DNA from: an uncultured Oscillospiraceae bacterium
GTDB lineage: Bacteria; Bacillota; Clostridia; Oscillospirales; Oscillospiraceae
Direction: 5' to 3'
NCBI GenBank assembly: GCA_947587025.1
Contig: CANPXW010000001.1
Location: 33,846-97,845, forward strand
DNA: 64,000 bases
Shown piece by piece: positions 1 to 64,000 of this stretch. The position numbers were made by a program, and so were the translations under genes. Within the stretch, counting starts at the first letter, position 1. Every line of letters starts with the position of its first letter. Below the pieces are notes generated by a model, which worked only from the letters and a program-made list of their open reading frames with translations, ran no database searches and was not told where the DNA came from.

Positions 1-303
1 AAGATCCTGGTCAAACGGGTGGTGGCCCTGGCCGGCGAGTGGATAAACATCGACGCCGACGGGAACGTGTACATCAACGACGTGCTGTACGACGAGCCCT
101 ATCTGACGGAGAAGGCTTACGGCCAGTGCGACATCGAATTCCCCTATCAGGTGCCCGACGGGCGCATCTTCGTGCTGGGCGACCACCGGAGCGTGTCGGT
201 GGACAGCCGGAGCAAGACGGTGGGCTGCGTGGCCCAGGAGCAGGTGGTGGGCAGGCTGATGCTGCGGCTGTGGCCCATCAAGCAGTTCACGGTATATGAG
301 TGA
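1..303 (+). CDS. lepB: Signal peptidase I, C-terminal part (truncated by window start)
   Basis: In-frame from base 1: ILVKRVVALAGEW...VPDGRIFVLGDHRSVSVDSR, the signal peptidase I catalytic Lys region and GD.R.xSxDSR box. Confidence 0.93.
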   Translation, partial: KILVKRVVALAGEWINIDADGNVYINDVLYDEPYLTEKAYGQCDIEFPYQVPDGRIFVLGDHRSVSVDSRSKTVGCVAQEQVVGRLMLRLWPIKQFTVYE

Positions 304-311
304 TAAAAAAA

Positions 312-342
312 GGAACTGAGCGGTCCGCTCAGTTCCTTTTTT
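312..342. terminator. Rho-independent terminator, probably bidirectional
   Basis: ggaactgagcg-gtc-cgctcagttcc flanked by A-run and TTTTTT. Confidence 0.9.
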
Positions 343-343
343 G

Positions 344-1036
344 TCAGCTGCTGCTGTTGGTGTTGGTGGGGAAGTAGGGCCGCAGCACCGCCGCCACGTT
401 CACGATGGGCATGGTCTGCAGCCACACCCGGCCGGGACCGGTGATCTGGGTCAGGAACAGCCCCTCGCCGCCGAACAGCACGTTCTTCGCCCCGTGCACC
501 GTCTGGACGTCCATGGAACAGCTGGCCTCCATGGCTGCCAGGTGGCCGGTGTCCACCAGGATCTGCTGGCCGGGCTGCAGCTCGTACTCCACCACGTGGC
601 CGTCGAACTCCGCGAAGACCGTGCCGGAGCCGGTGACCTTCTGCAGGATGAAGCCCTCGCCGCCGAACAGGCCCGCGCCCAGCTTCTTGTTGAAGAACAT
701 GCTCAGCTCCACGCCCGCCTCGCCGGCCAGGAAAGAGCTCTTCTGCAGGATGATCTCCCGGCCGGGGACGATCTGGAAGGCCTGGATGGAGCCGGGAAAG
801 CTGGAGGCGAAGGCGATCAGGCCCTGGCCGCCCTGGGCGGTGTAGATGTTCTGGAACATCCGCTCGCCGGAGAACAGCCGGCCCAGCGCCTTGCCGATGC
901 CGCCGTTGGACGTGGTCTCCATGCGCATGTTGGGACTCATCCACGCCATGCTGCCGCCCTCGTTTATCATCTGCTCGCCGTCCTCCAGGGTGCAGATGAC
1001 CACGGGCAGGGTATCGCCGGTTATCTCGTATCTCAT
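344..1036 (-). CDS. AIM24 / TIGR00266 family protein
   Basis: MRYEITGDTLPVVICTLEDGEQMINEGGSMAWMSPNM...GGEGLFLTQITGPGRVWLQT; typical family motifs. Confidence 0.85.
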   Translation of the reverse strand: MRYEITGDTLPVVICTLEDGEQMINEGGSMAWMSPNMRMETTSNGGIGKALGRLFSGERMFQNIYTAQGGQGLIAFASSFPGSIQAFQIVPGREIILQKSSFLAGEAGVELSMFFNKKLGAGLFGGEGFILQKVTGSGTVFAEFDGHVVEYELQPGQQILVDTGHLAAMEASCSMDVQTVHGAKNVLFGGEGLFLTQITGPGRVWLQTMPIVNVAAVLRPYFPTNTNSSS

Positions 1037-1259
1037 GGGAAACGCTCCTTTCGTTATCTGATGCGTCATCAGTGTAGCACCCCCGTCCCATCCCGTCAAG
1101 AGCGGACGAGAATACCGCGCCCTTCGGATCCCCGGACTGCAAAAACCAGCGGCCCGCAAAAGCGGGCGTATTCCGGGGCCCAAAAGGGCACGCCTGCATC
1201 CTCGGGTAGTCCGCATAGCGGAAAGCGGCTGTTGCCCATGGTGTGCAGCCCTTGCCGGT

Positions 1260-1727
1260 TCGTGGGAGTATCCAGCACCAAAGGATATATATCGCCGGCA
1301 TCAGCGCTGCAGGTGCGTAGTCGAGTATTACCCCGGCAACGGCGGCCGCCGGCAGGATGTCTGGACAAAGCGGTGGACAGACCCGGATGAAGATGCTAAA
1401 ATAGAGGTGCGAAAACAGTATGGAACTGACAGCCTTATTCGCTCTATCGTAGATGACCCAAAACAGTTGGGCGATTATACGCCGGACAGCCTTAAGCGGG
1501 CGCTGGAGGCTCAGGGATGCACAGTGACCCCTTTGTCTAACGGACAGCTCAAGGGCGTGCCCTTTGAACAGGGCGGCGGCTACAAAGTCAATTTTTCGAG
1601 CGAAGGACTTTTGATGTATCATCCAGCTGATCGCAGCCATCATGGCGGTGCGTATTATAAAATTTCAACAGGGAAAGGAGGCACGCATCATTATGGCATC
1701 AACGGACAAGAGTTCCAAATACATTGA
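1260..1727 (+). pseudogene. Orphan C-terminal toxin-like module of a phage/polymorphic-toxin-type protein; open frame continues upstream without an obvious start
   Basis: VEYYPGNGGRRQDVWTKRW...GGGYKVNFSSEGLLMYHPADRSHHGGAYYKISTGKGGTHHYGINGQ; sits directly before terminase. Track ORF 1407..1727. Confidence 0.45.
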
Positions 1728-1986
1728 GCGGGTTGAATCGCTCAGAAATGAGCTGTCTGAAAAATATGAATTGTGTGAGGTCGATGGAAAAAAGTGCTTC
1801 CGTTCAGAGAAAGATAAATATTTCTGGCCATTTTTGTTCGTCGAGTGGGGAGCTGTCGGTATAGAGTATGCCCAGGGTATCAGAGAGGCGATGCTTAACC
1901 GCTTTGAGGATGGTGATCTCTACTACCTGGATGAAATGGATGATGAAGCTCTCTTATCCGCTGTACTGCAAGAGATTGAACAGTAA
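1693..1986 (+). CDS. Small acidic protein, candidate immunity partner of the upstream toxin-like module
   Basis: AGGAGG-type RBS then MASTDKSSKYIERVESLRNELSEKYELCEVDGKKCF...; overlaps the toxin-like ORF end. Confidence 0.45.
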   Translation: MASTDKSSKYIERVESLRNELSEKYELCEVDGKKCFRSEKDKYFWPFLFVEWGAVGIEYAQGIREAMLNRFEDGDLYYLDEMDDEALLSAVLQEIEQ

Positions 1987-1991
1987 GCGTT

Positions 1992-2678
1992 ATGGCAGCT
2001 AGAAAAAGCCCCGCAAAAAAACGCGCTGTTATGTCTGACGATGCGCCGCGCATCGGCTCACAGACACCCACCAGGTCCGTGGTGCTGCCGTACACCAAAA
2101 GCCGGGGCGCCGAGGCCCTGGAGCTCTACAGCGCCACGGGAAATGAGGCATACCCATGGCAGGCCCAGCAGGTCTATGACATTTTGGCCGTCAATGATGC
2201 AGGGCTATGGGTCCACACACAATACGGCCTAAGCGTCCCCCGCCGGAACGGTAAAAACGAGGTGGTGCTCATGGTGGAGATGCTGGCCCTCAAAGATGGG
2301 CGCCACATACTGCACACCGCCCACCGGACCCACACCACCCACAAAGCCTATGAGCGTCTATATAGGGCACTGACCAGGGCGGGCATCCTGATCACCAGAT
2401 CATACCAGGCCATGGGCCGGGAGCTGATCGAGGTGCAAACCGGCGGCATCATCGAGTTCCGAACCTGGACCAGCAAGGGCGGCCTGGGCGAGGGCTTCGA
2501 CCTCATGGTCATAGATGAGGCCCAGGAATACCAGACCGACCAGGAATCGGCGCTAAAATATGTAGTTACCGACAGCGACAACCCGCAAACCATCTTCATC
2601 GGCACACCGCCCACCACCAGCACCGGCACCGTTTTCCCGCGACGGACATCCTTACCGCCGTGGCCGTTGGTATTGTGA
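1992..2678 (+). pseudogene. Phage terminase large subunit, N-terminal ATPase only (truncated)
   Basis: Walker A VPRRNGKN, Walker B LMVIDEAQ; homology-like sequence stops near TSTGTVF (about 2635), then unrelated sequence. Confidence 0.8.
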
Positions 2679-2743
2679 GCAGCCTGGCAGCCACCGGCGT
2701 GGACCAGGTGGTCAAGCAGCTGGGTGACGGCGGCCATGAGTGA
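2639..2743 (+). pseudogene. C-terminal remnant of a small phage protein (possibly holin) just before the endolysin
   Basis: ATDILTAVAVGIVSSLAATGVDQVVKQLGDGGHE* in frame +2, ending at the endolysin start region. Confidence 0.4.
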
Positions 2744-2978
2744 GTTTACGCCGCGCCTCAGTAAGCCTGGCAAAGGCAACAAGTACTACATCCGCCAGGT
2801 GTCCGGCGGGTACAACCCCTCGGTCCAGGGTAGCCCCGTGGACCCGGACTGCGACGTGCTGGCCGGCGTGCTGGAGAGCCTGCGGCGCGATGTGGATGAG
2901 CTGTGCGGCAGGCTCAGCGCCCGCCTGGACGATCTGGACTATGTCATGGACCTGGCCACTGCCCGCCCGCCTCCCTGA
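2736..2978 (+). pseudogene. Phage endolysin N-terminus (CHAP-like) joined to unrelated C-terminal sequence
   Basis: MSEFTPRLSKPGKGNKYYIRQVSGGYNPSVQGSPVDPDCDVL resembles endolysin N-termini, then switches to GVLESLRRDVDELCGRLSARLDDLDYVMDL. Confidence 0.5.
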
Positions 2979-2989
2979 TACATGAGCAA

Positions 2990-3031
2990 CGCCACTACCT
3001 GTGCAATGTGTGCAGGTAGTGGCGATTTTTT
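2990..3031 (+). terminator. Rho-independent terminator
   Basis: cgccactacctg/caggtagtggcg (12 bp) then ATTTTTT. Confidence 0.9.
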
Positions 3032-3164
3032 AAGGCTCAAAAGTGGCTTTATTTCTGACAACATTTTGACCACAGATACCGGTCCAAATTAGTCCAAAAT
3101 GTGCCTTTTTGGTTCAAATTGCCCCGGGCGATGAGGCCTGCCGGCTGAGGTTTAGTGGATATGT

Positions 3165-3198
3165 CAAAGCCTTGCGGCTCTAGGGCCGCAAGGCTTTG
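3165..3198. repeat. 14-bp perfect inverted repeat just 3' of tRNA-Ser, terminator-like
   Basis: caaagccttgcggc-tctagg-gccgcaaggctttg. Confidence 0.7.
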
Positions 3199-3200
3199 AG

Positions 3201-3293
3201 TGGCGGAGAAGGGGGGATTCGAACCCCCGATACCCTTTTGGGGTATACACGATTTCCAATCGTGCGCGCTCGACCAGGCTACGCGACTTCTCC
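3201..3293 (-). tRNA. tRNA-Ser(GGA), CCA encoded
   Basis: Reverse complement GGAGAAG...cacgaTTGGAAAtcgtg...variable arm...GGTTCGAATCC...CTTCTCCGCCA; anticodon GGA. Confidence 0.95.
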
Positions 3294-3362
3294 ATGCTGG
3301 CCGGACTTGCTGTTCAGTTCAAGCTTGTCTATTATAATCGCCGCCAGCGGCAAAGTCAAGTG

Positions 3363-4226
3363 TTATTTCCCCAGCCCGGCGGCTTTTTCCGCCGCCTCCA
3401 CCACATGGTGTACCAGCACCGCCGTGGTCACCGCGCCCAGCCCGCCGGGCACGGGGGTGATGGCGCCCACGACCGGCTCCGCCTCGTCGAAGCGCACGTC
3501 GCCCCGGAGCTTTCCCGTGTCGGGGTCGGCGTGGATGCCCACGTCCACCACCGCCGCGCCGGGAGCAAAGTGCTCCGGACCGAAAAAGCCCATTTTGCCG
3601 ATGGCGGCCACCACGATGTCGCCCCGGCGGGTCTCGGCCGCCAGATCACGGGTGCCGCTGTGGCAGATGGTCACCGTGGCCCCCTCGGCCATGAGCAGCA
3701 TGGCCGCCGGCCGGCCCACCACCAGGCTGCGCCCGGCCACCACGGCATGGGCCCCACGGAGGGGGACGCCGTAATATTTGAGCAGCTCCACCACCGCCTG
3801 GGCGGTGCAGGGGGCGAAGCCCTCGCCGCTGCCGGTGAACACCCCGGCCAGAGAGCCGTCGGTGATGCCGTCCATGTCTTTGGCGGGGACCAGCGCCCGG
3901 CGGGCGGCCTGCTCGTCCAGCGCCACGGGCAGCGGGCGCATCATCAGGATGCCGTGCACCGAGGGAAACTCGCCCAGCGCCTCCACCGCCGCCATCAGCT
4001 GGGTCTGGGTGCACCAGGCCGGCAGGGTCACCTGCCGCACCAGCACCCCCGCTGCGGCACAGCGCTTCATGGCGCCCTTTTCATAGGATATGTCCTCCGG
4101 CCGCTCACCCACCCGCAGGATGGCCAGCTTGGGCGTCACGCCCTTCGCGGTCAGCGCGGCGGCCCGGGCGGACGCGTCCTCGGTCAGTGCCTGGGCCACG
4201 GGCGCGCCCTTCATGATAAGCGCCAT
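3363..4226 (-). CDS. folD: Bifunctional methylenetetrahydrofolate dehydrogenase/cyclohydrolase
   Basis: MALIMKGAPVAQAL...ILMMRPLP...PAKDMDGIT...VVAGRSLVVGRPAAMLL...GGLGAVTTAVLVHHVVEAA. Confidence 0.95.
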   Translation of the reverse strand: MALIMKGAPVAQALTEDASARAAALTAKGVTPKLAILRVGERPEDISYEKGAMKRCAAAGVLVRQVTLPAWCTQTQLMAAVEALGEFPSVHGILMMRPLPVALDEQAARRALVPAKDMDGITDGSLAGVFTGSGEGFAPCTAQAVVELLKYYGVPLRGAHAVVAGRSLVVGRPAAMLLMAEGATVTICHSGTRDLAAETRRGDIVVAAIGKMGFFGPEHFAPGAAVVDVGIHADPDTGKLRGDVRFDEAEPVVGAITPVPGGLGAVTTAVLVHHVVEAAEKAAGLGK

Positions 4227-4837
4227 CAGCAGTACCTCCCATAAATATCCGCAAATACCTTGTCGGCCCGTTCGGCGTAAGTCTCCGTCAGCCGGTCCAC
4301 CTGGGCGTTGCACTCGTCCGCATACGCCCGGTCGGCCATGGCCTTGGTATTCACCTTCACGTTCACCGCCGCCGCGTACAGCGCCCCCCGGCACAGCGCC
4401 GCGCCGGCGGCGGCGTCCGATACCGCGAGCCTGCTGCCCATGGCGGCGAAGCCCTCCAGCAGCTCGACGGCCTGACAGCACAGCCGGACCATTTCCAGCG
4501 GCGGCTGGGCCGCGATGCGCAGGCACCGCTCCAGCTCATCCGCACGGCCGGGGTCGTCCTTGGGGATGCCGTAGGCCCGGCTCAGGGGCAGGAACGCCTG
4601 GGCGTCCTCGTCCGCCAGGGCCAGCAGCCGATCAGCCAGCTCCTTGGCCCGGCCGGTCAGCGCCCGCATTTCTTCCTCCACGGCGGCATACTTGGGCTTG
4701 CCCAGCGTCAGCTCGCCCACCATGGACCCCAGGGCCGCGCCCAGCGCTCCTGCCAGGGCGGAGGCACCTCCGCCGCCGGGAGCGGGCTGTTTGGAGGCCA
4801 GCGCCCGGGTAAAGGCCGTCAATGTCATCTCCCGCAT
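4226..4837 (-). CDS. Cyclodeaminase/cyclohydrolase family protein (FTCD-C/FchA-like)
   Basis: MREMTLTAFTRALASKQPAPGGGGASALAGALGAALGSMV; start/stop overlap with folD. Confidence 0.9.
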   Translation of the reverse strand: MREMTLTAFTRALASKQPAPGGGGASALAGALGAALGSMVGELTLGKPKYAAVEEEMRALTGRAKELADRLLALADEDAQAFLPLSRAYGIPKDDPGRADELERCLRIAAQPPLEMVRLCCQAVELLEGFAAMGSRLAVSDAAAGAALCRGALYAAAVNVKVNTKAMADRAYADECNAQVDRLTETYAERADKVFADIYGRYC

Positions 4838-6075
4838 GGGTCTTCCTCCTTCAATAGCGCCCGCAGGCGGCCGATGTAGTAAAGAGAGCCGCACGCGCAC
4901 ACCGGCTCGTCATGGGCCCGGCACAGAGCTAGGGCCTGGGGCAGGCTGTCCGCCGTCTGGGCGGGGGCCCCATCCACCGCCGCAGCCAGCTCCGCCGCCG
5001 GCAGGGCCCGTGGCCCATCCTCCGGGGCGATGCACACGAACCGGGCTGCCAGAGGCTGGAGCAGCGCCAGCATATCCCGCCAGTCCTTGTCTGCCATCAC
5101 GCCCATGAGGAAGGTGAACCGCTGGCCGGGACAGTAGTCCCAAAGCCCCTCCGCCAGGGCCGCCGCCCCGTGGGCGTTGTGGGCCCCGTCCAGGATGAAG
5201 GGGGGACGGCCGGGGATGTGCTCGAACCGGCAGGGCCACTTTGCCGAGGCCAGTCCGGCGCGGATATGCTCCTCTCCCAGACCCAGGACGCGCCCCGCCT
5301 CGATGGCCGCGCTGGCGTTTTCCAGCTGGTGCGCCCCCAGCAGCGACAGGGACAGCGCCTGCAGCTGGCCATAGGAGAACCGCTGGCCGGTCAGGTCGTG
5401 GGAGAGAGGATGTATCTTTTTTATGTCAACCATATGCAGCGGCGCGTCCAGCCCCTCGCACCGGGCCCGGATGACCGCCTCCGCTTCGGGCGGCTGGGGA
5501 GCGCACACCACCGGGCGGCCGGGCTTCACGATGCCCGCCTTCTCCCCGGCGATGGCCGCCAGGGTGCCGCCCAGCACCGCCGTGTGGTCCAGGCCGATGG
5601 GCATGATCACGGATACAGCGGGCTTTTCGATCACATTGGTGGCGTCCAGCCGGCCGCCCAGGCCGGTCTCCAGCACCACGTAGTCGCACTGCCGATCGGC
5701 AAAGTACAAAAACGCCGCCGCAGTCATCTTTTCAAAGTAGCTGGGCTCGTCCAGCCCCGCGCAGGCTGCCTGTACCCGGCGGGTGACGCGGGCGAAATCA
5801 TTGAGCGTTATGTCAACTCCATCCACCTTGATGCGCTCCCATGGGCCGATCAGGTCCGGGGAGGTATACAGGCCGGTGCGGTACCCGGCGGCGCGGAGCA
5901 TGGCGCTGACCATGGCCGCGCAGGAGCCCTTGCCGTTGGTGCCGGCGATGTGCACGCACCGGAGCTGCCGCTGGGGCTGGCCCAGCCGGCCGCACAGCGC
6001 TGCCATCACCTGCAGGCCGGGGGCGTGGGTGAACTTGGGGGTATCGGTATAGAATTGGAGAAAGTCGTCGTTCAT
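4825..6075 (-). CDS. folC: Folylpolyglutamate/dihydrofolate synthase
   Basis: VHIAGTNGKGSCAAMVSAMLRAAGYRTGLYTSPDL...DGAHNAHG. Confidence 0.95.
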   Translation of the reverse strand: MNDDFLQFYTDTPKFTHAPGLQVMAALCGRLGQPQRQLRCVHIAGTNGKGSCAAMVSAMLRAAGYRTGLYTSPDLIGPWERIKVDGVDITLNDFARVTRRVQAACAGLDEPSYFEKMTAAAFLYFADRQCDYVVLETGLGGRLDATNVIEKPAVSVIMPIGLDHTAVLGGTLAAIAGEKAGIVKPGRPVVCAPQPPEAEAVIRARCEGLDAPLHMVDIKKIHPLSHDLTGQRFSYGQLQALSLSLLGAHQLENASAAIEAGRVLGLGEEHIRAGLASAKWPCRFEHIPGRPPFILDGAHNAHGAAALAEGLWDYCPGQRFTFLMGVMADKDWRDMLALLQPLAARFVCIAPEDGPRALPAAELAAAVDGAPAQTADSLPQALALCRAHDEPVCACGSLYYIGRLRALLKEEDPCGR

Positions 6076-6169
6076 GCTGACAGTATAGCATATTTGCCCG
6101 CCCAAGGGAAACCATTTACAGGGGCGATTGACATTTTTGGTGATTTGGGATAGAGTAACCGGCGGAGGG

Positions 6170-6679
6170 ATGCATATGCACGACGAATTGACGGCGGTGG
6201 ACATCCGCAAGATGCAGCAGGAGATCGACTACCGGGAGACGGAGCTGCGGCCCAAGCTCATCGAGGACGTGCAGACGGCACGGGGGTTCGGGGACCTGTC
6301 GGAGAATTTCGAGTATAAGGCCGCCAAACAGGCCAAAAACAAGAACGAGAGCCGCATCCGGTACCTGAAGCGGATGATCGCCTCGGCGGTGGTGATAGAG
6401 GCCAAGTCCGCCCAGGACGAGGCGGGACTGTTCGACCGGGTGACTCTGTTCATGGAGGACGAGAACGACGAGGAGACCATCACCCTGGTGACCACCCTCC
6501 GCCAGGACCCGGCCAAGGGCCGCATCAGCAAGGAGTCCCCGGTGGGACAGGCCGTGCTGGGCCACAAGGTGGGAGATCGGGTATTCGTGAAGGTGGGCGA
6601 GAGCGGCGGCTACTGGGCCGAGATACGCGCCATCGCCAAGGGCGTGGACGACGATACGATGGAGATCAGTCCGTACTGA
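6170..6679 (+). CDS. greA: Transcription elongation factor GreA/GreB family
   Basis: ARGFGDLSENFEYKAAKQAKN...ISKESPVGQAVLGHKVGD. Confidence 0.9.
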   Translation: MHMHDELTAVDIRKMQQEIDYRETELRPKLIEDVQTARGFGDLSENFEYKAAKQAKNKNESRIRYLKRMIASAVVIEAKSAQDEAGLFDRVTLFMEDENDEETITLVTTLRQDPAKGRISKESPVGQAVLGHKVGDRVFVKVGESGGYWAEIRAIAKGVDDDTMEISPY

Positions 6680-6690
6680 AAGGAGCAACG

Positions 6691-7164
6691 ATGGAAAACT
6701 TTGATGTGGACGCCTTCAAGGTGTTCGGCGAGGAATGGGCGCTGGTGACGGCCGGCGTCGAGGGGGACTTCAACACCATGACCGTCAGCTGGGGAGGTCT
6801 GGGCACCCTTTGGGGCAGGCCCGCAGCCACGGTGTACGTGAAGAAGAACCGGTACACCCACGGCTTCATGGAGAGAAACGAGCTGTTCACGGTGAGCTTC
6901 TTCCCGCCGGAATATAAAAAGGCCCTGAGCTATCTGGGCTCCCACTCCGGCCGGGAGGGGGACAAGGTGGCGGCGGCTGGGCTGACGCCGGTGTACCTGG
7001 ACGGGGCGGTGACCTTTGCCCAGGCGAAGGCCACGCTGGTGTGCCGGAAGATGTACGCACACGACTTCGACCTGTCGGCGGTGCCGGAGGAAGTGGCCGG
7101 GACCTATTACGAGGACGAGCCGCCCCACACCCTGTACATCGGTGAAGTGATAAAACGCATATGA
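6691..7164 (+). CDS. Flavin reductase family protein
   Basis: MENFDVDAFKVFGEEWALVTAGVEGDFNTMTVSWGGLGTLWGRPAATVYVKKNRYTHGFME. Confidence 0.85.
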   Translation: MENFDVDAFKVFGEEWALVTAGVEGDFNTMTVSWGGLGTLWGRPAATVYVKKNRYTHGFMERNELFTVSFFPPEYKKALSYLGSHSGREGDKVAAAGLTPVYLDGAVTFAQAKATLVCRKMYAHDFDLSAVPEEVAGTYYEDEPPHTLYIGEVIKRI

Positions 7165-7167
7165 GGA

Positions 7168-7199
7168 CAAAAAAGACCGGCGTGTGCCGGTCTTTTTTT
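7168..7199. terminator. Bidirectional rho-independent terminator between convergent genes
   Basis: aaaaaagaccggc-gtgt-gccggtcttttttt. Confidence 0.92.
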
Positions 7200-7200
7200 G

Positions 7201-9225
7201 TCAGAACAAGGCGATGAGTTTATCCCAGAAGCTGCTCTCCGCCTCCGGCTCCGGGGGCTGCTCCTCCGGGGCGGCCGGCTGGATAGCGGGGGTGCGGATG
7301 ACGAACTGCACCGCCCGGACATTGGCGTTTTTCCCCGAGACGAAGGAGGCCGGCTCCACGCCCCCGCCGGTGACGCTCTCCAGAAGGCCGTCGATCTGGT
7401 CCTGGATGGCCCCGTCCATGCCGTCGGTTCCCTCCGAAAGGGCGGCTGCGCCCTCCTTCACCTGGCCCGCGCCCTCGTCCAGGGCGGCGGCACCCTCCGC
7501 CAGCGCGCCAACGCCGCTGTCCAGAGCGCCGGCACCCTCCGCCAGTGCGCCGGTGGCGGCGTACACGTCGGATATGCCCCCGGCCAGGGTGGACGCGCCG
7601 CTGGCCAGCGTGCCGGCCCCCGAGGCCAGACTGGCGGCCCCGTCGGCCAGGGTCGCCGCGCCAGGGGCGATCTGCCCGTACCCGGCGTAAGCCTTCGTCA
7701 CACCGGCGGTGTAGCTCTGGATGCCGTCGTTGAGGGTGGTATAGCTTTCTACCAGCTGATCGATGCCGGGCTTCAGCGCGCCCAGACTGTCGGTAAGGCC
7801 GGTGAGCTGATCGAGGTAGCCGGCGGCGTACCCCAGCTGGGTCTTGAGATCTTCCACTTTCAGGCCGCCCACTGTCATCACCAAGTTCAGCATCGCGGAC
7901 GCATAGCTTTCAGTGGCGCTGTAAAGAGTATTATATGCTGCCTCCACCTCGTCTTTATAGGGATCGTCACCCATATCGGTAATGGTCCCGCTCAGGCTGG
8001 TCAAAACAGAAGATAACGAACCATATATCCCCGTCAGAGTGTCGCTGAGACCGCTCATCCCACTCAGGGTCGCGGTAAGGCTGTCCACCCGGACGCTCAG
8101 GTCCCCCAGCGTTGTCTGCATGCCGGCGATGTCCGCATCGGATATGTCCCCATTCTCCAGGCCGGTCTGGATGGTCTGCAGGGCCGCCAGCACATCCGCC
8201 GAGCCCTGGCTGAGGGCGGCGGAATTGGCGTCCAGCGCCGCGAGACCCGCGCCCAGGGTATCCAGGCCGCCCTTGAGGGCCTGGGCCCCGTCGCTGACCT
8301 GGGACGCGCCGCTGCTGACGGTCCAGGCCCCGGACTGGACCGACGCGCCGCCGGACTGGAGGCTGCCGGCGCCGGTGTACAGACTGCTGGCTCCCTCGTG
8401 CAGGGCGCTGGCTCCCTCGGCGGCCTCGTCCACGCCGGCGGTCAGCTCCTCCGCGCCGTCACTGAGCGCGCCCGCGCCCTCGTCCAGTTGGGCGATGGCG
8501 TCCGTCAGGTCCGTGACCTTTTCCAGCAGCGCCTCGTCGTCCACCTGCACGTCCAGGGACAGGGGGATGCCGTTGATGGCCACAGCGTCCATGGCAAAGT
8601 CGGTCACCTGAGCATGCACGGTGATGTCCGCGCCCCGGCCGGGCAGGACGGTGTAGTTCAGCTGCTTGTCGCTGCCCACGTTGGCCGCGGTGGCTCCGTC
8701 GGCGACGATGTTCCGGCACCTGTCCCCGTCCAGGGTGAGGGAGATCTGCAGGGCGTAGGTATCGAAGAAATCGCCCCGGCAGAGGGGATTTTCCTTCACT
8801 GCAAGATGGATCGTCAGTGCGCCGCTGGCCCCCGCGACCTCGTCTGCCGAGCGCTTTGTCCCGTCCAGGGCGTAGTCCAGCGAGATGCGCCAGGGGATCT
8901 CCGCCTCCGGCAGGCTGCCCTCGTAGTACAGCCGCCCTGCCTGGGACGCGTCGATGGTGACGGTCCCGTCGGCCAGGGTCACCGGGTCGGTGGTGGTCAT
9001 GTTGCGCACGCTGGCGTAATTGCCGTAGTCGGTAAAGGACCCCGGCCCGTCCAGGTCCAGGATGTTCACCACCTCCACCGTGTTCACATCCCCGGCGGGG
9101 GTGAGATTTATGTAAACCACTTCCTCCTTGTCCGGGAGCGCGGCCGCAGCATAGGCCGGCAGGACAGGGGAGAGGGCCAGCAGCGCCGCCAGGGCGGCGG
9201 CCGTCGTCTTTGTCATTCTCTTCAT
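7201..9225 (-). CDS. Secreted/membrane-associated protein with long Gly/Ala heptad arrays (YhgE/Pip-like architecture)
   Basis: Signal peptide MKRMTKTTAAALAALLALSPVLPAYAA; repeated LAEGAGALDSGVGALAEGAAALDEGAGQ units; starts inside the stop of the RND gene. Confidence 0.75.
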   Translation of the reverse strand: MKRMTKTTAAALAALLALSPVLPAYAAAALPDKEEVVYINLTPAGDVNTVEVVNILDLDGPGSFTDYGNYASVRNMTTTDPVTLADGTVTIDASQAGRLYYEGSLPEAEIPWRISLDYALDGTKRSADEVAGASGALTIHLAVKENPLCRGDFFDTYALQISLTLDGDRCRNIVADGATAANVGSDKQLNYTVLPGRGADITVHAQVTDFAMDAVAINGIPLSLDVQVDDEALLEKVTDLTDAIAQLDEGAGALSDGAEELTAGVDEAAEGASALHEGASSLYTGAGSLQSGGASVQSGAWTVSSGASQVSDGAQALKGGLDTLGAGLAALDANSAALSQGSADVLAALQTIQTGLENGDISDADIAGMQTTLGDLSVRVDSLTATLSGMSGLSDTLTGIYGSLSSVLTSLSGTITDMGDDPYKDEVEAAYNTLYSATESYASAMLNLVMTVGGLKVEDLKTQLGYAAGYLDQLTGLTDSLGALKPGIDQLVESYTTLNDGIQSYTAGVTKAYAGYGQIAPGAATLADGAASLASGAGTLASGASTLAGGISDVYAATGALAEGAGALDSGVGALAEGAAALDEGAGQVKEGAAALSEGTDGMDGAIQDQIDGLLESVTGGGVEPASFVSGKNANVRAVQFVIRTPAIQPAAPEEQPPEPEAESSFWDKLIALF

Positions 9226-11309
9226 GCCTTGCTCTGCCTCCTCGCTTCGTGTTTGTGGGGCGTTTTCCCTCGCCGCCGGCCCATCACCAGCCGGTCGGTC
9301 ATGCCCAGCAGTCCCGGCAGCACCAGCAGCACCGCCGTCAGGGAGAAGATGGCCCCCCGTCCCAGCAGCAGGCCCATCTCCGCCAGCAGCCGGTTGGAGC
9401 TGATGAAGCCCATCAGCAGCCCCACCACCGCCAGCACGCTGCCGGAGGTGAGGATGGACACGGTCACGTCCGCGATGGTCTTCACCAGCGCGTCCCGCTT
9501 GGCAAGCTGTGCCCGGTTCTCCCGGTACCGGTCGGTCATCAGGATGGCGTAGTCCACCGTGGCCCCCAGCTGGATGGAGCTGATGATGAGATAGGTGATG
9601 TAGAAAAGAGGCGTGCCGGAGAAGTAGGGCACCGCCAGGTTGACCCAGATGGCCGTCTCGATGCACAGCACCAGCAGCACCGGCAGCCAGGCCGAGCGCA
9701 TGGTCAGCAGCAGTACAAGGAATACCGCCCCCACCGCCACCAGATTGACTTTTAAAAGGTCGGCGGTGACGGTCTTCATCAGGTCATAGGTGCTCACGCC
9801 CTGGCCGGCCAGATGGCACCCGCCGGGGTAGTAACTGTCCGCGATGGCGCGGATATTCTCCACCAGGGCGAAGGTGTCTGCCCCCTCGTAGGGCACGTCC
9901 ACGGACAGGACCATGCGGCTGTAGTTCTCGCTCATCAGCTGGGAGAGAGCGGTCTCGTCCAGGTAGGTCAGGGGTATCTCCGCCCCGGCCATGTCCACAT
10001 AGGAGATGATGCTGGTCACGTGGTCCAGCTCGTGCAGGTCCCGGGACAGGGCCGTCTGTACGGCGGTGTCCCGGCCGGGGACCAGCAGCACGTAGGTGTC
10101 GCTCTTGCCGAAGGCGTCCTCGATGGCGGCGGTGTCCTGGGTGTACTGGGCCTGGGGGCCGAACATCTGGCCGGAGCCGTAATAAAACTCGTTGGCGTGG
10201 CTGGCCAGAAATGCCGGGGCGATGATGAGCAGGAACAGGATGGCCAGCGGGGCGGTGATGCGCCGCACCAGCCGGCCGAAGCCGTCTAATCTGGGTACCA
10301 GCGGCCGGTGGCGGAGCCTGTCGCTCAATTTGCAGGCACACAGCAGCAGACAGGGCATGAAGAAGAACGCCGTGAGCAGGCTGATGGCGATGCCCTTGGC
10401 CAGGGCCAGACCCAGGTCCGCCCCCAGCCGGAAGCGCATGAGCACCAGCGCCGCGAAGCCGATCACCGTGGTCAGCCCGCTGGAGAGGATGGAGCTGGTG
10501 GACAGGCACAGCGCGTCCACCATGGCCTGCTGGTCCGTCTTGCCCGGCGCGCGGCACTCCTCGAACCGGTGCAGCAGGAACACGGAGTAGTCCAGGCTGA
10601 CGGCCATCTGCAGGATGCTGCCGGAGGCGTTGGTGACGAAGCTGATGCGGCCGAAGATAAGGTTGGTGCCGCTGTTGAGGGCCACCGCCACTCCCAGTCC
10701 CGCCAGCACCAGCAGGGGCTCTGCCCAGGAGGTGGTGGTCAGGGCCAGCACCACCATGGCAAAGGCCACGCCGAACGCGCCGATCAGCTGCACCTCGCCC
10801 ATGGTGCCGGTGGCGGAGTTATACATGGACACGGCCGAGCCGGTCATGGCTCCCTCCGGGCCGATGATGTCCCGGATGGCCTGGCAGGCCGTCACGTAAT
10901 CCTCCTCGTCCAGGGTGACGGAGTAGAGCGCCGCCCCGTCCCGGTAATAGGTGCGCAGGGTGTCCTGGTCCATGGCGGACATGGGCACGGTCACATCGGC
11001 CGCGTCGTCCAGCCAGGACACCGCCAGCACGCCGGGCGCCTGCGCCAGGCGGGCTTTCAGCTCCAGGGCCTGGGGCACGGTCACATCGGGGACCATCACA
11101 CGGGCGTTGGGGATGCCGCCGGGGAACTCGGCGCCCATCACGTCGATGGCCAGGGTGGAGGGGCTGTCCTCGGGCAGGTATTCGTTGATGTCGTAATTGA
11201 CCACCACCAGCCCCCGCAGCACCAGGCATACCGCCGAGGCGAGGATGAACAGCGCCAGCACGGCCTTTTTGTGTGCCGTCACGGCCGTATACATCCCGCG
11301 CATGTCCAT
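9222..11309 (-). CDS. MMPL/RND family transporter
   Basis: 695 aa, duplicated multi-TM halves; VSLDYSVFLLHRFEE and GATVDYAILMTDRYRE. Confidence 0.92.
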   Translation of the reverse strand: MDMRGMYTAVTAHKKAVLALFILASAVCLVLRGLVVVNYDINEYLPEDSPSTLAIDVMGAEFPGGIPNARVMVPDVTVPQALELKARLAQAPGVLAVSWLDDAADVTVPMSAMDQDTLRTYYRDGAALYSVTLDEEDYVTACQAIRDIIGPEGAMTGSAVSMYNSATGTMGEVQLIGAFGVAFAMVVLALTTTSWAEPLLVLAGLGVAVALNSGTNLIFGRISFVTNASGSILQMAVSLDYSVFLLHRFEECRAPGKTDQQAMVDALCLSTSSILSSGLTTVIGFAALVLMRFRLGADLGLALAKGIAISLLTAFFFMPCLLLCACKLSDRLRHRPLVPRLDGFGRLVRRITAPLAILFLLIIAPAFLASHANEFYYGSGQMFGPQAQYTQDTAAIEDAFGKSDTYVLLVPGRDTAVQTALSRDLHELDHVTSIISYVDMAGAEIPLTYLDETALSQLMSENYSRMVLSVDVPYEGADTFALVENIRAIADSYYPGGCHLAGQGVSTYDLMKTVTADLLKVNLVAVGAVFLVLLLTMRSAWLPVLLVLCIETAIWVNLAVPYFSGTPLFYITYLIISSIQLGATVDYAILMTDRYRENRAQLAKRDALVKTIADVTVSILTSGSVLAVVGLLMGFISSNRLLAEMGLLLGRGAIFSLTAVLLVLPGLLGMTDRLVMGRRRGKTPHKHEARRQSKA

Positions 11310-11393
11310 CCCTCCTTCATGGTTTTATAACGCTAACGGCTATTATAGACCTCGCCGCCGCGTTTTTCAATGGACGCATTGTGCAAAATGGGC

Positions 11394-11423
11394 AAAAAAC
11401 GCCTCCCTCGTCGGAGGGAGGCG
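11394..11423 (-). terminator. Rho-independent terminator downstream of PAP2 gene
   Basis: Minus strand cgcctccctc-cgac-gagggaggcg-TTTTTT. Confidence 0.85.
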
Positions 11424-11436
11424 GAGGGCGTCGGCG

Positions 11437-12129
11437 TTATCGTCTTGCGGCGGCGGGCCTGTTCCCATGGGAGGCGCGCCGGCGGGCGGGAGCGGATACC
11501 AGCGGCAGGACCAGCGCGCTCAGCGCTGCGGCAGCCGCCACGTCCAGCACCGAGTGCTGCTTGACGAACAGGGTGGACAGGCATATGAGCGCGGTCATGG
11601 CGGCGAAGGCCAGCCGCCAGCCGGTCCGGGCAAAACGCCCGCAGTCCCACAGCCCCACTGACACGGCGATGGCCCCCAACACGTGGATGGAGGGACACAC
11701 GTTGGTGTTGGTGTCGAAGGCATAGAACCAGACGGCGAACCGGGTCATCACATTGTCCCGGGGAAAGGCGTCCGGCCGCAGCAGCTGCTGGGTGGGCCAG
11801 AGGATGTAGATGACGAGCGTTGCGGCGTATGTGAGGATGATGAAGCGCATCATCCGCCGGAAGGCGGGCACGTCGGTGAAGAAGGTGTAGGCAAGGCCGC
11901 CGATGAGGTACACGAACCAGAAAAGGTACGGGATGAAGAACCACTCGTTGAAGGGGATGCGCCCGTCCAGGGCGCACTGCACGGTGTAGTAGTGCCGGGC
12001 CAGACCGCCCCGCTCCAGCAGCAAAAACAGCAGCCCGTGCACGGGCCAGTACAGCAGCAGCAGGATGTGCCGATAAGCCGGGTCCGTGATGTTCCCCGGC
12101 CGCAGGCCCCGGTAATCGGGCCTATTCAT
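11437..12129 (-). CDS. Phosphatase PAP2 family protein
   Basis: CPSIHVLGAIAVSVGLWDCGR...KQHSVLDVAAAAALSALV. Confidence 0.88.
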   Translation of the reverse strand: MNRPDYRGLRPGNITDPAYRHILLLLYWPVHGLLFLLLERGGLARHYYTVQCALDGRIPFNEWFFIPYLFWFVYLIGGLAYTFFTDVPAFRRMMRFIILTYAATLVIYILWPTQQLLRPDAFPRDNVMTRFAVWFYAFDTNTNVCPSIHVLGAIAVSVGLWDCGRFARTGWRLAFAAMTALICLSTLFVKQHSVLDVAAAAALSALVLPLVSAPARRRASHGNRPAAARR

Positions 12130-12595
12130 GGACCAGCGCCTCCTCTCTGCGCGCCAGCTTCTCCGCCAGGCGCGCAAGCCGGGGGCGGTTGTAGCGCTGG
12201 ATCATGATGAAGGGCAGATTGACAAGATCGTATACCAGCACCATCAGCGCCGCCCACCACTGCCGGCACAGCAGCACCGGCAGCGCCAGCGCCATCAGCG
12301 CGGCGTGCACCAGCTCCGCCACGCATGTCTCCTGCACCAGCAGCTCCACCCGCTGGCTGGAGCCGTCCGTGAGGGCCTTCCGGGGCAGAAAGCGCAGATA
12401 CTTGCTCATGTCCGGCAGCTTATCCTTCCACTTGCGGATGCGCAGCTTTTCGTAAAAACGGCCCTGCTGCTCGAAAGCCCAGGGCTTGAAGGGAAAGCGG
12501 TCCGGATGAAAGTCACGGCGCATGTATGCGCCGGCCAGGTTGGACAGCAGGCTGATGGCCGCCAGATACAGCACGCTCCACCACAGCTCGTTCAT
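12122..12595 (-). CDS. Integral membrane protein, possibly glycosyl-4,4'-diaponeurosporenoate acyltransferase-like
   Basis: MNELWWSVLYLAAISLLSNLAGAYMRRDFHPDRFPFKPWAFEQQGRFYEKLRIRKWKDKLPDMS. Confidence 0.6.
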   Translation of the reverse strand: MNELWWSVLYLAAISLLSNLAGAYMRRDFHPDRFPFKPWAFEQQGRFYEKLRIRKWKDKLPDMSKYLRFLPRKALTDGSSQRVELLVQETCVAELVHAALMALALPVLLCRQWWAALMVLVYDLVNLPFIMIQRYNRPRLARLAEKLARREEALVHE

Positions 12596-13716
12596 CACCG
12601 CGCGGCCTCCGTTTCCGCCAGATGCGACCACACCGCCTCCGCCGCGCTGCGCTCCTGCAGCAGCGCCGCGCGCATTTTTTCCAGCTGTCCGCCGTCGGCC
12701 AGCAGGCGCAGGCAAAGCTCCGTCAGCGCCTCGGGGTCGGGCGCCGTCACCGCGCCGCCGGTGGCGCAGAAATGGCGCAGATTGGGTCCCTCGCAGGCGG
12801 ATATGGCGTCCACCAGCACCATGGGCAGGCCCTTCACCGCCGCCTCGGAGGTGCTCACGCCCCCGGCCTTGGTCAAAAACAGGTCCGCGCTGTCCATCAG
12901 CAGGGGGATGTCGTCCCGGTAGCCCCAGATGAACACGTCCGGCCGGTCGGCAAACTCCCGCTCCAGTTTTTTCTGCAGATGGGTATAGGTGCCGCAGACC
13001 ACTGCCAGGGCGTCGCCCTCCGGCAGCCGGTAGGCCAGCCGCTCGGCCAGCTCGTCCAGATGGCCGCAGCCCATGGACCCGCACATGGCCAGCACCAGCT
13101 TCCCGCTCTCCGGCAGGCCCAGACACCGGCGGGCCTCGGTCTTGTCCACCCGCTGGTAAAAGGCCCGGCGCACGGGCACCCCAGGTATCACCTCGACGCG
13201 CTCTTCAGGCACGCCCGCCTGGACGCACTCCTCCGCCGCGCGGGGAGAGGGGACGAAGTAGCAGTCCATCCGGCAGTTCTCCACAAAGGGGCTGCAGGTG
13301 TAGTCCGTGGCGATGAACGACGAGCCCAGCGCCAGCTCCGGGTGCAGCGACCGCAGCCGGGTGACCATCAGCGCCGAGAACACGTGGGGGCAGACAAGGC
13401 AGTCGTAATCCTCCCGGGCGATGAGCGCGTGAAGCTTCTCTGTGCCCAGAGCCAGTATGTTGGCCAGCAGATTGCGCTCCTCTCCGGTGGAGGGGTGCTG
13501 CTCCAGCAGATGGTAGCTGACGCGCCACGCCGACGGCATGTGCCGGTAAAGCCGGGTGTGCCACCGGCAGATGGCCTCCGACGCCTTCTCCGAGAGGAAG
13601 CCCAGCGCGTCGGCCACGTCGCAGGACGCGCCGTGCTCTGTGAAGGCCTCCCGCACCGCCGCCGCCACGGAATTGTGGCCCTCGCCGGTGCTGCAGGTCA
13701 GGATCAATGCTTTCAT
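12595..13716 (-). CDS. MGDG synthase/UgtP-type glycosyltransferase
   Basis: MKALILTCSTGEGHNSVAAAVREAF...GWGYRDDIP-like, LTKAGGVSTSEAAVKGLPMVLVD. Confidence 0.88.
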   Translation of the reverse strand: MKALILTCSTGEGHNSVAAAVREAFTEHGASCDVADALGFLSEKASEAICRWHTRLYRHMPSAWRVSYHLLEQHPSTGEERNLLANILALGTEKLHALIAREDYDCLVCPHVFSALMVTRLRSLHPELALGSSFIATDYTCSPFVENCRMDCYFVPSPRAAEECVQAGVPEERVEVIPGVPVRRAFYQRVDKTEARRCLGLPESGKLVLAMCGSMGCGHLDELAERLAYRLPEGDALAVVCGTYTHLQKKLEREFADRPDVFIWGYRDDIPLLMDSADLFLTKAGGVSTSEAAVKGLPMVLVDAISACEGPNLRHFCATGGAVTAPDPEALTELCLRLLADGGQLEKMRAALLQERSAAEAVWSHLAETEAAR

Positions 13717-13832
13717 GTAATACCTCGGGGTCATTCCAATAATCCAAGCTACATAATGCCCTATGAGATCGGTTGATGTCAATATGTAACTTACACAAAA
13801 AATATCATGGCAAAAAATTACAATGATTACGA

Positions 13833-13861
13833 ACATCCCGCCTCGGTGAGGCGGGATGTCG
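13833..13861 (-). terminator. Stem-loop, possible terminator of the aminotransferase operon
   Basis: aacatcccgcctc-ggt-gaggcgggatgtc; T-tract displaced. Confidence 0.5.
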
Positions 13862-13863
13862 GT

Positions 13864-15042
13864 TCATTTCAGCAGCGCGGCCAGCTTGCCAAGCCGGCGC
13901 AGCGCCTCGTCCATGGTCTCTTTTCGCCGGGCGAAGTGGAAACGTATCAGGTGGTTCACCGGCTCCTGGAAAAAGCTGGAGCCTGGCACCGCCGCCACGC
14001 CGATCTCGCGTATCAGCCACTCGCAGAAGGCAAGGTCCGTGTATCCGGCGAACTGGGGCAGATCCAGGAATTTCTGGATGTCTACCAGCACGAAGTAGGT
14101 CCCCTGGGGCACGTTGTGCTCCAGCCCCAGCGCGTCCAGCCCCGCCAGGAAGTAGTCCCGCTTCTGGTGATAGAGCGCGTTGAGGCCCTCATAGTAGTCG
14201 TCCGAGAGGGTCAGGGCCGCCACCGCCGCCTGCTGCAGGGGCGCGGCCGCGCCCACGGTGAGGAAATCGTGGACCTTCTTGGCCGCCTCTGCCACCGGCT
14301 CCGGCGCGATCAGATACCCCAGCCGCCAGCCCGTGGCGGAGAAGGTCTTGGACAGGGAGTTGCAGGTGATGGTGTGCTCATACATCCCCGGCAGGGCGGA
14401 CATGTACACGTGCTTGGCCGGAGCGTACACCAGGTGCTCATATACCTCGTCGGTGACGGCGAAGGCGTCGTATTTGATGATGAGCGCCGCGATGGCCTCC
14501 AGCTCCTGGCGTGTGAACACCTTGCCGCAGGGGTTGGAGGGGTTGCAGATGATGATCGCCTTGGCTCCGTCCCGGAAGCCCTGCTCGATCTGGGCGATGT
14601 CGAAATCGAAGGCGGGAGGCCTCAGGGGGATGTAGATGGGCTCGGCCCCGGACAGGATGGCGTCCGCGCCGTAATTCTCGTAGAAGGGGGAGAAGACCAT
14701 CACCTTGTCGCCGGGGTTGCAGATGGTCATCATGGCGCACATTATGGCCTCGGTGCTGCCGCAGGTGACCACGATCTCCCGATCCGGGTCCACGGTGCGT
14801 CCGATGGCGCGGCTCTGCTTGGCGGCCAGGGCGTCCCGGAGGTTTTTCGCCCCGAAGGTGACGGAATACTGGTGGGGCCCGGCGTAGGCCGCCTTTGCCA
14901 GCGCGTCCAGCATCTCCTTCGGCGGGTCGAAGTCGGGGAAGCCCTGGCTGAGGTTGATGGCTCCGTACTGGTCGGAGATACGGGTCATCCGGCGGATGAC
15001 CGAATCGGTGAAGGTCCCTACTCTGTGGCTCAGGGTCGGCAT
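13864..15042 (-). CDS. Class I/II pyridoxal-phosphate aminotransferase
   Basis: YGAINLSQGFPDFDPPKEML...NPSNPCGKVF...NSLSKTFSATGWRLGYL. Confidence 0.93.
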   Translation of the reverse strand: MPTLSHRVGTFTDSVIRRMTRISDQYGAINLSQGFPDFDPPKEMLDALAKAAYAGPHQYSVTFGAKNLRDALAAKQSRAIGRTVDPDREIVVTCGSTEAIMCAMMTICNPGDKVMVFSPFYENYGADAILSGAEPIYIPLRPPAFDFDIAQIEQGFRDGAKAIIICNPSNPCGKVFTRQELEAIAALIIKYDAFAVTDEVYEHLVYAPAKHVYMSALPGMYEHTITCNSLSKTFSATGWRLGYLIAPEPVAEAAKKVHDFLTVGAAAPLQQAAVAALTLSDDYYEGLNALYHQKRDYFLAGLDALGLEHNVPQGTYFVLVDIQKFLDLPQFAGYTDLAFCEWLIREIGVAAVPGSSFFQEPVNHLIRFHFARRKETMDEALRRLGKLAALLK

Positions 15043-16172
15043 ATGGGCGTGCCCTCCTTTTCCAAAGTGCGCATAAAGGCGCTGACGGCGGCGAGGCCGT
15101 CGGTCAGGGTCTGCCGGCCGGCGGCGTAGCCGATGCGCATGCACCGGCCCTCGTCGAAGCAGTCCCCCGGCGTGACGAACGCGCCGGTGGCGTGGTACAT
15201 CCGCTCGCAGAATCCATACGAGGGGACGTCGAAGTCATAATAGACCAGGGCGGTGGTGCCCGCACGGGGCTTGGTGTACCACACGTGGGGCTCGGCATGC
15301 ACCCAGGCGTCCAGCACGGCCAGGTTCTCCCGCACGATGGCCCGGCTGCGGCCCAGGACCGCGTCCTTATGGGCTAGGGCTAAGGCTGCAGCGGCCTCGT
15401 CGAACATGCCGCAGCTGATGTGGTCGTAGTCCCGGTGGGACCAGAAGGCGTCCAGCGCCGCCTTGTCCCGTGTGGCGAGCCAGCCCAGGCGCAGCCCCGC
15501 CAGGGAGAATACCTTGGACATACTGCCCACGGAGATGCCCTTTTCGTAGATGTCCGCCATGGAGGGGCTGTAGCCGTCGTCCTGGGTCAGGTGGCGGTAC
15601 ACCTCGTCGCACAGCACGTAGGCACCGGCCCGGCGGGCGATGTCCGCGATGGCGCAGAGGGTAGCCTCATCCATCAGCGCCCCGGTGGGGTTGTTGACGC
15701 ATATGAGCTTGGTGCCGGGTACAGCCAGGCGGGCAAGCTCCGCCAGGTCGGGAAGATAGTCGTTCTTCTGCTCCAGGTGCAGGATGCGCACGTCTGCGCC
15801 CAGGCTCTCCGGGATGGAGTACAGCTGCTGGTAGGTGGGGCTGACGCTCACCACCCGGTCCCCCGGCTCCACCAGAGAGCAGAACAGGTGGTGGTTGGCC
15901 CCGGCCGCGCCGTGGGTGGGCACGATGTTCTCCGGGCCCAGGGTCTTATAGAGCCCGCAGACCCCCTGCCGGAAGGCGGGGGCGCCCTCGATGTCGCCGT
16001 AGGTCAGCCGGCGGGCGGAGAATCCCCGCCAGAACGATGCCGGGTCCTGACCGGTGAGGGCGAAAAGCTGGTCCATGCTCACCGAGTCCACGCAGGTCTC
16101 CGCGATGTTGTACCTCGCGCCGGTCTCGTATGCGTTCATCCATTCTTCTACTTTGAAGGGCTTGATATACAT
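15030..16172 (-). CDS. Class I/II pyridoxal-phosphate aminotransferase (second, divergent paralogue)
   Basis: CVNNPTGALMDEATL...CDEVYRHL...GSMSKVFSLAGLRLGWLA; overlaps the next gene. Confidence 0.9.
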   Translation of the reverse strand: MYIKPFKVEEWMNAYETGARYNIAETCVDSVSMDQLFALTGQDPASFWRGFSARRLTYGDIEGAPAFRQGVCGLYKTLGPENIVPTHGAAGANHHLFCSLVEPGDRVVSVSPTYQQLYSIPESLGADVRILHLEQKNDYLPDLAELARLAVPGTKLICVNNPTGALMDEATLCAIADIARRAGAYVLCDEVYRHLTQDDGYSPSMADIYEKGISVGSMSKVFSLAGLRLGWLATRDKAALDAFWSHRDYDHISCGMFDEAAAALALAHKDAVLGRSRAIVRENLAVLDAWVHAEPHVWYTKPRAGTTALVYYDFDVPSYGFCERMYHATGAFVTPGDCFDEGRCMRIGYAAGRQTLTDGLAAVSAFMRTLEKEGTPICRP

Positions 16173-16234
16173 ACGTCCATTCCTCTTAGCTAGGTCATTT
16201 TAAACTGCTCGGCGGAAGTGAATCCCGCCGGCAG

Positions 16235-16271
16235 GAAGTCAAAAGCCTGATGTTCTGCGGCTTTTGACTTC
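16235..16271. repeat. 13-bp inverted repeat between tyrosine phosphatase and aminotransferase genes
   Basis: gaagtcaaaagcc...ggcttttgacttc, followed by a second cgcgcggcccgccgcgcg hairpin. Confidence 0.7.
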
Positions 16272-16320
16272 ACGCGCGGCCCGCCGCGCGGCTCGCCCTG
16301 ACCGGGCTTCGCTCTCTTTC

Positions 16321-17058
16321 TTACTCCAAATAATAGGCTTCCAGCCGGGCGGTCTGGTCCGGGCCCACGCCCAGGGCCAGCTCCAGGTAATTCTGTATGG
16401 AGCCGTACTCGATGAGGATACAGTCGGACCAGTACCGGGCGTTGACCTCGAACACCGGGAACACCTCGGCCATCAGGGCGATCTCTTCCTCGCTGGCGCG
16501 GGCAAAGCGCATGGCCTCCAGCTGGGTGCGGGCAAACTCGTTGGTGCGCATGTATTCCTCCACCACCGCGTCCAGGTCAAAGCCCAGAGCGCTCAGGAGC
16601 AGCATGGCCCCCACGCCGGTGCGGTCCTTGCCCTGGGAGCAGTGCCACAGCACCGGCCTGCCCTCTGAGGCCAGCAGCCGCTGGAAAAAGGCCGCGTAGG
16701 CGTCGATGGCCACCGGGTGCAGGGAGAGCAGCCGGTAGAACTCGTGGAACACCATCCGTACCTCGCTGGGCACGGTGCTCTTAATGGGGATGACCGCCTC
16801 CAGGTCCGGCACCGGGGGCAGCCAGACATTCTCCGCGCCGGGCACCGCTTTGTCCGGGGCGCGGTCACGCTCCCGCCGATCCCGCATGTCTACGATGAGG
16901 GCCAGCCCCATGTCCGCCAGACGGGACACGTCCGCCGCCGAGGCATTGCCCAGGTGGCCGGAGCGCAGCAGCACCCCTTCTTTGACCCGGGCCCCGTCGG
17001 CCCGGACAAGGCCGCCCAGCTCGCGGAAATTTTCGATATTGTCAAATGAGTACGTCAT
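16321..17058 (-). CDS. Tyrosine/dual-specificity protein phosphatase family
   Basis: FRELGGLVRADGARVKEGVLLRSGHL; P-loop WHCSQGKDRTGVGAMLLL. Confidence 0.9.
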   Translation of the reverse strand: MTYSFDNIENFRELGGLVRADGARVKEGVLLRSGHLGNASAADVSRLADMGLALIVDMRDRRERDRAPDKAVPGAENVWLPPVPDLEAVIPIKSTVPSEVRMVFHEFYRLLSLHPVAIDAYAAFFQRLLASEGRPVLWHCSQGKDRTGVGAMLLLSALGFDLDAVVEEYMRTNEFARTQLEAMRFARASEEEIALMAEVFPVFEVNARYWSDCILIEYGSIQNYLELALGVGPDQTARLEAYYLE

Positions 17059-17702
17059 TATGTATGGTCCCTCTCATAGGTCTGGCACCACTGCTTCACG
17101 CAGCAGGCCTCGCACCGGGGCGCGCGGGCGGAGCACACCGCCCGGCCGTGGTAGACGATGCGGTGGCAGAAGTCGGAGCAGCCCTCCGGCGGCAGGATGG
17201 CCCGCAGAGCGGTCTCTATTTTGGGCGGGTCTTTCATATCGTCCACCAGCCCCATGCGGTTGGACAGGCGGATGCAGTGGGTGTCCACCACCACACTGCC
17301 TGGCTTGCGGTACACGTCCCCCAGGATGAGATTGGCGCTCTTGCGCCCCACGCCGGGGAGCTTCAGAAGGTCCTCCATGTTGTCCGGCACCACGCCGTGG
17401 AAATCCTCCACCAGCATCCGGGCCGCCCCCACGATGTCCCGGGCCTTGCCCCGGAAGAACCCGCAGGAGTGGATATAGGGCTCCACATCCTCCGGCTCCG
17501 CCTTGGCCATGGTCTCCGGGTCGGGGAACCGGGCGAACAGGGCGGGGGAGATCATGTTCACCCGCTCGTCGGTGCACTGGGCCGCCAGACGCACCTGCAC
17601 CAGCAGCTGCCACGCCTCGTGGTAGTCCAAGGTGCAGTCCGCCAGGGGGTACTCCGCCGCCAGGGCGTCCACGATATGCGCTACCTGTTCCGGTGTTCTC
17701 AT
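17058..17702 (-). CDS. nth: Endonuclease III
   Basis: LLVQVRLAAQCTDERVN...LPGVGRKSANLIL...VDTHCIRLSNRMGL; Fe-S Cys cluster CSARAPRCEACCVKQWC. Confidence 0.95.
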   Translation of the reverse strand: MRTPEQVAHIVDALAAEYPLADCTLDYHEAWQLLVQVRLAAQCTDERVNMISPALFARFPDPETMAKAEPEDVEPYIHSCGFFRGKARDIVGAARMLVEDFHGVVPDNMEDLLKLPGVGRKSANLILGDVYRKPGSVVVDTHCIRLSNRMGLVDDMKDPPKIETALRAILPPEGCSDFCHRIVYHGRAVCSARAPRCEACCVKQWCQTYERDHT

Positions 17703-17750
17703 TGCCAGACCCGCCTTCTCTTTTTCTAGGGGAAATCTTATCACGGCCTG

Positions 17751-17779
17751 TTGCAAATTCCAAGTGGTTTCTATATAAT
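17751..17779 (+). promoter_or_regulatory. Sigma-A type promoter for rarA
   Basis: TTGCAA-17 bp-TATAAT. Confidence 0.75.
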
Positions 17780-17810
17780 TTGTGTATCTTCACAAAAAGG
17801 ATCTGAGCCT

Positions 17811-19076
17811 ATGTACCGTCCCTTTGCAGATGAATTCCGGCCCCAGAGCCTGGACGACGTGTTCGGCCAGGAGCACATCCTGGGGCAAAACGGCATGCTG
17901 CGGCGCATCGCGGACAGCGGCCATATCCCCTGCATGATCTTCTACGGCCCCTCCGGTACGGGAAAGACCACCGTGGCCCGCATCATCGCCCAGCGCACCG
18001 ACAGGCCCCTGCGGCGGCTCAACGCCACCACGGCGGGCCTTGCGGACATCAAGACCATCATCGAGGAGCTGGACACCCTGCTGGCCCCGGAGGGCGTGCT
18101 GCTGTACCTGGACGAGATACAATACTTCAACAAAAAACAGCAGCAGTCGCTGCTGGACTTCATCGAAAACGGGAAGATCACCCTGATCGCGTCCACCACG
18201 GAGAACCCCTACTTCTGCGTGTTCAACGCCATCCTGTCCCGCAGCACGGTGTTCGAGTTCAAGCAGCTGACCCCCGCCGATGTGAAAAAAGCCATGGAGC
18301 GGGTGCTGCGCCTGCTGCAGGAGCGGGACGGGTCCGTCATCGACTGTGAGGAGGGCGTGCTGGACTACATCGCCTCCGCCTGCGGGGGAGATGCCAGAAA
18401 GAGCCTCAACACCCTGGAGCTGCTCTACACCACCGCCCCTGTGGGGAAAAACGGCATGACGTTCACCATGGCCGACGCCCGGGCGGTGACCCAGCGCAGC
18501 GCCATGCGCTACGACCGGGACGGAGACGAGCACTTCGACATCCTCTCGGCGCTGATGAAGTCCATGCGGGGCTCGGACCCGGATGCGGCGCTGCACTACC
18601 TGGCCCGGTTTTTGGAGACCGGGGACCTCTTGGGGGCCTGCCGGCGGATATTGTGCTCCGCCAGCGAGGACATCGGCCTGGCCTACCCGCAGGCAGTGCC
18701 CATCGTGAAGGCGTGCGTGGATTCGGCGCTGCAGCTGGGCCTGCCCGAGGCGCGGCTGCCCCTGGCCGAGGCGGTCATATTCCTGGCCACCTGCCCCAAG
18801 TCCAACACCGGCTGCATGGCCATCGACGCGGCCATCGCCGACGTGAAGGCGGGCAAAGCCGGGCCCATCCCCCGGCAGCTGCAGAACGTCCACGCCGACG
18901 GCACGGGCTTCGAGCGGGAGCAGGGCTATCTCTATCCCCACGACTACCCCAACCGCTGGGTGGCCCAGCAGTATCTGCCCGACAGCCTGAAGGACGCCCA
19001 CTATTACGAATACGGCGACAACAAGACCGAACAGGCCGCGAAAAAATACTGGGACCTTATCAAGGGGCAGGGCTAA
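17811..19076 (+). CDS. rarA: Replication-associated recombination protein A (MgsA/WRNIP1 AAA+ ATPase)
   Basis: MYRPFADEFRPQSLDDVFGQEHILG...FYGPSGTGKTTVARIIA...LYLDEIQYFNKKQQQSLLDFIENG. Confidence 0.95.
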   Translation: MYRPFADEFRPQSLDDVFGQEHILGQNGMLRRIADSGHIPCMIFYGPSGTGKTTVARIIAQRTDRPLRRLNATTAGLADIKTIIEELDTLLAPEGVLLYLDEIQYFNKKQQQSLLDFIENGKITLIASTTENPYFCVFNAILSRSTVFEFKQLTPADVKKAMERVLRLLQERDGSVIDCEEGVLDYIASACGGDARKSLNTLELLYTTAPVGKNGMTFTMADARAVTQRSAMRYDRDGDEHFDILSALMKSMRGSDPDAALHYLARFLETGDLLGACRRILCSASEDIGLAYPQAVPIVKACVDSALQLGLPEARLPLAEAVIFLATCPKSNTGCMAIDAAIADVKAGKAGPIPRQLQNVHADGTGFEREQGYLYPHDYPNRWVAQQYLPDSLKDAHYYEYGDNKTEQAAKKYWDLIKGQG

Positions 19077-19417
19077 AGCACCCGTCCCTTCACCGTGGCG
19101 ATGATCTCGCGGGCTCGGAGCACCTGGTCCGCGCGCACGTTCAGGGTCAGCTTTGCCTGGCCGGCGGAGGCGGCCGTGCGCTCCATCACCGCACGGGAGC
19201 CCAGCACCGCCGCGTACATCTGGCCGGGCAGCACCCCGCTCGCTGCGGAGACCCCGTCGGCCAGGTCCGCGCCCAGAAGGGGCATGTCGGACGGCCGGTG
19301 TCTGTCGGGGGCCCGCAGGTCCGCCACGGCGTACTCGATGCCGTTGCGCCGCAGACGCATCAGCGCCAGATCCGCCCCGTCCCGATCGTCGAACACCGCT
19401 GTCAGCTGGGTGGTCAT
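19073..19417 (-). CDS. Small conserved hypothetical protein
   Basis: 114 aa ORF filling the space after rarA; MTTQLTAVFDDRDGADLALMRLRRNGIEYAVADL. Confidence 0.6.
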   Translation of the reverse strand: MTTQLTAVFDDRDGADLALMRLRRNGIEYAVADLRAPDRHRPSDMPLLGADLADGVSAASGVLPGQMYAAVLGSRAVMERTAASAGQAKLTLNVRADQVLRAREIIATVKGRVL

Positions 19418-19479
19418 ATCCGGTCACCTCATAGCGAAAATTTACCCATAGTATTCCCGATTTTCAGGAGGTCCATACC

Positions 19480-20364
19480 ATGCGTTATGAAGGCGACATC
19501 TACCGTCCGCCAGGGGAGTGGAAGAGCTATCTCTTGCAGTGCACCGTGGGCTGCTCCAATAACACCTGCACCTTCTGCTCCATGTATAAATCCAAGCGCT
19601 ACCACACCCGGCCCCTGGCCGACGTGCTGGAGGACATCGAAATGGCCTCCCGCACCTGGTACCGGGACACGGAGACGGTATTTTTGTGCGACGGGGACGC
19701 CATCGACTTGCCGCCGGAGTACCTGTTCGCGGTGCTGGACGCGCTCTATAAGACCTTTCCCCATCTGCGCCGGGTGACCACCTACGCCGGGCCGCTCTCT
19801 ACTCTGCGAAAGACGCCGGAGGAGCTCAAGGCCATCCGCCAGGCGGGCCTGCAGCGGGCCTACCTGGGCGTGGAGACCGGGGACGACGCGCTTTTGCGCC
19901 ACGTGAAAAAGGGCGTGGGCGCCGACGGTATGCTCCAGGCCGGACAGCGGCTGGTGGAGGCGGGGTTCGACCTGTGGACCATCGTGATAACCGGGCTGGA
20001 GGGCGGCGGCCGGGAGGCTCTGGAGCGCAACGCCGCTCTGACGGCGAAGATGATCAACGAGATGAAGCCCAAGCACCTTTCCTCCATGACCCTCATGCCC
20101 GTGGAGGGCACGCCCCTGTACGCCGAGGTGGAGCGGGGGGAGCTGACGCTGCAAAACCCCTTCGAGAGCCTGCTGGAGGTGCGCCAGCTTGTCAGCCAGA
20201 TCGAGCTTTCCGGCCTGCACTACACCTCCAACCACGCCTCCAACTATCTGCCCATCAAGGGCACGATAAAAGAGGAACGGGAGCGCATCCTGGGCCAGCT
20301 GGACGAGGTGCTGCAGAGCCATGACATGTCCCGGCTGCGGGACGAGTACATGCGGGGCCTGTGA
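19480..20364 (+). CDS. Radical SAM protein
   Basis: LLQCTVGCSNNTCTFCSMYKSKRYHTRP; YLGVETGDDALLRHVKKG. Confidence 0.9.
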   Translation: MRYEGDIYRPPGEWKSYLLQCTVGCSNNTCTFCSMYKSKRYHTRPLADVLEDIEMASRTWYRDTETVFLCDGDAIDLPPEYLFAVLDALYKTFPHLRRVTTYAGPLSTLRKTPEELKAIRQAGLQRAYLGVETGDDALLRHVKKGVGADGMLQAGQRLVEAGFDLWTIVITGLEGGGREALERNAALTAKMINEMKPKHLSSMTLMPVEGTPLYAEVERGELTLQNPFESLLEVRQLVSQIELSGLHYTSNHASNYLPIKGTIKEERERILGQLDEVLQSHDMSRLRDEYMRGL

Positions 20365-21023
20365 TGACGGACAGGGCATACGCCGATCTTTCCGTGCTGT
20401 GGGACTGGATGGGCATGCATATGGTCCCCGGTCCGGCGGACGTGATCGCCGCATTCGGCTGCTACGACGAGCAGATACCCTTGCGGGCGGCGGAGCTTTA
20501 CCGGCAGGGACTGGCCCCCTATGTGGTGTTCTCCGGGGGCCTGGGGCGGAACACGGACGGGCTCTTTTCCACCACGGAGGCGGCCCGGTTCGCCGCCATC
20601 GCCATAGAGGCGGGGCTGCCGGAGAGCGCCGTGCTGCTGGAGGACAAGTCGAAAAACTCTGCGGAGAATCTGCTGTTCACCAAGGCGCTGCTGGCCCAGC
20701 GGGGCGTCACGGCCCGGCATATCCTGGCGGTGCACAAGCCCTATATGGAGCGGCGGCTCTATGCAGCGGCGGCGGTGTACTGGCGGTCGGCGGCCTTTAC
20801 CGTCACCTCGCCCCAGGTGACCATCGCGGAGCACATCCGCGCAGCCCAGGCCGTGGGCATGACCGAGCGGGGCGTGGTGGAGACGGTGGTGGGGGACGTG
20901 CAGCGCATGGAGCTGTACGCCCAAAAGGGATACCAGATACCCCAACCCATCCCGCCCGCCGTCCGCGCCGCTTATGAACGGCTGGCCGCTGCGGGCTATA
21001 CGGGGCAAATGATAAGAGGATAA
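20364..21023 (+). CDS. YdcF family (SanA/ElyC DUF218) protein
   Basis: DVIAAFGCYDEQIPLRAAELYRQGLAPYVVFSGGLG...VLLEDKSKNSAENLLFTKALL; ATGA overlap with upstream gene. Confidence 0.85.
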   Translation: MTDRAYADLSVLWDWMGMHMVPGPADVIAAFGCYDEQIPLRAAELYRQGLAPYVVFSGGLGRNTDGLFSTTEAARFAAIAIEAGLPESAVLLEDKSKNSAENLLFTKALLAQRGVTARHILAVHKPYMERRLYAAAAVYWRSAAFTVTSPQVTIAEHIRAAQAVGMTERGVVETVVGDVQRMELYAQKGYQIPQPIPPAVRAAYERLAAAGYTGQMIRG

Positions 21024-21024
21024 G

Positions 21025-21056
21025 AAACGCCGCCGGAGCTGGATGCTCCGGCGGCG
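21025..21056. terminator. Strong hairpin terminator between convergent genes
   Basis: cgccgccggagc-tggat-gctccggcggcg; minus strand followed by TTTCTTA. Confidence 0.75.
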
Positions 21057-21073
21057 TCGGTATGTTCGGTTTT

Positions 21074-21760
21074 TTACAGCACGCCCATCAGGACCATGAT
21101 GAGCAGCACGCCGGTGATGGTCAGCACCGCGCCCAGCAGTACCATGCTCCAGTTGAGCCCGCCGTGGCTGCCGCTGCCGGTGGAGGGCTCCACCAGATTC
21201 ACCCGCCGCAGAGCGGTGACGATGGGCTTATAGAGCAGCAGCGTAAGGCCCGCGTTGATGGTGCCCTTGACCATGTTGAAGGGCAGAAACAGCGTGGGGA
21301 TCATGGCGGCCACCGCCTCACGGGGCTGGCCCATATAGAAGGGGGTGATGATGTAGTTCCACAGGCACATCATCGCCGTCATGCAGGCGACGGCAGCGGC
21401 CAGGCCGCCGACGGCGCCTCGAGAGGTGCGCCAGCGCTGGTATATGAGCGCGGCGGGCACCGCGAAGGAGCAGGTCTGCACGGTGTTCATGATGAAGCCG
21501 TAGATGCCGGTGGAGGAGACGGTGACCATCTCCACCAGGTCCACCAGTACGGTGATGAGCACGGCGGTGAGCGGTCCGAAGATGAAGCCGCTGATGACGA
21601 TGATCACGTCCTTGGGGTCATAGCTGAGGAACATGACCGGGGGGATGAGCTGGCCTATGAGCATGACCACATAGGCCACGGCGCACAGCATGCCGATGGT
21701 GGCAGGGCGGCGTGCGCTGGCGGGTCTGGCGCTGGCGCGTGCGGTGGGATGACTGTCCAT
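21074..21760 (-). CDS. ribU: ECF transporter S component, RibU-type riboflavin uptake protein
   Basis: Multi-TM protein GMLCAVAYVVMLIGQLIPPVMFLSYDPKDVIIVISGFIFGPLTAVLITVLVDLVEM...STGIYGFIMN; FMN riboswitch upstream. Confidence 0.88.
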   Translation of the reverse strand: MDSHPTARASARPASARRPATIGMLCAVAYVVMLIGQLIPPVMFLSYDPKDVIIVISGFIFGPLTAVLITVLVDLVEMVTVSSTGIYGFIMNTVQTCSFAVPAALIYQRWRTSRGAVGGLAAAVACMTAMMCLWNYIITPFYMGQPREAVAAMIPTLFLPFNMVKGTINAGLTLLLYKPIVTALRRVNLVEPSTGSGSHGGLNWSMVLLGAVLTITGVLLIMVLMGVL

Positions 21761-21786
21761 GGAAGGGTACCTCCGATAAATGTATT

Positions 21787-21822
21787 TGACACCTGGAAAG
21801 CACGTGTGCCTTCCAGGTGTCA
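21787..21822 (-). promoter_or_regulatory. Putative expression-platform hairpin between FMN aptamer and ribU RBS
   Basis: tgacacctggaa...ttccaggtgtca, 12-bp perfect arms with inner gcac/gtgc pairing. Confidence 0.6.
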
Positions 21823-21887
21823 ATATCGGGCCGCGTTCCAAGGGCGCGGGCAAAAGCCCGCATCCAAAAACAGCGCCGCTCAACACA

Positions 21888-21990
21888 TCTTCTTCCATCC
21901 AGACTTTCACTGTCGGTCCCGGAGTTCCACCGGGTCAGCTTTCGCTCGCGGACTGTACCGCCGATCGGGAATTGCACCCTGCCCTGAAGA
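21888..21990 (-). ncRNA. FMN riboswitch (RFN element)
   Basis: Reverse complement: tcttcaGGGCAGGGTGcAATTCCCGAtCGGCGGTacAGTCCGCGAGC...TGACCCGGTGGAACTCCGGGACCGACAGTgAAAGTCTGGATGGaAGAAGA. Confidence 0.97.
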
Positions 21991-22018
21991 CATCGTTCGC
22001 TCTTCGGTTGTCAACAAC

Positions 22019-22047
22019 ACTATAGCACCATCCGACAGGATATGCAA
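22019..22047 (-). promoter_or_regulatory. Promoter driving FMN riboswitch-ribU
   Basis: Minus strand TTGCAT-17 bp-TATAGT. Confidence 0.7.
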
Positions 22048-22058
22048 CAGGTATTATT

Positions 22059-23087
22059 TTACAGTTTTTCGATGTCGCTCATCAGCGCCCGGACCTCCTG
22101 GGGCGTGGTGGCCCAGCTGGTGCAGAATCGGACGCACATCCGGTCCTCGTCCACGTCGTGGTCCGGCTCGAAGGTGTACTTTCCCTCCAGAGCCTCCATC
22201 TGCTCGTGGGTGAGGATGACGAACTGCTGGTTGGTGGGGCTGTCCAGATAGGAGGGGATGCCCCTCGCGGCAAAGGCGGCCTTCAGCTGCAGGGCCAGCT
22301 CCACCGCCTGCCGGCAGATGTCAAAGTAGAGCCCGTCCTTGAACAGGGTATAAAACTGCAGCCCCAGCAGCCAGCCCTTGGCCAGCATACCGCCGTTCTG
22401 CTTGATATAGCTGCGAAAATCCGGCTTCAGGGCGGCGTTGGTGATGACGAGCGCCTCGCCGAACAGCGCCCCGCACTTGGTCCCGCCGATGGTGAACATG
22501 TCCGCGAGCCTTGCCATGTCCGCCAGCGTCACGTCCCCGGCGGCCAGGCCGTAGCCCATCCGCGCCCCGTCCACGAACAGGTACATGTCGTACCTGTCGC
22601 AGGCCGCGCGAAGCTCCGTCAGCTCCCGGAGGGAGTAGAGGGTGCCGTACTCGGTGGGGAAGGAGATATATATCAGCTTGGGCTGGGTGATGTGCTCCCG
22701 GATGGGACTGGTGCGGTACGCCTCGCCCACACGGGCCGCCTGCTCGGCGGTGAGCTTGCCGTCCGGGGAGGACAGGGTGACGATCTTGTGGCCGGTGTGC
22801 TCCACCGCGCCGGTCTCGTGGGCGTGGATGTGGCCGGTGACGGCGCTGACGGCGCTCTGGTAGGGCCGCAGGGCTGCGGCGATGGCGGTCATGTTCACCT
22901 GGGTGCCGCCCATCAGAAAGTGCACCGCCGCGTCGGGGCAGTCCAGATGCTTTTTTATCTCGTCGGCGGCCTTCTCACACCAGGGGTCCACGCCGTAGCC
23001 GGGGAAGCTGTCGCCGGCGGTGTCGGCAAGGGCCTGCAGTATGGCGGGGTGGGCGCTGCGGTGATAGTCGTTGTTGAAGCGGATCAT
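22059..23087 (-). CDS. Low-specificity threonine aldolase / beta-eliminating lyase family PLP enzyme
   Basis: MIRFNNDYHRSAHPAILQAL...FLMGGTQVNMTAIAAALRPYQ...FVDGARMGYGLA...IGGTKCGALFGEA. Confidence 0.9.
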   Translation of the reverse strand: MIRFNNDYHRSAHPAILQALADTAGDSFPGYGVDPWCEKAADEIKKHLDCPDAAVHFLMGGTQVNMTAIAAALRPYQSAVSAVTGHIHAHETGAVEHTGHKIVTLSSPDGKLTAEQAARVGEAYRTSPIREHITQPKLIYISFPTEYGTLYSLRELTELRAACDRYDMYLFVDGARMGYGLAAGDVTLADMARLADMFTIGGTKCGALFGEALVITNAALKPDFRSYIKQNGGMLAKGWLLGLQFYTLFKDGLYFDICRQAVELALQLKAAFAARGIPSYLDSPTNQQFVILTHEQMEALEGKYTFEPDHDVDEDRMCVRFCTSWATTPQEVRALMSDIEKL

Positions 23088-23193
23088 GGCTCTCTCCTTA
23101 TCCTTTCTTTGGGACAAGTATAACATGCGGCCCCTGCCTGTGGCAAGGTCCGTTTATTTTTGCTCCGCTCTGTTTAGGATGGTCATGGGAGGG

Positions 23194-24633
23194 ATGCGTG
23201 TGGCTTCCATTTGGAGCATGGGGACGGACATACCGCCCCGGCCGGCGCTGCCGGGGGACGTCAAAACGGACGTGGCGGTGATCGGCGCGGGCATGACCGG
23301 GTGCCTGACGGCGTACATGCTGCGGCAGGAGGGCGTGGATACGATGGTGCTGGAGGCGCGGCGCATCGGCTCCGGCCAGACGGCTGGCACCACCGCCAAG
23401 ATCACGGCCCAGCACGGGCTCATATACGACCGGCTCATAAAGCAACTGGGCCAGGAGCGGGCGCGGATGTACGCCCAGGCGAACCAGCGGGCCGTGGGCC
23501 AATACCGGGCGCTCATCGAGGAGCGGAACATCGACTGCGGCTTCGAGGCCCGGCCGGCCTATCTCTATACATCCCGGTCCCCGATGGCGCTGCACCGGGA
23601 GTGGTCGGCGGCGGTGCAGCTGGGGCTCCGGGCCAGGCTGAGCACGGCCACGGACCTGCCCTTTCCCGTGGCGGAGGCGCTGCGGTTCGAGGACCAGGCC
23701 CAGTTCGACCCGCTGCGGTTCCTGCGGGCCATATCCAAGGACCTGACCATATACGAGAACACCCCTGTCCTGGCCGTGGAGGGCAATACCCTCGTCACCG
23801 GCCGGGGCACGGTGACGGCGGGGAAGATCGTTTTTGCATGCCACTTCCCCTTTGTGAACGCGCCGGGGTTCTACTTCGCCCGGATGCACCAGGAACGCAG
23901 CTATGTGCTGGCCCTGGAAAAGGCCCAGAGGCTGGACGGGATGTATTACGGCGTCGACCCGGATGGGCTGTCCTTCCGGCAGGCGGGGGAGCATCTGCTG
24001 CTGGGCGGCGGCGGTCACCGCACAGGTGAGAACGCCGCCGGGGGCCGGTATGCCAGGCTGCGCCGCGCCGCCCGGACGTATTGGCCGGACAGCCGCGAGA
24101 TCGCCGCCTGGTCCGCCCAGGACTGCATGCCCCATGACGGGGCGCCCTTCATCGGGCAGTTCTCCCCCAAACGGCCGGACTGGTATGTGGTCACCGGCTT
24201 TCAGAAGTGGGGCATGACCACCTCCATGGCCGCCGCCCACATCCTCACCGACCTCATCCTGGGCCGGGAGAACGACTTTGCGCCGGTGTTCTCGCCCCAG
24301 CGGCCGATGACGCGGGCAGGCTTTGCAGCCATGGCCGCCGACGGGGCGGTGACGGTCCGCGCCCTGGGCCGGGCCGCCTTTGCCCCGGCCAGGGACAGCG
24401 CCGCCGACATGCCCGCCGGCCACGGGGGCGTCGTGGAGCACCAGGGGACGAAGCGGGGCCTCTACCGGGGCGAGACGGGGGACGCCTGGGTGTCTCCCCG
24501 GTGCCCCCACATGGGCTGCCAGCTCAACTGGGACCCGGAGGAGCGGACCTGGGAGTGCCCCTGCCACGGTTCCCGCTTCGCCGCCGACGGCGCGCTCCTC
24601 TCCGGCCCCGCCCAAAAGGGGATAGGGGGATAA
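23194..24633 (+). CDS. FAD-dependent oxidoreductase with C-terminal Rieske [2Fe-2S] domain
   Basis: DVAVIGAGMTGCLTAYMLRQEG...GSGQTAGTTAKITAQHG; CPHMGCQLNWDPEERTWECPCHGSRF. Confidence 0.9.
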   Translation: MRVASIWSMGTDIPPRPALPGDVKTDVAVIGAGMTGCLTAYMLRQEGVDTMVLEARRIGSGQTAGTTAKITAQHGLIYDRLIKQLGQERARMYAQANQRAVGQYRALIEERNIDCGFEARPAYLYTSRSPMALHREWSAAVQLGLRARLSTATDLPFPVAEALRFEDQAQFDPLRFLRAISKDLTIYENTPVLAVEGNTLVTGRGTVTAGKIVFACHFPFVNAPGFYFARMHQERSYVLALEKAQRLDGMYYGVDPDGLSFRQAGEHLLLGGGGHRTGENAAGGRYARLRRAARTYWPDSREIAAWSAQDCMPHDGAPFIGQFSPKRPDWYVVTGFQKWGMTTSMAAAHILTDLILGRENDFAPVFSPQRPMTRAGFAAMAADGAVTVRALGRAAFAPARDSAADMPAGHGGVVEHQGTKRGLYRGETGDAWVSPRCPHMGCQLNWDPEERTWECPCHGSRFAADGALLSGPAQKGIGG

Positions 24634-24719
24634 TAAAAAACTTTTTCACCGGCTCTTGAAAAAACCAGGCGGTCTGGCGGATATTATAGGTGAAGCGCGC
24701 TTTGCAAGGAGAATGGCAG

Positions 24720-25208
24720 ATGTTCACGAGGGAACAGTTCACAGCCCTGGCACAACAGCATATGGACATGATATTCCGGGTGGCCTTCGCCTATCTGAAG
24801 AGCCGGGAGGACGCGGACGACGTGGTGCAGAACACCCTGCTGGCTCTGTACCGTGCCAAAAAGCCCTTCCAGAGCGAGACCCATCTGAAGGCATGGCTCG
24901 TCCGGGTGGCGGTCAACGAGAGCAAAAAGATACTGCGCTCGCCCTGGCGCAGGCGCAGCGACGCGCCCATCGAGGACTTTGCCGACACGCTGGCCTTTGA
25001 AGACCCCCACGACGGGGAGCTCTTCTCCGCCATCATGGGCCTGGAGGAGAAGTACCGCACGGTCATCGTCCTTTACTATTATGAGGGCTGGTCCATCGCG
25101 GAGACGGCCAAACTCCTTGGTATCCCCGCCGCCACCGCCGGCACGCGGCTGGCGCGGGCCAGACAGAAGCTGAAACGATACTTGACGGAGGCGGAATGCT
25201 ATGAATGA
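24720..25208 (+). CDS. ECF-type RNA polymerase sigma factor
   Basis: LAQQHMDMIFRVAFAYLKSREDADDVVQNTLLALYR...GWSIAETAKLLGIPAATAGTRLARARQKLK. Confidence 0.92.
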   Translation: MFTREQFTALAQQHMDMIFRVAFAYLKSREDADDVVQNTLLALYRAKKPFQSETHLKAWLVRVAVNESKKILRSPWRRRSDAPIEDFADTLAFEDPHDGELFSAIMGLEEKYRTVIVLYYYEGWSIAETAKLLGIPAATAGTRLARARQKLKRYLTEAECYE

Positions 25209-26328
25209 GAGGATCTCCATCCGGCGGGCGCTGGCCCCCCTGCATGCCTCCGAGGGCACCTTGGAGGAGGTACTGAAAATGATCGAGCGGGAGGATACCC
25301 GGAAAATGACATACAGACGCACCGGCCGCCGCACCGTGCACACGGCGCTGCTGGCTGCGGCGCTGGCGCTGGCCCTGGCGGGCACGGCCTGGGCCGTGGG
25401 GGAGTACACCGGCTTTTTCCAGACCGTGTTCGGCAACGAGAGCATCGGCAGCCGTGACCCGGAAAACAAGACCCTCACCGATAAGGACGGGAACGTCGTG
25501 AAGCAGTACGTCGTGCCCGGACAGGAGCGGGCGCCGGTGGACCCGGACCAGGCCCAGGAGCTGGTGGGGGACGTCACCGCCAACGTGGGCACGTCGGTGA
25601 CCATCGAGGGGGTCACTTTCACGGTGGAGGACTTCGTCATGGACTGCAACGGCATGGGCGTGCTGACCTACACCATGGAGGACCCGGAGGGCTTCCCCGG
25701 CGTGGAGTTCGACGCCAGCTCCATGCTCTCCGACCCGCTGGCGGGCGGCAGGCTGACGGGGCCGGTGCTGACCGTCCACGACGGCAGCGGCAAAAAGCTG
25801 GGCTGGCTGGACAGCGCCCAGTACGTGGCCGCCGGCGGCACGGACACGAAAAAGACCGTGGTGCTGTATTTCGCCGCTTTCGACAGCCTGGACGGGACGG
25901 AGCAGCTGAAGCTGACCTTCTCCGTGGCCACGGACTATGACGCCGACGAGGGTGAGCTGGACACGAAGGAGGGCGGCATACTCTTCCCCATGGCCGGGGC
26001 GGTGGACGCCGAGACCCTGACGGGACCGGAGGGCTGGAGCGCCAGCGTCTCCCCGGTGGGACTGAAGATCGCGTCTCCGGAGGGGAAACGCGGCGGCTAT
26101 GAGTACTATTTCAACGCCGTGGCGCTCCAGATGGCAGACGGTACGGAATACGTGCTGGAGCAGGAGGAGCCCTATATGTACAACGTCACGGTGGGGGCCA
26201 TATGCCACGACGGCGGCACGGCGATGGTGTTCGACCGGCTGGTAGACCCGGCCCAGGTGCAGAGCGTCACCGCCGTCGCGCGGGACACCAGCACGGACAC
26301 GGACTTTACGCTGACGTTCACGAAATAA
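25201..26328 (+). CDS. DUF4179-type membrane protein, putative cognate anti-sigma/regulator
   Basis: Single TM after short N-terminus; ALAGTAWAVGEYTGFFQTVFGNESI; overlaps the sigma gene. Confidence 0.8.
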   Translation: MNERISIRRALAPLHASEGTLEEVLKMIEREDTRKMTYRRTGRRTVHTALLAAALALALAGTAWAVGEYTGFFQTVFGNESIGSRDPENKTLTDKDGNVVKQYVVPGQERAPVDPDQAQELVGDVTANVGTSVTIEGVTFTVEDFVMDCNGMGVLTYTMEDPEGFPGVEFDASSMLSDPLAGGRLTGPVLTVHDGSGKKLGWLDSAQYVAAGGTDTKKTVVLYFAAFDSLDGTEQLKLTFSVATDYDADEGELDTKEGGILFPMAGAVDAETLTGPEGWSASVSPVGLKIASPEGKRGGYEYYFNAVALQMADGTEYVLEQEEPYMYNVTVGAICHDGGTAMVFDRLVDPAQVQSVTAVARDTSTDTDFTLTFTK

Positions 26329-26343
26329 GCGGAAACATGGCCG

Positions 26344-26380
26344 GCGGCCCCCTCGCAGGAGGGGGCCGCGCTTGCTTTTT
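26344..26380 (+). terminator. Hairpin terminator
   Basis: gcggccccctc-gcag-gagggggccgc then gcttgcttttt. Confidence 0.75.
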
Positions 26381-26400
26381 ATGTCAAGTGCGAGTATAAT
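26372..26400 (+). promoter_or_regulatory. Promoter for cvpA-like gene cluster
   Basis: TTGCTT-17 bp-TATAAT. Confidence 0.65.
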
Positions 26401-26430
26401 ACCTCTATCTGACCGAAAGGGGGCCTCGCC

Positions 26431-27123
26431 GTGAAGCTGGACGCGGGCATGGTATACGACATCATCCTGCTCATAAGCGTGCTGTTCATGATCTGGCGAG
26501 GCTGGCATCAGGGGCTGGTCTCGGAGCTGGTGCGCATCGCCGGATGGCTGGGCGCGCTGCTGCTGGTGACCCGGTATGTGCCCGGCTGGGCGGAGCGGCT
26601 GTACGGTTCCGTCATCGAGCCCCAGGCGGTCAAGGCCGTGGCCAAGGCCATCCCGCCGGACGTGCTCAACGCCATGGAGAGCGGCGCGGTAGCCATCGAG
26701 AGCCTGCAGGAGATACTCAACAGCCTTACCGGCTTTTTCGGCGGCCAGGTGGTGGACCAGACTACCGCCAACCAGATCATCGAGATGTTCCGCCAGGACG
26801 CGGGCAGCCTGGCCCAGATCATCACCACCACCATCCTGCAGCCGGTGCTGATGATGGTGGTGCAGGTGGGGCTGTCGCTGCTCATACTGGGCGCGTGCAT
26901 GCTGGTGAGCAGGCTGCTGGCCAAGCTGGTCGCCGCCCGGCGGCACGACGGCGTCGGGTCCATGACCAACCGGCTGCTGGGCTCAGTGCTGGGCTTTGGC
27001 GAGGGGCTGGTGACGGCGTACATATACGTGTTCGTGCTCTCGCTGCTGGCGGTATTTTTTTCCAACGGGATACTCAGCCAGGAGATACTGCAGAGCACAC
27101 GCCTTGTGAAATTGTTCCTATAG
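26431..27123 (+). CDS. CvpA family membrane protein
   Basis: MVYDIILLISVLFMIWRGWHQGLVSELVRIAGWLGALLLV. Confidence 0.8.
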   Translation: MKLDAGMVYDIILLISVLFMIWRGWHQGLVSELVRIAGWLGALLLVTRYVPGWAERLYGSVIEPQAVKAVAKAIPPDVLNAMESGAVAIESLQEILNSLTGFFGGQVVDQTTANQIIEMFRQDAGSLAQIITTTILQPVLMMVVQVGLSLLILGACMLVSRLLAKLVAARRHDGVGSMTNRLLGSVLGFGEGLVTAYIYVFVLSLLAVFFSNGILSQEILQSTRLVKLFL

Positions 27124-27135
27124 GGGGATAGAGAA

Positions 27136-28647
27136 ATGGTGACGAACGTACTGGATTGGCTGGACGCGTCTGCGGCGCGGCTGCCGGACAAGATCGCCTT
27201 CGGCGGGGAGAAGAGCACGCTCACCTTCGCCCAGCTGCAGGACTGTGCCCGCCGGGCGGGGACGTACCTGGCCGGCCGCATCGGCATGAATCAGCCGGTG
27301 GCGGTGTTCATGGAGAAGACGCCGGAATGCCTGGCGGCCTTTTTCGCGGCGGTGAGCGCCGGGTGCTTTTACGTGCCGCTGGACACCAAGATGCCTGCCG
27401 AGCGGATAAAGCTCATCTTCGACACCCTGCACCCCGCCTTCGTGCTCTATGACGAGAAGAACGCCGACGCAGCCCGGGCCGTGGCGGGCGGCGCCGGCTG
27501 CGCGCTGTTCGACGAGGCCTGCCAGACCGAGCCGGACGAGGAGAAGCTGGCCGCCATCCGGGCCGCCCATGTGGATACGGACCTATTATACGTGCTGTTC
27601 ACCAGCGGCTCCACCGGCGTGCCCAAGGGGGTCACCATCAGCCACAGGGCCATGGTGGACTACGCCGACTGGCTGCACGACGTGCTGGACCTGACAGAGG
27701 ACTGCGTGCTGGGCAACCAGGCGCCCTTCGTGTTCGACAACTCCACCCTGGACATCTACAGCACCCTGCGCAGCGGCTGCACCACCTGGATCATCCCCAA
27801 AAAGTGCTTTTCCTTCCACAAGACCATGATGCAGTTTCTGGCCGAGCACGCCATCGACACCATCTTTTTCGTGCCCTCGGCGCTGATCGCCATCGCCAAC
27901 TCCGGTATCCTGGAAAAGGACCCGCCTCTGGGCCTGAAGCGGGTATACTTCTGCGGCGAGGTCATGCCCAACCGGCAGCTGAACCAGTGGCGCAGGGCGG
28001 TGCCGGGGGCGGTATACTGCAACATGTACGGCCCCACGGAGATCACCGATGTGTGCGCCTATTACATCGTGGACCGGGACTTTGCCGACGACGAGCCCCT
28101 GCCCATCGGCCGGGCCTGCGCCAACACCCGCATCCTGCTGCTGAACGACGAGGACCGGCCCGTTGGCCCCGGCGAGACCGGGGAGCTGTGCGTGCTGGGC
28201 ACCTGCCTTTCCATGGGCTACTACAATAACCCCGCCCAGACCCAGAAGGTGTTCGTGCAGAACCCTCTGAACAGCCAGTTCCATGAGCGGATGTACCGCA
28301 CCGGCGACCTGGCCCGGTATAACGACCGGGGCGAGATCATGTTCCAGGGGCGGAAGGATTTCCAGATCAAGCACCAGGGCTGCTACCGCATCGAGCTGGG
28401 CGAGATCGAGACGGCCCTGCTGGCCCAGGACGGCGTATCCAACGGCTGCTGCCTGTTCGACAGCGAGAAGGACGAGATCGTATGCGTGTACATGGGGCCG
28501 GAGGATGAGAGAGAGCTCGCTCGCGCCCTGGCGGTGAAGCTGCCCAGCTACATGCTGCCCAACCGGTACGTGCACCTGGAGCGGCTGCCCATGACCATCA
28601 ACGACAAGATCGACCGTGTGACGCTGAAAAAGGAGCATATTTCCTGA
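27136..28647 (+). CDS. Stand-alone AMP-binding (amino-acid adenylation / DltA-like) enzyme
   Basis: LLYVLFTSGSTGVPKGVTISHRAMVDY...NMYGPTEITDVC...YRTGDLARYNDRGEIMFQGRKDFQIKHQGCYRIELGEIE. Confidence 0.92.
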   Translation: MVTNVLDWLDASAARLPDKIAFGGEKSTLTFAQLQDCARRAGTYLAGRIGMNQPVAVFMEKTPECLAAFFAAVSAGCFYVPLDTKMPAERIKLIFDTLHPAFVLYDEKNADAARAVAGGAGCALFDEACQTEPDEEKLAAIRAAHVDTDLLYVLFTSGSTGVPKGVTISHRAMVDYADWLHDVLDLTEDCVLGNQAPFVFDNSTLDIYSTLRSGCTTWIIPKKCFSFHKTMMQFLAEHAIDTIFFVPSALIAIANSGILEKDPPLGLKRVYFCGEVMPNRQLNQWRRAVPGAVYCNMYGPTEITDVCAYYIVDRDFADDEPLPIGRACANTRILLLNDEDRPVGPGETGELCVLGTCLSMGYYNNPAQTQKVFVQNPLNSQFHERMYRTGDLARYNDRGEIMFQGRKDFQIKHQGCYRIELGEIETALLAQDGVSNGCCLFDSEKDEIVCVYMGPEDERELARALAVKLPSYMLPNRYVHLERLPMTINDKIDRVTLKKEHIS

Positions 28648-29594
28648 TGAAAGGGGAGCTCATCAGCGTCATCATCCCGGTATATAATGTGGAGCCGTAC
28701 CTGGAAAAGTGCGTGGAGAGCGTGCTGGCCCAGACGTACGAGGACCTGGAGGTCATCCTGGTGGATGACGGCTCGCCGGACGGCTGCCCGGCGCTGTGCG
28801 ACGCCTTTGCCCGCCGGGACAGCCGCGTGCGGGTGATCCACAAGGAAAACGGCGGCCAGGGCTCAGCCCGCAACCGAGGCCTGGACATCGCACGGGGCGC
28901 GTACATCGGCTTTGTGGACAGCGACGACTACATTGCGCCGGACATGTATGAAAAGCTCTATACCGCCCTGACGGATACCGGGGCGGATATCAGCATATGC
29001 GACCTGGTCTTTGTGGACGCCGACGGGAACAGGACCTTCGACCTGCCGCCCATGCGGGCAGGGACGCTGACCAGGGAACAGATGTACGAGCGTCTGGAGA
29101 CAGTGGAGAAGGGACGGTATGTGGTGGTCTGTACCCGGCTGTGCAGGCGGGAGCTCTTTGAGGGCCTGCGCTTTGAAGAGGGCAAGGGCTTTGAGGACGA
29201 GTTCCTTGTGCTGCCACTTTACAGGCGCTGCAGCCGTGTCGCGCTCATCGCCGACGTGCTGTACTACTACCTTCAACGGCAGGGGAGCACCATGAACCGG
29301 CCGGTCACCATCCGCCATCTGGAGGCGGTGCAGGCGATCATGGGCCGCTGGGACTATTACCACGCGCACGGCCATTCCGTCGCGGCCAAACGCGCGCTGC
29401 ACTACGCCTACGTGACGCTGTGGAAAGTCATGAACGGCGTGGACGCCTGGGGCGAGCGCAGAGCGCTCTGGCCTTATGTCCGCCGGGTCATGGCGGCGCA
29501 GGTGCGGGAACTGAACGTGAGCGCGGGCATGCTGCTGCTGGGCTACGTCCGCGCCCTGTGGGATCACCGTCCCGGCGCCAGGACGGACAAATAG
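28647..29594 (+). CDS. Glycosyltransferase family 2
   Basis: LISVIIPVYNVEPYLEKCVESVLAQTYEDLEVILVDDGSPDG. Confidence 0.95.
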   Translation: MKGELISVIIPVYNVEPYLEKCVESVLAQTYEDLEVILVDDGSPDGCPALCDAFARRDSRVRVIHKENGGQGSARNRGLDIARGAYIGFVDSDDYIAPDMYEKLYTALTDTGADISICDLVFVDADGNRTFDLPPMRAGTLTREQMYERLETVEKGRYVVVCTRLCRRELFEGLRFEEGKGFEDEFLVLPLYRRCSRVALIADVLYYYLQRQGSTMNRPVTIRHLEAVQAIMGRWDYYHAHGHSVAAKRALHYAYVTLWKVMNGVDAWGERRALWPYVRRVMAAQVRELNVSAGMLLLGYVRALWDHRPGARTDK

Positions 29595-29618
29595 AATGGG
29601 ACCTATCGGAGGCAGGAC

Positions 29619-30713
29619 ATGAAAAAGGTCATGCTGGTCTTCGGCACCCGGCCGGAGGCCATCAAGATGTGCCCGCTGGTAAAGCAGCTGCGCAGCCGGC
29701 CGGCGCTGGAGACGCTGGTGTGCGTCACCGGACAGCACCGGCAGATGCTGGACCAGGTGCTGGAGGCGTTCTCCGTGACACCGGACTATGACCTGGCCAT
29801 CATGAAGGCCGGCCAGACCCTGTTCGACATCACCGCCGGGGTGCTGGAGCGCATCCGCCCCGTGCTGGAGAAGGAGCGGCCGGACGTGGTGCTGGTGCAC
29901 GGGGATACCACCACCACCTTCGCCGCCGCCCTGGCCTGCTTCTATCTGCAGATACCGGTGGGCCACGTGGAGGCGGGACTGCGCACCCACGACATTTATT
30001 CCCCCTATCCGGAGGAGTTCAACCGCCAGGCGGTGAGCATCGTCAGCCGCTATAATTTCGCCCCCACCGACAAGGCTCGGCAGAATCTGCTGGCCGAGGG
30101 CCGGGACCCGGCCACCATCCACGTCACCGGCAACACCGCCATCGACGCGCTGGCCACCACCGTGCGGGAGAACTACTCCCACCCCCAGCTGGACTGGGCC
30201 GCCGGCAGCCGCCTGGTGCTCATCACCGCCCACCGGCGGGAGAATCTGGGCGCGCCCATGGCCCGCATGTTCCGGGCCATCCGCCGGGTGCTGGACGAGC
30301 ATCCGGACGTGAAGGCCATCTATCCCATCCACATGAACCCGGCGGTCCGGGCCACGGCGGACGAGACGCTGGCCGGGGACGAGCGCATCCGGCTCATAGA
30401 GCCCCTGGACGTGCTGGATTTCCACAACTTCATGGCCCGCAGCCACCTGATCCTCACCGACTCCGGCGGCATCCAGGAGGAGGCCCCTAGTCTGGGCAAG
30501 CCGGTGCTGGTGATGCGCGACACCACCGAGCGGCCCGAGGGCATCAACGCCGGCACGCTGAAGCTGGTGGGCACCGACGAGGATGTGATATACGAGCAGT
30601 TCACCCGGCTGCTGGACGACCCCGCCGCCTACGATGCTATGGCAAAGGCCGTCAACCCCTACGGCGACGGCCACGCCAGCGAGCGCATCGCGGATATACT
30701 GGAAAAGGCGTGA
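29619..30713 (+). CDS. wecB: UDP-N-acetylglucosamine 2-epimerase (non-hydrolysing)
   Basis: VFGTRPEAIKMCPLV...VTGQHRQMLDQVL...HGDTTTTFAAALA...LTDSGGIQEEAPSLGKPVLVMRDTTERPEG. Confidence 0.96.
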   Translation: MKKVMLVFGTRPEAIKMCPLVKQLRSRPALETLVCVTGQHRQMLDQVLEAFSVTPDYDLAIMKAGQTLFDITAGVLERIRPVLEKERPDVVLVHGDTTTTFAAALACFYLQIPVGHVEAGLRTHDIYSPYPEEFNRQAVSIVSRYNFAPTDKARQNLLAEGRDPATIHVTGNTAIDALATTVRENYSHPQLDWAAGSRLVLITAHRRENLGAPMARMFRAIRRVLDEHPDVKAIYPIHMNPAVRATADETLAGDERIRLIEPLDVLDFHNFMARSHLILTDSGGIQEEAPSLGKPVLVMRDTTERPEGINAGTLKLVGTDEDVIYEQFTRLLDDPAAYDAMAKAVNPYGDGHASERIADILEKA

Positions 30714-30722
30714 CGATGTACA

Positions 30723-31697
30723 TTATCGACAGGCTCCCTCTTCGGAGGGGGCCCGCTTTTTTTCCGGCACGGCCCAGGTGACCAGACGCACCATCAGCCC
30801 GGTCATGGGCAGCCATAACGCGGCGCACAGCAGATTGAACAGGGTGTGGGCGTTGGCCGCCAGCCGGGCTCCCTCCGCGCCGGCGGGGGAGAGGGCCAGC
30901 GTCAGCCGGGTGAAGGGACCCAGCAGGGCCAGGCACCCCAGCGCCCCGGTGAGGTTGAAGATGAGATGGGCCAGGGCCGCCCGGCGGGCGTCCGCCGTGC
31001 TCCCGGCGGCGGCCAGCAGGGCGGTGACGGTGGTGCCGATGTTACAGCCCAGCAGCATGGGCACGGCGGCACGCAGCCCCGCTATGGGGGCCAGGCTCTG
31101 CACCACCGCTACGGCGGCGGAGGAGCTCTGCACCGCTGCGGTCAGCGCCGCGCCTAGGACCAGCCCTATGATCGGCCGCTCCGCCGCCAGGGCCAGCAGA
31201 GCGGTAAAGCGGGCGCTGCCCGCCAGCGGGGCCATGGCCGCGCCCATGGCGTCCACCCCCGTCAGCAGCAGACCGAAGGAGAACAGGGCCAGGCCCGCCT
31301 GCCGTGTCCGCGTTCGCTTTGCCCCCAGATGCAGGACCAGCCCCGCCAGCAGCAGCGGCCCCAGCCAGTCCGTCAGCCGGAAGGCCAGCAGCTGGCCTGT
31401 CACCGTGGTGCCCACGTTGGCCCCGAAGATCACCGCCACAGCCCCAGTCAGGTCCACCAGGCGCGCGCCGGTGAACCCCACCACCGCCGCCGTCACGGCG
31501 GAGGAGCTCTGCAGCACCGCCGTGGCCGCCGCGCCGGCCAGCGCCCCCAGAAGGGGCGTCCGGGTGGCCCGTGCCAGAGCCCGGCGCAGACCGTCCCCGG
31601 CCGCCCGCTCCAGCGCGCCGGTCATGGTCTGCATGCCGTACAAAAACAGCGCCAGCGCCCCCATCAGGCCAAAAAGCATTTTCACTGTCCCGCTCAT
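30723..31697 (-). CDS. Na/Pi cotransporter family protein
   Basis: Two inverted repeats with QSSSAVTAAVVGF and QSSSAAVAVVQS; GANVGTTVTGQ / GCNIGTTVTALL. Confidence 0.9.
   Translation of the reverse strand: MSGTVKMLFGLMGALALFLYGMQTMTGALERAAGDGLRRALARATRTPLLGALAGAAATAVLQSSSAVTAAVVGFTGARLVDLTGAVAVIFGANVGTTVTGQLLAFRLTDWLGPLLLAGLVLHLGAKRTRTRQAGLALFSFGLLLTGVDAMGAAMAPLAGSARFTALLALAAERPIIGLVLGAALTAAVQSSSAAVAVVQSLAPIAGLRAAVPMLLGCNIGTTVTALLAAAGSTADARRAALAHLIFNLTGALGCLALLGPFTRLTLALSPAGAEGARLAANAHTLFNLLCAALWLPMTGLMVRLVTWAVPEKKRAPSEEGACR
30732..30763 (+). terminator. Terminator of wecB, overlapping the 3' end of the convergent Na/Pi gene
   Basis: ggctccctc-ttcg-gagggggcc then cgcTTTTTTT. Confidence 0.8.
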
Positions 31698-31844
31698 ATG
31701 TGCGCCCCCCAGGGAGCATATGCGCCTCTGCCCGTGGGACATGACGACGGCGCAAAAAACTGACAGAAATGTTCATAGATGTGACAATTTATATAAACAT
31801 AACAAAACTGATGCGATTTACACGGAATTTTTTGAAAATTATGA

Positions 31845-31873
31845 TTGAATTGTCTGGCAAGGTATGGTAGAAT
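31845..31873 (+). promoter_or_regulatory. Promoter of tctCBA operon
   Basis: TTGAAT-17 bp-TAGAAT in an AT-rich intergenic region. Confidence 0.7.
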
Positions 31874-31923
31874 ATTACAGAAATATCCAATACGGGTAAA
31901 TATTTAATTAAGGAGAATGCCCC

Positions 31924-32895
31924 ATGAAAAAACGTCGCATCTGCCTGTGCCTTGCCGTCGTCATGGCCTTCTGCCTGATGACCGGCACCGTCGGCCTTGC
32001 CGCCGGCGAGACCTGGACCGTCACCTGCCCCTGGGCCCCCGACGGCGTGGCCAGCCTGGTCAGCCAGAAGGCCGCTTCCCTGAGCACGGAGTATTCCGAG
32101 GACATCACCCTGGTGGCCGAGGCCATCAAGGGCGACGCCGCCACCGTCAACACCTGGGTGCTGGACAACGAGGCCGACGACCCCAGCCTGGTCTTCGTGG
32201 GCGAGGGCCTGCTGTCCATCACCGCCACCATGGACCCGGCCAAGATGCAGTTCGGCTATGAGGACTTCGAGTTCGTGGAGAACCTGTACTCCTCCGTGTT
32301 CGTGCTGTCCGCCGACGCCAAGCTGGAGATCGAGAACGTCGAGGACCTGCAGGCCTATGTGGCCGAGGCCGACCAGATCACCGTCGCCACCAACGGCGCC
32401 ACCGGCTCCGAGGCCTTCCTGGCCGCCGCGCTGTTCGGCTCCATGGACGCCGGCGACGCGCTCAAGCTGGTGCCCTATCAGTCCGCCGCTGAGGCCGCCC
32501 AGGCCGTCACCCGGGGCGAGACCGACTTCGCCGTCAGCCATCAGTCCCAGATCCTGGAGGCCTACAACCAGGAGGGCGTGACCGTGGTTTGCGCCTTTGA
32601 TGAAGGCCCCATCGAGAACGGTCCCTTCGCCGGCGTCGAGGGCGTGGGCGAATACGGCTATCCCTTCTTCCGCAACCGCTGCTTCATCATGGCCCGTGCC
32701 GGCACGGATGAGGCCAAGGTGGCCGAGCTGAAGGCCCTGTATGACGAGATCCTGGCCGACGAGGAGGTCGTGGACTGGCTGCACGACACCATGCTCCTGG
32801 AGGTGGACACCATGGAGGTGGAGGACGTGGAGGACCACGTGGCCAACGTCAAGGACATCGTCGAGCAGTACATCGACATCGTTCAGCCCGAATGA
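31924..32895 (+). CDS. tctC: Tripartite tricarboxylate transporter substrate-binding protein
   Basis: Signal peptide; TWTVTCPWAPDGVASLVSQKAA; followed by TctB and TctA. Confidence 0.85.
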   Translation: MKKRRICLCLAVVMAFCLMTGTVGLAAGETWTVTCPWAPDGVASLVSQKAASLSTEYSEDITLVAEAIKGDAATVNTWVLDNEADDPSLVFVGEGLLSITATMDPAKMQFGYEDFEFVENLYSSVFVLSADAKLEIENVEDLQAYVAEADQITVATNGATGSEAFLAAALFGSMDAGDALKLVPYQSAAEAAQAVTRGETDFAVSHQSQILEAYNQEGVTVVCAFDEGPIENGPFAGVEGVGEYGYPFFRNRCFIMARAGTDEAKVAELKALYDEILADEEVVDWLHDTMLLEVDTMEVEDVEDHVANVKDIVEQYIDIVQPE

Positions 32896-32908
32896 TCGGA
32901 TATTTTCC

Positions 32909-32946
32909 GGGGAATGGGCATCGCTGGCCCATTCCCCTTTCTTTTT
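32909..32946 (+). terminator. Intra-operon attenuating terminator between tctC and tctB
   Basis: ggggaatgggc-atcgctg-gcccattcccc-TTTCTTTTT. Confidence 0.85.
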
Positions 32947-32968
32947 ATCAGAAGGGAGGTAGCGCTCT

Positions 32969-33463
32969 TTGAAAGATAAACTGGGCAAGCTCTGCGACCA
33001 GATGCGGCAGAAGGAGCTCCGCATCCCGGTGGACCTGACCGTGGGCGTGGTGTTTTTCCTGGTGGGGCTGGCGGTGATGCTGCTCATGCCCAGCCAGGTG
33101 GCCATATCCGAGCGGGACGTGGTCAACGGCCGGGCCTTCCCGGAGCTGCTGATGACGCTGATGATGATCTGCTGCGCCGCGCTGGTGGCCAAGGAGATCG
33201 TCAAGCTCGTGCGAAAGCAGCCGCTGGAGTATAAGACCGTGAATCTGCTTGTGGAGGTCAAGGCCCTCATCATCCTGGCCATCCTGGTCATCACCTACAT
33301 CCTCTGCCGGACCACGGACCTGTTCGTGGTGGGCGCAGTGTTCTGCGCGCTGGCGTTCCTCATTTACTTCCGGTGCAAAAAGCCGCTGTACTATGTCATC
33401 ACTGTCGGTCTGGCGGTGGGCATATGGGCGGCGTTCCGCTTTTTGCTCAACGTGCGGTTTTAG
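32969..33463 (+). CDS. tctB: Tripartite tricarboxylate transporter TctB family
   Basis: Four-TM protein between TctC and TctA. Confidence 0.75.
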   Translation: MKDKLGKLCDQMRQKELRIPVDLTVGVVFFLVGLAVMLLMPSQVAISERDVVNGRAFPELLMTLMMICCAALVAKEIVKLVRKQPLEYKTVNLLVEVKALIILAILVITYILCRTTDLFVVGAVFCALAFLIYFRCKKPLYYVITVGLAVGIWAAFRFLLNVRF

Positions 33464-33478
33464 GAAGGGGGAGGGAAT

Positions 33479-34984
33479 ATGCTGCAACATATCGTTCCGG
33501 CCAGCGGCCTGCTGTTCACGCTGCAGAACATCCTGTGGATCAACATCGGCGTGTTCATCGGCGCCGTGTTCGCCGCCATCCCCGGCCTGACGGTCATCCT
33601 GTGCGTCATCCTGTTCCTGCCGGTGACCTACTCCATGTCGGCCATCCCCGGTATGATGTTCCTGCTGGGCATCTACTGCGCCGGCGGCTACGGGGGCAGC
33701 GTCTCGGCCATCCTCATCAACACCCCCGGCACGCCCCACGCCGCCGCCACCATGCTGGACGGCCATCCCCTGTCCAAGATGGGCCGCACCAAGGCGGCGC
33801 TGAAGATCGCCCTGTACGCATCCACCTTCGGCGGGATATTCTCCGCCCTGGCGCTACTGTTTTTGGGCCCCCAGGTGGCCAAGCTGGCCGCCCAGCTGGG
33901 CACGGCGGAGTGCTTCATGGTGTGCGTGTTCGGCCTGACCATCATCGCCGGCGTGTCCGGCAAGAGCATGGTCCGGGGCATCATCGCCGCCTGCCTGGGC
34001 CTGCTCATCTCCTGCATCGGCTCCGACCCCATGACCAGCTACGACCGGTTCACCTTCGGCATCAACCGGCTGTACCTGGGCCTGGACCTGGCGGTGTGCC
34101 TGATCGGCCTGTTCGCCCTGGTGGAGATCGTCAGCCGCGCCGAGCAGAAGCCCGGCGAGCTGCACATGGACACCGCCAAGATGCACGACAACGGCGTCAT
34201 CACCAAGGACGAGTACAAGCGCCTGGCCCGGCCGACTATCCTGGGCTCGCTGATCGGCGTGATGGTGGGCATCATCCCCGGCACCGGCGCGTCCGAGGCG
34301 TCCTGGTTCAGCTACAGCCAGGCCAAGAACATGTCCAGGCACAAGGAGGAGTTCGGCAAGGGCTCCGTGGAGGGCATCGCGGCGGCCGAATCGGCCAACA
34401 ACGCCGTCACCGGCGCCACCCTCATCCCGCTGCTGACCCTGGGCATCCCCGGGGACGGCACGGTGGCCATCATGCTCTCCGCGCTGATGATCAACGGCCT
34501 GAACCCCGGCCTTTCGCTGTTCACCACCCAGGGCGACATCATGTACGCCATCATGCTGGGGCTCATTCTGGTGAACCTCTTCATGCTCATCCAGGGCAAG
34601 CTGCTCACCCCCATCTTCGCCAAGGTGGTGTCCATCCCCCAGGAGATACTCACGCCTATCATCGTCATCTTCTGCTTCGCCGGGGCCTACTCGGTGAACA
34701 AGAACTACTTCGACGTGGGCGTGGCGCTGGTGTTCTGCGTGCTGGCGTGGGTGCTGCGCAAGCTGGATATGCCCCCGGTGCCCATCCTGCTGGGCCTGGT
34801 GCTGGGCAAGATGACCGAGACCAACTTCCGCCGCGCGCTGCTTATTTCCGACGGCAGCCCGAAAATATTTTTCAGCAGCGTGTACTGCTGGATATTCATC
34901 GGCCTGATCGTGCTGGCGGTGGGCACCATCCTGCGGGGCAAGCTCAAGGACCGCAAGGCGGCGGCAGCGAAGGAGGAGACGTAA
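33479..34984 (+). CDS. tctA: Tripartite tricarboxylate transporter permease TctA
   Basis: IPGLTVILCVILFLPVTYSM...YCAGGYGGSVSAILINTPGTPHAAATMLDGHPL...ESANNAVTGATLIPLLTLGIPGD. Confidence 0.96.
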   Translation: MLQHIVPASGLLFTLQNILWINIGVFIGAVFAAIPGLTVILCVILFLPVTYSMSAIPGMMFLLGIYCAGGYGGSVSAILINTPGTPHAAATMLDGHPLSKMGRTKAALKIALYASTFGGIFSALALLFLGPQVAKLAAQLGTAECFMVCVFGLTIIAGVSGKSMVRGIIAACLGLLISCIGSDPMTSYDRFTFGINRLYLGLDLAVCLIGLFALVEIVSRAEQKPGELHMDTAKMHDNGVITKDEYKRLARPTILGSLIGVMVGIIPGTGASEASWFSYSQAKNMSRHKEEFGKGSVEGIAAAESANNAVTGATLIPLLTLGIPGDGTVAIMLSALMINGLNPGLSLFTTQGDIMYAIMLGLILVNLFMLIQGKLLTPIFAKVVSIPQEILTPIIVIFCFAGAYSVNKNYFDVGVALVFCVLAWVLRKLDMPPVPILLGLVLGKMTETNFRRALLISDGSPKIFFSSVYCWIFIGLIVLAVGTILRGKLKDRKAAAAKEET

Positions 34985-36337
34985 ATGCCCTACAATATCG
35001 TATTCTACTTCACCGACCAGCAGCGCTGGGACACCTGCGGCTGCTTCGGCCAGCCGCTGCCCATCACCCCGAACCTGGATAAGCTGGCGGCGGAGGGCGT
35101 CAAATTCGACAACGCCTTCTCCCCCCAGCCGGTGTGCGGCCCCTGCCGGGCCCTGTTCCAGACCGGCCGCTGGCCCACCGAGACCGGGTGCTTCCGCAAC
35201 AACATCATGCTCCCGGCGAGGGTGAAGACCCTGGGCCAGTACATAGAAGAGGCGGGCTACGAGACCGCCTACATCGGCAAGTGGCACCTGGCCAGCGACG
35301 GGGAGCTGGAGAAACCCCCGGTGGTGGACCACACTGTCACCGCCATCCCCCGCGAGCTGCGGGGCGGCTATACCGGCTACTGGCGGACGGCGGACGTGCT
35401 GGAGTTCACCTCCCACGGCTACGACGGGTTCGTGTTCGACGAAAACGACAGGCGCATCGACTTCAAGGGCTACCGGGCCGACTGCATCAACGACATGGCC
35501 TTGGAGTTTTTCGACACCTACGATCGGAAAAAGCCCTTCTTTATGACCATCAGCCAGATCGAGCCCCACCATCAGAACGACCACCGGCACTACGAGGGGC
35601 CGGAGGGCTCCAAGGAGCGGTTCCGTGATTTCGTCCTGCCCCCGGACCTGGCGGCCCTGGGGGGCAACGCGGCGGAGGAGTACCCGGACTATCTGGGCCA
35701 GTGCGCCGCCCTGGACGAGAACCTGGGCCGGCTCGTGGACAGGCTGAAAAAGGAGGGACTGTACGACGATACGGTCATCATCTTCGCCTCCGACCACGGC
35801 AGCCACTTTATGACCCGCAACCGGGACGGGCACCTCAACGGCTACGACGACTACAAGCGCTCCTGCCACGACGGGTGCCTGCACGTGCCGCTGGTCATCG
35901 CCGGCGGGCCCTACAAGGGCGGCATGGCGATCCAGGAGCTGGTGAGCACCGCCAGCCTGCCCAAGACCATCCTGGCCATCGCCGGGGTGGACGTGGGAGA
36001 CGCCATGATCGGTGAGGACCTGCTGGGCGTGGTGCAGCACCGTGACCCGGACCGGCCCAACGAGGTGTTCGCCCAGATCTCCGAGAGCCGGGTGGGACGG
36101 TGCGTACGCACGCCCCAGTGGCTGTACTCGGTGTACGCCCCCGGCGTCAACGGCGGCGAGGCCGCTGCGGCGGACGTGTACGCGGACGATTTCCTCTACG
36201 ACATGGAGAAGGACCCCTGGCAGCTTCAAAACGTGGTCACCGACCCGGCCTACGCCGCCGTCAAGGCCCAGCTTCGTGAAAAACTGCTGGCCTGGATCGA
36301 GCAGGCGGAGGCAGTCCGTCCCGACATCACCGACTGA
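34985..36337 (+). CDS. Sulfatase (Cys-type, arylsulfatase family)
   Basis: CGPCRALFQTGRWP (CxPxR formylglycine motif); IFASDHGSHF; start adjoins tctA stop. Confidence 0.92.
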   Translation: MPYNIVFYFTDQQRWDTCGCFGQPLPITPNLDKLAAEGVKFDNAFSPQPVCGPCRALFQTGRWPTETGCFRNNIMLPARVKTLGQYIEEAGYETAYIGKWHLASDGELEKPPVVDHTVTAIPRELRGGYTGYWRTADVLEFTSHGYDGFVFDENDRRIDFKGYRADCINDMALEFFDTYDRKKPFFMTISQIEPHHQNDHRHYEGPEGSKERFRDFVLPPDLAALGGNAAEEYPDYLGQCAALDENLGRLVDRLKKEGLYDDTVIIFASDHGSHFMTRNRDGHLNGYDDYKRSCHDGCLHVPLVIAGGPYKGGMAIQELVSTASLPKTILAIAGVDVGDAMIGEDLLGVVQHRDPDRPNEVFAQISESRVGRCVRTPQWLYSVYAPGVNGGEAAAADVYADDFLYDMEKDPWQLQNVVTDPAYAAVKAQLREKLLAWIEQAEAVRPDITD

Positions 36338-36350
36338 CGAAAAATAGTAA

Positions 36351-36385
36351 CAGTGCGGGAGCATCTGACCGATGCTCCCGCACTG
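36351..36385. terminator. 15-bp perfect hairpin after the sulfatase gene
   Basis: cagtgcgggagcatc-tgacc-gatgctcccgcactg. Confidence 0.75.
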
Positions 36386-36951
36386 CTGATGTCTCTGATG
36401 AATGGGAAGTTGTACTTTATGACGGAGTTTTCCAGCCCCGTGATCTCGTCAGACTTGCGATTGAGCGTCACCATGAAGGAATACATGACCGCCGACATCG
36501 CGCCGCAGAACAGCCCCCAGGTGCTGCCTGCTCCTGCCAGCTTTCCGTTGACGAGCACGATGCCGATCAGAACGATGGCAAAGCCCGCGACTTTGGGCTT
36601 GTCAGCGCTCCTGAAACAATAGCGGCGACAGGATCATAACGATGACCGGCCCGCAATAGTACAGCAGCGACGCGAAGCTGACGCCGAGGCGCTGATATGC
36701 TTCATAGAGGAACATCCAGCTGGTGCCCATCGCTATGCCAGAGAGCATTATGAGGAGAACATCTCTCCTGTGTCCTTTCAAGTGGAACTTGTTCTTTCCC
36801 AGCAGGAAAAGCAGGATCAGAAGAGCGCTGCCGATCATCGTCCTGAGAAAAACGATCTCATAGCTGTTGAGAGCGATATGGTCTGCGACGATGCCGTTCA
36901 AGCCAAACAGCAGTAAGGCACAAAGATATTTTATAAGCGCTTTTTATCCAT
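36380..36951 (-). pseudogene. EamA/DMT transporter pseudogene (two frameshifts, C-terminal truncation)
   Basis: Pieces in successive frames: MDKKRL / IKYLCALLLFGLNGIVADHIALNSYEIVFLRTMIG...SPLLFQER / ADKPKVAGFAIVLIGIVLVNGKLAGAGSTWGLFCGAMSAVMYSFMVTLNRKSDEITGLENSVI. Confidence 0.82.
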
Positions 36952-37043
36952 TGGGTCATCTCCAAAACGCCCGGTTTTGCAGTCCGCGTCTCTCCCGGCC
37001 ATTATACCTCGCGGCCTCAGTAAGCGCAAGGGCGGGTCATAAA

Positions 37044-37075
37044 GCAAAGCGGAGACCGGGCGGTCTCCGCTTTGC
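37044..37075 (-). terminator. 14-bp perfect hairpin downstream of phnE
   Basis: gcaaagcggagacc-gggc-ggtctccgctttgc. Confidence 0.7.
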
Positions 37076-37090
37076 AATTGTGGCAGAAGT

Positions 37091-38620
37091 TCAGTTTTTC
37101 CGCAGCTGGCCGGACAGCCAGTCGATGGCCCACACCAGCAGCACCAGGCCGATGGCGATGGCCCCAGCGGTGGGCCAGTCGAAGTGGTCCATGGCGAACA
37201 CCAGCGGCGCGCCGATGCCCCCCGCGCCCACCAGGCCCAGCACCGACGCCTCACGGATGTTCACGTCGAACCGGTACAGCACCGCCGAGCCGAAGGCCGG
37301 CCCCAGCTGGGGCAGAAGAGCCCAGCGGACCCGGGAGAGGACCGGCACGCCCATGGACGCCAGCGCCCGGTAGGCCCGCATGTCCATGGTGTCGATGGCC
37401 TGGCCGAACCGCTTGGATATGAGCCCCACGCTGCACACGGCGATGGTGAGCACGCCGGTGAAGGGGCCCGGCCCGGTGGCCCGGATGAAAATGAGGCCGT
37501 ACACCAGAAAGGGCACGGCGCGGATGGCCAGGCACACGGTCCGGCCCAGCAGCGCCACAGGGCGGGGCATGAGCCGGCCGGAGCCCAGCAGCGCCAGTGG
37601 GAAGCTGGCCAGCGCCCCCAGCACCGTGCCGGCCAGAGCGATGGCCACCGTCTCCAGCAGCAGGTATCCCAGCCCGCCGGCGCCTGTGTCGAAGAAAAAG
37701 CCCCAATCGGGATGGACGAGACCTCCCAGCATGGCGGCCGCAGTGCGCAGACTGGTCCGGGCAAAGTCCGGCCGGCCCACCGTGGCGGCGCTGACCAGCG
37801 TCAGGACCACGGCCGCCGCGATGATGACCCGGCGGAGGGTCCGGCCGGCCTTGCGCCGGCCGGTGACAAGGGCGGTGAGATAGGCGCTCAGGCTCTCGAT
37901 GAGACACACGGCCAGGAACAGCGCCAGCAGGATGGAGCCCACCTTTTCATACTCCCGCCAGGAGATCTTCTCATTGAGCAGCAGCCCTATGCCGCCGGCC
38001 CCCACGTAGCCCAATATGGCGCTGTGGCGCACGTTGGTCTCCAGCAGATACAGCGCGTTGGTCAGGTACGTGGACGCGACGGAGGGGAACATTCCCCGGA
38101 AAAAGGCCCGGTAGGGGGGCGTGCCCATAGTCAGCAGCGCCCGGAATGCCCCGTCGGGGGCGGTCTCGATGTCGTCGCTGGTCAGCCGGGCCATGATGGC
38201 GAAGGTGTACACCGTGATGGCGGCGGTGCCGGCGAAGGGACCGATGCCGACGAGGAACGTGGCTGTCAGGGCCAGGATGAGGGCGGGGAAGGTGCGCGTC
38301 AGCTGCACCAGCGCCCGCAGCGCTGTGCGCAGCGGGGCGGGGAAGGGCAGATTTCCCGCGCACAGGGGCGCGGCGGCCAGGGCCAGCAGCGCGCCCAGGG
38401 CCGTGCCGGCCACGGACATCTGCACTGTGGCCCACAGGGGGGCCAGGATGCGGGGGAACCAGCCCCAGTCCGGGGGGAACATTTTGACCAGGATGTCGGC
38501 AAGGTGTCCCCGCCGGGACCACAGCAGGGCCGGGTCACAGCCGGTGAAGGCGGCGGCCAGAAAGAACAGCGCCAGCGCCGCCAGGACCAGCAGCGCGCCC
38601 CGGCGTCTTTGCAGCCTCAT
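37091..38620 (-). CDS. phnE: Phosphonate-type ABC transporter permease, two fused PhnE modules
   Basis: Duplicated EEA-like loops ALLTMGTPPYRAFFRGMFPS and ALASMGVPVLSRVRWALLP; VGAGGIG twice. Confidence 0.92.
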   Translation of the reverse strand: MRLQRRRGALLVLAALALFFLAAAFTGCDPALLWSRRGHLADILVKMFPPDWGWFPRILAPLWATVQMSVAGTALGALLALAAAPLCAGNLPFPAPLRTALRALVQLTRTFPALILALTATFLVGIGPFAGTAAITVYTFAIMARLTSDDIETAPDGAFRALLTMGTPPYRAFFRGMFPSVASTYLTNALYLLETNVRHSAILGYVGAGGIGLLLNEKISWREYEKVGSILLALFLAVCLIESLSAYLTALVTGRRKAGRTLRRVIIAAAVVLTLVSAATVGRPDFARTSLRTAAAMLGGLVHPDWGFFFDTGAGGLGYLLLETVAIALAGTVLGALASFPLALLGSGRLMPRPVALLGRTVCLAIRAVPFLVYGLIFIRATGPGPFTGVLTIAVCSVGLISKRFGQAIDTMDMRAYRALASMGVPVLSRVRWALLPQLGPAFGSAVLYRFDVNIREASVLGLVGAGGIGAPLVFAMDHFDWPTAGAIAIGLVLLVWAIDWLSGQLRKN

Positions 38621-39372
38621 GGGGCAGCCTCCCCGCCACCGTACACCGCCGCCAGCGCCTGGTCCGGCACGTCAGCCGGCCCGTCGTAGACCACGCGCCC
38701 GGTGTTCAGGCCGATGAGCCGGTCGGAAAACTCCTTTGCCAGGGCCAGATCATGGCTGTTCATCAGCACGGTCAGCCCTTCGGTGCGCCGGATGTCCTGC
38801 AAAAGCTCCATGATCTGCCGGCCGGTGACCGGGTCCAGGGAGGCCACCGGCTCGTCGGCCAGCAGCAGGGCCGGCCGGCGCATCAGCGCCCGGGCGATGG
38901 CCACCCGCTGCTTCTGTCCGCCGGAAAGCTGGTGCACCGGCGCGTCCAGCTTGTCGGCAAGACCCACCCTGTCCAGCAGAGCGGCGGCCTCGTCCCGCCG
39001 CTGTCTGCCGAAGGCGCCGGCCAGAGCGGGAAGGGGGGACATGTCGGGCAGGGCGGCGTTCAACACGTTCTGCAGGGCGCTGGCCTGTTCCACCAGGGCG
39101 AAATCCTGCCAGATGGAGCCCAGGCGGCGCTGCAGGGCCCGGAGCGCGCCGCCCCGGGCCTGGTCCAGACGCACGCCGTCCAGCTCGATCTGGCCGGCGT
39201 CGCAGCGCTCCGCGCCGCACAGCAGCCGGACCAGGGTGGTCTTGCCCGCGCCGGAGGGGCCGATCACGGATACGAACTGCCCCTCGGCCACGGCAAAGCT
39301 CACCCCGTCCAGCGCCCGGACGGAGCCGCCGTTATAGCTTTTGCAAACGTCCTGCAGCCGGAGAAACATCAC
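38617..39372 (-). CDS. phnC: Phosphonate-type ABC transporter ATP-binding protein
   Basis: VIGPSGAGKTTLVRLLCG...LSGGQKQRVAIARALMRRPALLLADEPVASLDP. Confidence 0.95.
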   Translation of the reverse strand: MMFLRLQDVCKSYNGGSVRALDGVSFAVAEGQFVSVIGPSGAGKTTLVRLLCGAERCDAGQIELDGVRLDQARGGALRALQRRLGSIWQDFALVEQASALQNVLNAALPDMSPLPALAGAFGRQRRDEAAALLDRVGLADKLDAPVHQLSGGQKQRVAIARALMRRPALLLADEPVASLDPVTGRQIMELLQDIRRTEGLTVLMNSHDLALAKEFSDRLIGLNTGRVVYDGPADVPDQALAAVYGGGEAAP

Positions 39373-40409
39373 TCTTCCATTTCCCGCAGCAGCGCCTGGG
39401 CGGCCCGCTCACCGTCGTAATCGGCGTCCTGGCCCCAGGTGTAGCCCACCTGGCTGAACACGCCGAAGATGGCCTGGCCCTCCTCGGTCTGGGCAAGATC
39501 GATGAACGCCTGGCCCAGGGCGGTGCGGAAATCCTCGTCAGCCATCAGCTGGGAGGTCTTGCTGTAGGCGATCATGTCGTTGTAGATGCCGTCGGTGACG
39601 CCTATCACGTCCGTCTCGTCCGCCATGGGCCCGTCCGCGCCAAAGTCGCTCTCCCAGATGGGGGCGTTCTTGATGCGGATGTGGCCGTAGGAGACCATCA
39701 CGTCCACCTGCTTGGCCGCCAGACGGGCCACGGAGGTGGTGTGGGAGTCGGACTGGATGACGTTATCCAGATCGCTTATGGACTTGCCGTAGTTGTCCTG
39801 CAGCCACAGGCAGGGGTAGATGTAGCCGGAGGAGGAGGTGGGGTCCAGCACGGACCATGTGGCGTCGTTCAGATCGTCCCAGGTCAGCTCCTGGCCGGCG
39901 TTGACCTTCTCCGCCAGGGCGCGGCCCTTCTCACTGGGACCGGCCAGCACGATGCAGCGGTAGTAGGTGCTCATGTCTTCGGTGTTCTCCTCGATGGTGC
40001 CGTCGTTCCAGTCGGCGGGGTCCTCGGAGTCCTTGTTGATGGCGTAGCGCAGGGCGGTGAGCAGCACGTCGCAGTCGTCGGAGAACAGCACGTAGTTGCC
40101 TCCGGAGATGAAGCCGATGTCCGCGCTGCCGGCGGAGAGAGCCTCGCCCACGGCGGTGTAGCTGGTGCCCACGGTCATGTCGATGTCCGCCACGTCGTAG
40201 CCCGCCTTGAGCAGCTCGTCGTGCAGAAGGCTCTCCAGCGGCTCGGTGGCGGTGACGATCTGGTCCGCGTCGGCGTAGGGGGAGAAGGCGATCTTCAGCG
40301 AGTCGATCTTCACGGGGTCCTCACCGGCGGCCAGGGCGGTCCCTCCCAGGGAGAACAGTCCCAGGCACAGGGCCAGGACGGTGAGCAGGGTCAGCAGTTG
40401 CTTTTTCAT
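39369..40409 (-). CDS. phnD: Phosphate/phosphite/phosphonate ABC transporter substrate-binding protein
   Basis: Signal peptide; IAFSPYADADQIVTATEPLESLLHDELLKAGYDVADIDMTVGTSYTAVGEALSAGSADIGFISGGNYV. Confidence 0.93.
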   Translation of the reverse strand: MKKQLLTLLTVLALCLGLFSLGGTALAAGEDPVKIDSLKIAFSPYADADQIVTATEPLESLLHDELLKAGYDVADIDMTVGTSYTAVGEALSAGSADIGFISGGNYVLFSDDCDVLLTALRYAINKDSEDPADWNDGTIEENTEDMSTYYRCIVLAGPSEKGRALAEKVNAGQELTWDDLNDATWSVLDPTSSSGYIYPCLWLQDNYGKSISDLDNVIQSDSHTTSVARLAAKQVDVMVSYGHIRIKNAPIWESDFGADGPMADETDVIGVTDGIYNDMIAYSKTSQLMADEDFRTALGQAFIDLAQTEEGQAIFGVFSQVGYTWGQDADYDGERAAQALLREMEE

Positions 40410-40439
40410 GTTCGATACCTCCAGATTTTTAAGTCCGCC

Positions 40440-40652
40440 CGGAAAGAAAAAGGGACATGCGCAGCCGCGCATGTCCTCTTTGACGCCCAGGCAGCTGCTG
40501 ACGGCCCGGCGTATGCCGGGCAGTGGGGCGGTCGGTCCTTGCTGGGACCCTCTCAACCCGGAACACGGGCTCCCTCGCGATCTGGTCTCGTCAATCAATA
40601 TGCTATTGAGCGCGACGTCAGGGCGCTCCCCCAGCCGCCGCATTCCGCAACC
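40440..40652 (-). ncRNA. Structured leader RNA upstream of phnD ending in an intrinsic terminator; candidate riboswitch/attenuator of unassigned class
   Basis: Promoter at 40659-40687; closing helix gcggcggctg/cagcagctgc; internal stems incl. TCGCG/CGCGA and gcccggc-atac-gccgggc; terminator ggacatgcgc-ggct-gcgcatgtcc-CTTTTTC. Confidence 0.6.
40449..40476 (-). terminator. Leader terminator upstream of phnD
   Basis: Minus strand ggacatgcgc-ggct-gcgcatgtcc then CTTTTTC. Confidence 0.85.
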
Positions 40653-40658
40653 GGGGAC

Positions 40659-40687
40659 AGTGTATCACAACGCCGTGGATTTGGCAA
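40659..40687 (-). promoter_or_regulatory. Promoter for phnDCE leader
   Basis: Minus strand TTGCCA-17 bp-TACACT. Confidence 0.7.
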
Positions 40688-40690
40688 GGC

Positions 40691-41623
40691 TCATTTGTCC
40701 CCGGTCTGGTCCGTGGTCCGGGCCACGATGTACCGGGGCCGGCCCTTGATCTCGTCGTAGATCTTGGCCAGGTAGAAGCCGATGATGCCCAGGCTGATCA
40801 TGATGGTGCCGCCGATGATCAGCAGCAGGGTGATGAGGGTGGTCAGGCCCGCCACGGTTTGGCCGGTGAAGTACTGCACCAGGGAGTAGACCAGCAGCAC
40901 TGCGGAAAAGACCAGCAGCAGCACCCCCAGCAGGGTGATCAGATGCAGCGGCGCGGCGGTGAAGGAGGTGACGTTGTCCAGCGCGTAGCGCACCAGCTTG
41001 CGCAGGGACCACTTGGACTGGCCGTATTTGCGCTCGGCCACGTCGTACTCCACCTGGGCGGTGCGAAAGCCCACCCAGTAGGACAGAGCCCGGAAAAAGG
41101 TCTGCCGCTCCTGCAGAGACAGCAGCACGTCCACGGCCTGCCTGTCCAGCAGCTTGAAGTCGCTGGAGCGCTCCATGTCGAACCGGGTGGCCCGGCTGAT
41201 GAGCCGGTAGAAGGTGCGGGCGGAGAGCTTATACAGCAGCGACTCGCTGCCGCGCTGCTTCTTCACGCCCTCGATGACCTGATAGCCCTGCTCCCACAGC
41301 CGGTACATCTCCACCAGCGTCTCGGGCGGATGCTGCAGATCGCAGTCCATCACCGCGCAGCAGTCGCCCCGGGCCCGCTCCAGGCCCGCGAAGATGCACG
41401 CCTCCTTGCCAAAGTTGCGGCTGAAGCTCAGCCCCACCACACGGCTGTCCTGCCGTGCCGCGTCCGTGACGCGGGCATAGGTGGCGTCGGAGGAGCCGTC
41501 GTCCACGAAGATCAGCTCGTAGTCGACGCCGTTTTCCGTCAGGATGCGCGCCACCGTCTCGGCGGTGCGGCGGATGTTCTCCTCCTCGTTGAAGGAGGGG
41601 ATGATCACGGACAGAACGCTCAT
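40691..41623 (-). CDS. Glycosyltransferase family 2, DPM1/GtrB-like with two C-terminal TM helices
   Basis: LSVIIPSFNEEENIRRTAETV...FIFVDDGSSDAT-like; SRNFGKEACIFAGLERARGDCCAVMDCDLQHPPE. Confidence 0.94.
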   Translation of the reverse strand: MSVLSVIIPSFNEEENIRRTAETVARILTENGVDYELIFVDDGSSDATYARVTDAARQDSRVVGLSFSRNFGKEACIFAGLERARGDCCAVMDCDLQHPPETLVEMYRLWEQGYQVIEGVKKQRGSESLLYKLSARTFYRLISRATRFDMERSSDFKLLDRQAVDVLLSLQERQTFFRALSYWVGFRTAQVEYDVAERKYGQSKWSLRKLVRYALDNVTSFTAAPLHLITLLGVLLLVFSAVLLVYSLVQYFTGQTVAGLTTLITLLLIIGGTIMISLGIIGFYLAKIYDEIKGRPRYIVARTTDQTGDK

Positions 41624-41665
41624 ATCTCTCTGCGCCGTCCTTTCTGCACTGCAAATGATAAAAAT

Positions 41666-41694
41666 AATATAAGACCGTCGGCGGGTTTTGTCAA
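41666..41694 (-). promoter_or_regulatory. Promoter for the glycosyltransferase gene
   Basis: Minus strand TTGACA-17 bp-TATATT. Confidence 0.8.
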
Positions 41695-41705
41695 CGGCGC
41701 GCCGC

Positions 41706-42710
41706 TCATGCAGGCAGGATGAGCGCCTGCAGGTCCGCCATGGCGGCGGGGGAGAGGGTCCAGCCATCGCCGCCGCAGCGCCACAGCAGCCCGCCGTCTT
41801 CCGTCTCCGCGAAGGCGTAGTCATCGCCGTCCAGCTCCAGGGTACAGGCCGGTTCCGGCTCCCCGCCGTCCCAGCCCTCGCCGGTGAGCAGCGCCCGCAG
41901 GGCGGCGGCGTCCTCGATGCGGCCCAGCGGCTGCCCCGCGCCGTCCAGGACCTGGCAGGCGGGCGCGCCGTCCTCCTGGGTGGATGCGGGCGGCTCCATG
42001 ACGGTCATGATGCCGCTGTCCGCAGAGCCGGTCAGACCGGTCTCGCCCGCCGCCGGGATGGCCTCGTCCGCCGCGATGGGCATCGTGGCGCTTTCCGTGA
42101 CGGCGTCGTTCTCCGGCGCGGCCTCATCCGCCGCCGTGTCCTCCGCCGCTTCCGGCGCATCCGGCTCCGGCGCCGGCAGGGAGAGGGCGGCCTCTTCCGC
42201 CGGGGCAGCGGCTTCCAGCATGTCCGAAGCGGTATCCTCCTGCGCGGAGGCCGCTTCGGCCGTGTCCGCGCTCCGGCCGGAGACCGCCGCGTAAACAGTA
42301 TCGCTCTGCGCCGAGGGCAGGTAGGCGGCCGACTCCCCGTTGCCGGACATGGGCACGCCCCGGCTGAACAGGCCCGTGACGGCGGCCGCCGCCACCAGCG
42401 CCACGAAGCAGGCCGCGACGGCCAGCTTCCTCCAGGGGCGCAGCCGGTGGGAGACCGGCTTTTCCGCGCGGGGAGATGCCGGGTCCGTCTGGCCGTTTTT
42501 GATGCGGGCCATGACCAGCCGACTCAGGTCCACCGGCGGCCGGACCACCTGGGCGCGGAGCACGCTGGTCTGCTGGGAGAAGTCCTCGAAGGCCTGGGCG
42601 CAGTCGGGACAGTCAGCGATGTGCGCCCACAGGGCGTCCTCCTCCTCGGAGGTCAGGTCCCCATCCAGGAAGCGGCTGAGCTGCTGCTGCCAGTATTCAC
42701 AGTTTTTCAT
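41706..42710 (-). CDS. Zinc-finger anti-sigma factor (zf-HC2) with long Ala/Glu-rich extracytoplasmic region
   Basis: CEYWQQQLSRFLDGDLTSEEEDALWAHIADCPDCAQAFEDF. Confidence 0.88.
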   Translation of the reverse strand: MKNCEYWQQQLSRFLDGDLTSEEEDALWAHIADCPDCAQAFEDFSQQTSVLRAQVVRPPVDLSRLVMARIKNGQTDPASPRAEKPVSHRLRPWRKLAVAACFVALVAAAAVTGLFSRGVPMSGNGESAAYLPSAQSDTVYAAVSGRSADTAEAASAQEDTASDMLEAAAPAEEAALSLPAPEPDAPEAAEDTAADEAAPENDAVTESATMPIAADEAIPAAGETGLTGSADSGIMTVMEPPASTQEDGAPACQVLDGAGQPLGRIEDAAALRALLTGEGWDGGEPEPACTLELDGDDYAFAETEDGGLLWRCGGDGWTLSPAAMADLQALILPA

Positions 42711-43320
42711 GTCTGCCGCCTCCTTTCCCGGTCGCCGTATAGGACGCGCCGTCGTCGAAAAAGTTCCCGCCGCTCCGCAGCCTGTCCGCCAGCCTTCGCC
42801 GGGCCCGGAAGATGCGGCTCTTCACCGTGCCGGTCTCCAGGCCGGTGACCTGGGCGATCTCGTCGTAGGAAAGACCGTTGATGTCCCGCAGCACCAGCGC
42901 CTGCCGAAAGGCGGGGGGCAGGGACTCCAGCCCCTCCCGGACCGCCGCTGCCAGTTCCTTCCGCTCCAGGGCCTGCTGGGGGTCGCCCCGCCGGTCGGGC
43001 AGCTCCGCCTCGGCGCCCTCCTCGTCGGTGAGCGAGTCGGCCCGCAGCCGGCCGGACCGGCGCAGCATGTCCAGACACACGTTGCTGGTCAGCCGGTACA
43101 GCCACACGGAGAACTTGCTGTCTCCCCGGAAGGAGCCCAGGCTCCGCCATGCCCGCAAAAACGCCTCCTGGGAGGCGTCCAGGGCGTCCTGTTCGTTTTT
43201 CAGCATCCGCAGGGCCAGGTTGTAGACCCCTAGCTCGTGGGCCTTCACCAGCGGCTCGTAAAGGTCCGTCTCCCCGGCCAGGATGCGCTCTATGAGAAGC
43301 TTTTCCTCGTCTCTCGTCAT
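42697..43320 (-). CDS. ECF-type RNA polymerase sigma factor
   Basis: LALRMLKNEQDALDASQEAFLRAWRSLGSFRGDSKFSVWLYRLTSNVCLDMLRR...LSYDEIAQVTGLETGTVKSRIFRARRRLADRL. Confidence 0.94.
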   Translation of the reverse strand: MTRDEEKLLIERILAGETDLYEPLVKAHELGVYNLALRMLKNEQDALDASQEAFLRAWRSLGSFRGDSKFSVWLYRLTSNVCLDMLRRSGRLRADSLTDEEGAEAELPDRRGDPQQALERKELAAAVREGLESLPPAFRQALVLRDINGLSYDEIAQVTGLETGTVKSRIFRARRRLADRLRSGGNFFDDGASYTATGKGGGRHEKL

Positions 43321-44289
43321 CTATCTCAGCTCCCGCTTGACGCGCTTTACGATGGCTCTGGCGTCGTCGATGGTCTCTATCTTCACGATCTCGCGCTTGA
43401 TGGGCCCGGACCAGGGCACGCCCCGCAGATACCAGCTCAGCTGCCGCCGTGCCTCCAGGCAGGCGATGCGGGGGTCCTTCCACTGGCAGGCAAGCTCCAG
43501 CTGCTCCATCGCCAGGTCCATCCGCTCCGAAAGAGGCGGCAGAGCCGGCTCCGGCAGGCCCTCCAGGGCCGCGTTGATGCGCCCGAAGAGCCAGGGGTCC
43601 CCGAACACGCCCCGGCCCACCATGCACATGTCCGCGCCGGTGCGGCGCAGGATGCGCACCGCGTCGGAGGCGGTGAACACGTCTCCGTTGGCGATCACCG
43701 GGATGGTGACCGCCGCCTTCACGCTGCGGATGACGTCCCAGTCGGCGGCGCCGGCGTACATCTGCACCCGTGTCCGGCCGTGGACGGTCACGGCGGCGGC
43801 CCCGGCCTGCTGGCAGACCTGAGCAAATTCAACCGCGTTGACGCTGCCCCCGTCCCAGCCCTTGCGGAACTTCACCGTCACCGGCCGGGCCACCGCTGCG
43901 ACGCAGGCCTCGATGATGCGTCCGGCCTTTTCCGGGTCCCGCATGAGGGCGGAGCCGTCCCCGCTCTTGACGATCTTGCCCACGGGGCAGCCCATGTTGA
44001 TGTCCAGGATGTCCGCGCCGGAGAGCTCCAGGGCCATGCCGGCGGCGTCCGCCATGACGGCCGGGTCCGAGCCGAATATCTGGGCGGCCACGGGCCGGTC
44101 CCCTTCGGGGCAGAAGAGCAGCTCGCGGGTCTTGGGGTCGTTGTACACCAGGCCCCGGCTGGACACCATCTCCGTGCAGCAAAGGGCCGCGCCCAGGCCC
44201 ATGCACACATGCCGGAAGGCGGCGTCCGTCACCCCCGCCATGGGGGCCAGCGCCGCGCGGCCCGGTATGTGCACGTTCCCGATCTGCAT
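43321..44289 (-). CDS. dusB: tRNA-dihydrouridine synthase
   Basis: ALAPMAGVTDAAFRHVCMGLGAALCCTEMVSSRGLVY...INMGCPVGKIVKSGDGSALMRDP...VHGRTR. Confidence 0.95.
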   Translation of the reverse strand: MQIGNVHIPGRAALAPMAGVTDAAFRHVCMGLGAALCCTEMVSSRGLVYNDPKTRELLFCPEGDRPVAAQIFGSDPAVMADAAGMALELSGADILDINMGCPVGKIVKSGDGSALMRDPEKAGRIIEACVAAVARPVTVKFRKGWDGGSVNAVEFAQVCQQAGAAAVTVHGRTRVQMYAGAADWDVIRSVKAAVTIPVIANGDVFTASDAVRILRRTGADMCMVGRGVFGDPWLFGRINAALEGLPEPALPPLSERMDLAMEQLELACQWKDPRIACLEARRQLSWYLRGVPWSGPIKREIVKIETIDDARAIVKRVKRELR

Positions 44290-44322
44290 AAGTCCCTCCG
44301 GGGCAAAAAAACGTCCCGGCCC

Positions 44323-44351
44323 ATTGTAGTATCAACGGGCCGGGGTGTCAA
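44323..44351 (-). promoter_or_regulatory. dusB promoter overlapping an 8-bp inverted repeat
   Basis: Minus strand TTGACA-17 bp-TACAAT; CCCGGCCC...GGGCCGGG (44315-44344) flanks the -10. Confidence 0.75.
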
Positions 44352-44366
44352 GGCGGCAAAAAAATC

Positions 44367-44395
44367 TTGACCGGGACTGATGAATCAAGTAAAAT
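44367..44395 (+). promoter_or_regulatory. Promoter for LTA-synthase-like gene
   Basis: TTGACC-17 bp-TAAAAT. Confidence 0.75.
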
Positions 44396-44433
44396 AGCTT
44401 GGTATAAAATCCACAGCCCATGGGGGCGAAGAG

Positions 44434-46497
44434 GTGTCGTCAGTGGAGACAAAAGTGCATAGACGGCCGATCAGACACACGAGGAGAGCTGTTTTTTTGT
44501 TTCCCCTGGTGCTGCTGTACTATGAACTCACCTTCCGTATATTCACAGGCGCGGGCCTGTTCCGGCTGGATACGCTGCTGCTGCTGCCGCTGTGCTGCGC
44601 TTACGGCGGGATAGGCTATCTGCTGTGCACGATCAGCTCCGACCGGCGGGTGAATATGTGGCTGACGGTGGCGCTGCTATTTCTCACGGCGCTGCCCTTC
44701 GGCATAGAGGCCTTCCTGTACCGGGAGTTCGGCATTCTGTTCGACTTCGGCGCCGTATTCGCCGGGACCGGGGACGTGGTGACCAACTTTGGCGGCGAGA
44801 TCGTCCGGCTGGTGTTCAGCTTCAAGGGACTGCTGTGCATCGCGGCGTACCTGCTGCCTGCGGTGCTGTTCGCCCTGTTCGGCGCGGCGCCTGTGCGGAT
44901 AGACGGCCACGAGCGGGGCCTGACTGCAGCGCGGATAGCGGCGTTTTACCTCATCGCCTTCGCGCTCATCCGCGTGTCCCCCGGCCTGTACGACCTGTAC
45001 GGGGCGGATTACCGGTTCCAGGACTCGGTGGAGCGGTTCGGCCTGCTCACCGGCACGGGCCTGGAGGCGCGGGAACGGCTGCTGGGCCGGAACACGGCCT
45101 CCTTCGAGCAGGTGGACATACTCAGCCTGGCCGGCCAGACGGGTGAGCAGACCCCCGACCCGGACGCCGCGCCGGACCCGGACGCCACGCCCGATCCCAA
45201 TGCCACGGCGGACCCGGCCGCCACCCCGGTGGTGTACGAGCCCAACGTGCTGGAGCTGCACCTGAACGAGGAGACGCCGGACACCACCGATGTGTACCGC
45301 AGTCTGGACGCCTATGTGTCCGGGCTGACACCCTCCATGAAAAACGAGTACACGGGCATGTTCGCGGGCAAGAACCTCATTATGATCACCGCCGAGGCCT
45401 TCACCAAGGAGGTCATCGACCCGGAGCTGACGCCCACCCTGTACCGGATGTACTCCAAGGGCGTGCACTTCGACGACTACTACCAGTTCGCCGGTGCGGG
45501 CACCACCGGCGGGGAGTACCAGCATATCTTCGGCCTGCTACCCAGCAACAGCGTGGACTCCATGATGGACATGACCAGCCACCGGGTGCTGCTGAATCTG
45601 CCCACCGAGCTGTATGCCAGGGGCTATTACGGCGTGGCCTACCACAACGGCACCTACGATTACTATGACCGGGACGTGACCCACAACCGGCTGGGCTTCT
45701 CCGACGGCTTCTACGGCTTCGGCAACGGCCTGGAGGACATCATGCAGACCGATTGGGACAGCAGCGACGAGGATCTGTTCAAGGCGACCGTGCCCCTGTA
45801 CATCAACAACCGGCCCTTCGTCAGCTACTACATGACCATCAGCGCCCACACCCCCTACGGCTTTGACGAGAACTACTGGGCGGCCGAGAACAGGGACCGG
45901 GTGGAGCAGCTGCCCTATTCGGACCTGGTGAAGGGCTATATCGCCTCCAACCTGGAGCTGGAGGACGCCATGACCTACCTGATCGAGACGTTGGAGGAGG
46001 AGGGCATCGCTGACGACACGGTCATATGCCTCACCCCCGACCACTACCCCTACGGCCTGGCGGACGGCGACGACATGAGCTATGTGGAGGAGCTGTTCGG
46101 CATGGATGAGATAGAGACGGCTTTCGACCGGGACCACAACTGCTGGCTGCTGTGGTCCGGCTGCCTGGAGGACCGGGAGCCCATCGTGGTGGACGAGCCC
46201 ACCTCCAGCCTGGACATCCTGCCCACGATGCTGAACCTGTTCGGCATCGACTTCGACTCCCGGCTGTTCCCCGGACGGGACGTGTTCTCCGACGCGCCGG
46301 CGATGGCGTTCTGCGCCCCCGGGACCTGGAAGACGGAGTACGGCACCTGTGTGAACGGCGAGTTCGAGCCCAGCGACCCCACGGTGGAGCTGCCCGACGA
46401 CTATGTGGACAACATGACGACGGTGGCCCGCAACAAGGTCAACTACTGCCGGAGCGTGCTGGACAACGACTACTTCACCTATCTGCTGTGGCGGTGA
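44434..46497 (+). CDS. LTA synthase family (alkaline-phosphatase-like sulfatase superfamily) membrane protein
   Basis: N-terminal TM bundle; NLIMITAEAFTKEVIDPELTPTLYRMYSKGVHFDDYYQFAGAGTTGGEYQ; DPDATPDPNATADPAATP linker. Confidence 0.92.
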   Translation: MSSVETKVHRRPIRHTRRAVFLFPLVLLYYELTFRIFTGAGLFRLDTLLLLPLCCAYGGIGYLLCTISSDRRVNMWLTVALLFLTALPFGIEAFLYREFGILFDFGAVFAGTGDVVTNFGGEIVRLVFSFKGLLCIAAYLLPAVLFALFGAAPVRIDGHERGLTAARIAAFYLIAFALIRVSPGLYDLYGADYRFQDSVERFGLLTGTGLEARERLLGRNTASFEQVDILSLAGQTGEQTPDPDAAPDPDATPDPNATADPAATPVVYEPNVLELHLNEETPDTTDVYRSLDAYVSGLTPSMKNEYTGMFAGKNLIMITAEAFTKEVIDPELTPTLYRMYSKGVHFDDYYQFAGAGTTGGEYQHIFGLLPSNSVDSMMDMTSHRVLLNLPTELYARGYYGVAYHNGTYDYYDRDVTHNRLGFSDGFYGFGNGLEDIMQTDWDSSDEDLFKATVPLYINNRPFVSYYMTISAHTPYGFDENYWAAENRDRVEQLPYSDLVKGYIASNLELEDAMTYLIETLEEEGIADDTVICLTPDHYPYGLADGDDMSYVEELFGMDEIETAFDRDHNCWLLWSGCLEDREPIVVDEPTSSLDILPTMLNLFGIDFDSRLFPGRDVFSDAPAMAFCAPGTWKTEYGTCVNGEFEPSDPTVELPDDYVDNMTTVARNKVNYCRSVLDNDYFTYLLWR

Positions 46498-46510
46498 GAT
46501 CAAATATGGA

Positions 46511-46543
46511 CAGAGCCCGGGACCTGACGGCCCCGGGCTCTTG
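46511..46543. terminator. Hairpin between convergent LTA-synthase-like gene and sigE
   Basis: agagcccggg...ccccgggctct. Confidence 0.6.
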
Positions 46544-47248
46544 CTACAGCTGGCGTATCAGCTCCCGGCGCAGCCGGAGGATGATGCGCTTTTCCAGGCG
46601 GCTGATGTAGCTCTGGGATATGCCCAGCAGCTCCGCCACCTCCTTTTGGGTCAGCTCCTCGTAGCCCTCCAGGCCGAAGCGCATGAGGATGATGGACCGC
46701 TCCCGCTCGTCCAGCCGGTCCACCGCCTGCATGAGCAGCTGCCGCTCCACGTCGTCCTCCAGCGGCTTGCTCACCTCCTCGCCGTCGGTGCCCAGCACGT
46801 CGCTGAGCAGCAGCTCGTTGCCGTCCCAGTCGGTGTTCAGCGGCTCGTCGATGGACACCTCCGCCCGGTGGGCGCTGCGCTTGCGCAGGTACATGAGGAT
46901 CTCGTTCTCGATGCACCGGGAGGCGTAGGTGGCCAGCTTGATGCGCTTGTCGGGATTGAAGGTGCCGATGGCCTTGATGAGCCCTATGGTGCCGATGGAG
47001 ATCAGGTCCTCGATGTTCACGCCGGTGTTCTCGAACCGGCGGGCGATGTAAACCACCAGGCGCAGATTGTGCTCGATCAGGCTCTGGCGGGCCTCGTGGT
47101 CGCCCTGCACCAGGGCGGCGATGGCGGCCTGCTCCTCGTCCTTCTCCAGCGGGGGAGGCAGTATGTCGCTGCCGCCGATGTAAAAGATGCGGTCGTTTGG
47201 CCGCAGGCGCAGCTGCAGCTGCATGAGCAGCAGTCTCAGTTTGTTCAT
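46544..47248 (-). CDS. sigE: Sporulation sigma factor E
   Basis: [20 protein letters not shown]...[67 protein letters not shown]. Confidence 0.97.
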
Positions 47249-47270
47249 ACGCACGCTCCTTTCCAGCGGT

Positions 47271-48071
47271 TCAAAGCACGGCGTCATAGGTCCCGTCCGT
47301 GCCGATGGGAGCCGGGGCGACGGCGGCCACAAGGTCTCTGCGCTCCCGGCCGTCCACGGTCACCCGGTCCGGCCGGAAGACCGGCAGCAGCCGGCCGCCG
47401 CCGTCCAGCCCGGCGTAGGGCAGCAGATACATGCCCCGGATGCGCAGCACCGCTTCCGCCGGCGGGCCCCGCAGCAGCGCCGCGTCGCCGGCGTCGAACA
47501 GCGGTCCCACCGCGTCCGCCCCCGCCACCAGCGCCGCGCAGCCGGTGGCCGGGTCGATGAGGCCGTTGCCCGTGTCCTCCAGGGCCCGCAGAGCCACCGT
47601 CCTGCCGCCCCGTTCCACGGTCACCTCCAGGACGCGCCGCCGGGCCTTTTTCACGCCGCCCCGGTACAGGACGCTCACCGCCGCCCAGCACAGGGCGAAG
47701 GCCAGTATCAGCACCCGCATGTCCAGGCGCAGGAGCGCGCCGCCGCCCCGCAGCAGCGCCGCAGCGTACACCGCCCCGCCGAACAGCGCGGATACGGCCA
47801 GAAACGAGACAAAGCACCGCAGCAGATGCCGCTCCCCGCCGAAGGCCGCCAGCACCATGGCCCCCGCCAGCACCAGGCGCATCGCGCCCGCCCGCAGCCA
47901 GCCCATGCCCGGCAGCAGACTCAGCGCGCTCCATGCCGCCCCCAGCGCCGCCCCGGCCAGAAATCGGCCCCGGCGGTAGGGCAGCGCGCACACCTTGGCC
48001 GTGCCCAGCAGCAGAAAATAGTCCGCCAGCAGCTCCAGGACCAGCAGCTCATCCAGATAGACCGTTCTCAT
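47271..48071 (-). CDS. spoIIGA: Sigma-E processing peptidase SpoIIGA
   Basis: [28 protein letters not shown]; catalytic [15 protein letters not shown]; directly upstream of sigE. Confidence 0.93.
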
Positions 48072-48167
48072 GTGCCGATTGTAGCCGTCCGGATGTGCGA
48101 AGCAGGTTGAAATCGGCGGGCAGTCGTGGTAAAATTTTAGAGCGGGTGCGGAAGGGCGCGATTGTGG

Positions 48168-48196
48168 TTGAAAATGTAACCTTTCCCCCGTACAAT
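48168..48196 (+). promoter_or_regulatory. Promoter for pyrH-frr-uppS cluster
   Basis: TTGAAA-17 bp-TACAAT. Confidence 0.75.
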
Positions 48197-48226
48197 AGAG
48201 CAAAAAGGAAGAGAGGACATACAAGG

Positions 48227-48940
48227 ATGGAAAAGCCTGTCTACCGCCGCGTGCTTTTGAAGCTGAGCGGCGAGGCCCTGGGCGGCGAGAGCGGCCGGGG
48301 GCTGGATTTCGCCGTGATGCGCGGCGTGGCCCTGGCGGTGAAGCAGTGCGCGGCGCTGGGCGTGCAGATAGGCCTGGTCACCGGCGGCGGCAACTACTGG
48401 CGGGGCGCCAAGGACGGCGGCGGGAAGATGGAGCGCTCCCGGGCCGACCAGATGGGCATGCTGGCCACGGTGATGAACAGTCTGGCCCTGTCCGAGGTGC
48501 TGGAGCAGCAGGGCGTTCCCGCCCGCGTCATGTCCATGCTGGACATGCCCCGCGTGGCGGAGAGCTACTCCTACGGCCGGGCCATGCATCACCTGGAAAA
48601 GGGCAGAGTGGTGCTGTTCGCCGCCGGCAGCGGCAACCCCTATTTCTCCACCGACTCCGCCGCAGCGCTGAAGGCCGCCGAGATCGGCGCGGATGCGCTT
48701 TTGATGGCCAAGAACATCGACGGTGTGTATACCGCCGACCCGAAGAAGGACCCTGCCGCCGTGCGCCTGGACCGCGTCGGCTACGGCGAGATACTGGCCA
48801 AGGACCTGAAGGTCATCGACTCGGCCGCCACCAGCCTTCTGCGGGACAACGCCATCCCCACCCTGATCTTCGCCCTGGACCCGCCGGAGAACATCGTCCG
48901 GGCCGTCTGCGGGGAGAAGATAGGCACCATCGTGGATTGA
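48227..48940 (+). CDS. pyrH: UMP kinase
   Basis: YRRVLLKLSGEALGGESGRGLDF...VTGGGNYWRG...DNAIPTLIFALDPPENIVRAVCGEKIGTIVD. Confidence 0.97.
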   Translation: MEKPVYRRVLLKLSGEALGGESGRGLDFAVMRGVALAVKQCAALGVQIGLVTGGGNYWRGAKDGGGKMERSRADQMGMLATVMNSLALSEVLEQQGVPARVMSMLDMPRVAESYSYGRAMHHLEKGRVVLFAAGSGNPYFSTDSAAALKAAEIGADALLMAKNIDGVYTADPKKDPAAVRLDRVGYGEILAKDLKVIDSAATSLLRDNAIPTLIFALDPPENIVRAVCGEKIGTIVD

Positions 48941-48964
48941 TTTACTTGAGAGATTTACTTGAGA
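48939..48964. repeat. Perfect 13-bp tandem duplication
   Basis: gatttacttgaga gatttacttgaga between pyrH and frr. Confidence 0.9.
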
Positions 48965-48991
48965 ATACAATGATCGAAGGAGGACCTGACC

Positions 48992-49543
48992 ATGTCTGAG
49001 CTGAAAGAGTTTGAGGCGAAAATGAAGAAGGCCAAGGAGTTCCTGTCCGGGCAGTTCGATTCCGTCCGGGCCGGCCGGGCCAACGCGGCGGTGCTCAACG
49101 GCATCACCGTGGACTACTACGGCACCGCCACCCCCATCAACCAGGTGGCCGCCATCTCCGTGCCCGATCCCCGCACCCTGGTCATCACCCCCTGGGACGG
49201 GAGCGTGCTGAAGGGCATCGAGAAGGCCATCCAGGCGTCCGAGCTGGGCATCAACCCCCAGAACGACGGCCGGGTCATCCGCCTGGTGTTCCCCCAACTG
49301 ACCGAGGAGCGGCGCAAGGAGCTGGCCAAGCAGGTGCGCAAGTACGGCGAGGAGGCCAAGGTGGCCGTGCGCAACATCCGCCGGGACGCCATGGACAAGA
49401 TCAAGAAGCAGCAGAAGGCGGGGGACATCACCGAGGACGACCAGAAGGACCTGGAGAAGGAGCTGCAGAAGCTGACCGACGACAACATCAAGGACATCGA
49501 CAAACTCACCGAAGCCAAGGAGAAAGAGCTGTTCGCCATATGA
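48992..49543 (+). CDS. frr: Ribosome recycling factor
   Basis: FDSVRAGRANAAVLNGITVDYYGTATPINQVAAISVPDPRTLVITPWD. Confidence 0.97.
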   Translation: MSELKEFEAKMKKAKEFLSGQFDSVRAGRANAAVLNGITVDYYGTATPINQVAAISVPDPRTLVITPWDGSVLKGIEKAIQASELGINPQNDGRVIRLVFPQLTEERRKELAKQVRKYGEEAKVAVRNIRRDAMDKIKKQQKAGDITEDDQKDLEKELQKLTDDNIKDIDKLTEAKEKELFAI

Positions 49544-50475
49544 GCGCCGAGACCAAGAGCGGATTGGCGGGAGAGCCCTCTGGGCTCCCCCGCCATGAGC
49601 ATGTCAAAGAGACCCGGAACGCCGGTCAGGCAGGGGGAAGCTCGAGGGGGGCGGGAGCCCCGCCTCGAATGGGACCTGACGCCCCGCGCCTGCGCGGCGA
49701 GCGAAGCGAGGACTTTTGCGGAGCAAAAGTATCGGCGTCATTATCGGGAGAGCCCTCTGGGCTCCCCCGCCATGAGCATGTCAAAGAAGAGAAAACTCTT
49801 CCCCGCCATATCGCCGTCATCATGGACGGCAACGGCCGCTGGGCCAAAAAGCGGGGCCTGCCCCGCACCGCCGGCCACAGCGCCGGCGCCGACGCCTTCC
49901 GGAAGATCGCCCGCTACAGCCACAAGCTGGGGGTGCAGTACCTGACGGTGTACGCCTTCTCCACGGAGAACTGGAAGCGCCCGGCAGACGAGGTGGCGGG
50001 CATCATGGCCCTGCTGGAGAAGTATCTTCTCCAGGCTCTGCGGGACCTGGAGAAGGAGAAGATACGCATCTGCATCTTCGGGGACCTGGCGCCGTTCACC
50101 CCCCGGCTGCAGACCCTGTGCCGGGAGTGTATGGAGCGCTCGAGTATCTACACCGGCGGGCAGGTGAACATCTGCCTCAATTACGGCGGCCGGGACGAGA
50201 TCGTCCGGGCGGCGCAAAAATGGGCGGCGGAGGGCTGTCCGGCGCTTTCTGAGGAGCGCTTCGGCAGCTATATGTGGGGCGGGTCCATCCCGGACCCGGA
50301 CCTGCTCATCCGGCCGGGCGGAGAGATGCGCATCTCCAACTTCCTGCTGTGGGAGTGCGCCTACTCGGAGTTCTATTTCACCGACGTGCTGTGGCCGGAC
50401 TTCGACGAGGCGGAGCTGGACAAGGCCATCGAGGCGTTCCGGCACCGTCAGCGCCGGTATGGCGATGTGGGGTAA
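49540..50475 (+). CDS. uppS: Isoprenyl transferase (undecaprenyl diphosphate synthase) with unusual N-terminal extension
   Basis: LPRHIAVIMDGNGRWAKKRGLPRTAGHSAG...YAFSTENWKRPADEV...PDLLIRPGGEMRISNFLLWECAYSEFYFTDVLWPDF. Confidence 0.93.
   Translation: MSAETKSGLAGEPSGLPRHEHVKETRNAGQAGGSSRGAGAPPRMGPDAPRLRGERSEDFCGAKVSASLSGEPSGLPRHEHVKEEKTLPRHIAVIMDGNGRWAKKRGLPRTAGHSAGADAFRKIARYSHKLGVQYLTVYAFSTENWKRPADEVAGIMALLEKYLLQALRDLEKEKIRICIFGDLAPFTPRLQTLCRECMERSSIYTGGQVNICLNYGGRDEIVRAAQKWAAEGCPALSEERFGSYMWGGSIPDPDLLIRPGGEMRISNFLLWECAYSEFYFTDVLWPDFDEAELDKAIEAFRHRQRRYGDVG
49568..49610 (+). repeat. 43-bp direct repeat, copy A
   Basis: cgggagagccctctgggctcccccgccatgagcatgtcaaaga, identical to 49745-49787. 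Confidence 0.95.
49745..49787 (+). repeat. 43-bp direct repeat, copy B
   Basis: Identical to copy A, offset 177 bp (59 codons). Confidence 0.95.
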
Positions 50476-50487
50476 GAGGGCAGAGAC

Positions 50488-51621
50488 ATGATCCATTCTA
50501 TTTCCGTTTTGGGCTCCACCGGGTCCATCGGCCGGCAGAGCCTGGCGGCAGCGGAGCGGCTGGGCATCCGGGTGGAGGCCCTGACCGCCCAGCGGAGCAT
50601 AGGCCTGCTGGAGGAGCAGATACGCGCCTTCCGGCCCTCCTACGCGGCGGTATACGACCCCAAGGCCGCGTCGGAGCTGCGCGTGGCCGTGGCGGACCTG
50701 GACGTGGAGATCGGCGAGGGTCTGGAGGGGCTGCGCCGGGCGGCCACCGTGGACTGCCAGGGCGTGGTGACGGCGGTGTCCGGCTCCGTGGGCCTGCGGC
50801 CCACGCTGGACGCCATCGCCGCGAAAAAGCGCATCTGCCTGGCCAACAAGGAGACGCTGGTATGCGCCGGGTCCATCGTGATGGCGGCGGCGCGGGAGCA
50901 GGGGGCCGAGATCGTGCCCGTGGACTCGGAGCACTCGGCCATCTTCCAGTGCCTGGAGGGCCGGCGTGACCAGCTGCATAAAATACTTCTCACCGGTTCC
51001 GGCGGCCCCTTCCGGGGCTGGACCAGGGAGCAGACGGCCTCCGTCACCCCGGAGCAGGCGGTGCGCCACCCCAACTGGCACATGGGGGCCAAAATATCCG
51101 TGGACAGCGCCACCATGATGAACAAGGGCCTGGAGTTCATCGAGGCCATGCATCTTTTCGGCGTCACGCCCGACGACATCCAGGTGGTGGTCCACCCCCA
51201 GAGCGTCATCCACTCCATGGTGGAGCTCATAGACGGCACGGTGCTGGCCCAGATGGCGGTGCCGGACATGGGACTGCCCATCCAGTACGCCATGACCTGG
51301 CCGGACCGGGCCCCGTCCCCCTATGAGCGGCTGGACTTCTGGCACATGCATGACATGACCTTTGAGCCGCCGGACCTGGCCAAGACCCCCTGTCTGGCCC
51401 TGGCCATGGACTGCGCCCGGCAGGGCGGTATCGCCCCGGCGGTGATGAGCGCGGCCAACGAGGCGGCCGTGGCCCTGTTTCTGGCTGGAAAGATCGGGTA
51501 TAATGACATCTATGACCGGGTGGCGGATGCGGTAGCGCGCATGCCGGACATGCCGGACCCCACCCTGGACGACATCCTGGCCGCCGACGCCCAGGCCCGG
51601 CGGCTGGTGAACGGCCGATAA
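50488..51621 (+). CDS. dxr: 1-deoxy-D-xylulose-5-phosphate reductoisomerase
   Basis: ISVLGSTGSIGRQSLAAAERLGI...LANKETLVCAGSIVM...DSEHSAIFQCLEG...VHPQSVIHSMVELIDGTVLAQM. Confidence 0.97.
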   Translation: MIHSISVLGSTGSIGRQSLAAAERLGIRVEALTAQRSIGLLEEQIRAFRPSYAAVYDPKAASELRVAVADLDVEIGEGLEGLRRAATVDCQGVVTAVSGSVGLRPTLDAIAAKKRICLANKETLVCAGSIVMAAAREQGAEIVPVDSEHSAIFQCLEGRRDQLHKILLTGSGGPFRGWTREQTASVTPEQAVRHPNWHMGAKISVDSATMMNKGLEFIEAMHLFGVTPDDIQVVVHPQSVIHSMVELIDGTVLAQMAVPDMGLPIQYAMTWPDRAPSPYERLDFWHMHDMTFEPPDLAKTPCLALAMDCARQGGIAPAVMSAANEAAVALFLAGKIGYNDIYDRVADAVARMPDMPDPTLDDILAADAQARRLVNGR

Positions 51622-51673
51622 TTCCCGGCCGGGCGGCATACACTGTTTCAGGCATTTTCAAGAAGGTGATCTT

Positions 51674-52753
51674 TTGAGCACAGCGCTGTATATCCTGCTG
51701 GCCATACTGATCTTCGGCGTGCTGATCGCCATCCACGAGCTGGGCCATTTTCTCACGGCCCGGCTGTGCGGGGTGCGGGTGCTGGAGTTCTCCCTGGGCA
51801 TGGGCCCGGCCATTTGGAAGCGCGAGACGCGCAGCGGCACCCAGCTGAGCCTGCGTGCCCTGCCCATCGGCGGGTTCTGCGCCATGGAGGGGGAGGAGGG
51901 CGAATCGGACGACCCGGCGGCCTTCTCCAACGCCGCAGCGTGGAAGAAGCTGATCATCCTGGCGGCGGGGTCCTTCATGAACTTCCTGCTGGGGCTGGCG
52001 CTGGTGATCGTGTGCTTCTCCCAGGTGACGGCCATCACCACCCCCACCATCACCGGGTTCATGGACGGCTGCCCCTACCAGGGGGAGGACGGGCTGATGC
52101 TGGGGGACCGGTTCTACCGCATCAACGGCGAGCGCATCTACTTCTCCGACGACGTGGGCACCTACCTGGCCCGCAGCGGGAAGGATACCGCCGACATCGT
52201 GCTCATCCGGGACGGACACAAGGTCCGGCTGGAGGACTACCCCATAGTGCCCCGGGAGTATATCGACGAGCAGACGGGCCAGCCGGTGATGAAGTACGGG
52301 CTGTACTTCGCAGACAAGGAGACGGGCTTCGGCGCGCAGATGAAGTACGCCTGGTACACGGCCCTGGACTTCGTGCGCATGGTGCGGCTGGGCCTGGCGG
52401 ACCTTATCACCGGCGCGGTGGGCGTCAAGCAGATGACCGGCGTGGTTGGCATCGTGGACATGATGGCCGAGGTGGGCACCAGCTCGCCCACGGTATACGA
52501 CGGGCTGCTCAATATCGCCTATCTTGCGGCATTCATCGCGGTGAACCTGGCGGTGATGAACCTGCTGCCCCTGCCGGCGCTGGACGGCGGACGGATATTC
52601 TTCCTGCTGGTGACGACCATCGCCCAGCGGGTCTTCCGCCGGCGCATCGACCCCAAGTACGAGGGCTATGTGAACACCGCCGGGCTGGTGGCGCTGATGG
52701 CGCTGATGGTGTACGTGATGTTCAACGACGTGGCGAGGATCATAACGGGATGA
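51674..52753 (+). CDS. rseP: RIP metalloprotease RseP (site-2 protease)
   Basis: ILIFGVLIAIHELGHFLTARLCGVRVLEFSLGMGPAIW; NLLPLPALDGGRIFFLL. Confidence 0.96.
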   Translation: MSTALYILLAILIFGVLIAIHELGHFLTARLCGVRVLEFSLGMGPAIWKRETRSGTQLSLRALPIGGFCAMEGEEGESDDPAAFSNAAAWKKLIILAAGSFMNFLLGLALVIVCFSQVTAITTPTITGFMDGCPYQGEDGLMLGDRFYRINGERIYFSDDVGTYLARSGKDTADIVLIRDGHKVRLEDYPIVPREYIDEQTGQPVMKYGLYFADKETGFGAQMKYAWYTALDFVRMVRLGLADLITGAVGVKQMTGVVGIVDMMAEVGTSSPTVYDGLLNIAYLAAFIAVNLAVMNLLPLPALDGGRIFFLLVTTIAQRVFRRRIDPKYEGYVNTAGLVALMALMVYVMFNDVARIITG

Positions 52754-53808
52754 AGAGAGACGACACGAGACAGATATATGTGGGCGGCGTGGCCGTGGGC
52801 GGAGGCGCTCCGGTGACGGTCCAGTCCATGTGCAATACGAAGACCCAGGACGTGCAGGCCACTCTGGCCCAGATGCGCCAGCTGCGGGCCGCCGGGTGCG
52901 ACATCATCCGGGTGGCGGTGCCCAACGAGGACGCCGCCGAGGCCCTGCCGGCCATCATGGCCCAGGCGCCCATGCCGGTGGTGGCGGACATCCACTTCGA
53001 CCACCGGCTGGCCATCGCGGCGGCCGAAGCCGGCGTGAGCGCGGTGCGCATAAACCCCGGCAACATCGGCTCTAAGGACCGGGTGCGCGCCGTGGCGGAC
53101 GCCTGCCGCGACCGGGGCATACCCATCCGTGTGGGCGTGAACACCGGCTCGCTGGAGAAGGCCCTGCTGGCCAAGTACGGCGGCCCCACCGCCGAAGCGC
53201 TGGTGGAGAGCGCCGAGGGGGAGCTGGAGGCGCTGTACGCCGTGGGCTTCCGGGACGCGGCCCTGTCGGTGAAGGCGTCGGACGTGGAGCTGACCGTGGC
53301 GGCCTACCGGCTGGCGGCGGAGCGGTTCGACTGCCCGCTGCACGTGGGGGTCACGGAGGCCGGCACCAGCTACGGCGGGCTCGTCAACTCCGCTGTGGGC
53401 ATCGGCACCCTTCTCATAGAGGGCATCGGCGACACCATCCGGGTGAGCCTGACGGCGGACCCGGCGGAGGAGATCAGGGCCGGCCTGGCCATACTGCGGG
53501 CCTGCGGGCTGCGCAAGGGGGGCGTGCGGTTCGTCTCCTGCCCCACCTGCGGCCGGACGCGCATCGACCTCATCGGCCTGGCAAAGCGGGTGGAGGCGGC
53601 CGTCTCCGGCCTGGACCGGGACATCACCGTGGCGGTGATGGGCTGCGAGGTCAACGGCCCCGGCGAGGCCCGGGAGGCGGACTACGGCATCGCCGGCGGT
53701 CCCGGCTTCGGCAGCCTGTTCGTCAAGGGCCGGGTGGTCAAGACGAAGGTGCCGGAGGATAAGCTGCTGGACGAGCTGCTGCAGCTCATCCAGCAGGGAG
53801 AAATATAG
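52750..53808 (+). CDS. ispG: (E)-4-hydroxy-3-methylbut-2-enyl-diphosphate synthase
   Basis: PVTVQSMCNTKTQD...RINPGNIGS...VSCPTCGRTRIDL...VMGCEVNGPGEAREADYGIAGG. Confidence 0.97.
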   Translation: MKRDDTRQIYVGGVAVGGGAPVTVQSMCNTKTQDVQATLAQMRQLRAAGCDIIRVAVPNEDAAEALPAIMAQAPMPVVADIHFDHRLAIAAAEAGVSAVRINPGNIGSKDRVRAVADACRDRGIPIRVGVNTGSLEKALLAKYGGPTAEALVESAEGELEALYAVGFRDAALSVKASDVELTVAAYRLAAERFDCPLHVGVTEAGTSYGGLVNSAVGIGTLLIEGIGDTIRVSLTADPAEEIRAGLAILRACGLRKGGVRFVSCPTCGRTRIDLIGLAKRVEAAVSGLDRDITVAVMGCEVNGPGEAREADYGIAGGPGFGSLFVKGRVVKTKVPEDKLLDELLQLIQQGEI

Positions 53809-53864
53809 GACACAGCATGTGCTAGACTCTGGGAAAAGGAGTTTGGCATAAGGAGTACATAGCG

Positions 53865-56800
53865 TTGGACGAGATCAGTTTTTTGGAGATGTTTCCCTGC
53901 TGCGAGGGGGCCGAGAAGAGCTACGGCAATCTGCACGACGCGGTGGTGCAGCAGGCCACGGTGAACCGGGAGCGGATGGATATGACTGTCCGGGCCCGGT
54001 TTTCCGCCATGCCCGCGCCGGCACAGCTGTCCACGCTGGAGCGGCTGATCGCGGCGGAGTACGGCCTGCGCCAGGTCCATCTGGAGGCTGTCTGGCCCAC
54101 AGAGGAGCACAAAGCGCCCGCTAGATCGGCCGGCGGGGGAAAGGTGCTCATGGGCCGGGCCGTGCGGGGAAAGCCCACGCCCATGGTCAAGGTGGACGGG
54201 GAGAGCAAGTCCGTCACCGTCACCGGCAGGGTGTTTGCCGACGAGAGCCGCCCCATCCCCAAGCGGGGGGCGTGGCTGCTGCAGTTCGACATGACCGACG
54301 GCACCTCCAGCGTCCGGGTGTGCAAATACTTCCCCCAGGGCGAGGAAGGGGAAAAGTCCCTCTCCGGCAAGATCAAGCCGGGGATGCATCTGACCGTCAG
54401 CGGCGGCATGCGCTTCAACCCCCGGACCAGGGAGCTGGAGCTGGAGCCCCGGAGCATCCAGACGGCGGAGGCCCCCGAGGGCCGGCGGGATACGGCGGCG
54501 AAAAAGCGTGTGGAGCTGCATCTGCACACCCAGATGTCCACCATGGACGCGCTCACCGACCCGGCCGCCGCCGCCAAGCGGGCGGCCGCCTGGGGCATGC
54601 CGGCCATGGCCATCACCGACCACGGGGTGGCCCAGGCGTTCCCGGCCGCGTCCAAGGCCGCCAAGGACATCAAGATCATCTACGGCATGGAAGGATATTA
54701 TGTTAACGACGTAGATGAAGAGATCGCCGTCCGTGGGCCTGGCGACGGACCGGTGGACGGCGACTATGTGGCCTTTGATATTGAGACTACGGGGCTTTTC
54801 GACGGAAAGGACCGTATCATAGAGATCGGCGCGGTACTGTTCCATAACGGGGAAGCGGGGGAGCGGTTCAATGCTTATGTAAACCCAGAGATGCCCATCC
54901 CGCCCCACATCCAGCAGCTGACCGGCATCACCGACCGGGACGTGTTCGACGCCCCGTCGGAAGCGGAGGCCGTGGCGGCGTTTTTGGATTTTATAGGGGA
55001 CAGGCCCCTGTGCGCCCACAACGCGGATTTCGACGCAGGATTCATCGGCGTCGCCGCCCGGCGGATGGGCCGGGATTTTGCGCCGCTGACCATCGACACC
55101 CTGGCCCTGTCCCAGTCGCTGCTGCCGGACCTGAAGAAATTCAAGCTGGACATTGTATCCGAACGGCTGGGGCTGCCGGACTTCAACCATCACCGGGCCA
55201 GCGACGACGCGCTGGTGTGCGGGCGCATCCTGGCCAAGTTCGTCCCCATGCTGGCCGAGCGGGGCGCGCGGCGCCTGAGCCAGGTGGACGACGTCTGCCG
55301 CGAACTGCGGGAAAAGGCCAACCGCCACCCCCGTACCCGGCACATCTCCCTGCTGGTGAAGAACCGGAAGGGACTGAAAAACCTGTACGAGCTCATCTCC
55401 AAGAGCCACCTGGAGCACTTCCGGAAGGTGCCCATCATCCCCAAGAGCCTGCTGATGACCCACCGGGAGGGGCTCATCGTGGGCAGCGCCTGCGAGGCGG
55501 GGGAGCTGTACCAGGCGGTGAGCCGCAGCCGCAGCCGGGCCGAGCAGGAGCGCATCGGGTCGTTTTACGACTACTTCGAGATCATGCCCCTGGCCAACAA
55601 CGCCTTCATGCTGGACAACGGCATGGTGGACAGCGAGGAGAAGCTGCGGGACTTTAACCGGCGCATCGTGGAGCTGGGAGAGCGGCTGGGCAAGCCGGTG
55701 TGCGCCACGGGGGACGTGCACTTCATGGAGCCGGAGGACGAGATGCTCCGGCGCATCCTGAAAAACGTCCGGGGCTTCGGGGACGTGGACCGGCCCATGC
55801 CTCTATATTTCCGCACCACCGACGAGATGCTGGAGGAGTTCGCCTATCTGGGCGAGGAGAAGGCGTATGAGGTGGTGGTGACCAACACCAACCTTATCGC
55901 GGACATGGTGGAGGGGCAGGTGGACCTGCTGCCGGAGCACCATCTGTACCCGCCGGTGATAGAAAACTCCGCCGACCAGCTGAGCGACCTGGTGTACGGC
56001 AAGCTGCACCAGCTCTACGGCGAGCATCCGGAGAAGATCATCACCGACCGGGTGGACAGGGAGATGGACACCATCCTGGGCAGGCACTTCGACGTGATCT
56101 ATATGTCCGCCCAGAAGCTGGTGGCGGACTCCCTGGCCCACGGCTACCTGGTGGGCAGCCGGGGCAGCGTGGGCTCCAGCCTGGTGGCGTATCTGGCGGG
56201 CATCACCGAGGTGAACAGCCTGCCGGCCCACTACCTGTGCCCCAAGTGCTACCACACGGATTTTGAGGCCGGCCATGGCTATGGCTGCGGCGCGGACATG
56301 CCGGACGCGGTGTGCCCGGTGTGCGGCACGCCCATGCGCAAGGAGGGCTTCGACATCCCCTTCGAGACGTTTTTGGGCATCAAGGGCGACAAGGTGCCGG
56401 ACATCGACCTGAACTTCTCCGGCGAGTACCAGGCCAACGCCCATGCCTACACCAAGACCCTGTTCGGCGCGGACCACGTGTTCAAGGCCGGCACGGTGGG
56501 CACCATCGCCGACAAGATCGCTTTTGGCTATGTGAAGAAATACATCGAGGAGCGTGGCATAGAGCTGTCCGCGCCGGAGATGAACCGGCTGGCCATGGGC
56601 ATCGTGGGCGTCAAGCGCACCACCGGCCAGCACCCCGGCGGGCTGGTCATCATCCCCCAGGACATGGACGTGACCGACTTCTGCCCGGTGCAGCACCCGG
56701 CGGACGATACGGACACGGACATCGTCACCACCCATCTGGAATATCACTTCATGGAGGACTATCTGCTCAAGCTGGACGAGCTGGGCCACGATAACCCCAC

Positions 56801-57842
56801 CATGATAAACATGCTGGAGCGGCTGACCGGCACCGACGCCAAGCAGATACGCCTGGACGACAAGCAGACCATGAGCCTGTTCTCCTCGCCCAAGGCCCTG
56901 GGCGTGCCGGAGGACGACCCTATCATCGGCCAGACCGGCTCGCTGGGCATCCCGGAGTTCGGCACCAGCTTCACCCGCCAGATGCTGGTGGACACCAAGC
57001 CGGACAAGTTCGACATGCTGGTGCGCCTGTCGGGCTATTCCCACGGCACCGGCGTGTGGGTGGGCAACGCCCAGGACCTGATACGCTCCGGCACCGCCAC
57101 GGTGTCCCAGACCATCGGCGCCCGGGACGACATCATGATCTACCTGATGAGCGTGGGCATCGACGCCAACACCGCCTTCAAGAGCATGGAGAACGTGCGC
57201 AAGAAGAACAAGCAGCTCACCGACGAGCAGATCGCCGCCATGAAGAGCCACGGCGTGCCCCAGTGGTACATCGACTCCTGCAGCAAGATAGAATACCTGT
57301 TCCCCAAGGCCCACGCGGTGGCATACGTGCTGATGGCGTTCCGCATCGCCTGGTACAAGGTCCATTACCCGCTGGCGTTCTATTCCGCGCTGTTCTACCG
57401 CCGCAGCCGCAAGGACGGCTTTGACGCGGAAATGATGACCGGCGGCATCGCCCAGGTGCGGGCCAAGCTGGGCCAGATACGCTCCGACCCCAACGCCACA
57501 TCCAAGGAGGAGGACCTGGCCATCACGCTGGAGATGGTGTACGAGTTCTACATGCGCGGGTTCGACTTCGCCCCCATCGACCTTTACAAGTCCGACGCAT
57601 TCGAGTTCAAGCCGGAGGGGGACAAGCTGCTGCGGGTGCCCTTCGTGGCGGTGTCCGGCCTGGGCGACACGGCGGCGGCGGACCTGGACCGTGCCCGGCG
57701 GGAGAACCAGGATTTCGTGTCCGTGGAGGAACTGGCGGCGGCCTGCCCCAAGGTCAGCTCCGCCCACATCGAGGTGCTGCGCAAGCTGGGCGCCTTCGGT
57801 GACCTGCCGGAGACCAGCCAAATGACCCTTTTCGATTTTTAG
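53865..57842 (+). CDS. polC: DNA polymerase III PolC-type alpha subunit (TTG start)
   Basis: OB-fold, PHP VELHLHTQMSTMDALTDP split by exonuclease DYVAFDIETTGLFDGKDRIIEIGA; VGSRGSVGSSLVAYLAGITEVNSLPAHY; GDKVPDIDLNFSGEYQ. Confidence 0.96.
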   Translation: MDEISFLEMFPCCEGAEKSYGNLHDAVVQQATVNRERMDMTVRARFSAMPAPAQLSTLERLIAAEYGLRQVHLEAVWPTEEHKAPARSAGGGKVLMGRAVRGKPTPMVKVDGESKSVTVTGRVFADESRPIPKRGAWLLQFDMTDGTSSVRVCKYFPQGEEGEKSLSGKIKPGMHLTVSGGMRFNPRTRELELEPRSIQTAEAPEGRRDTAAKKRVELHLHTQMSTMDALTDPAAAAKRAAAWGMPAMAITDHGVAQAFPAASKAAKDIKIIYGMEGYYVNDVDEEIAVRGPGDGPVDGDYVAFDIETTGLFDGKDRIIEIGAVLFHNGEAGERFNAYVNPEMPIPPHIQQLTGITDRDVFDAPSEAEAVAAFLDFIGDRPLCAHNADFDAGFIGVAARRMGRDFAPLTIDTLALSQSLLPDLKKFKLDIVSERLGLPDFNHHRASDDALVCGRILAKFVPMLAERGARRLSQVDDVCRELREKANRHPRTRHISLLVKNRKGLKNLYELISKSHLEHFRKVPIIPKSLLMTHREGLIVGSACEAGELYQAVSRSRSRAEQERIGSFYDYFEIMPLANNAFMLDNGMVDSEEKLRDFNRRIVELGERLGKPVCATGDVHFMEPEDEMLRRILKNVRGFGDVDRPMPLYFRTTDEMLEEFAYLGEEKAYEVVVTNTNLIADMVEGQVDLLPEHHLYPPVIENSADQLSDLVYGKLHQLYGEHPEKIITDRVDREMDTILGRHFDVIYMSAQKLVADSLAHGYLVGSRGSVGSSLVAYLAGITEVNSLPAHYLCPKCYHTDFEAGHGYGCGADMPDAVCPVCGTPMRKEGFDIPFETFLGIKGDKVPDIDLNFSGEYQANAHAYTKTLFGADHVFKAGTVGTIADKIAFGYVKKYIEERGIELSAPEMNRLAMGIVGVKRTTGQHPGGLVIIPQDMDVTDFCPVQHPADDTDTDIVTTHLEYHFMEDYLLKLDELGHDNPTMINMLERLTGTDAKQIRLDDKQTMSLFSSPKALGVPEDDPIIGQTGSLGIPEFGTSFTRQMLVDTKPDKFDMLVRLSGYSHGTGVWVGNAQDLIRSGTATVSQTIGARDDIMIYLMSVGIDANTAFKSMENVRKKNKQLTDEQIAAMKSHGVPQWYIDSCSKIEYLFPKAHAVAYVLMAFRIAWYKVHYPLAFYSALFYRRSRKDGFDAEMMTGGIAQVRAKLGQIRSDPNATSKEEDLAITLEMVYEFYMRGFDFAPIDLYKSDAFEFKPEGDKLLRVPFVAVSGLGDTAAADLDRARRENQDFVSVEELAAACPKVSSAHIEVLRKLGAFGDLPETSQMTLFDF

Positions 57843-57843
57843 T

Positions 57844-57873
57844 CGTTTGAAAGGAGCAGGCTCCTTTCAAACG
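57844..57873 (+). terminator. 14-bp perfect hairpin directly after polC
   Basis: cgtttgaaaggagc-ag-gctcctttcaaacg. Confidence 0.7.
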
Positions 57874-57884
57874 AGAAGGCTGCG

Positions 57885-58022
57885 GCTCGCTGCAGCGCAA
57901 AGCGCACCCGTCCAACGGACGGGTGCGTTCACGTTTGCGAGCCGATAAGAATGATCTCCGAGGTACACGCCCCCGGAGATCATATCCAATTTTATTCGGC
58001 TCTGCGGAGCCGAACTCTGCGA
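57885..58022. repeat. Cluster of further inverted repeats between polC and nadE
   Basis: gcacccgtcc/ggacgggtgc nested in ggctcgc...gcgagcc; atgatctccg...cggagatcat; ttcggctc-tgcg-gagccgaa. Confidence 0.7.
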
Positions 58023-58028
58023 GGCTTC

Positions 58029-58757
58029 TTACCCCTTATATACTACCTGGGGCTGACGCTTGTGCTCGCTGATGCGGTGGAAGCGGTCGATGACGGCCTT
58101 GTCCTTTTCCGTGGCCTCGCCCTGGAGCAGGAACCGGTCGATGGCGGCGTAGGTCACGCCCATCTCCTTCTCGTCGGTCTGGCCCTCGAACAGCCCCGCC
58201 GACGGGGCCTTGGTGCGGATGGACATGGGCGCGTCCAGGTATGCCAGAAATTCGTATATCTCCGTCACCGTCAGGTCCGCGATGGGGTTGAGGTCATAGG
58301 CCCCGTCGCCCCACTTGGTGAAATAGCCCATGTAGGCCTCGCTGCGGTTGCCGGTGCCTGCCACCAGCCGGCCCTCGGCACCCGCGATGGCGTACAGCGT
58401 GGTCATGCGCAGCCGGGGGGCGATGTTGGCGACGGCGGAGGGGGACATATCCGTCACGCCCTCCAGGGCCTTCAGCTCCGCCTCCCGCACCGGGGTCAGG
58501 TCCACCAGCCGGGTCTCGATGCCGTACTGGGCGGCGACGGCTTTGCCGTCGGCCAGGTCGATGCTGAAGTTGCGCTGGGAGGCGCAGGGCATGAGCACGC
58601 CCACGGTGTTATCGCATGCGGCCTTGCATAGGATGCCCACCAGGGTGCAGTCCTTGCCGCCGGAGTTGCCGTACACGATGCCCTTCTGGCCGCTTTTGGC
58701 CAGCGTTTCCTTTATGAACGCCACCCGCTTTTCAAATTCCTCTTTGTAGTCTCTCAT
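58029..58757 (-). CDS. nadE: NH3-dependent NAD+ synthetase
   Basis: KGIVYGNSGGKDCTLVGILCKAA...GTGNRSEAYMGYFTKWGDGAYDLNPIADLTVTEIYEF. Confidence 0.93.
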   Translation of the reverse strand: MRDYKEEFEKRVAFIKETLAKSGQKGIVYGNSGGKDCTLVGILCKAACDNTVGVLMPCASQRNFSIDLADGKAVAAQYGIETRLVDLTPVREAELKALEGVTDMSPSAVANIAPRLRMTTLYAIAGAEGRLVAGTGNRSEAYMGYFTKWGDGAYDLNPIADLTVTEIYEFLAYLDAPMSIRTKAPSAGLFEGQTDEKEMGVTYAAIDRFLLQGEATEKDKAVIDRFHRISEHKRQPQVVYKG

Positions 58758-58808
58758 GATGCTTTCTCCTTGTATTGTAAGAGACCGCCGGACGGCGGCC
58801 TCCTGATT

Positions 58809-60083
58809 TTAACCCATGTAGATGTACTGGTCCCGGTCCGCGCCCACGGAGATGTAGGTGAACTTGCAGTTGACGACCTCCTCCAGGTAGCGGATGTAGG
58901 CCTGAGCGGCCTTGGGCAGATCGGAGAACTTCCGGCAGCCGGTGATGTCCCCGGAGAAGCCCTCCCGGTACTCATAGACGGGCTTGCACTTTTCCAGCAC
59001 CGGCTCCAGGGGGAACGAATCGATGCGCTCGCCTTCGTACTCGTAGGCCACGCACACGGGGATCTTCTCAAAGCCGGACAGCACGTCCAGCTTGGTCAGG
59101 GCCAGCTCCGTGGCGCCCTGCATCTGCACGCCGTAGCGGCTGGCCACCACGTCGAAGCCGCCCACGCGCCGAGGCCGGCCGGTAGCCGCGCCGTACTCGC
59201 CGCCGGCCTCCCGCAGCTCGTAGGCCTCGTCGCCGCTAAACTCGCACACGAAGGGACCGCCGCCCACTGCGGAGGAGTATGCCTTGGTGATGCCCACCAC
59301 GCTGTCCAGCTTCTTGGCCGGGATGCCCGCGCCGATGGGGGCGAAGGAGGCCAGGGTGCAGGAGGACGATGTATAGGGGAAGATGCCGAAGTCCAGGTCC
59401 CGCAACGCGCCCAGCTGGGCCTCCAGCAGGAGGGACTTTCCGCTGTCCACGGCGGCGGTCAGATACCCGGTGGTGTCGCAGATGCTCTCCACCAGCGGCC
59501 CGCCGTTCTTCATCAGCCAGTCGTACATCTCCGTGACGCTGATGGGCTCGTGGCCGTAGGCGTTGTGGACGGTCAGGTTCTTCCACTCCACGATGTCCGC
59601 CAGCCGGTCCTTGAGGACCTCGGGGAACAGCAGATCGCCCATGCGCACGGACTTGCGCATGTACTTATCAGAGTACACCGGGCCGATGCCCCGGCGGGTG
59701 GAGCCCTGCTTTTTCGCCCCCATCCGGTCCTCCTCCAGCCCGTCCAGCAGGGGGTGGAAGGGCATGCACACCGTGGCCCGGTCGCTTATTTTGAGATTCT
59801 CCGGGCCGATCTGGACGCCCTTTTCCCGCAGCCGGCCGATCTCCCCGGCCAGGTGGCCCAGGTCGATGACCATGCCGGGACCCATGACGTTGACGGTCTC
59901 GGGCCGCAGGATGCCGGAGGGCAGCAGGTTCAGGATGAACTTGCCCCGCTCGTTCACCACCGTGTGGCCGGCGTTGTTGCCTCCCTGATAGCGGGAGACG
60001 ATGTCGTACTGGCTGCTGAGCAGGTCCACCATGCGGCCCTTGCCCTCGTCGCCCCAGTTGATGCCCACGACTGCTGTGATCAT
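58809..60083 (-). CDS. purA: Adenylosuccinate synthetase
   Basis: VVGINWGDEGKGRMVDLLSSQYDIVSRYQGGNNAGHTV...GSTRRGIGPVYSDK. Confidence 0.97.
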   Translation of the reverse strand: MITAVVGINWGDEGKGRMVDLLSSQYDIVSRYQGGNNAGHTVVNERGKFILNLLPSGILRPETVNVMGPGMVIDLGHLAGEIGRLREKGVQIGPENLKISDRATVCMPFHPLLDGLEEDRMGAKKQGSTRRGIGPVYSDKYMRKSVRMGDLLFPEVLKDRLADIVEWKNLTVHNAYGHEPISVTEMYDWLMKNGGPLVESICDTTGYLTAAVDSGKSLLLEAQLGALRDLDFGIFPYTSSSCTLASFAPIGAGIPAKKLDSVVGITKAYSSAVGGGPFVCEFSGDEAYELREAGGEYGAATGRPRRVGGFDVVASRYGVQMQGATELALTKLDVLSGFEKIPVCVAYEYEGERIDSFPLEPVLEKCKPVYEYREGFSGDITGCRKFSDLPKAAQAYIRYLEEVVNCKFTYISVGADRDQYIYMG

Positions 60084-60116
60084 GTTGCTTTCTCCTTTAT
60101 CTTAATTGTGACGGTC

Positions 60117-61550
60117 TCAAACGTTGGTCTCCGCTTCCACGCCCAGCTCGCCGGCGTACTGCTCCAGCACGGGGCGCACGTGGACGGCCAGGAACGTCTC
60201 GGTCTGCTTCGGGGCCAGGCCCACGAATTTGGAGATGTCCAGCACCTTGTCAAGGTCGGCGCGGGTCAGGTGGAAGGCCGGGTCGGCCAGGAGCCGGTCC
60301 AGAAGGTCGTTCTCTCCGCCCTCCAGCTTCACCTTCACGGCGGCGGCCTGGGAGTGCTGGCGGATGGCCTCGTGCAGCTCCTGCCGGTCGCCGCCCAGGG
60401 TCACCGCGTGCATGAGGATGTTCTCCGTGGCCATGAAGGGCAGCTCCTCCAGCAGGTGCTTTTCCATCACCTTGGGGTAGACGCGGCCGCCCCGTATCAC
60501 GTTGATGACGAGGGTCAGCGCCCCGTCGGTAGCCAGGAATGCCTCCGGCAGGGTGATGCGCCGGTTGGCCGAATCGTCCAGCGTCCGCTCCAGCCACTGG
60601 GCCGAGGCGGTGTCGGCGGTGTTGCGCACGGCGTTTATCACGTACCGGCTCAGGGAGCACACCCGCTCGCAGCGCATGGGATTGCGCTTGTAGGCCATGG
60701 CGGAGGAGCCCACCTGCTCGGCCTCGAAGGGCTCGTCGAACTCCTTCATGTGGGCCAGCAGCCGCAGGTCCTGGGCCATTTTATACATGCTCTGGGCGAT
60801 GCCGCCCAGCACGTTCAGCACGAAGGCGTCCACCTTCCGGGAGTAGGTCTGGCCGGACACGGGCATGCACGCGTCAAAGCCCATCTTCTTGGCGATGCGC
60901 GCCTCCAGCTCGGTCACCTTGTCCCCGTCGCCGCCGAACAGCTCCAGGAAGCTGGCCCCGGTGCCGGTGGTGCCCTTGCAGCCGAGAAGCTTCAAATGGC
61001 CCAGCTCGAATTCCAGCCGCTCCAGGTCCATCAGCAGGTCCTGGGTCCACAGGCAGGCCCGCTTGCCCACAGTGGTGGGCTGGGCGGCCTGGAAGTGGGT
61101 GTAGGCCAGGGTGGGCACGTCCTTGTTCTTTTCCGCAAAGTCACCCAGGGCCGCGATGGCGTTCACCAGCAGGGTGCGGATGCGCATCAGCGCCTGGCGC
61201 ATCTGGATGATGTCGGTATTGTCGCCCACATAGCAGCTGGTAGCCCCCAGGTGGATGATGCCCTTTGCGGAGGGGCATGCGTCGCCGTAGGTGCGGATGT
61301 GGGCCATCACGTCATGGCGCAGCCGCTTTTCGTACTCCGCCGCCTTGTCGTAGTCGATGTCGTCGATGTGGGCCCGCAGCTGGTCGATCTGCTCCTGGGT
61401 GATGCCAAGGCCCAGCTCCTTCTCGCTCTCGGCCAGGGCCACCCACAGCCTCCGCCAGGTGGAGAATTTGAAGTCGGGGGAGAAGATGTGCTGCATCTCG
61501 CGGGAGGCGTACCGGGCGCACAGGGGATTTTCGTAAATGTCTTTGCTCAT
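60117..61550 (-). CDS. purB: Adenylosuccinate lyase
   Basis: RYASREMQHIFSPDFKFSTWRRLWVALAESEKELGL...GSSAMAYKRNPMRCERVCSLSRY. Confidence 0.97.
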   Translation of the reverse strand: MSKDIYENPLCARYASREMQHIFSPDFKFSTWRRLWVALAESEKELGLGITQEQIDQLRAHIDDIDYDKAAEYEKRLRHDVMAHIRTYGDACPSAKGIIHLGATSCYVGDNTDIIQMRQALMRIRTLLVNAIAALGDFAEKNKDVPTLAYTHFQAAQPTTVGKRACLWTQDLLMDLERLEFELGHLKLLGCKGTTGTGASFLELFGGDGDKVTELEARIAKKMGFDACMPVSGQTYSRKVDAFVLNVLGGIAQSMYKMAQDLRLLAHMKEFDEPFEAEQVGSSAMAYKRNPMRCERVCSLSRYVINAVRNTADTASAQWLERTLDDSANRRITLPEAFLATDGALTLVINVIRGGRVYPKVMEKHLLEELPFMATENILMHAVTLGGDRQELHEAIRQHSQAAAVKVKLEGGENDLLDRLLADPAFHLTRADLDKVLDISKFVGLAPKQTETFLAVHVRPVLEQYAGELGVEAETNV

Positions 61551-61555
61551 ATCGT

Positions 61556-63394
61556 TCACTCCACGGTCACGGATTTGGCCAGGTTTTTGGGCTTGTCGAT
61601 GTCGCAGCCCCGCTGCAGGGCGATGTAGTAGGCGAACAGCTGCAGGGGCGCTACCCCCAGGTTGGGCTGCAGGGCCGGGTGGGTGTCGGGGATGGTCAGG
61701 GTGTGGGTGGCCAGCTGCTCCATCCTGGGACGGAAGCTCTCGGTGGTCAGGCCCACCACGTCCGCGCCCCGGCTCTTGACCTCCACGATGTTGGAGGCTG
61801 CCTTGTCGAACAGCTGCCCGTAGGTGGCCAGGGCCACCACCAGGGTGCCCGGCTCGATCAGGGAGATGGTGCCGTGCTTCAGCTCCCCGGCGGCGTAGGA
61901 CTCGGAGTGGATGTAGCTGATCTCCTTCAGCTTCAAAGAGCCCTCCAGCCCCAGGGCGTAGTCCAGGTTCCGGCCGATGTAGAAGATGCAGTCGTGGTTG
62001 AAATACTGGCTGGCCAGGTACTGGTATACGCCGGTGTCCGCCAGCACGGTCTCCAGCTTGGCCGGCAGCAGCGCCAGTTCCGCCGTTACGGCGGCGTAGT
62101 CCTCCGGGTCGGCCCGGCCCAGCTTTTCCGCCATCCACAGTCCGAACATGGTCAGCAGCACCAGCTGGGTGGAGTATGCCTTGGTGGTGGCCACGGCGAT
62201 CTCCGGCCCGGCCCAGGTGTACAGCACCCCGTCCGACTCCCGGGCGATGGAAGAGCCCACCACGTTGACGATGGCGAGGATGTATCCGCCCCGGGCCTTG
62301 GCCTCCCGCAGGGCGGCCATGGAGTCCAGGGTCTCCCCGGACTGGCTGATGACGATCACCAAGGACCGCTCATCCACCAGGGGGGAGCTGTAGCGGAATT
62401 CCGACGCAAGGCACACCTCTACCGGCAGGCGCAAAAACCGCTCCAGGTTATACTTGCCCAGCATGCCCACGTGGTAGGAGGAGCCGCAGGCCACCAGGAA
62501 GATGCGGTCGAAATCGCGCAGCCTGTCCTCCGGCAGCTCCAGCTCGTCAAAGACGAGCCGGCCGTCCCGCAGGCGGGGGGAGATGGTCTGACGCAGGGCC
62601 TCGGGCTGCTCCATGATCTCCTTGAACATGAAGTGGGCATAGCCGCCCTTTTCTGCGGCGGACACGTCCCACTCGATGGTGTGGCGCTGCTTCTCCACCG
62701 GCCGGCGGTACTGGTCGAAGACCTGCACGCCCGCACGGGTGAGCACGGCCACCTCGCCGTCCTCCATGTAGGATACCTGGCGGGTATGGGCGATGATGGC
62801 GGTGGCGTCGGAGGCGATGAAGCTCTCCCCGCCGCCGTAGCCGATGAGCAGCGGCGCGTCCTTGCGGGCGGCGATGAGCATGTCGGGCCGGTCGGCGCAC
62901 AGGATGCCCAGCGCGTAGGCCCCCTCCAGCCGCTCCAGCACCGCGTACACCGCGTCCAGCGGGTCGCTGTGGTCGGTGAAGCAGTACTCCAGCAGCTGGG
63001 CCACCACCTCCGAGTCCGTGTCGGAGCGGAAGCGCACGCCCTTGTGCAGGAGAAAATCCTTGATCTCGGCGTAATTTTCGATGATGCCGTTGTGGACGAT
63101 GGCCACCCGGCCGTTCTGGCTGACGTGGGGGTGGGAGTTGACGTCGTTGGGCTCGCCGTGGGTGGCCCAGCGGGTGTGGCCCAGACCTACGGTGCCCTCC
63201 AGGGGCGGGAGGCTGTCCAGCTTCTCCCGCAGGGCCTGCAGCCGGCCCTTGCATTTTTGTATCTGCAGCCCCTTGTCCGGGCTGACCACGGCCACGCCGG
63301 CCGAGTCATAGCCCCGGTATTCCAGATGCTCCAGCCCTTCCAGCAGGATGGGCGCGGCGGGGGCGTTTCCTGTGTATCCTACGATGCCGCACAT
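61556..63394 (-). CDS. glmS: Glutamine--fructose-6-phosphate aminotransferase
   Basis: MCGIVGYTGNAPAAPILLEGLEHLEYRGYDSAGVAV...ACGSSYHVGMLGKYNLE...NLAKSVTVE*. Confidence 0.98.
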   Translation of the reverse strand: MCGIVGYTGNAPAAPILLEGLEHLEYRGYDSAGVAVVSPDKGLQIQKCKGRLQALREKLDSLPPLEGTVGLGHTRWATHGEPNDVNSHPHVSQNGRVAIVHNGIIENYAEIKDFLLHKGVRFRSDTDSEVVAQLLEYCFTDHSDPLDAVYAVLERLEGAYALGILCADRPDMLIAARKDAPLLIGYGGGESFIASDATAIIAHTRQVSYMEDGEVAVLTRAGVQVFDQYRRPVEKQRHTIEWDVSAAEKGGYAHFMFKEIMEQPEALRQTISPRLRDGRLVFDELELPEDRLRDFDRIFLVACGSSYHVGMLGKYNLERFLRLPVEVCLASEFRYSSPLVDERSLVIVISQSGETLDSMAALREAKARGGYILAIVNVVGSSIARESDGVLYTWAGPEIAVATTKAYSTQLVLLTMFGLWMAEKLGRADPEDYAAVTAELALLPAKLETVLADTGVYQYLASQYFNHDCIFYIGRNLDYALGLEGSLKLKEISYIHSESYAAGELKHGTISLIEPGTLVVALATYGQLFDKAASNIVEVKSRGADVVGLTTESFRPRMEQLATHTLTIPDTHPALQPNLGVAPLQLFAYYIALQRGCDIDKPKNLAKSVTVE

Positions 63395-63406
63395 TGGACT
63401 GCTTGG

Positions 63407-64000
63407 TTATTCCTTTCCTTTTTGCTTTGCCAGGGACGCGGACACGAAGCCCAGAAACAGGGGATGGGGCCGGTTGGGCCGGCTCTTGAACTCCGGATGG
63501 AACTGCACGCCCACGAAGAAGGGGTGATCGGGAACCTCCACGGTCTCCACCAGCCGCCCGTCCGGGCTGACGCCGCTGATGACCAGGCCGGCCTGCTGCA
63601 GCTTTTCCCGGTAGTCGTTGTTGAACTCGTAGCGATGGCGGTGCCGCTCGCTGATCTCGGGCGCGCCGTAGCACTTTTCCATCATGGTCCCCGGGGTGAT
63701 GACGCAGGGGTAGGCCCCCAGACGCAGGGTGCCACCCTTGTCTATCTCGTCGTTCTGGCCGGGCATGAAGTCGATGACCCGGTAGGGGGCGTGCTCGTCG
63801 AACTCACGGGAGTTGGCGCCCTCCAGCCCCGCCACGTGGCGGGCAAATTCGATCACCGCCACCTGCATGCCCAGGCACAGGCCCAGGTAGGGGATGTTGT
63901 TCTCCCGGGCGTAGCGCACCGCAGCGATCTTGCCCTCGATGCCCCGGTTGCCGAAGCCGCCGGGCACCAGGATGCCGTCCACCCCGGCGAACACCTCCGG
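63407..64000 (-). CDS. pyrG: CTP synthase, C-terminal glutamine amidotransferase part (truncated by window end)
   Basis: [48 protein letters not shown]...[19 protein letters not shown]. Confidence 0.97.

Follow-up and report, generated by a model that had tools for sequence, protein, structure and literature searches.

The window, by which we mean the whole stretch of 64,000 nucleotides analysed from an uncultured Oscillospiraceae bacterium, carries a phnDCE transporter locus on its minus strand. The genes encode a PhnD-like substrate-binding protein (PF12974; 39369..40409), assigned from its profile, fold and orthologs and proposed here to bind a thiamin precursor, and, from profile matches, a PhnC-like ATPase (38617..39372) and a PhnE-like double permease of 509 amino acids (37091..38620). 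The frame after phnE (36602-36901, minus strand) resembles a fragment of an EamA-type membrane protein and is a possible further operon member. Opposite to phnDCE lie a TctA-type tripartite tricarboxylate transporter gene and then a sulfatase-family hydrolase (33479-36337, plus strand). An FMN riboswitch (110.9 bits) was also found in the window, at 21883-21995 on the minus strand.

The minus-strand leader of phnDCE comprises a promoter, a structured region of about 200 nt and an intrinsic terminator, followed by the phnD start; the leader is taken as 40440-40660. An earlier note on this DNA had proposed the promoter TTGCCA-17-TACACT (40687-40659), which is of the sigma-70 type, was expected 0 times in shuffles and recurs with its 17-nt spacing in relatives. 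The terminator that it placed before phnD (GGACATGCGC-GGCT-GCGCATGTCC-CTTTTTC; 40476-40447) was likewise upheld, with 0.2 expected in shuffles, and the phnD ATG lies at 40409, about 40 nt beyond the terminator as described, behind a Shine-Dalgarno sequence, GGAGG, recognised by its letters (40418..40422). Folding stability of the leader was modestly unusual by thermodynamics alone (z -1.85); the case for the leader is carried by conservation and covariation rather than by thermodynamic stability.

Read 5' to 3', the variants share the order Pa, variable linker, P1, GA(U) bulge, P2, P3 with a U-starting loop, UGAGAG, P3b, GACCG, third arm and P1 3' strand. In the window, Pa is a local hairpin at 40641-40612 (GCGGCGGCTGGG-[GGAGCG]-CCCTGACGTCGC, that is GCGGCG...GGAGCG...CGTCGC, loop at 40629-40624), followed by a linker of variable length (40587..40611) delimited by comparison of phn-type leaders and by the P1 5' strand ACCAGATCGC (40577..40586). 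The next segment, GAGGGA (P2 and the GA bulge) with the P3 hairpin GCCCG-TGTTC-CGGGT (40556..40576), contains an invariant GGGA and leads into J3-2 UGAGAG (40550..40555), the pyrimidine-pocket motif common to TPP riboswitches, which was invariant in 99/99 sequences and is covered by the alignment to RF00059. P3b, GGTCC-CAGCAA-GGACC (40534..40549), is the GGTCC/GGACC stem already noted at this locus; it covaries in relatives and ranked highest among all column pairs. The P2 3' strand GACCG (40529..40533) ends in G in 98/99 sequences, the canonical TPP form being GACCC. The third arm (40505..40528) occupies the place of the TPP pyrophosphate arm, P4/P5, and showed no conservation across the variants; the hairpin CCCGGC-ATAC-GCCGGG reported there does exist, but its sequence is not conserved. 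The P1 3' strand and its extension, GCAGCTGCCTGGGCGTCA (40481..40498), would pair imperfectly with 40577-40586 and the linker, as judged from relatives, and the linker's 3' end, UGACG, could pair with 40485-40481 and thereby lengthen P1 in the phn type.

Across 99 distinct sequences, the elements GAGC, GA(U)GGGA and UGAGAG were invariant or nearly so. The core of the Pa loop, GAGC, did not vary in any of the 99, and the loop was closed by three pairs in every aligned sequence, although the script left the Pa hairpin unparsed in five of the further loci. Three helices, Pa, P3 and P3b, covaried strongly: they were paired in 77-100% of sequences, one mismatch position excepted, with up to four Watson-Crick pair types. 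Each of the top eight covarying column pairs belonged to a proposed helix, P3b, P3 or Pa, in a ranking that preserves the relatedness among sequences but is a different test from R-scape. Partners for P1 were picked by complementarity (for example ACTAAATAGC/GCTATTTAGT, and ACCGGGATGC/GCATCCTGGG among sequences added later) and jointly outperformed dinucleotide shuffles over 55 loci (combined p ~2e-12); in the window alone, P1 was not significant against such shuffles. Two stems drawn earlier were displaced by this fold. The strands of the supposed closing helix, GCGGCGGCTG/CAGCAGCTGC, are complementary, but the first of them forms the local, covarying Pa hairpin; the letters of the TCGCG/CGCGA stem are complementary as well, yet they fall outside the supported fold and Pa takes their place. 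A loop-loop kissing interaction of Pa (GAGC) with P3 (GUUY) was considered and rejected, as the P3 loop varies (UGUGC, UGGAC, UGUAA) and the Pa loop does not.

An Rfam comparison of the leader had been set beforehand as a refutation test, and in the Rfam 15 scan no family reached threshold. At relaxed limits the only chemically sensible match was TPP (RF00059), at 16.1 bits against a gathering score of 54.3, and its alignment to the window runs through CCCG-UGUUC-CGGG, UGAGAG and GGUCC/GGACC, or P3, J3-2 and P3b. In the loci scanned, no variant stretch reached the RF00059 gathering score and no Rfam 15 family matched the variant. The TPP class, excluded by eye in the earlier note, is thus a relative of the leader, in its pyrimidine half only. 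We built a covariance model from 13 variant relatives only; because this model also picks up canonical TPP aptamers, at E ~1e-5, we conclude that the two share ancestry and, on sequence homology, that the motif is descended from half of a TPP riboswitch. Variants scored ~46-123 bits and canonical TPP riboswitches mostly ~15-37 bits, with the boundary set at ~46 bits; one canonical riboswitch (L097) reached 46.5 and a few more lay at 38-44 bits. Canonical TPP riboswitches coexist in variant-bearing genomes, so the variant is not mere drift of a sole copy.

The description of the locus as an unassigned structured leader and candidate new riboswitch therefore stands against both refutation tests set in the earlier note, there being no significant Rfam match and strong covariation in a conserved element. 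With that covariation, the leader is kept in front of homologous phnD genes and well outside them: five further genomes of the window's genus have it before phnD, and one more partial match was seen before thiW. A search with the exact core pattern returned 14 database loci, lying before phnDCE in Oscillospiraceae and Clostridia MAGs and before thiW in Selenomonadales, Megamonas and one Oscillospiraceae MAG; the IMG/VR scan with the same pattern gave no match. With the covariance model, variants were found in ~37/394 Oscillospirales and ~18/391 Clostridia genomes (score boundary) and in 64/351 Negativicutes genomes (E 1e-6), the label of this last set (G805) resting on named loci of Megamonas and Selenomonadales (L050, L049, L057) that recur in it at identical positions. 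No description of the motif was found in the literature searched, and the family is apparently a widespread, hitherto undescribed riboswitch-like RNA.

Every readable instance of the motif precedes thiamin-precursor genes, namely thiW/thiM/thiE, a ThiL/ThiN-type fusion, or phnDCE. The first 57 instances preceded thiW (43), phnD (13) and thiM-thiE (1), and a further 54 preceded thiW (31), phnD (16), thiM (3) and an AIRS/ThiL-like-ThiN fusion (2), the last two lying at a contig end and in a cytX-thiW-thiM operon. The labels were mostly assigned by script on motif matches, with representatives of ThiW, ThiM, ThiE and PhnDCE identified by NCBIfam and Pfam. The fusion, found at L198 and L200 (genomes G1002 and G1041), joins an AIRS/ThiL-like domain to a ThiN TMP synthase. 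Directly upstream of the variant, on its strand, 32 loci carry a canonical TPP riboswitch that reaches the gathering score; two loci (L074, L087) have TPP-TPP-variant triples, with three thiamin-type aptamers in series before thiW-thiM, and in two others (L187, L181) the variant is part of a TPP-cytX operon, immediately ahead of the thiazole genes. At L073 a pan motif (RF01749; 1894-1991, plus strand) adjoins the TPP and variant tandem on the opposite strand.

By analogy, the TPP and variant loci share the layout of known pairs of TPP and HMP-PP riboswitches at thiW. In the published pairs, one of them at C. lundense thiW, HMP-PP turns expression on when TPP is low (PMC6478431, PMC9481103). 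The HMP-PP riboswitch (thiS motif, PMC6478431) resembles our motif in its genes, which serve thiazole supply and TMP synthesis (thiW, thiE), and in its frequent place immediately behind a TPP riboswitch; it is, however, a very small aptamer built into a terminator stem, whereas the variant is a TPP-like multi-arm aptamer apart from the terminator or ribosome-binding site. The variant aptamer lies upstream of its terminator rather than within it, and the scored thiW-tandem members end in the ribosome-binding region. Tandem TPP-TPP riboswitches are also known (PMC9481103) and likewise set one TPP-related aptamer after another ahead of thiamin genes, but in the variant tandems the second element is without a pyrophosphate arm and is unrecognised as TPP.

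The regulon also bears on the transporter, whose substrate had been left as phosphonate, phosphite or other; a setting of thiamin-precursor salvage points away from the first two. PhnDCE resembles the phosphonate transporters in gene order and in its families (PF12974, PhnC, PhnE), and differs in its thiamin-precursor RNA element, its genome context of thiazole auxotrophy and a PhnD below the curated cut-offs. PhnD scored 110.4 bits against PF12974 (gathering score 27), but 41.6 bits against the phosphonate PhnD equivalog TIGR03431 (cut-off 261.1) and 88.4 bits against the phosphonate/phosphite subfamily TIGR01098 (cut-off 112.05); PhnE matched TIGR01097 in two stretches at 416.3 bits, above the cut-off of 216.7. 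PhnD keeps the SxSG motif, which may also serve phosphonate. Its fold matches included PtxB, PhnD and AioX, and Mycoplasma p37/MG289 (CypI), described as thiamin-binding (PMC6609329), was among the fold and profile matches. The likeness to p37/MG289 consists of a related fold and weak profile similarity; sequence similarity is low. The predicted PhnD fold (mean pLDDT 67, pTM 0.51) is too weak for its pocket to be read. Sixteen Negativicutes PhnDs, 45-51% identical to that of the window, carry the same motif.

Within the window's genus, ThiM was detected only in G007, G012 and G021, and ThiW in G007 and G021. In the six phnDCE genomes of the genus, one of them 96% complete, ThiM, ThiW and real ThiG were not found; ThiG matches in the genus were short and partial (~40-90 of 247 positions) and were not accepted. 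Several of the MAGs compared are incomplete (73-80%). Two of the phnDCE genomes (G024, G006) have a thiE-HAD-thiD-cytX-thiN operon without thiM, and thiM comes first in G007, G012 and G021; these operons were identified by NCBIfam in G024 and G012. An operon of this kind without thiM leaves ThiE with no source of HET-P unless it is imported. The HAD phosphatase between thiE and thiD (L142 and L145, in G012 and G024) is a candidate TMP phosphatase. At L139 and L140 (G029, G018), a TPP riboswitch, thiD, tenA and an NMT1/SsuA-type ABC transporter are divergent from variant-controlled phnDCE.

ThiM was present in 4/13 phnDCE genomes and in 4/7 of those outside the genus. As it occurs in some of these genomes and is absent from others, the substrate is left between HET and HET-P. 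One genome (G137) uses one variant to drive thiM-thiE, in an operon without thiW, and a second to drive phnDCE, an arrangement that fits HET import. Both thiW and phnDCE are under the motif in some Negativicutes genomes, so PhnDCE need not duplicate ThiW. Taken together, the transporter probably imports a vitamin B1 precursor rather than phosphonate, and its substrate is probably the thiazole or its phosphate (HET or HET-P).

The mode of switching was approached through 21 scorable thiW-type leaders, mostly TPP tandems, in which GCCGUUUYC after P1 can pair either upstream (z < -2 in 11/21) or with the Shine-Dalgarno region. The thiW-tandem loci thus look like a translational ON switch in which the outer helix would compete with anti-Shine-Dalgarno pairing. 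A conserved antiterminator was looked for in phn-type leaders without success. The Pa strand of some Negativicutes thiW leaders could base-pair with the 5' arm of the terminator, a pairing that would suggest OFF control. Masking of the Shine-Dalgarno by the P1 5' strand (CCAGAUU/AAUCUGG) was set aside, being confined to near relatives and probably due to shared ancestry.

In structures of TPP riboswitches, J3-2 binds the aminopyrimidine and P4/P5 binds the pyrophosphate. The variant shares with RF00059 the P1-P2-P3 topology, J3-2 UGAGAG, a P3b-like stem and a thiamin regulon; it differs in having GACCG for GACCC, a GA bulge and an extra 5' hairpin with a GGAGCG loop, and in being without the conserved P4/P5 pyrophosphate arm (CCUGAU...GCGUAGGGA). 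As it keeps the pyrimidine-binding part without the pyrophosphate-binding part, its ligand most likely contains HMP. We therefore favour, as the best explanation overall and with reasonable confidence, a TPP-derived riboswitch that would sense a pyrimidine-containing thiamin intermediate and turn on thiazole supply. Such an aptamer would have retained the arm that recognises the pyrimidine (P2-P3-J3-2 UGAGAG-P3b) and dispensed with the pyrophosphate arm; the conserved 5' hairpin Pa (GGAGCG loop) would be a gain, one that probably completes the ligand pocket. The ligand would most likely be the pyrimidine half of thiamin in the form of HMP-PP (or HMP/HMP-P), and its presence would raise expression of genes for the provision or use of the thiazole half, namely thiW, thiM, thiE/thiN and, at this locus, phnDCE. 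The window's intrinsic terminator would be the point of control, and the thiamin precursor taken up through PhnDCE would probably be HET or HET-P. A wider proposal, of a new class that arose from the TPP riboswitch through loss of the pyrophosphate-sensing arm and recruitment of a 5' hairpin, senses a precursor (HMP-PP or another thiamin intermediate) and, together with canonical TPP riboswitches, makes up two-input gates in Clostridia and in some Negativicutes, with PhnDCE as a new family of thiamin-precursor importers (for thiazole or its phosphate), appears to us evenly balanced between right and wrong.

The same TPP-derived RNA could instead respond to thiamin or thiamin monophosphate. A retained pyrimidine pocket beside a lost pyrophosphate arm would favour ligands without pyrophosphate, and the Breaker laboratory reports, as unpublished work, a preference for thiamin or TMP among certain RNAs assigned to the TPP class (PMC9481103, ref. 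82); those variants could overlap with the class described here. The regulated genes nevertheless concern thiazole supply and coupling rather than thiamin uptake, and a tandem of TPP and thiamin sensors has a less obvious logic than one of TPP and HMP-PP, so that we consider this ligand unlikely, if the most serious of the alternatives. That the variant is a divergent ordinary TPP riboswitch, still binding TPP, and the tandems simply TPP-TPP pairs, is improbable: its arm is homologous to TPP P2-P3, TPP-TPP tandems have precedent (PMC9481103) and two loci hold the triples, but no pyrophosphate arm is conserved while an unrelated hairpin is invariant, intact canonical TPP riboswitches occupy the same genomes, and at L187 and L181 the variant stands within a TPP-cytX operon directly ahead of the thiazole genes.

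Two further readings concern the thiazole half and the transporter. If PhnDCE were a true phosphonate or phosphite importer, with the motif there by chance or answering a shared signal, the PF12974 score (110 bits), the PhnE equivalog scores and the fold matches to PtxB, PhnD and AioX would be accounted for; yet PhnD falls far below the equivalog cut-off and also below that of the phosphonate subfamily, the pairing of motif and phnDCE recurs in two classes, and MG289/p37, described as thiamin-binding (PMC6609329), is among the fold and profile matches, which leaves this reading very improbable. Least probable of all, by a similar judgement, is an RNA whose ligand is the thiazole half (HET, HET-P or carboxy-HET-P) and which represses uptake of that ligand. 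The thiazole-specific gene set and the possible OFF pairing in some Negativicutes leaders agree with it, but the retained UGAGAG is the pyrimidine pocket of TPP, the motif also precedes TMP-synthase genes (thiE, thiN), and the alternatives of outer helix and Shine-Dalgarno pairing suggest ON.

The motif occurs in ~10-18% of the sampled Oscillospirales and Negativicutes genomes. If the favoured explanation, sensing of a pyrimidine-containing intermediate by a TPP-derived RNA, is true, the motif would show how nature made one aptamer out of another through exchange of half the ligand pocket, and it would add a second answer, with a different structure, to the "precursor high, TPP low" logic of TPP/HMP-PP tandems. 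Among human gut genomes, ThiW is present in only 64% of HET auxotrophs (PMC6593275). We propose phnDCE as an identity for the missing thiazole transporters, and a transporter family annotated for phosphonate uptake may accordingly be mis-annotated.
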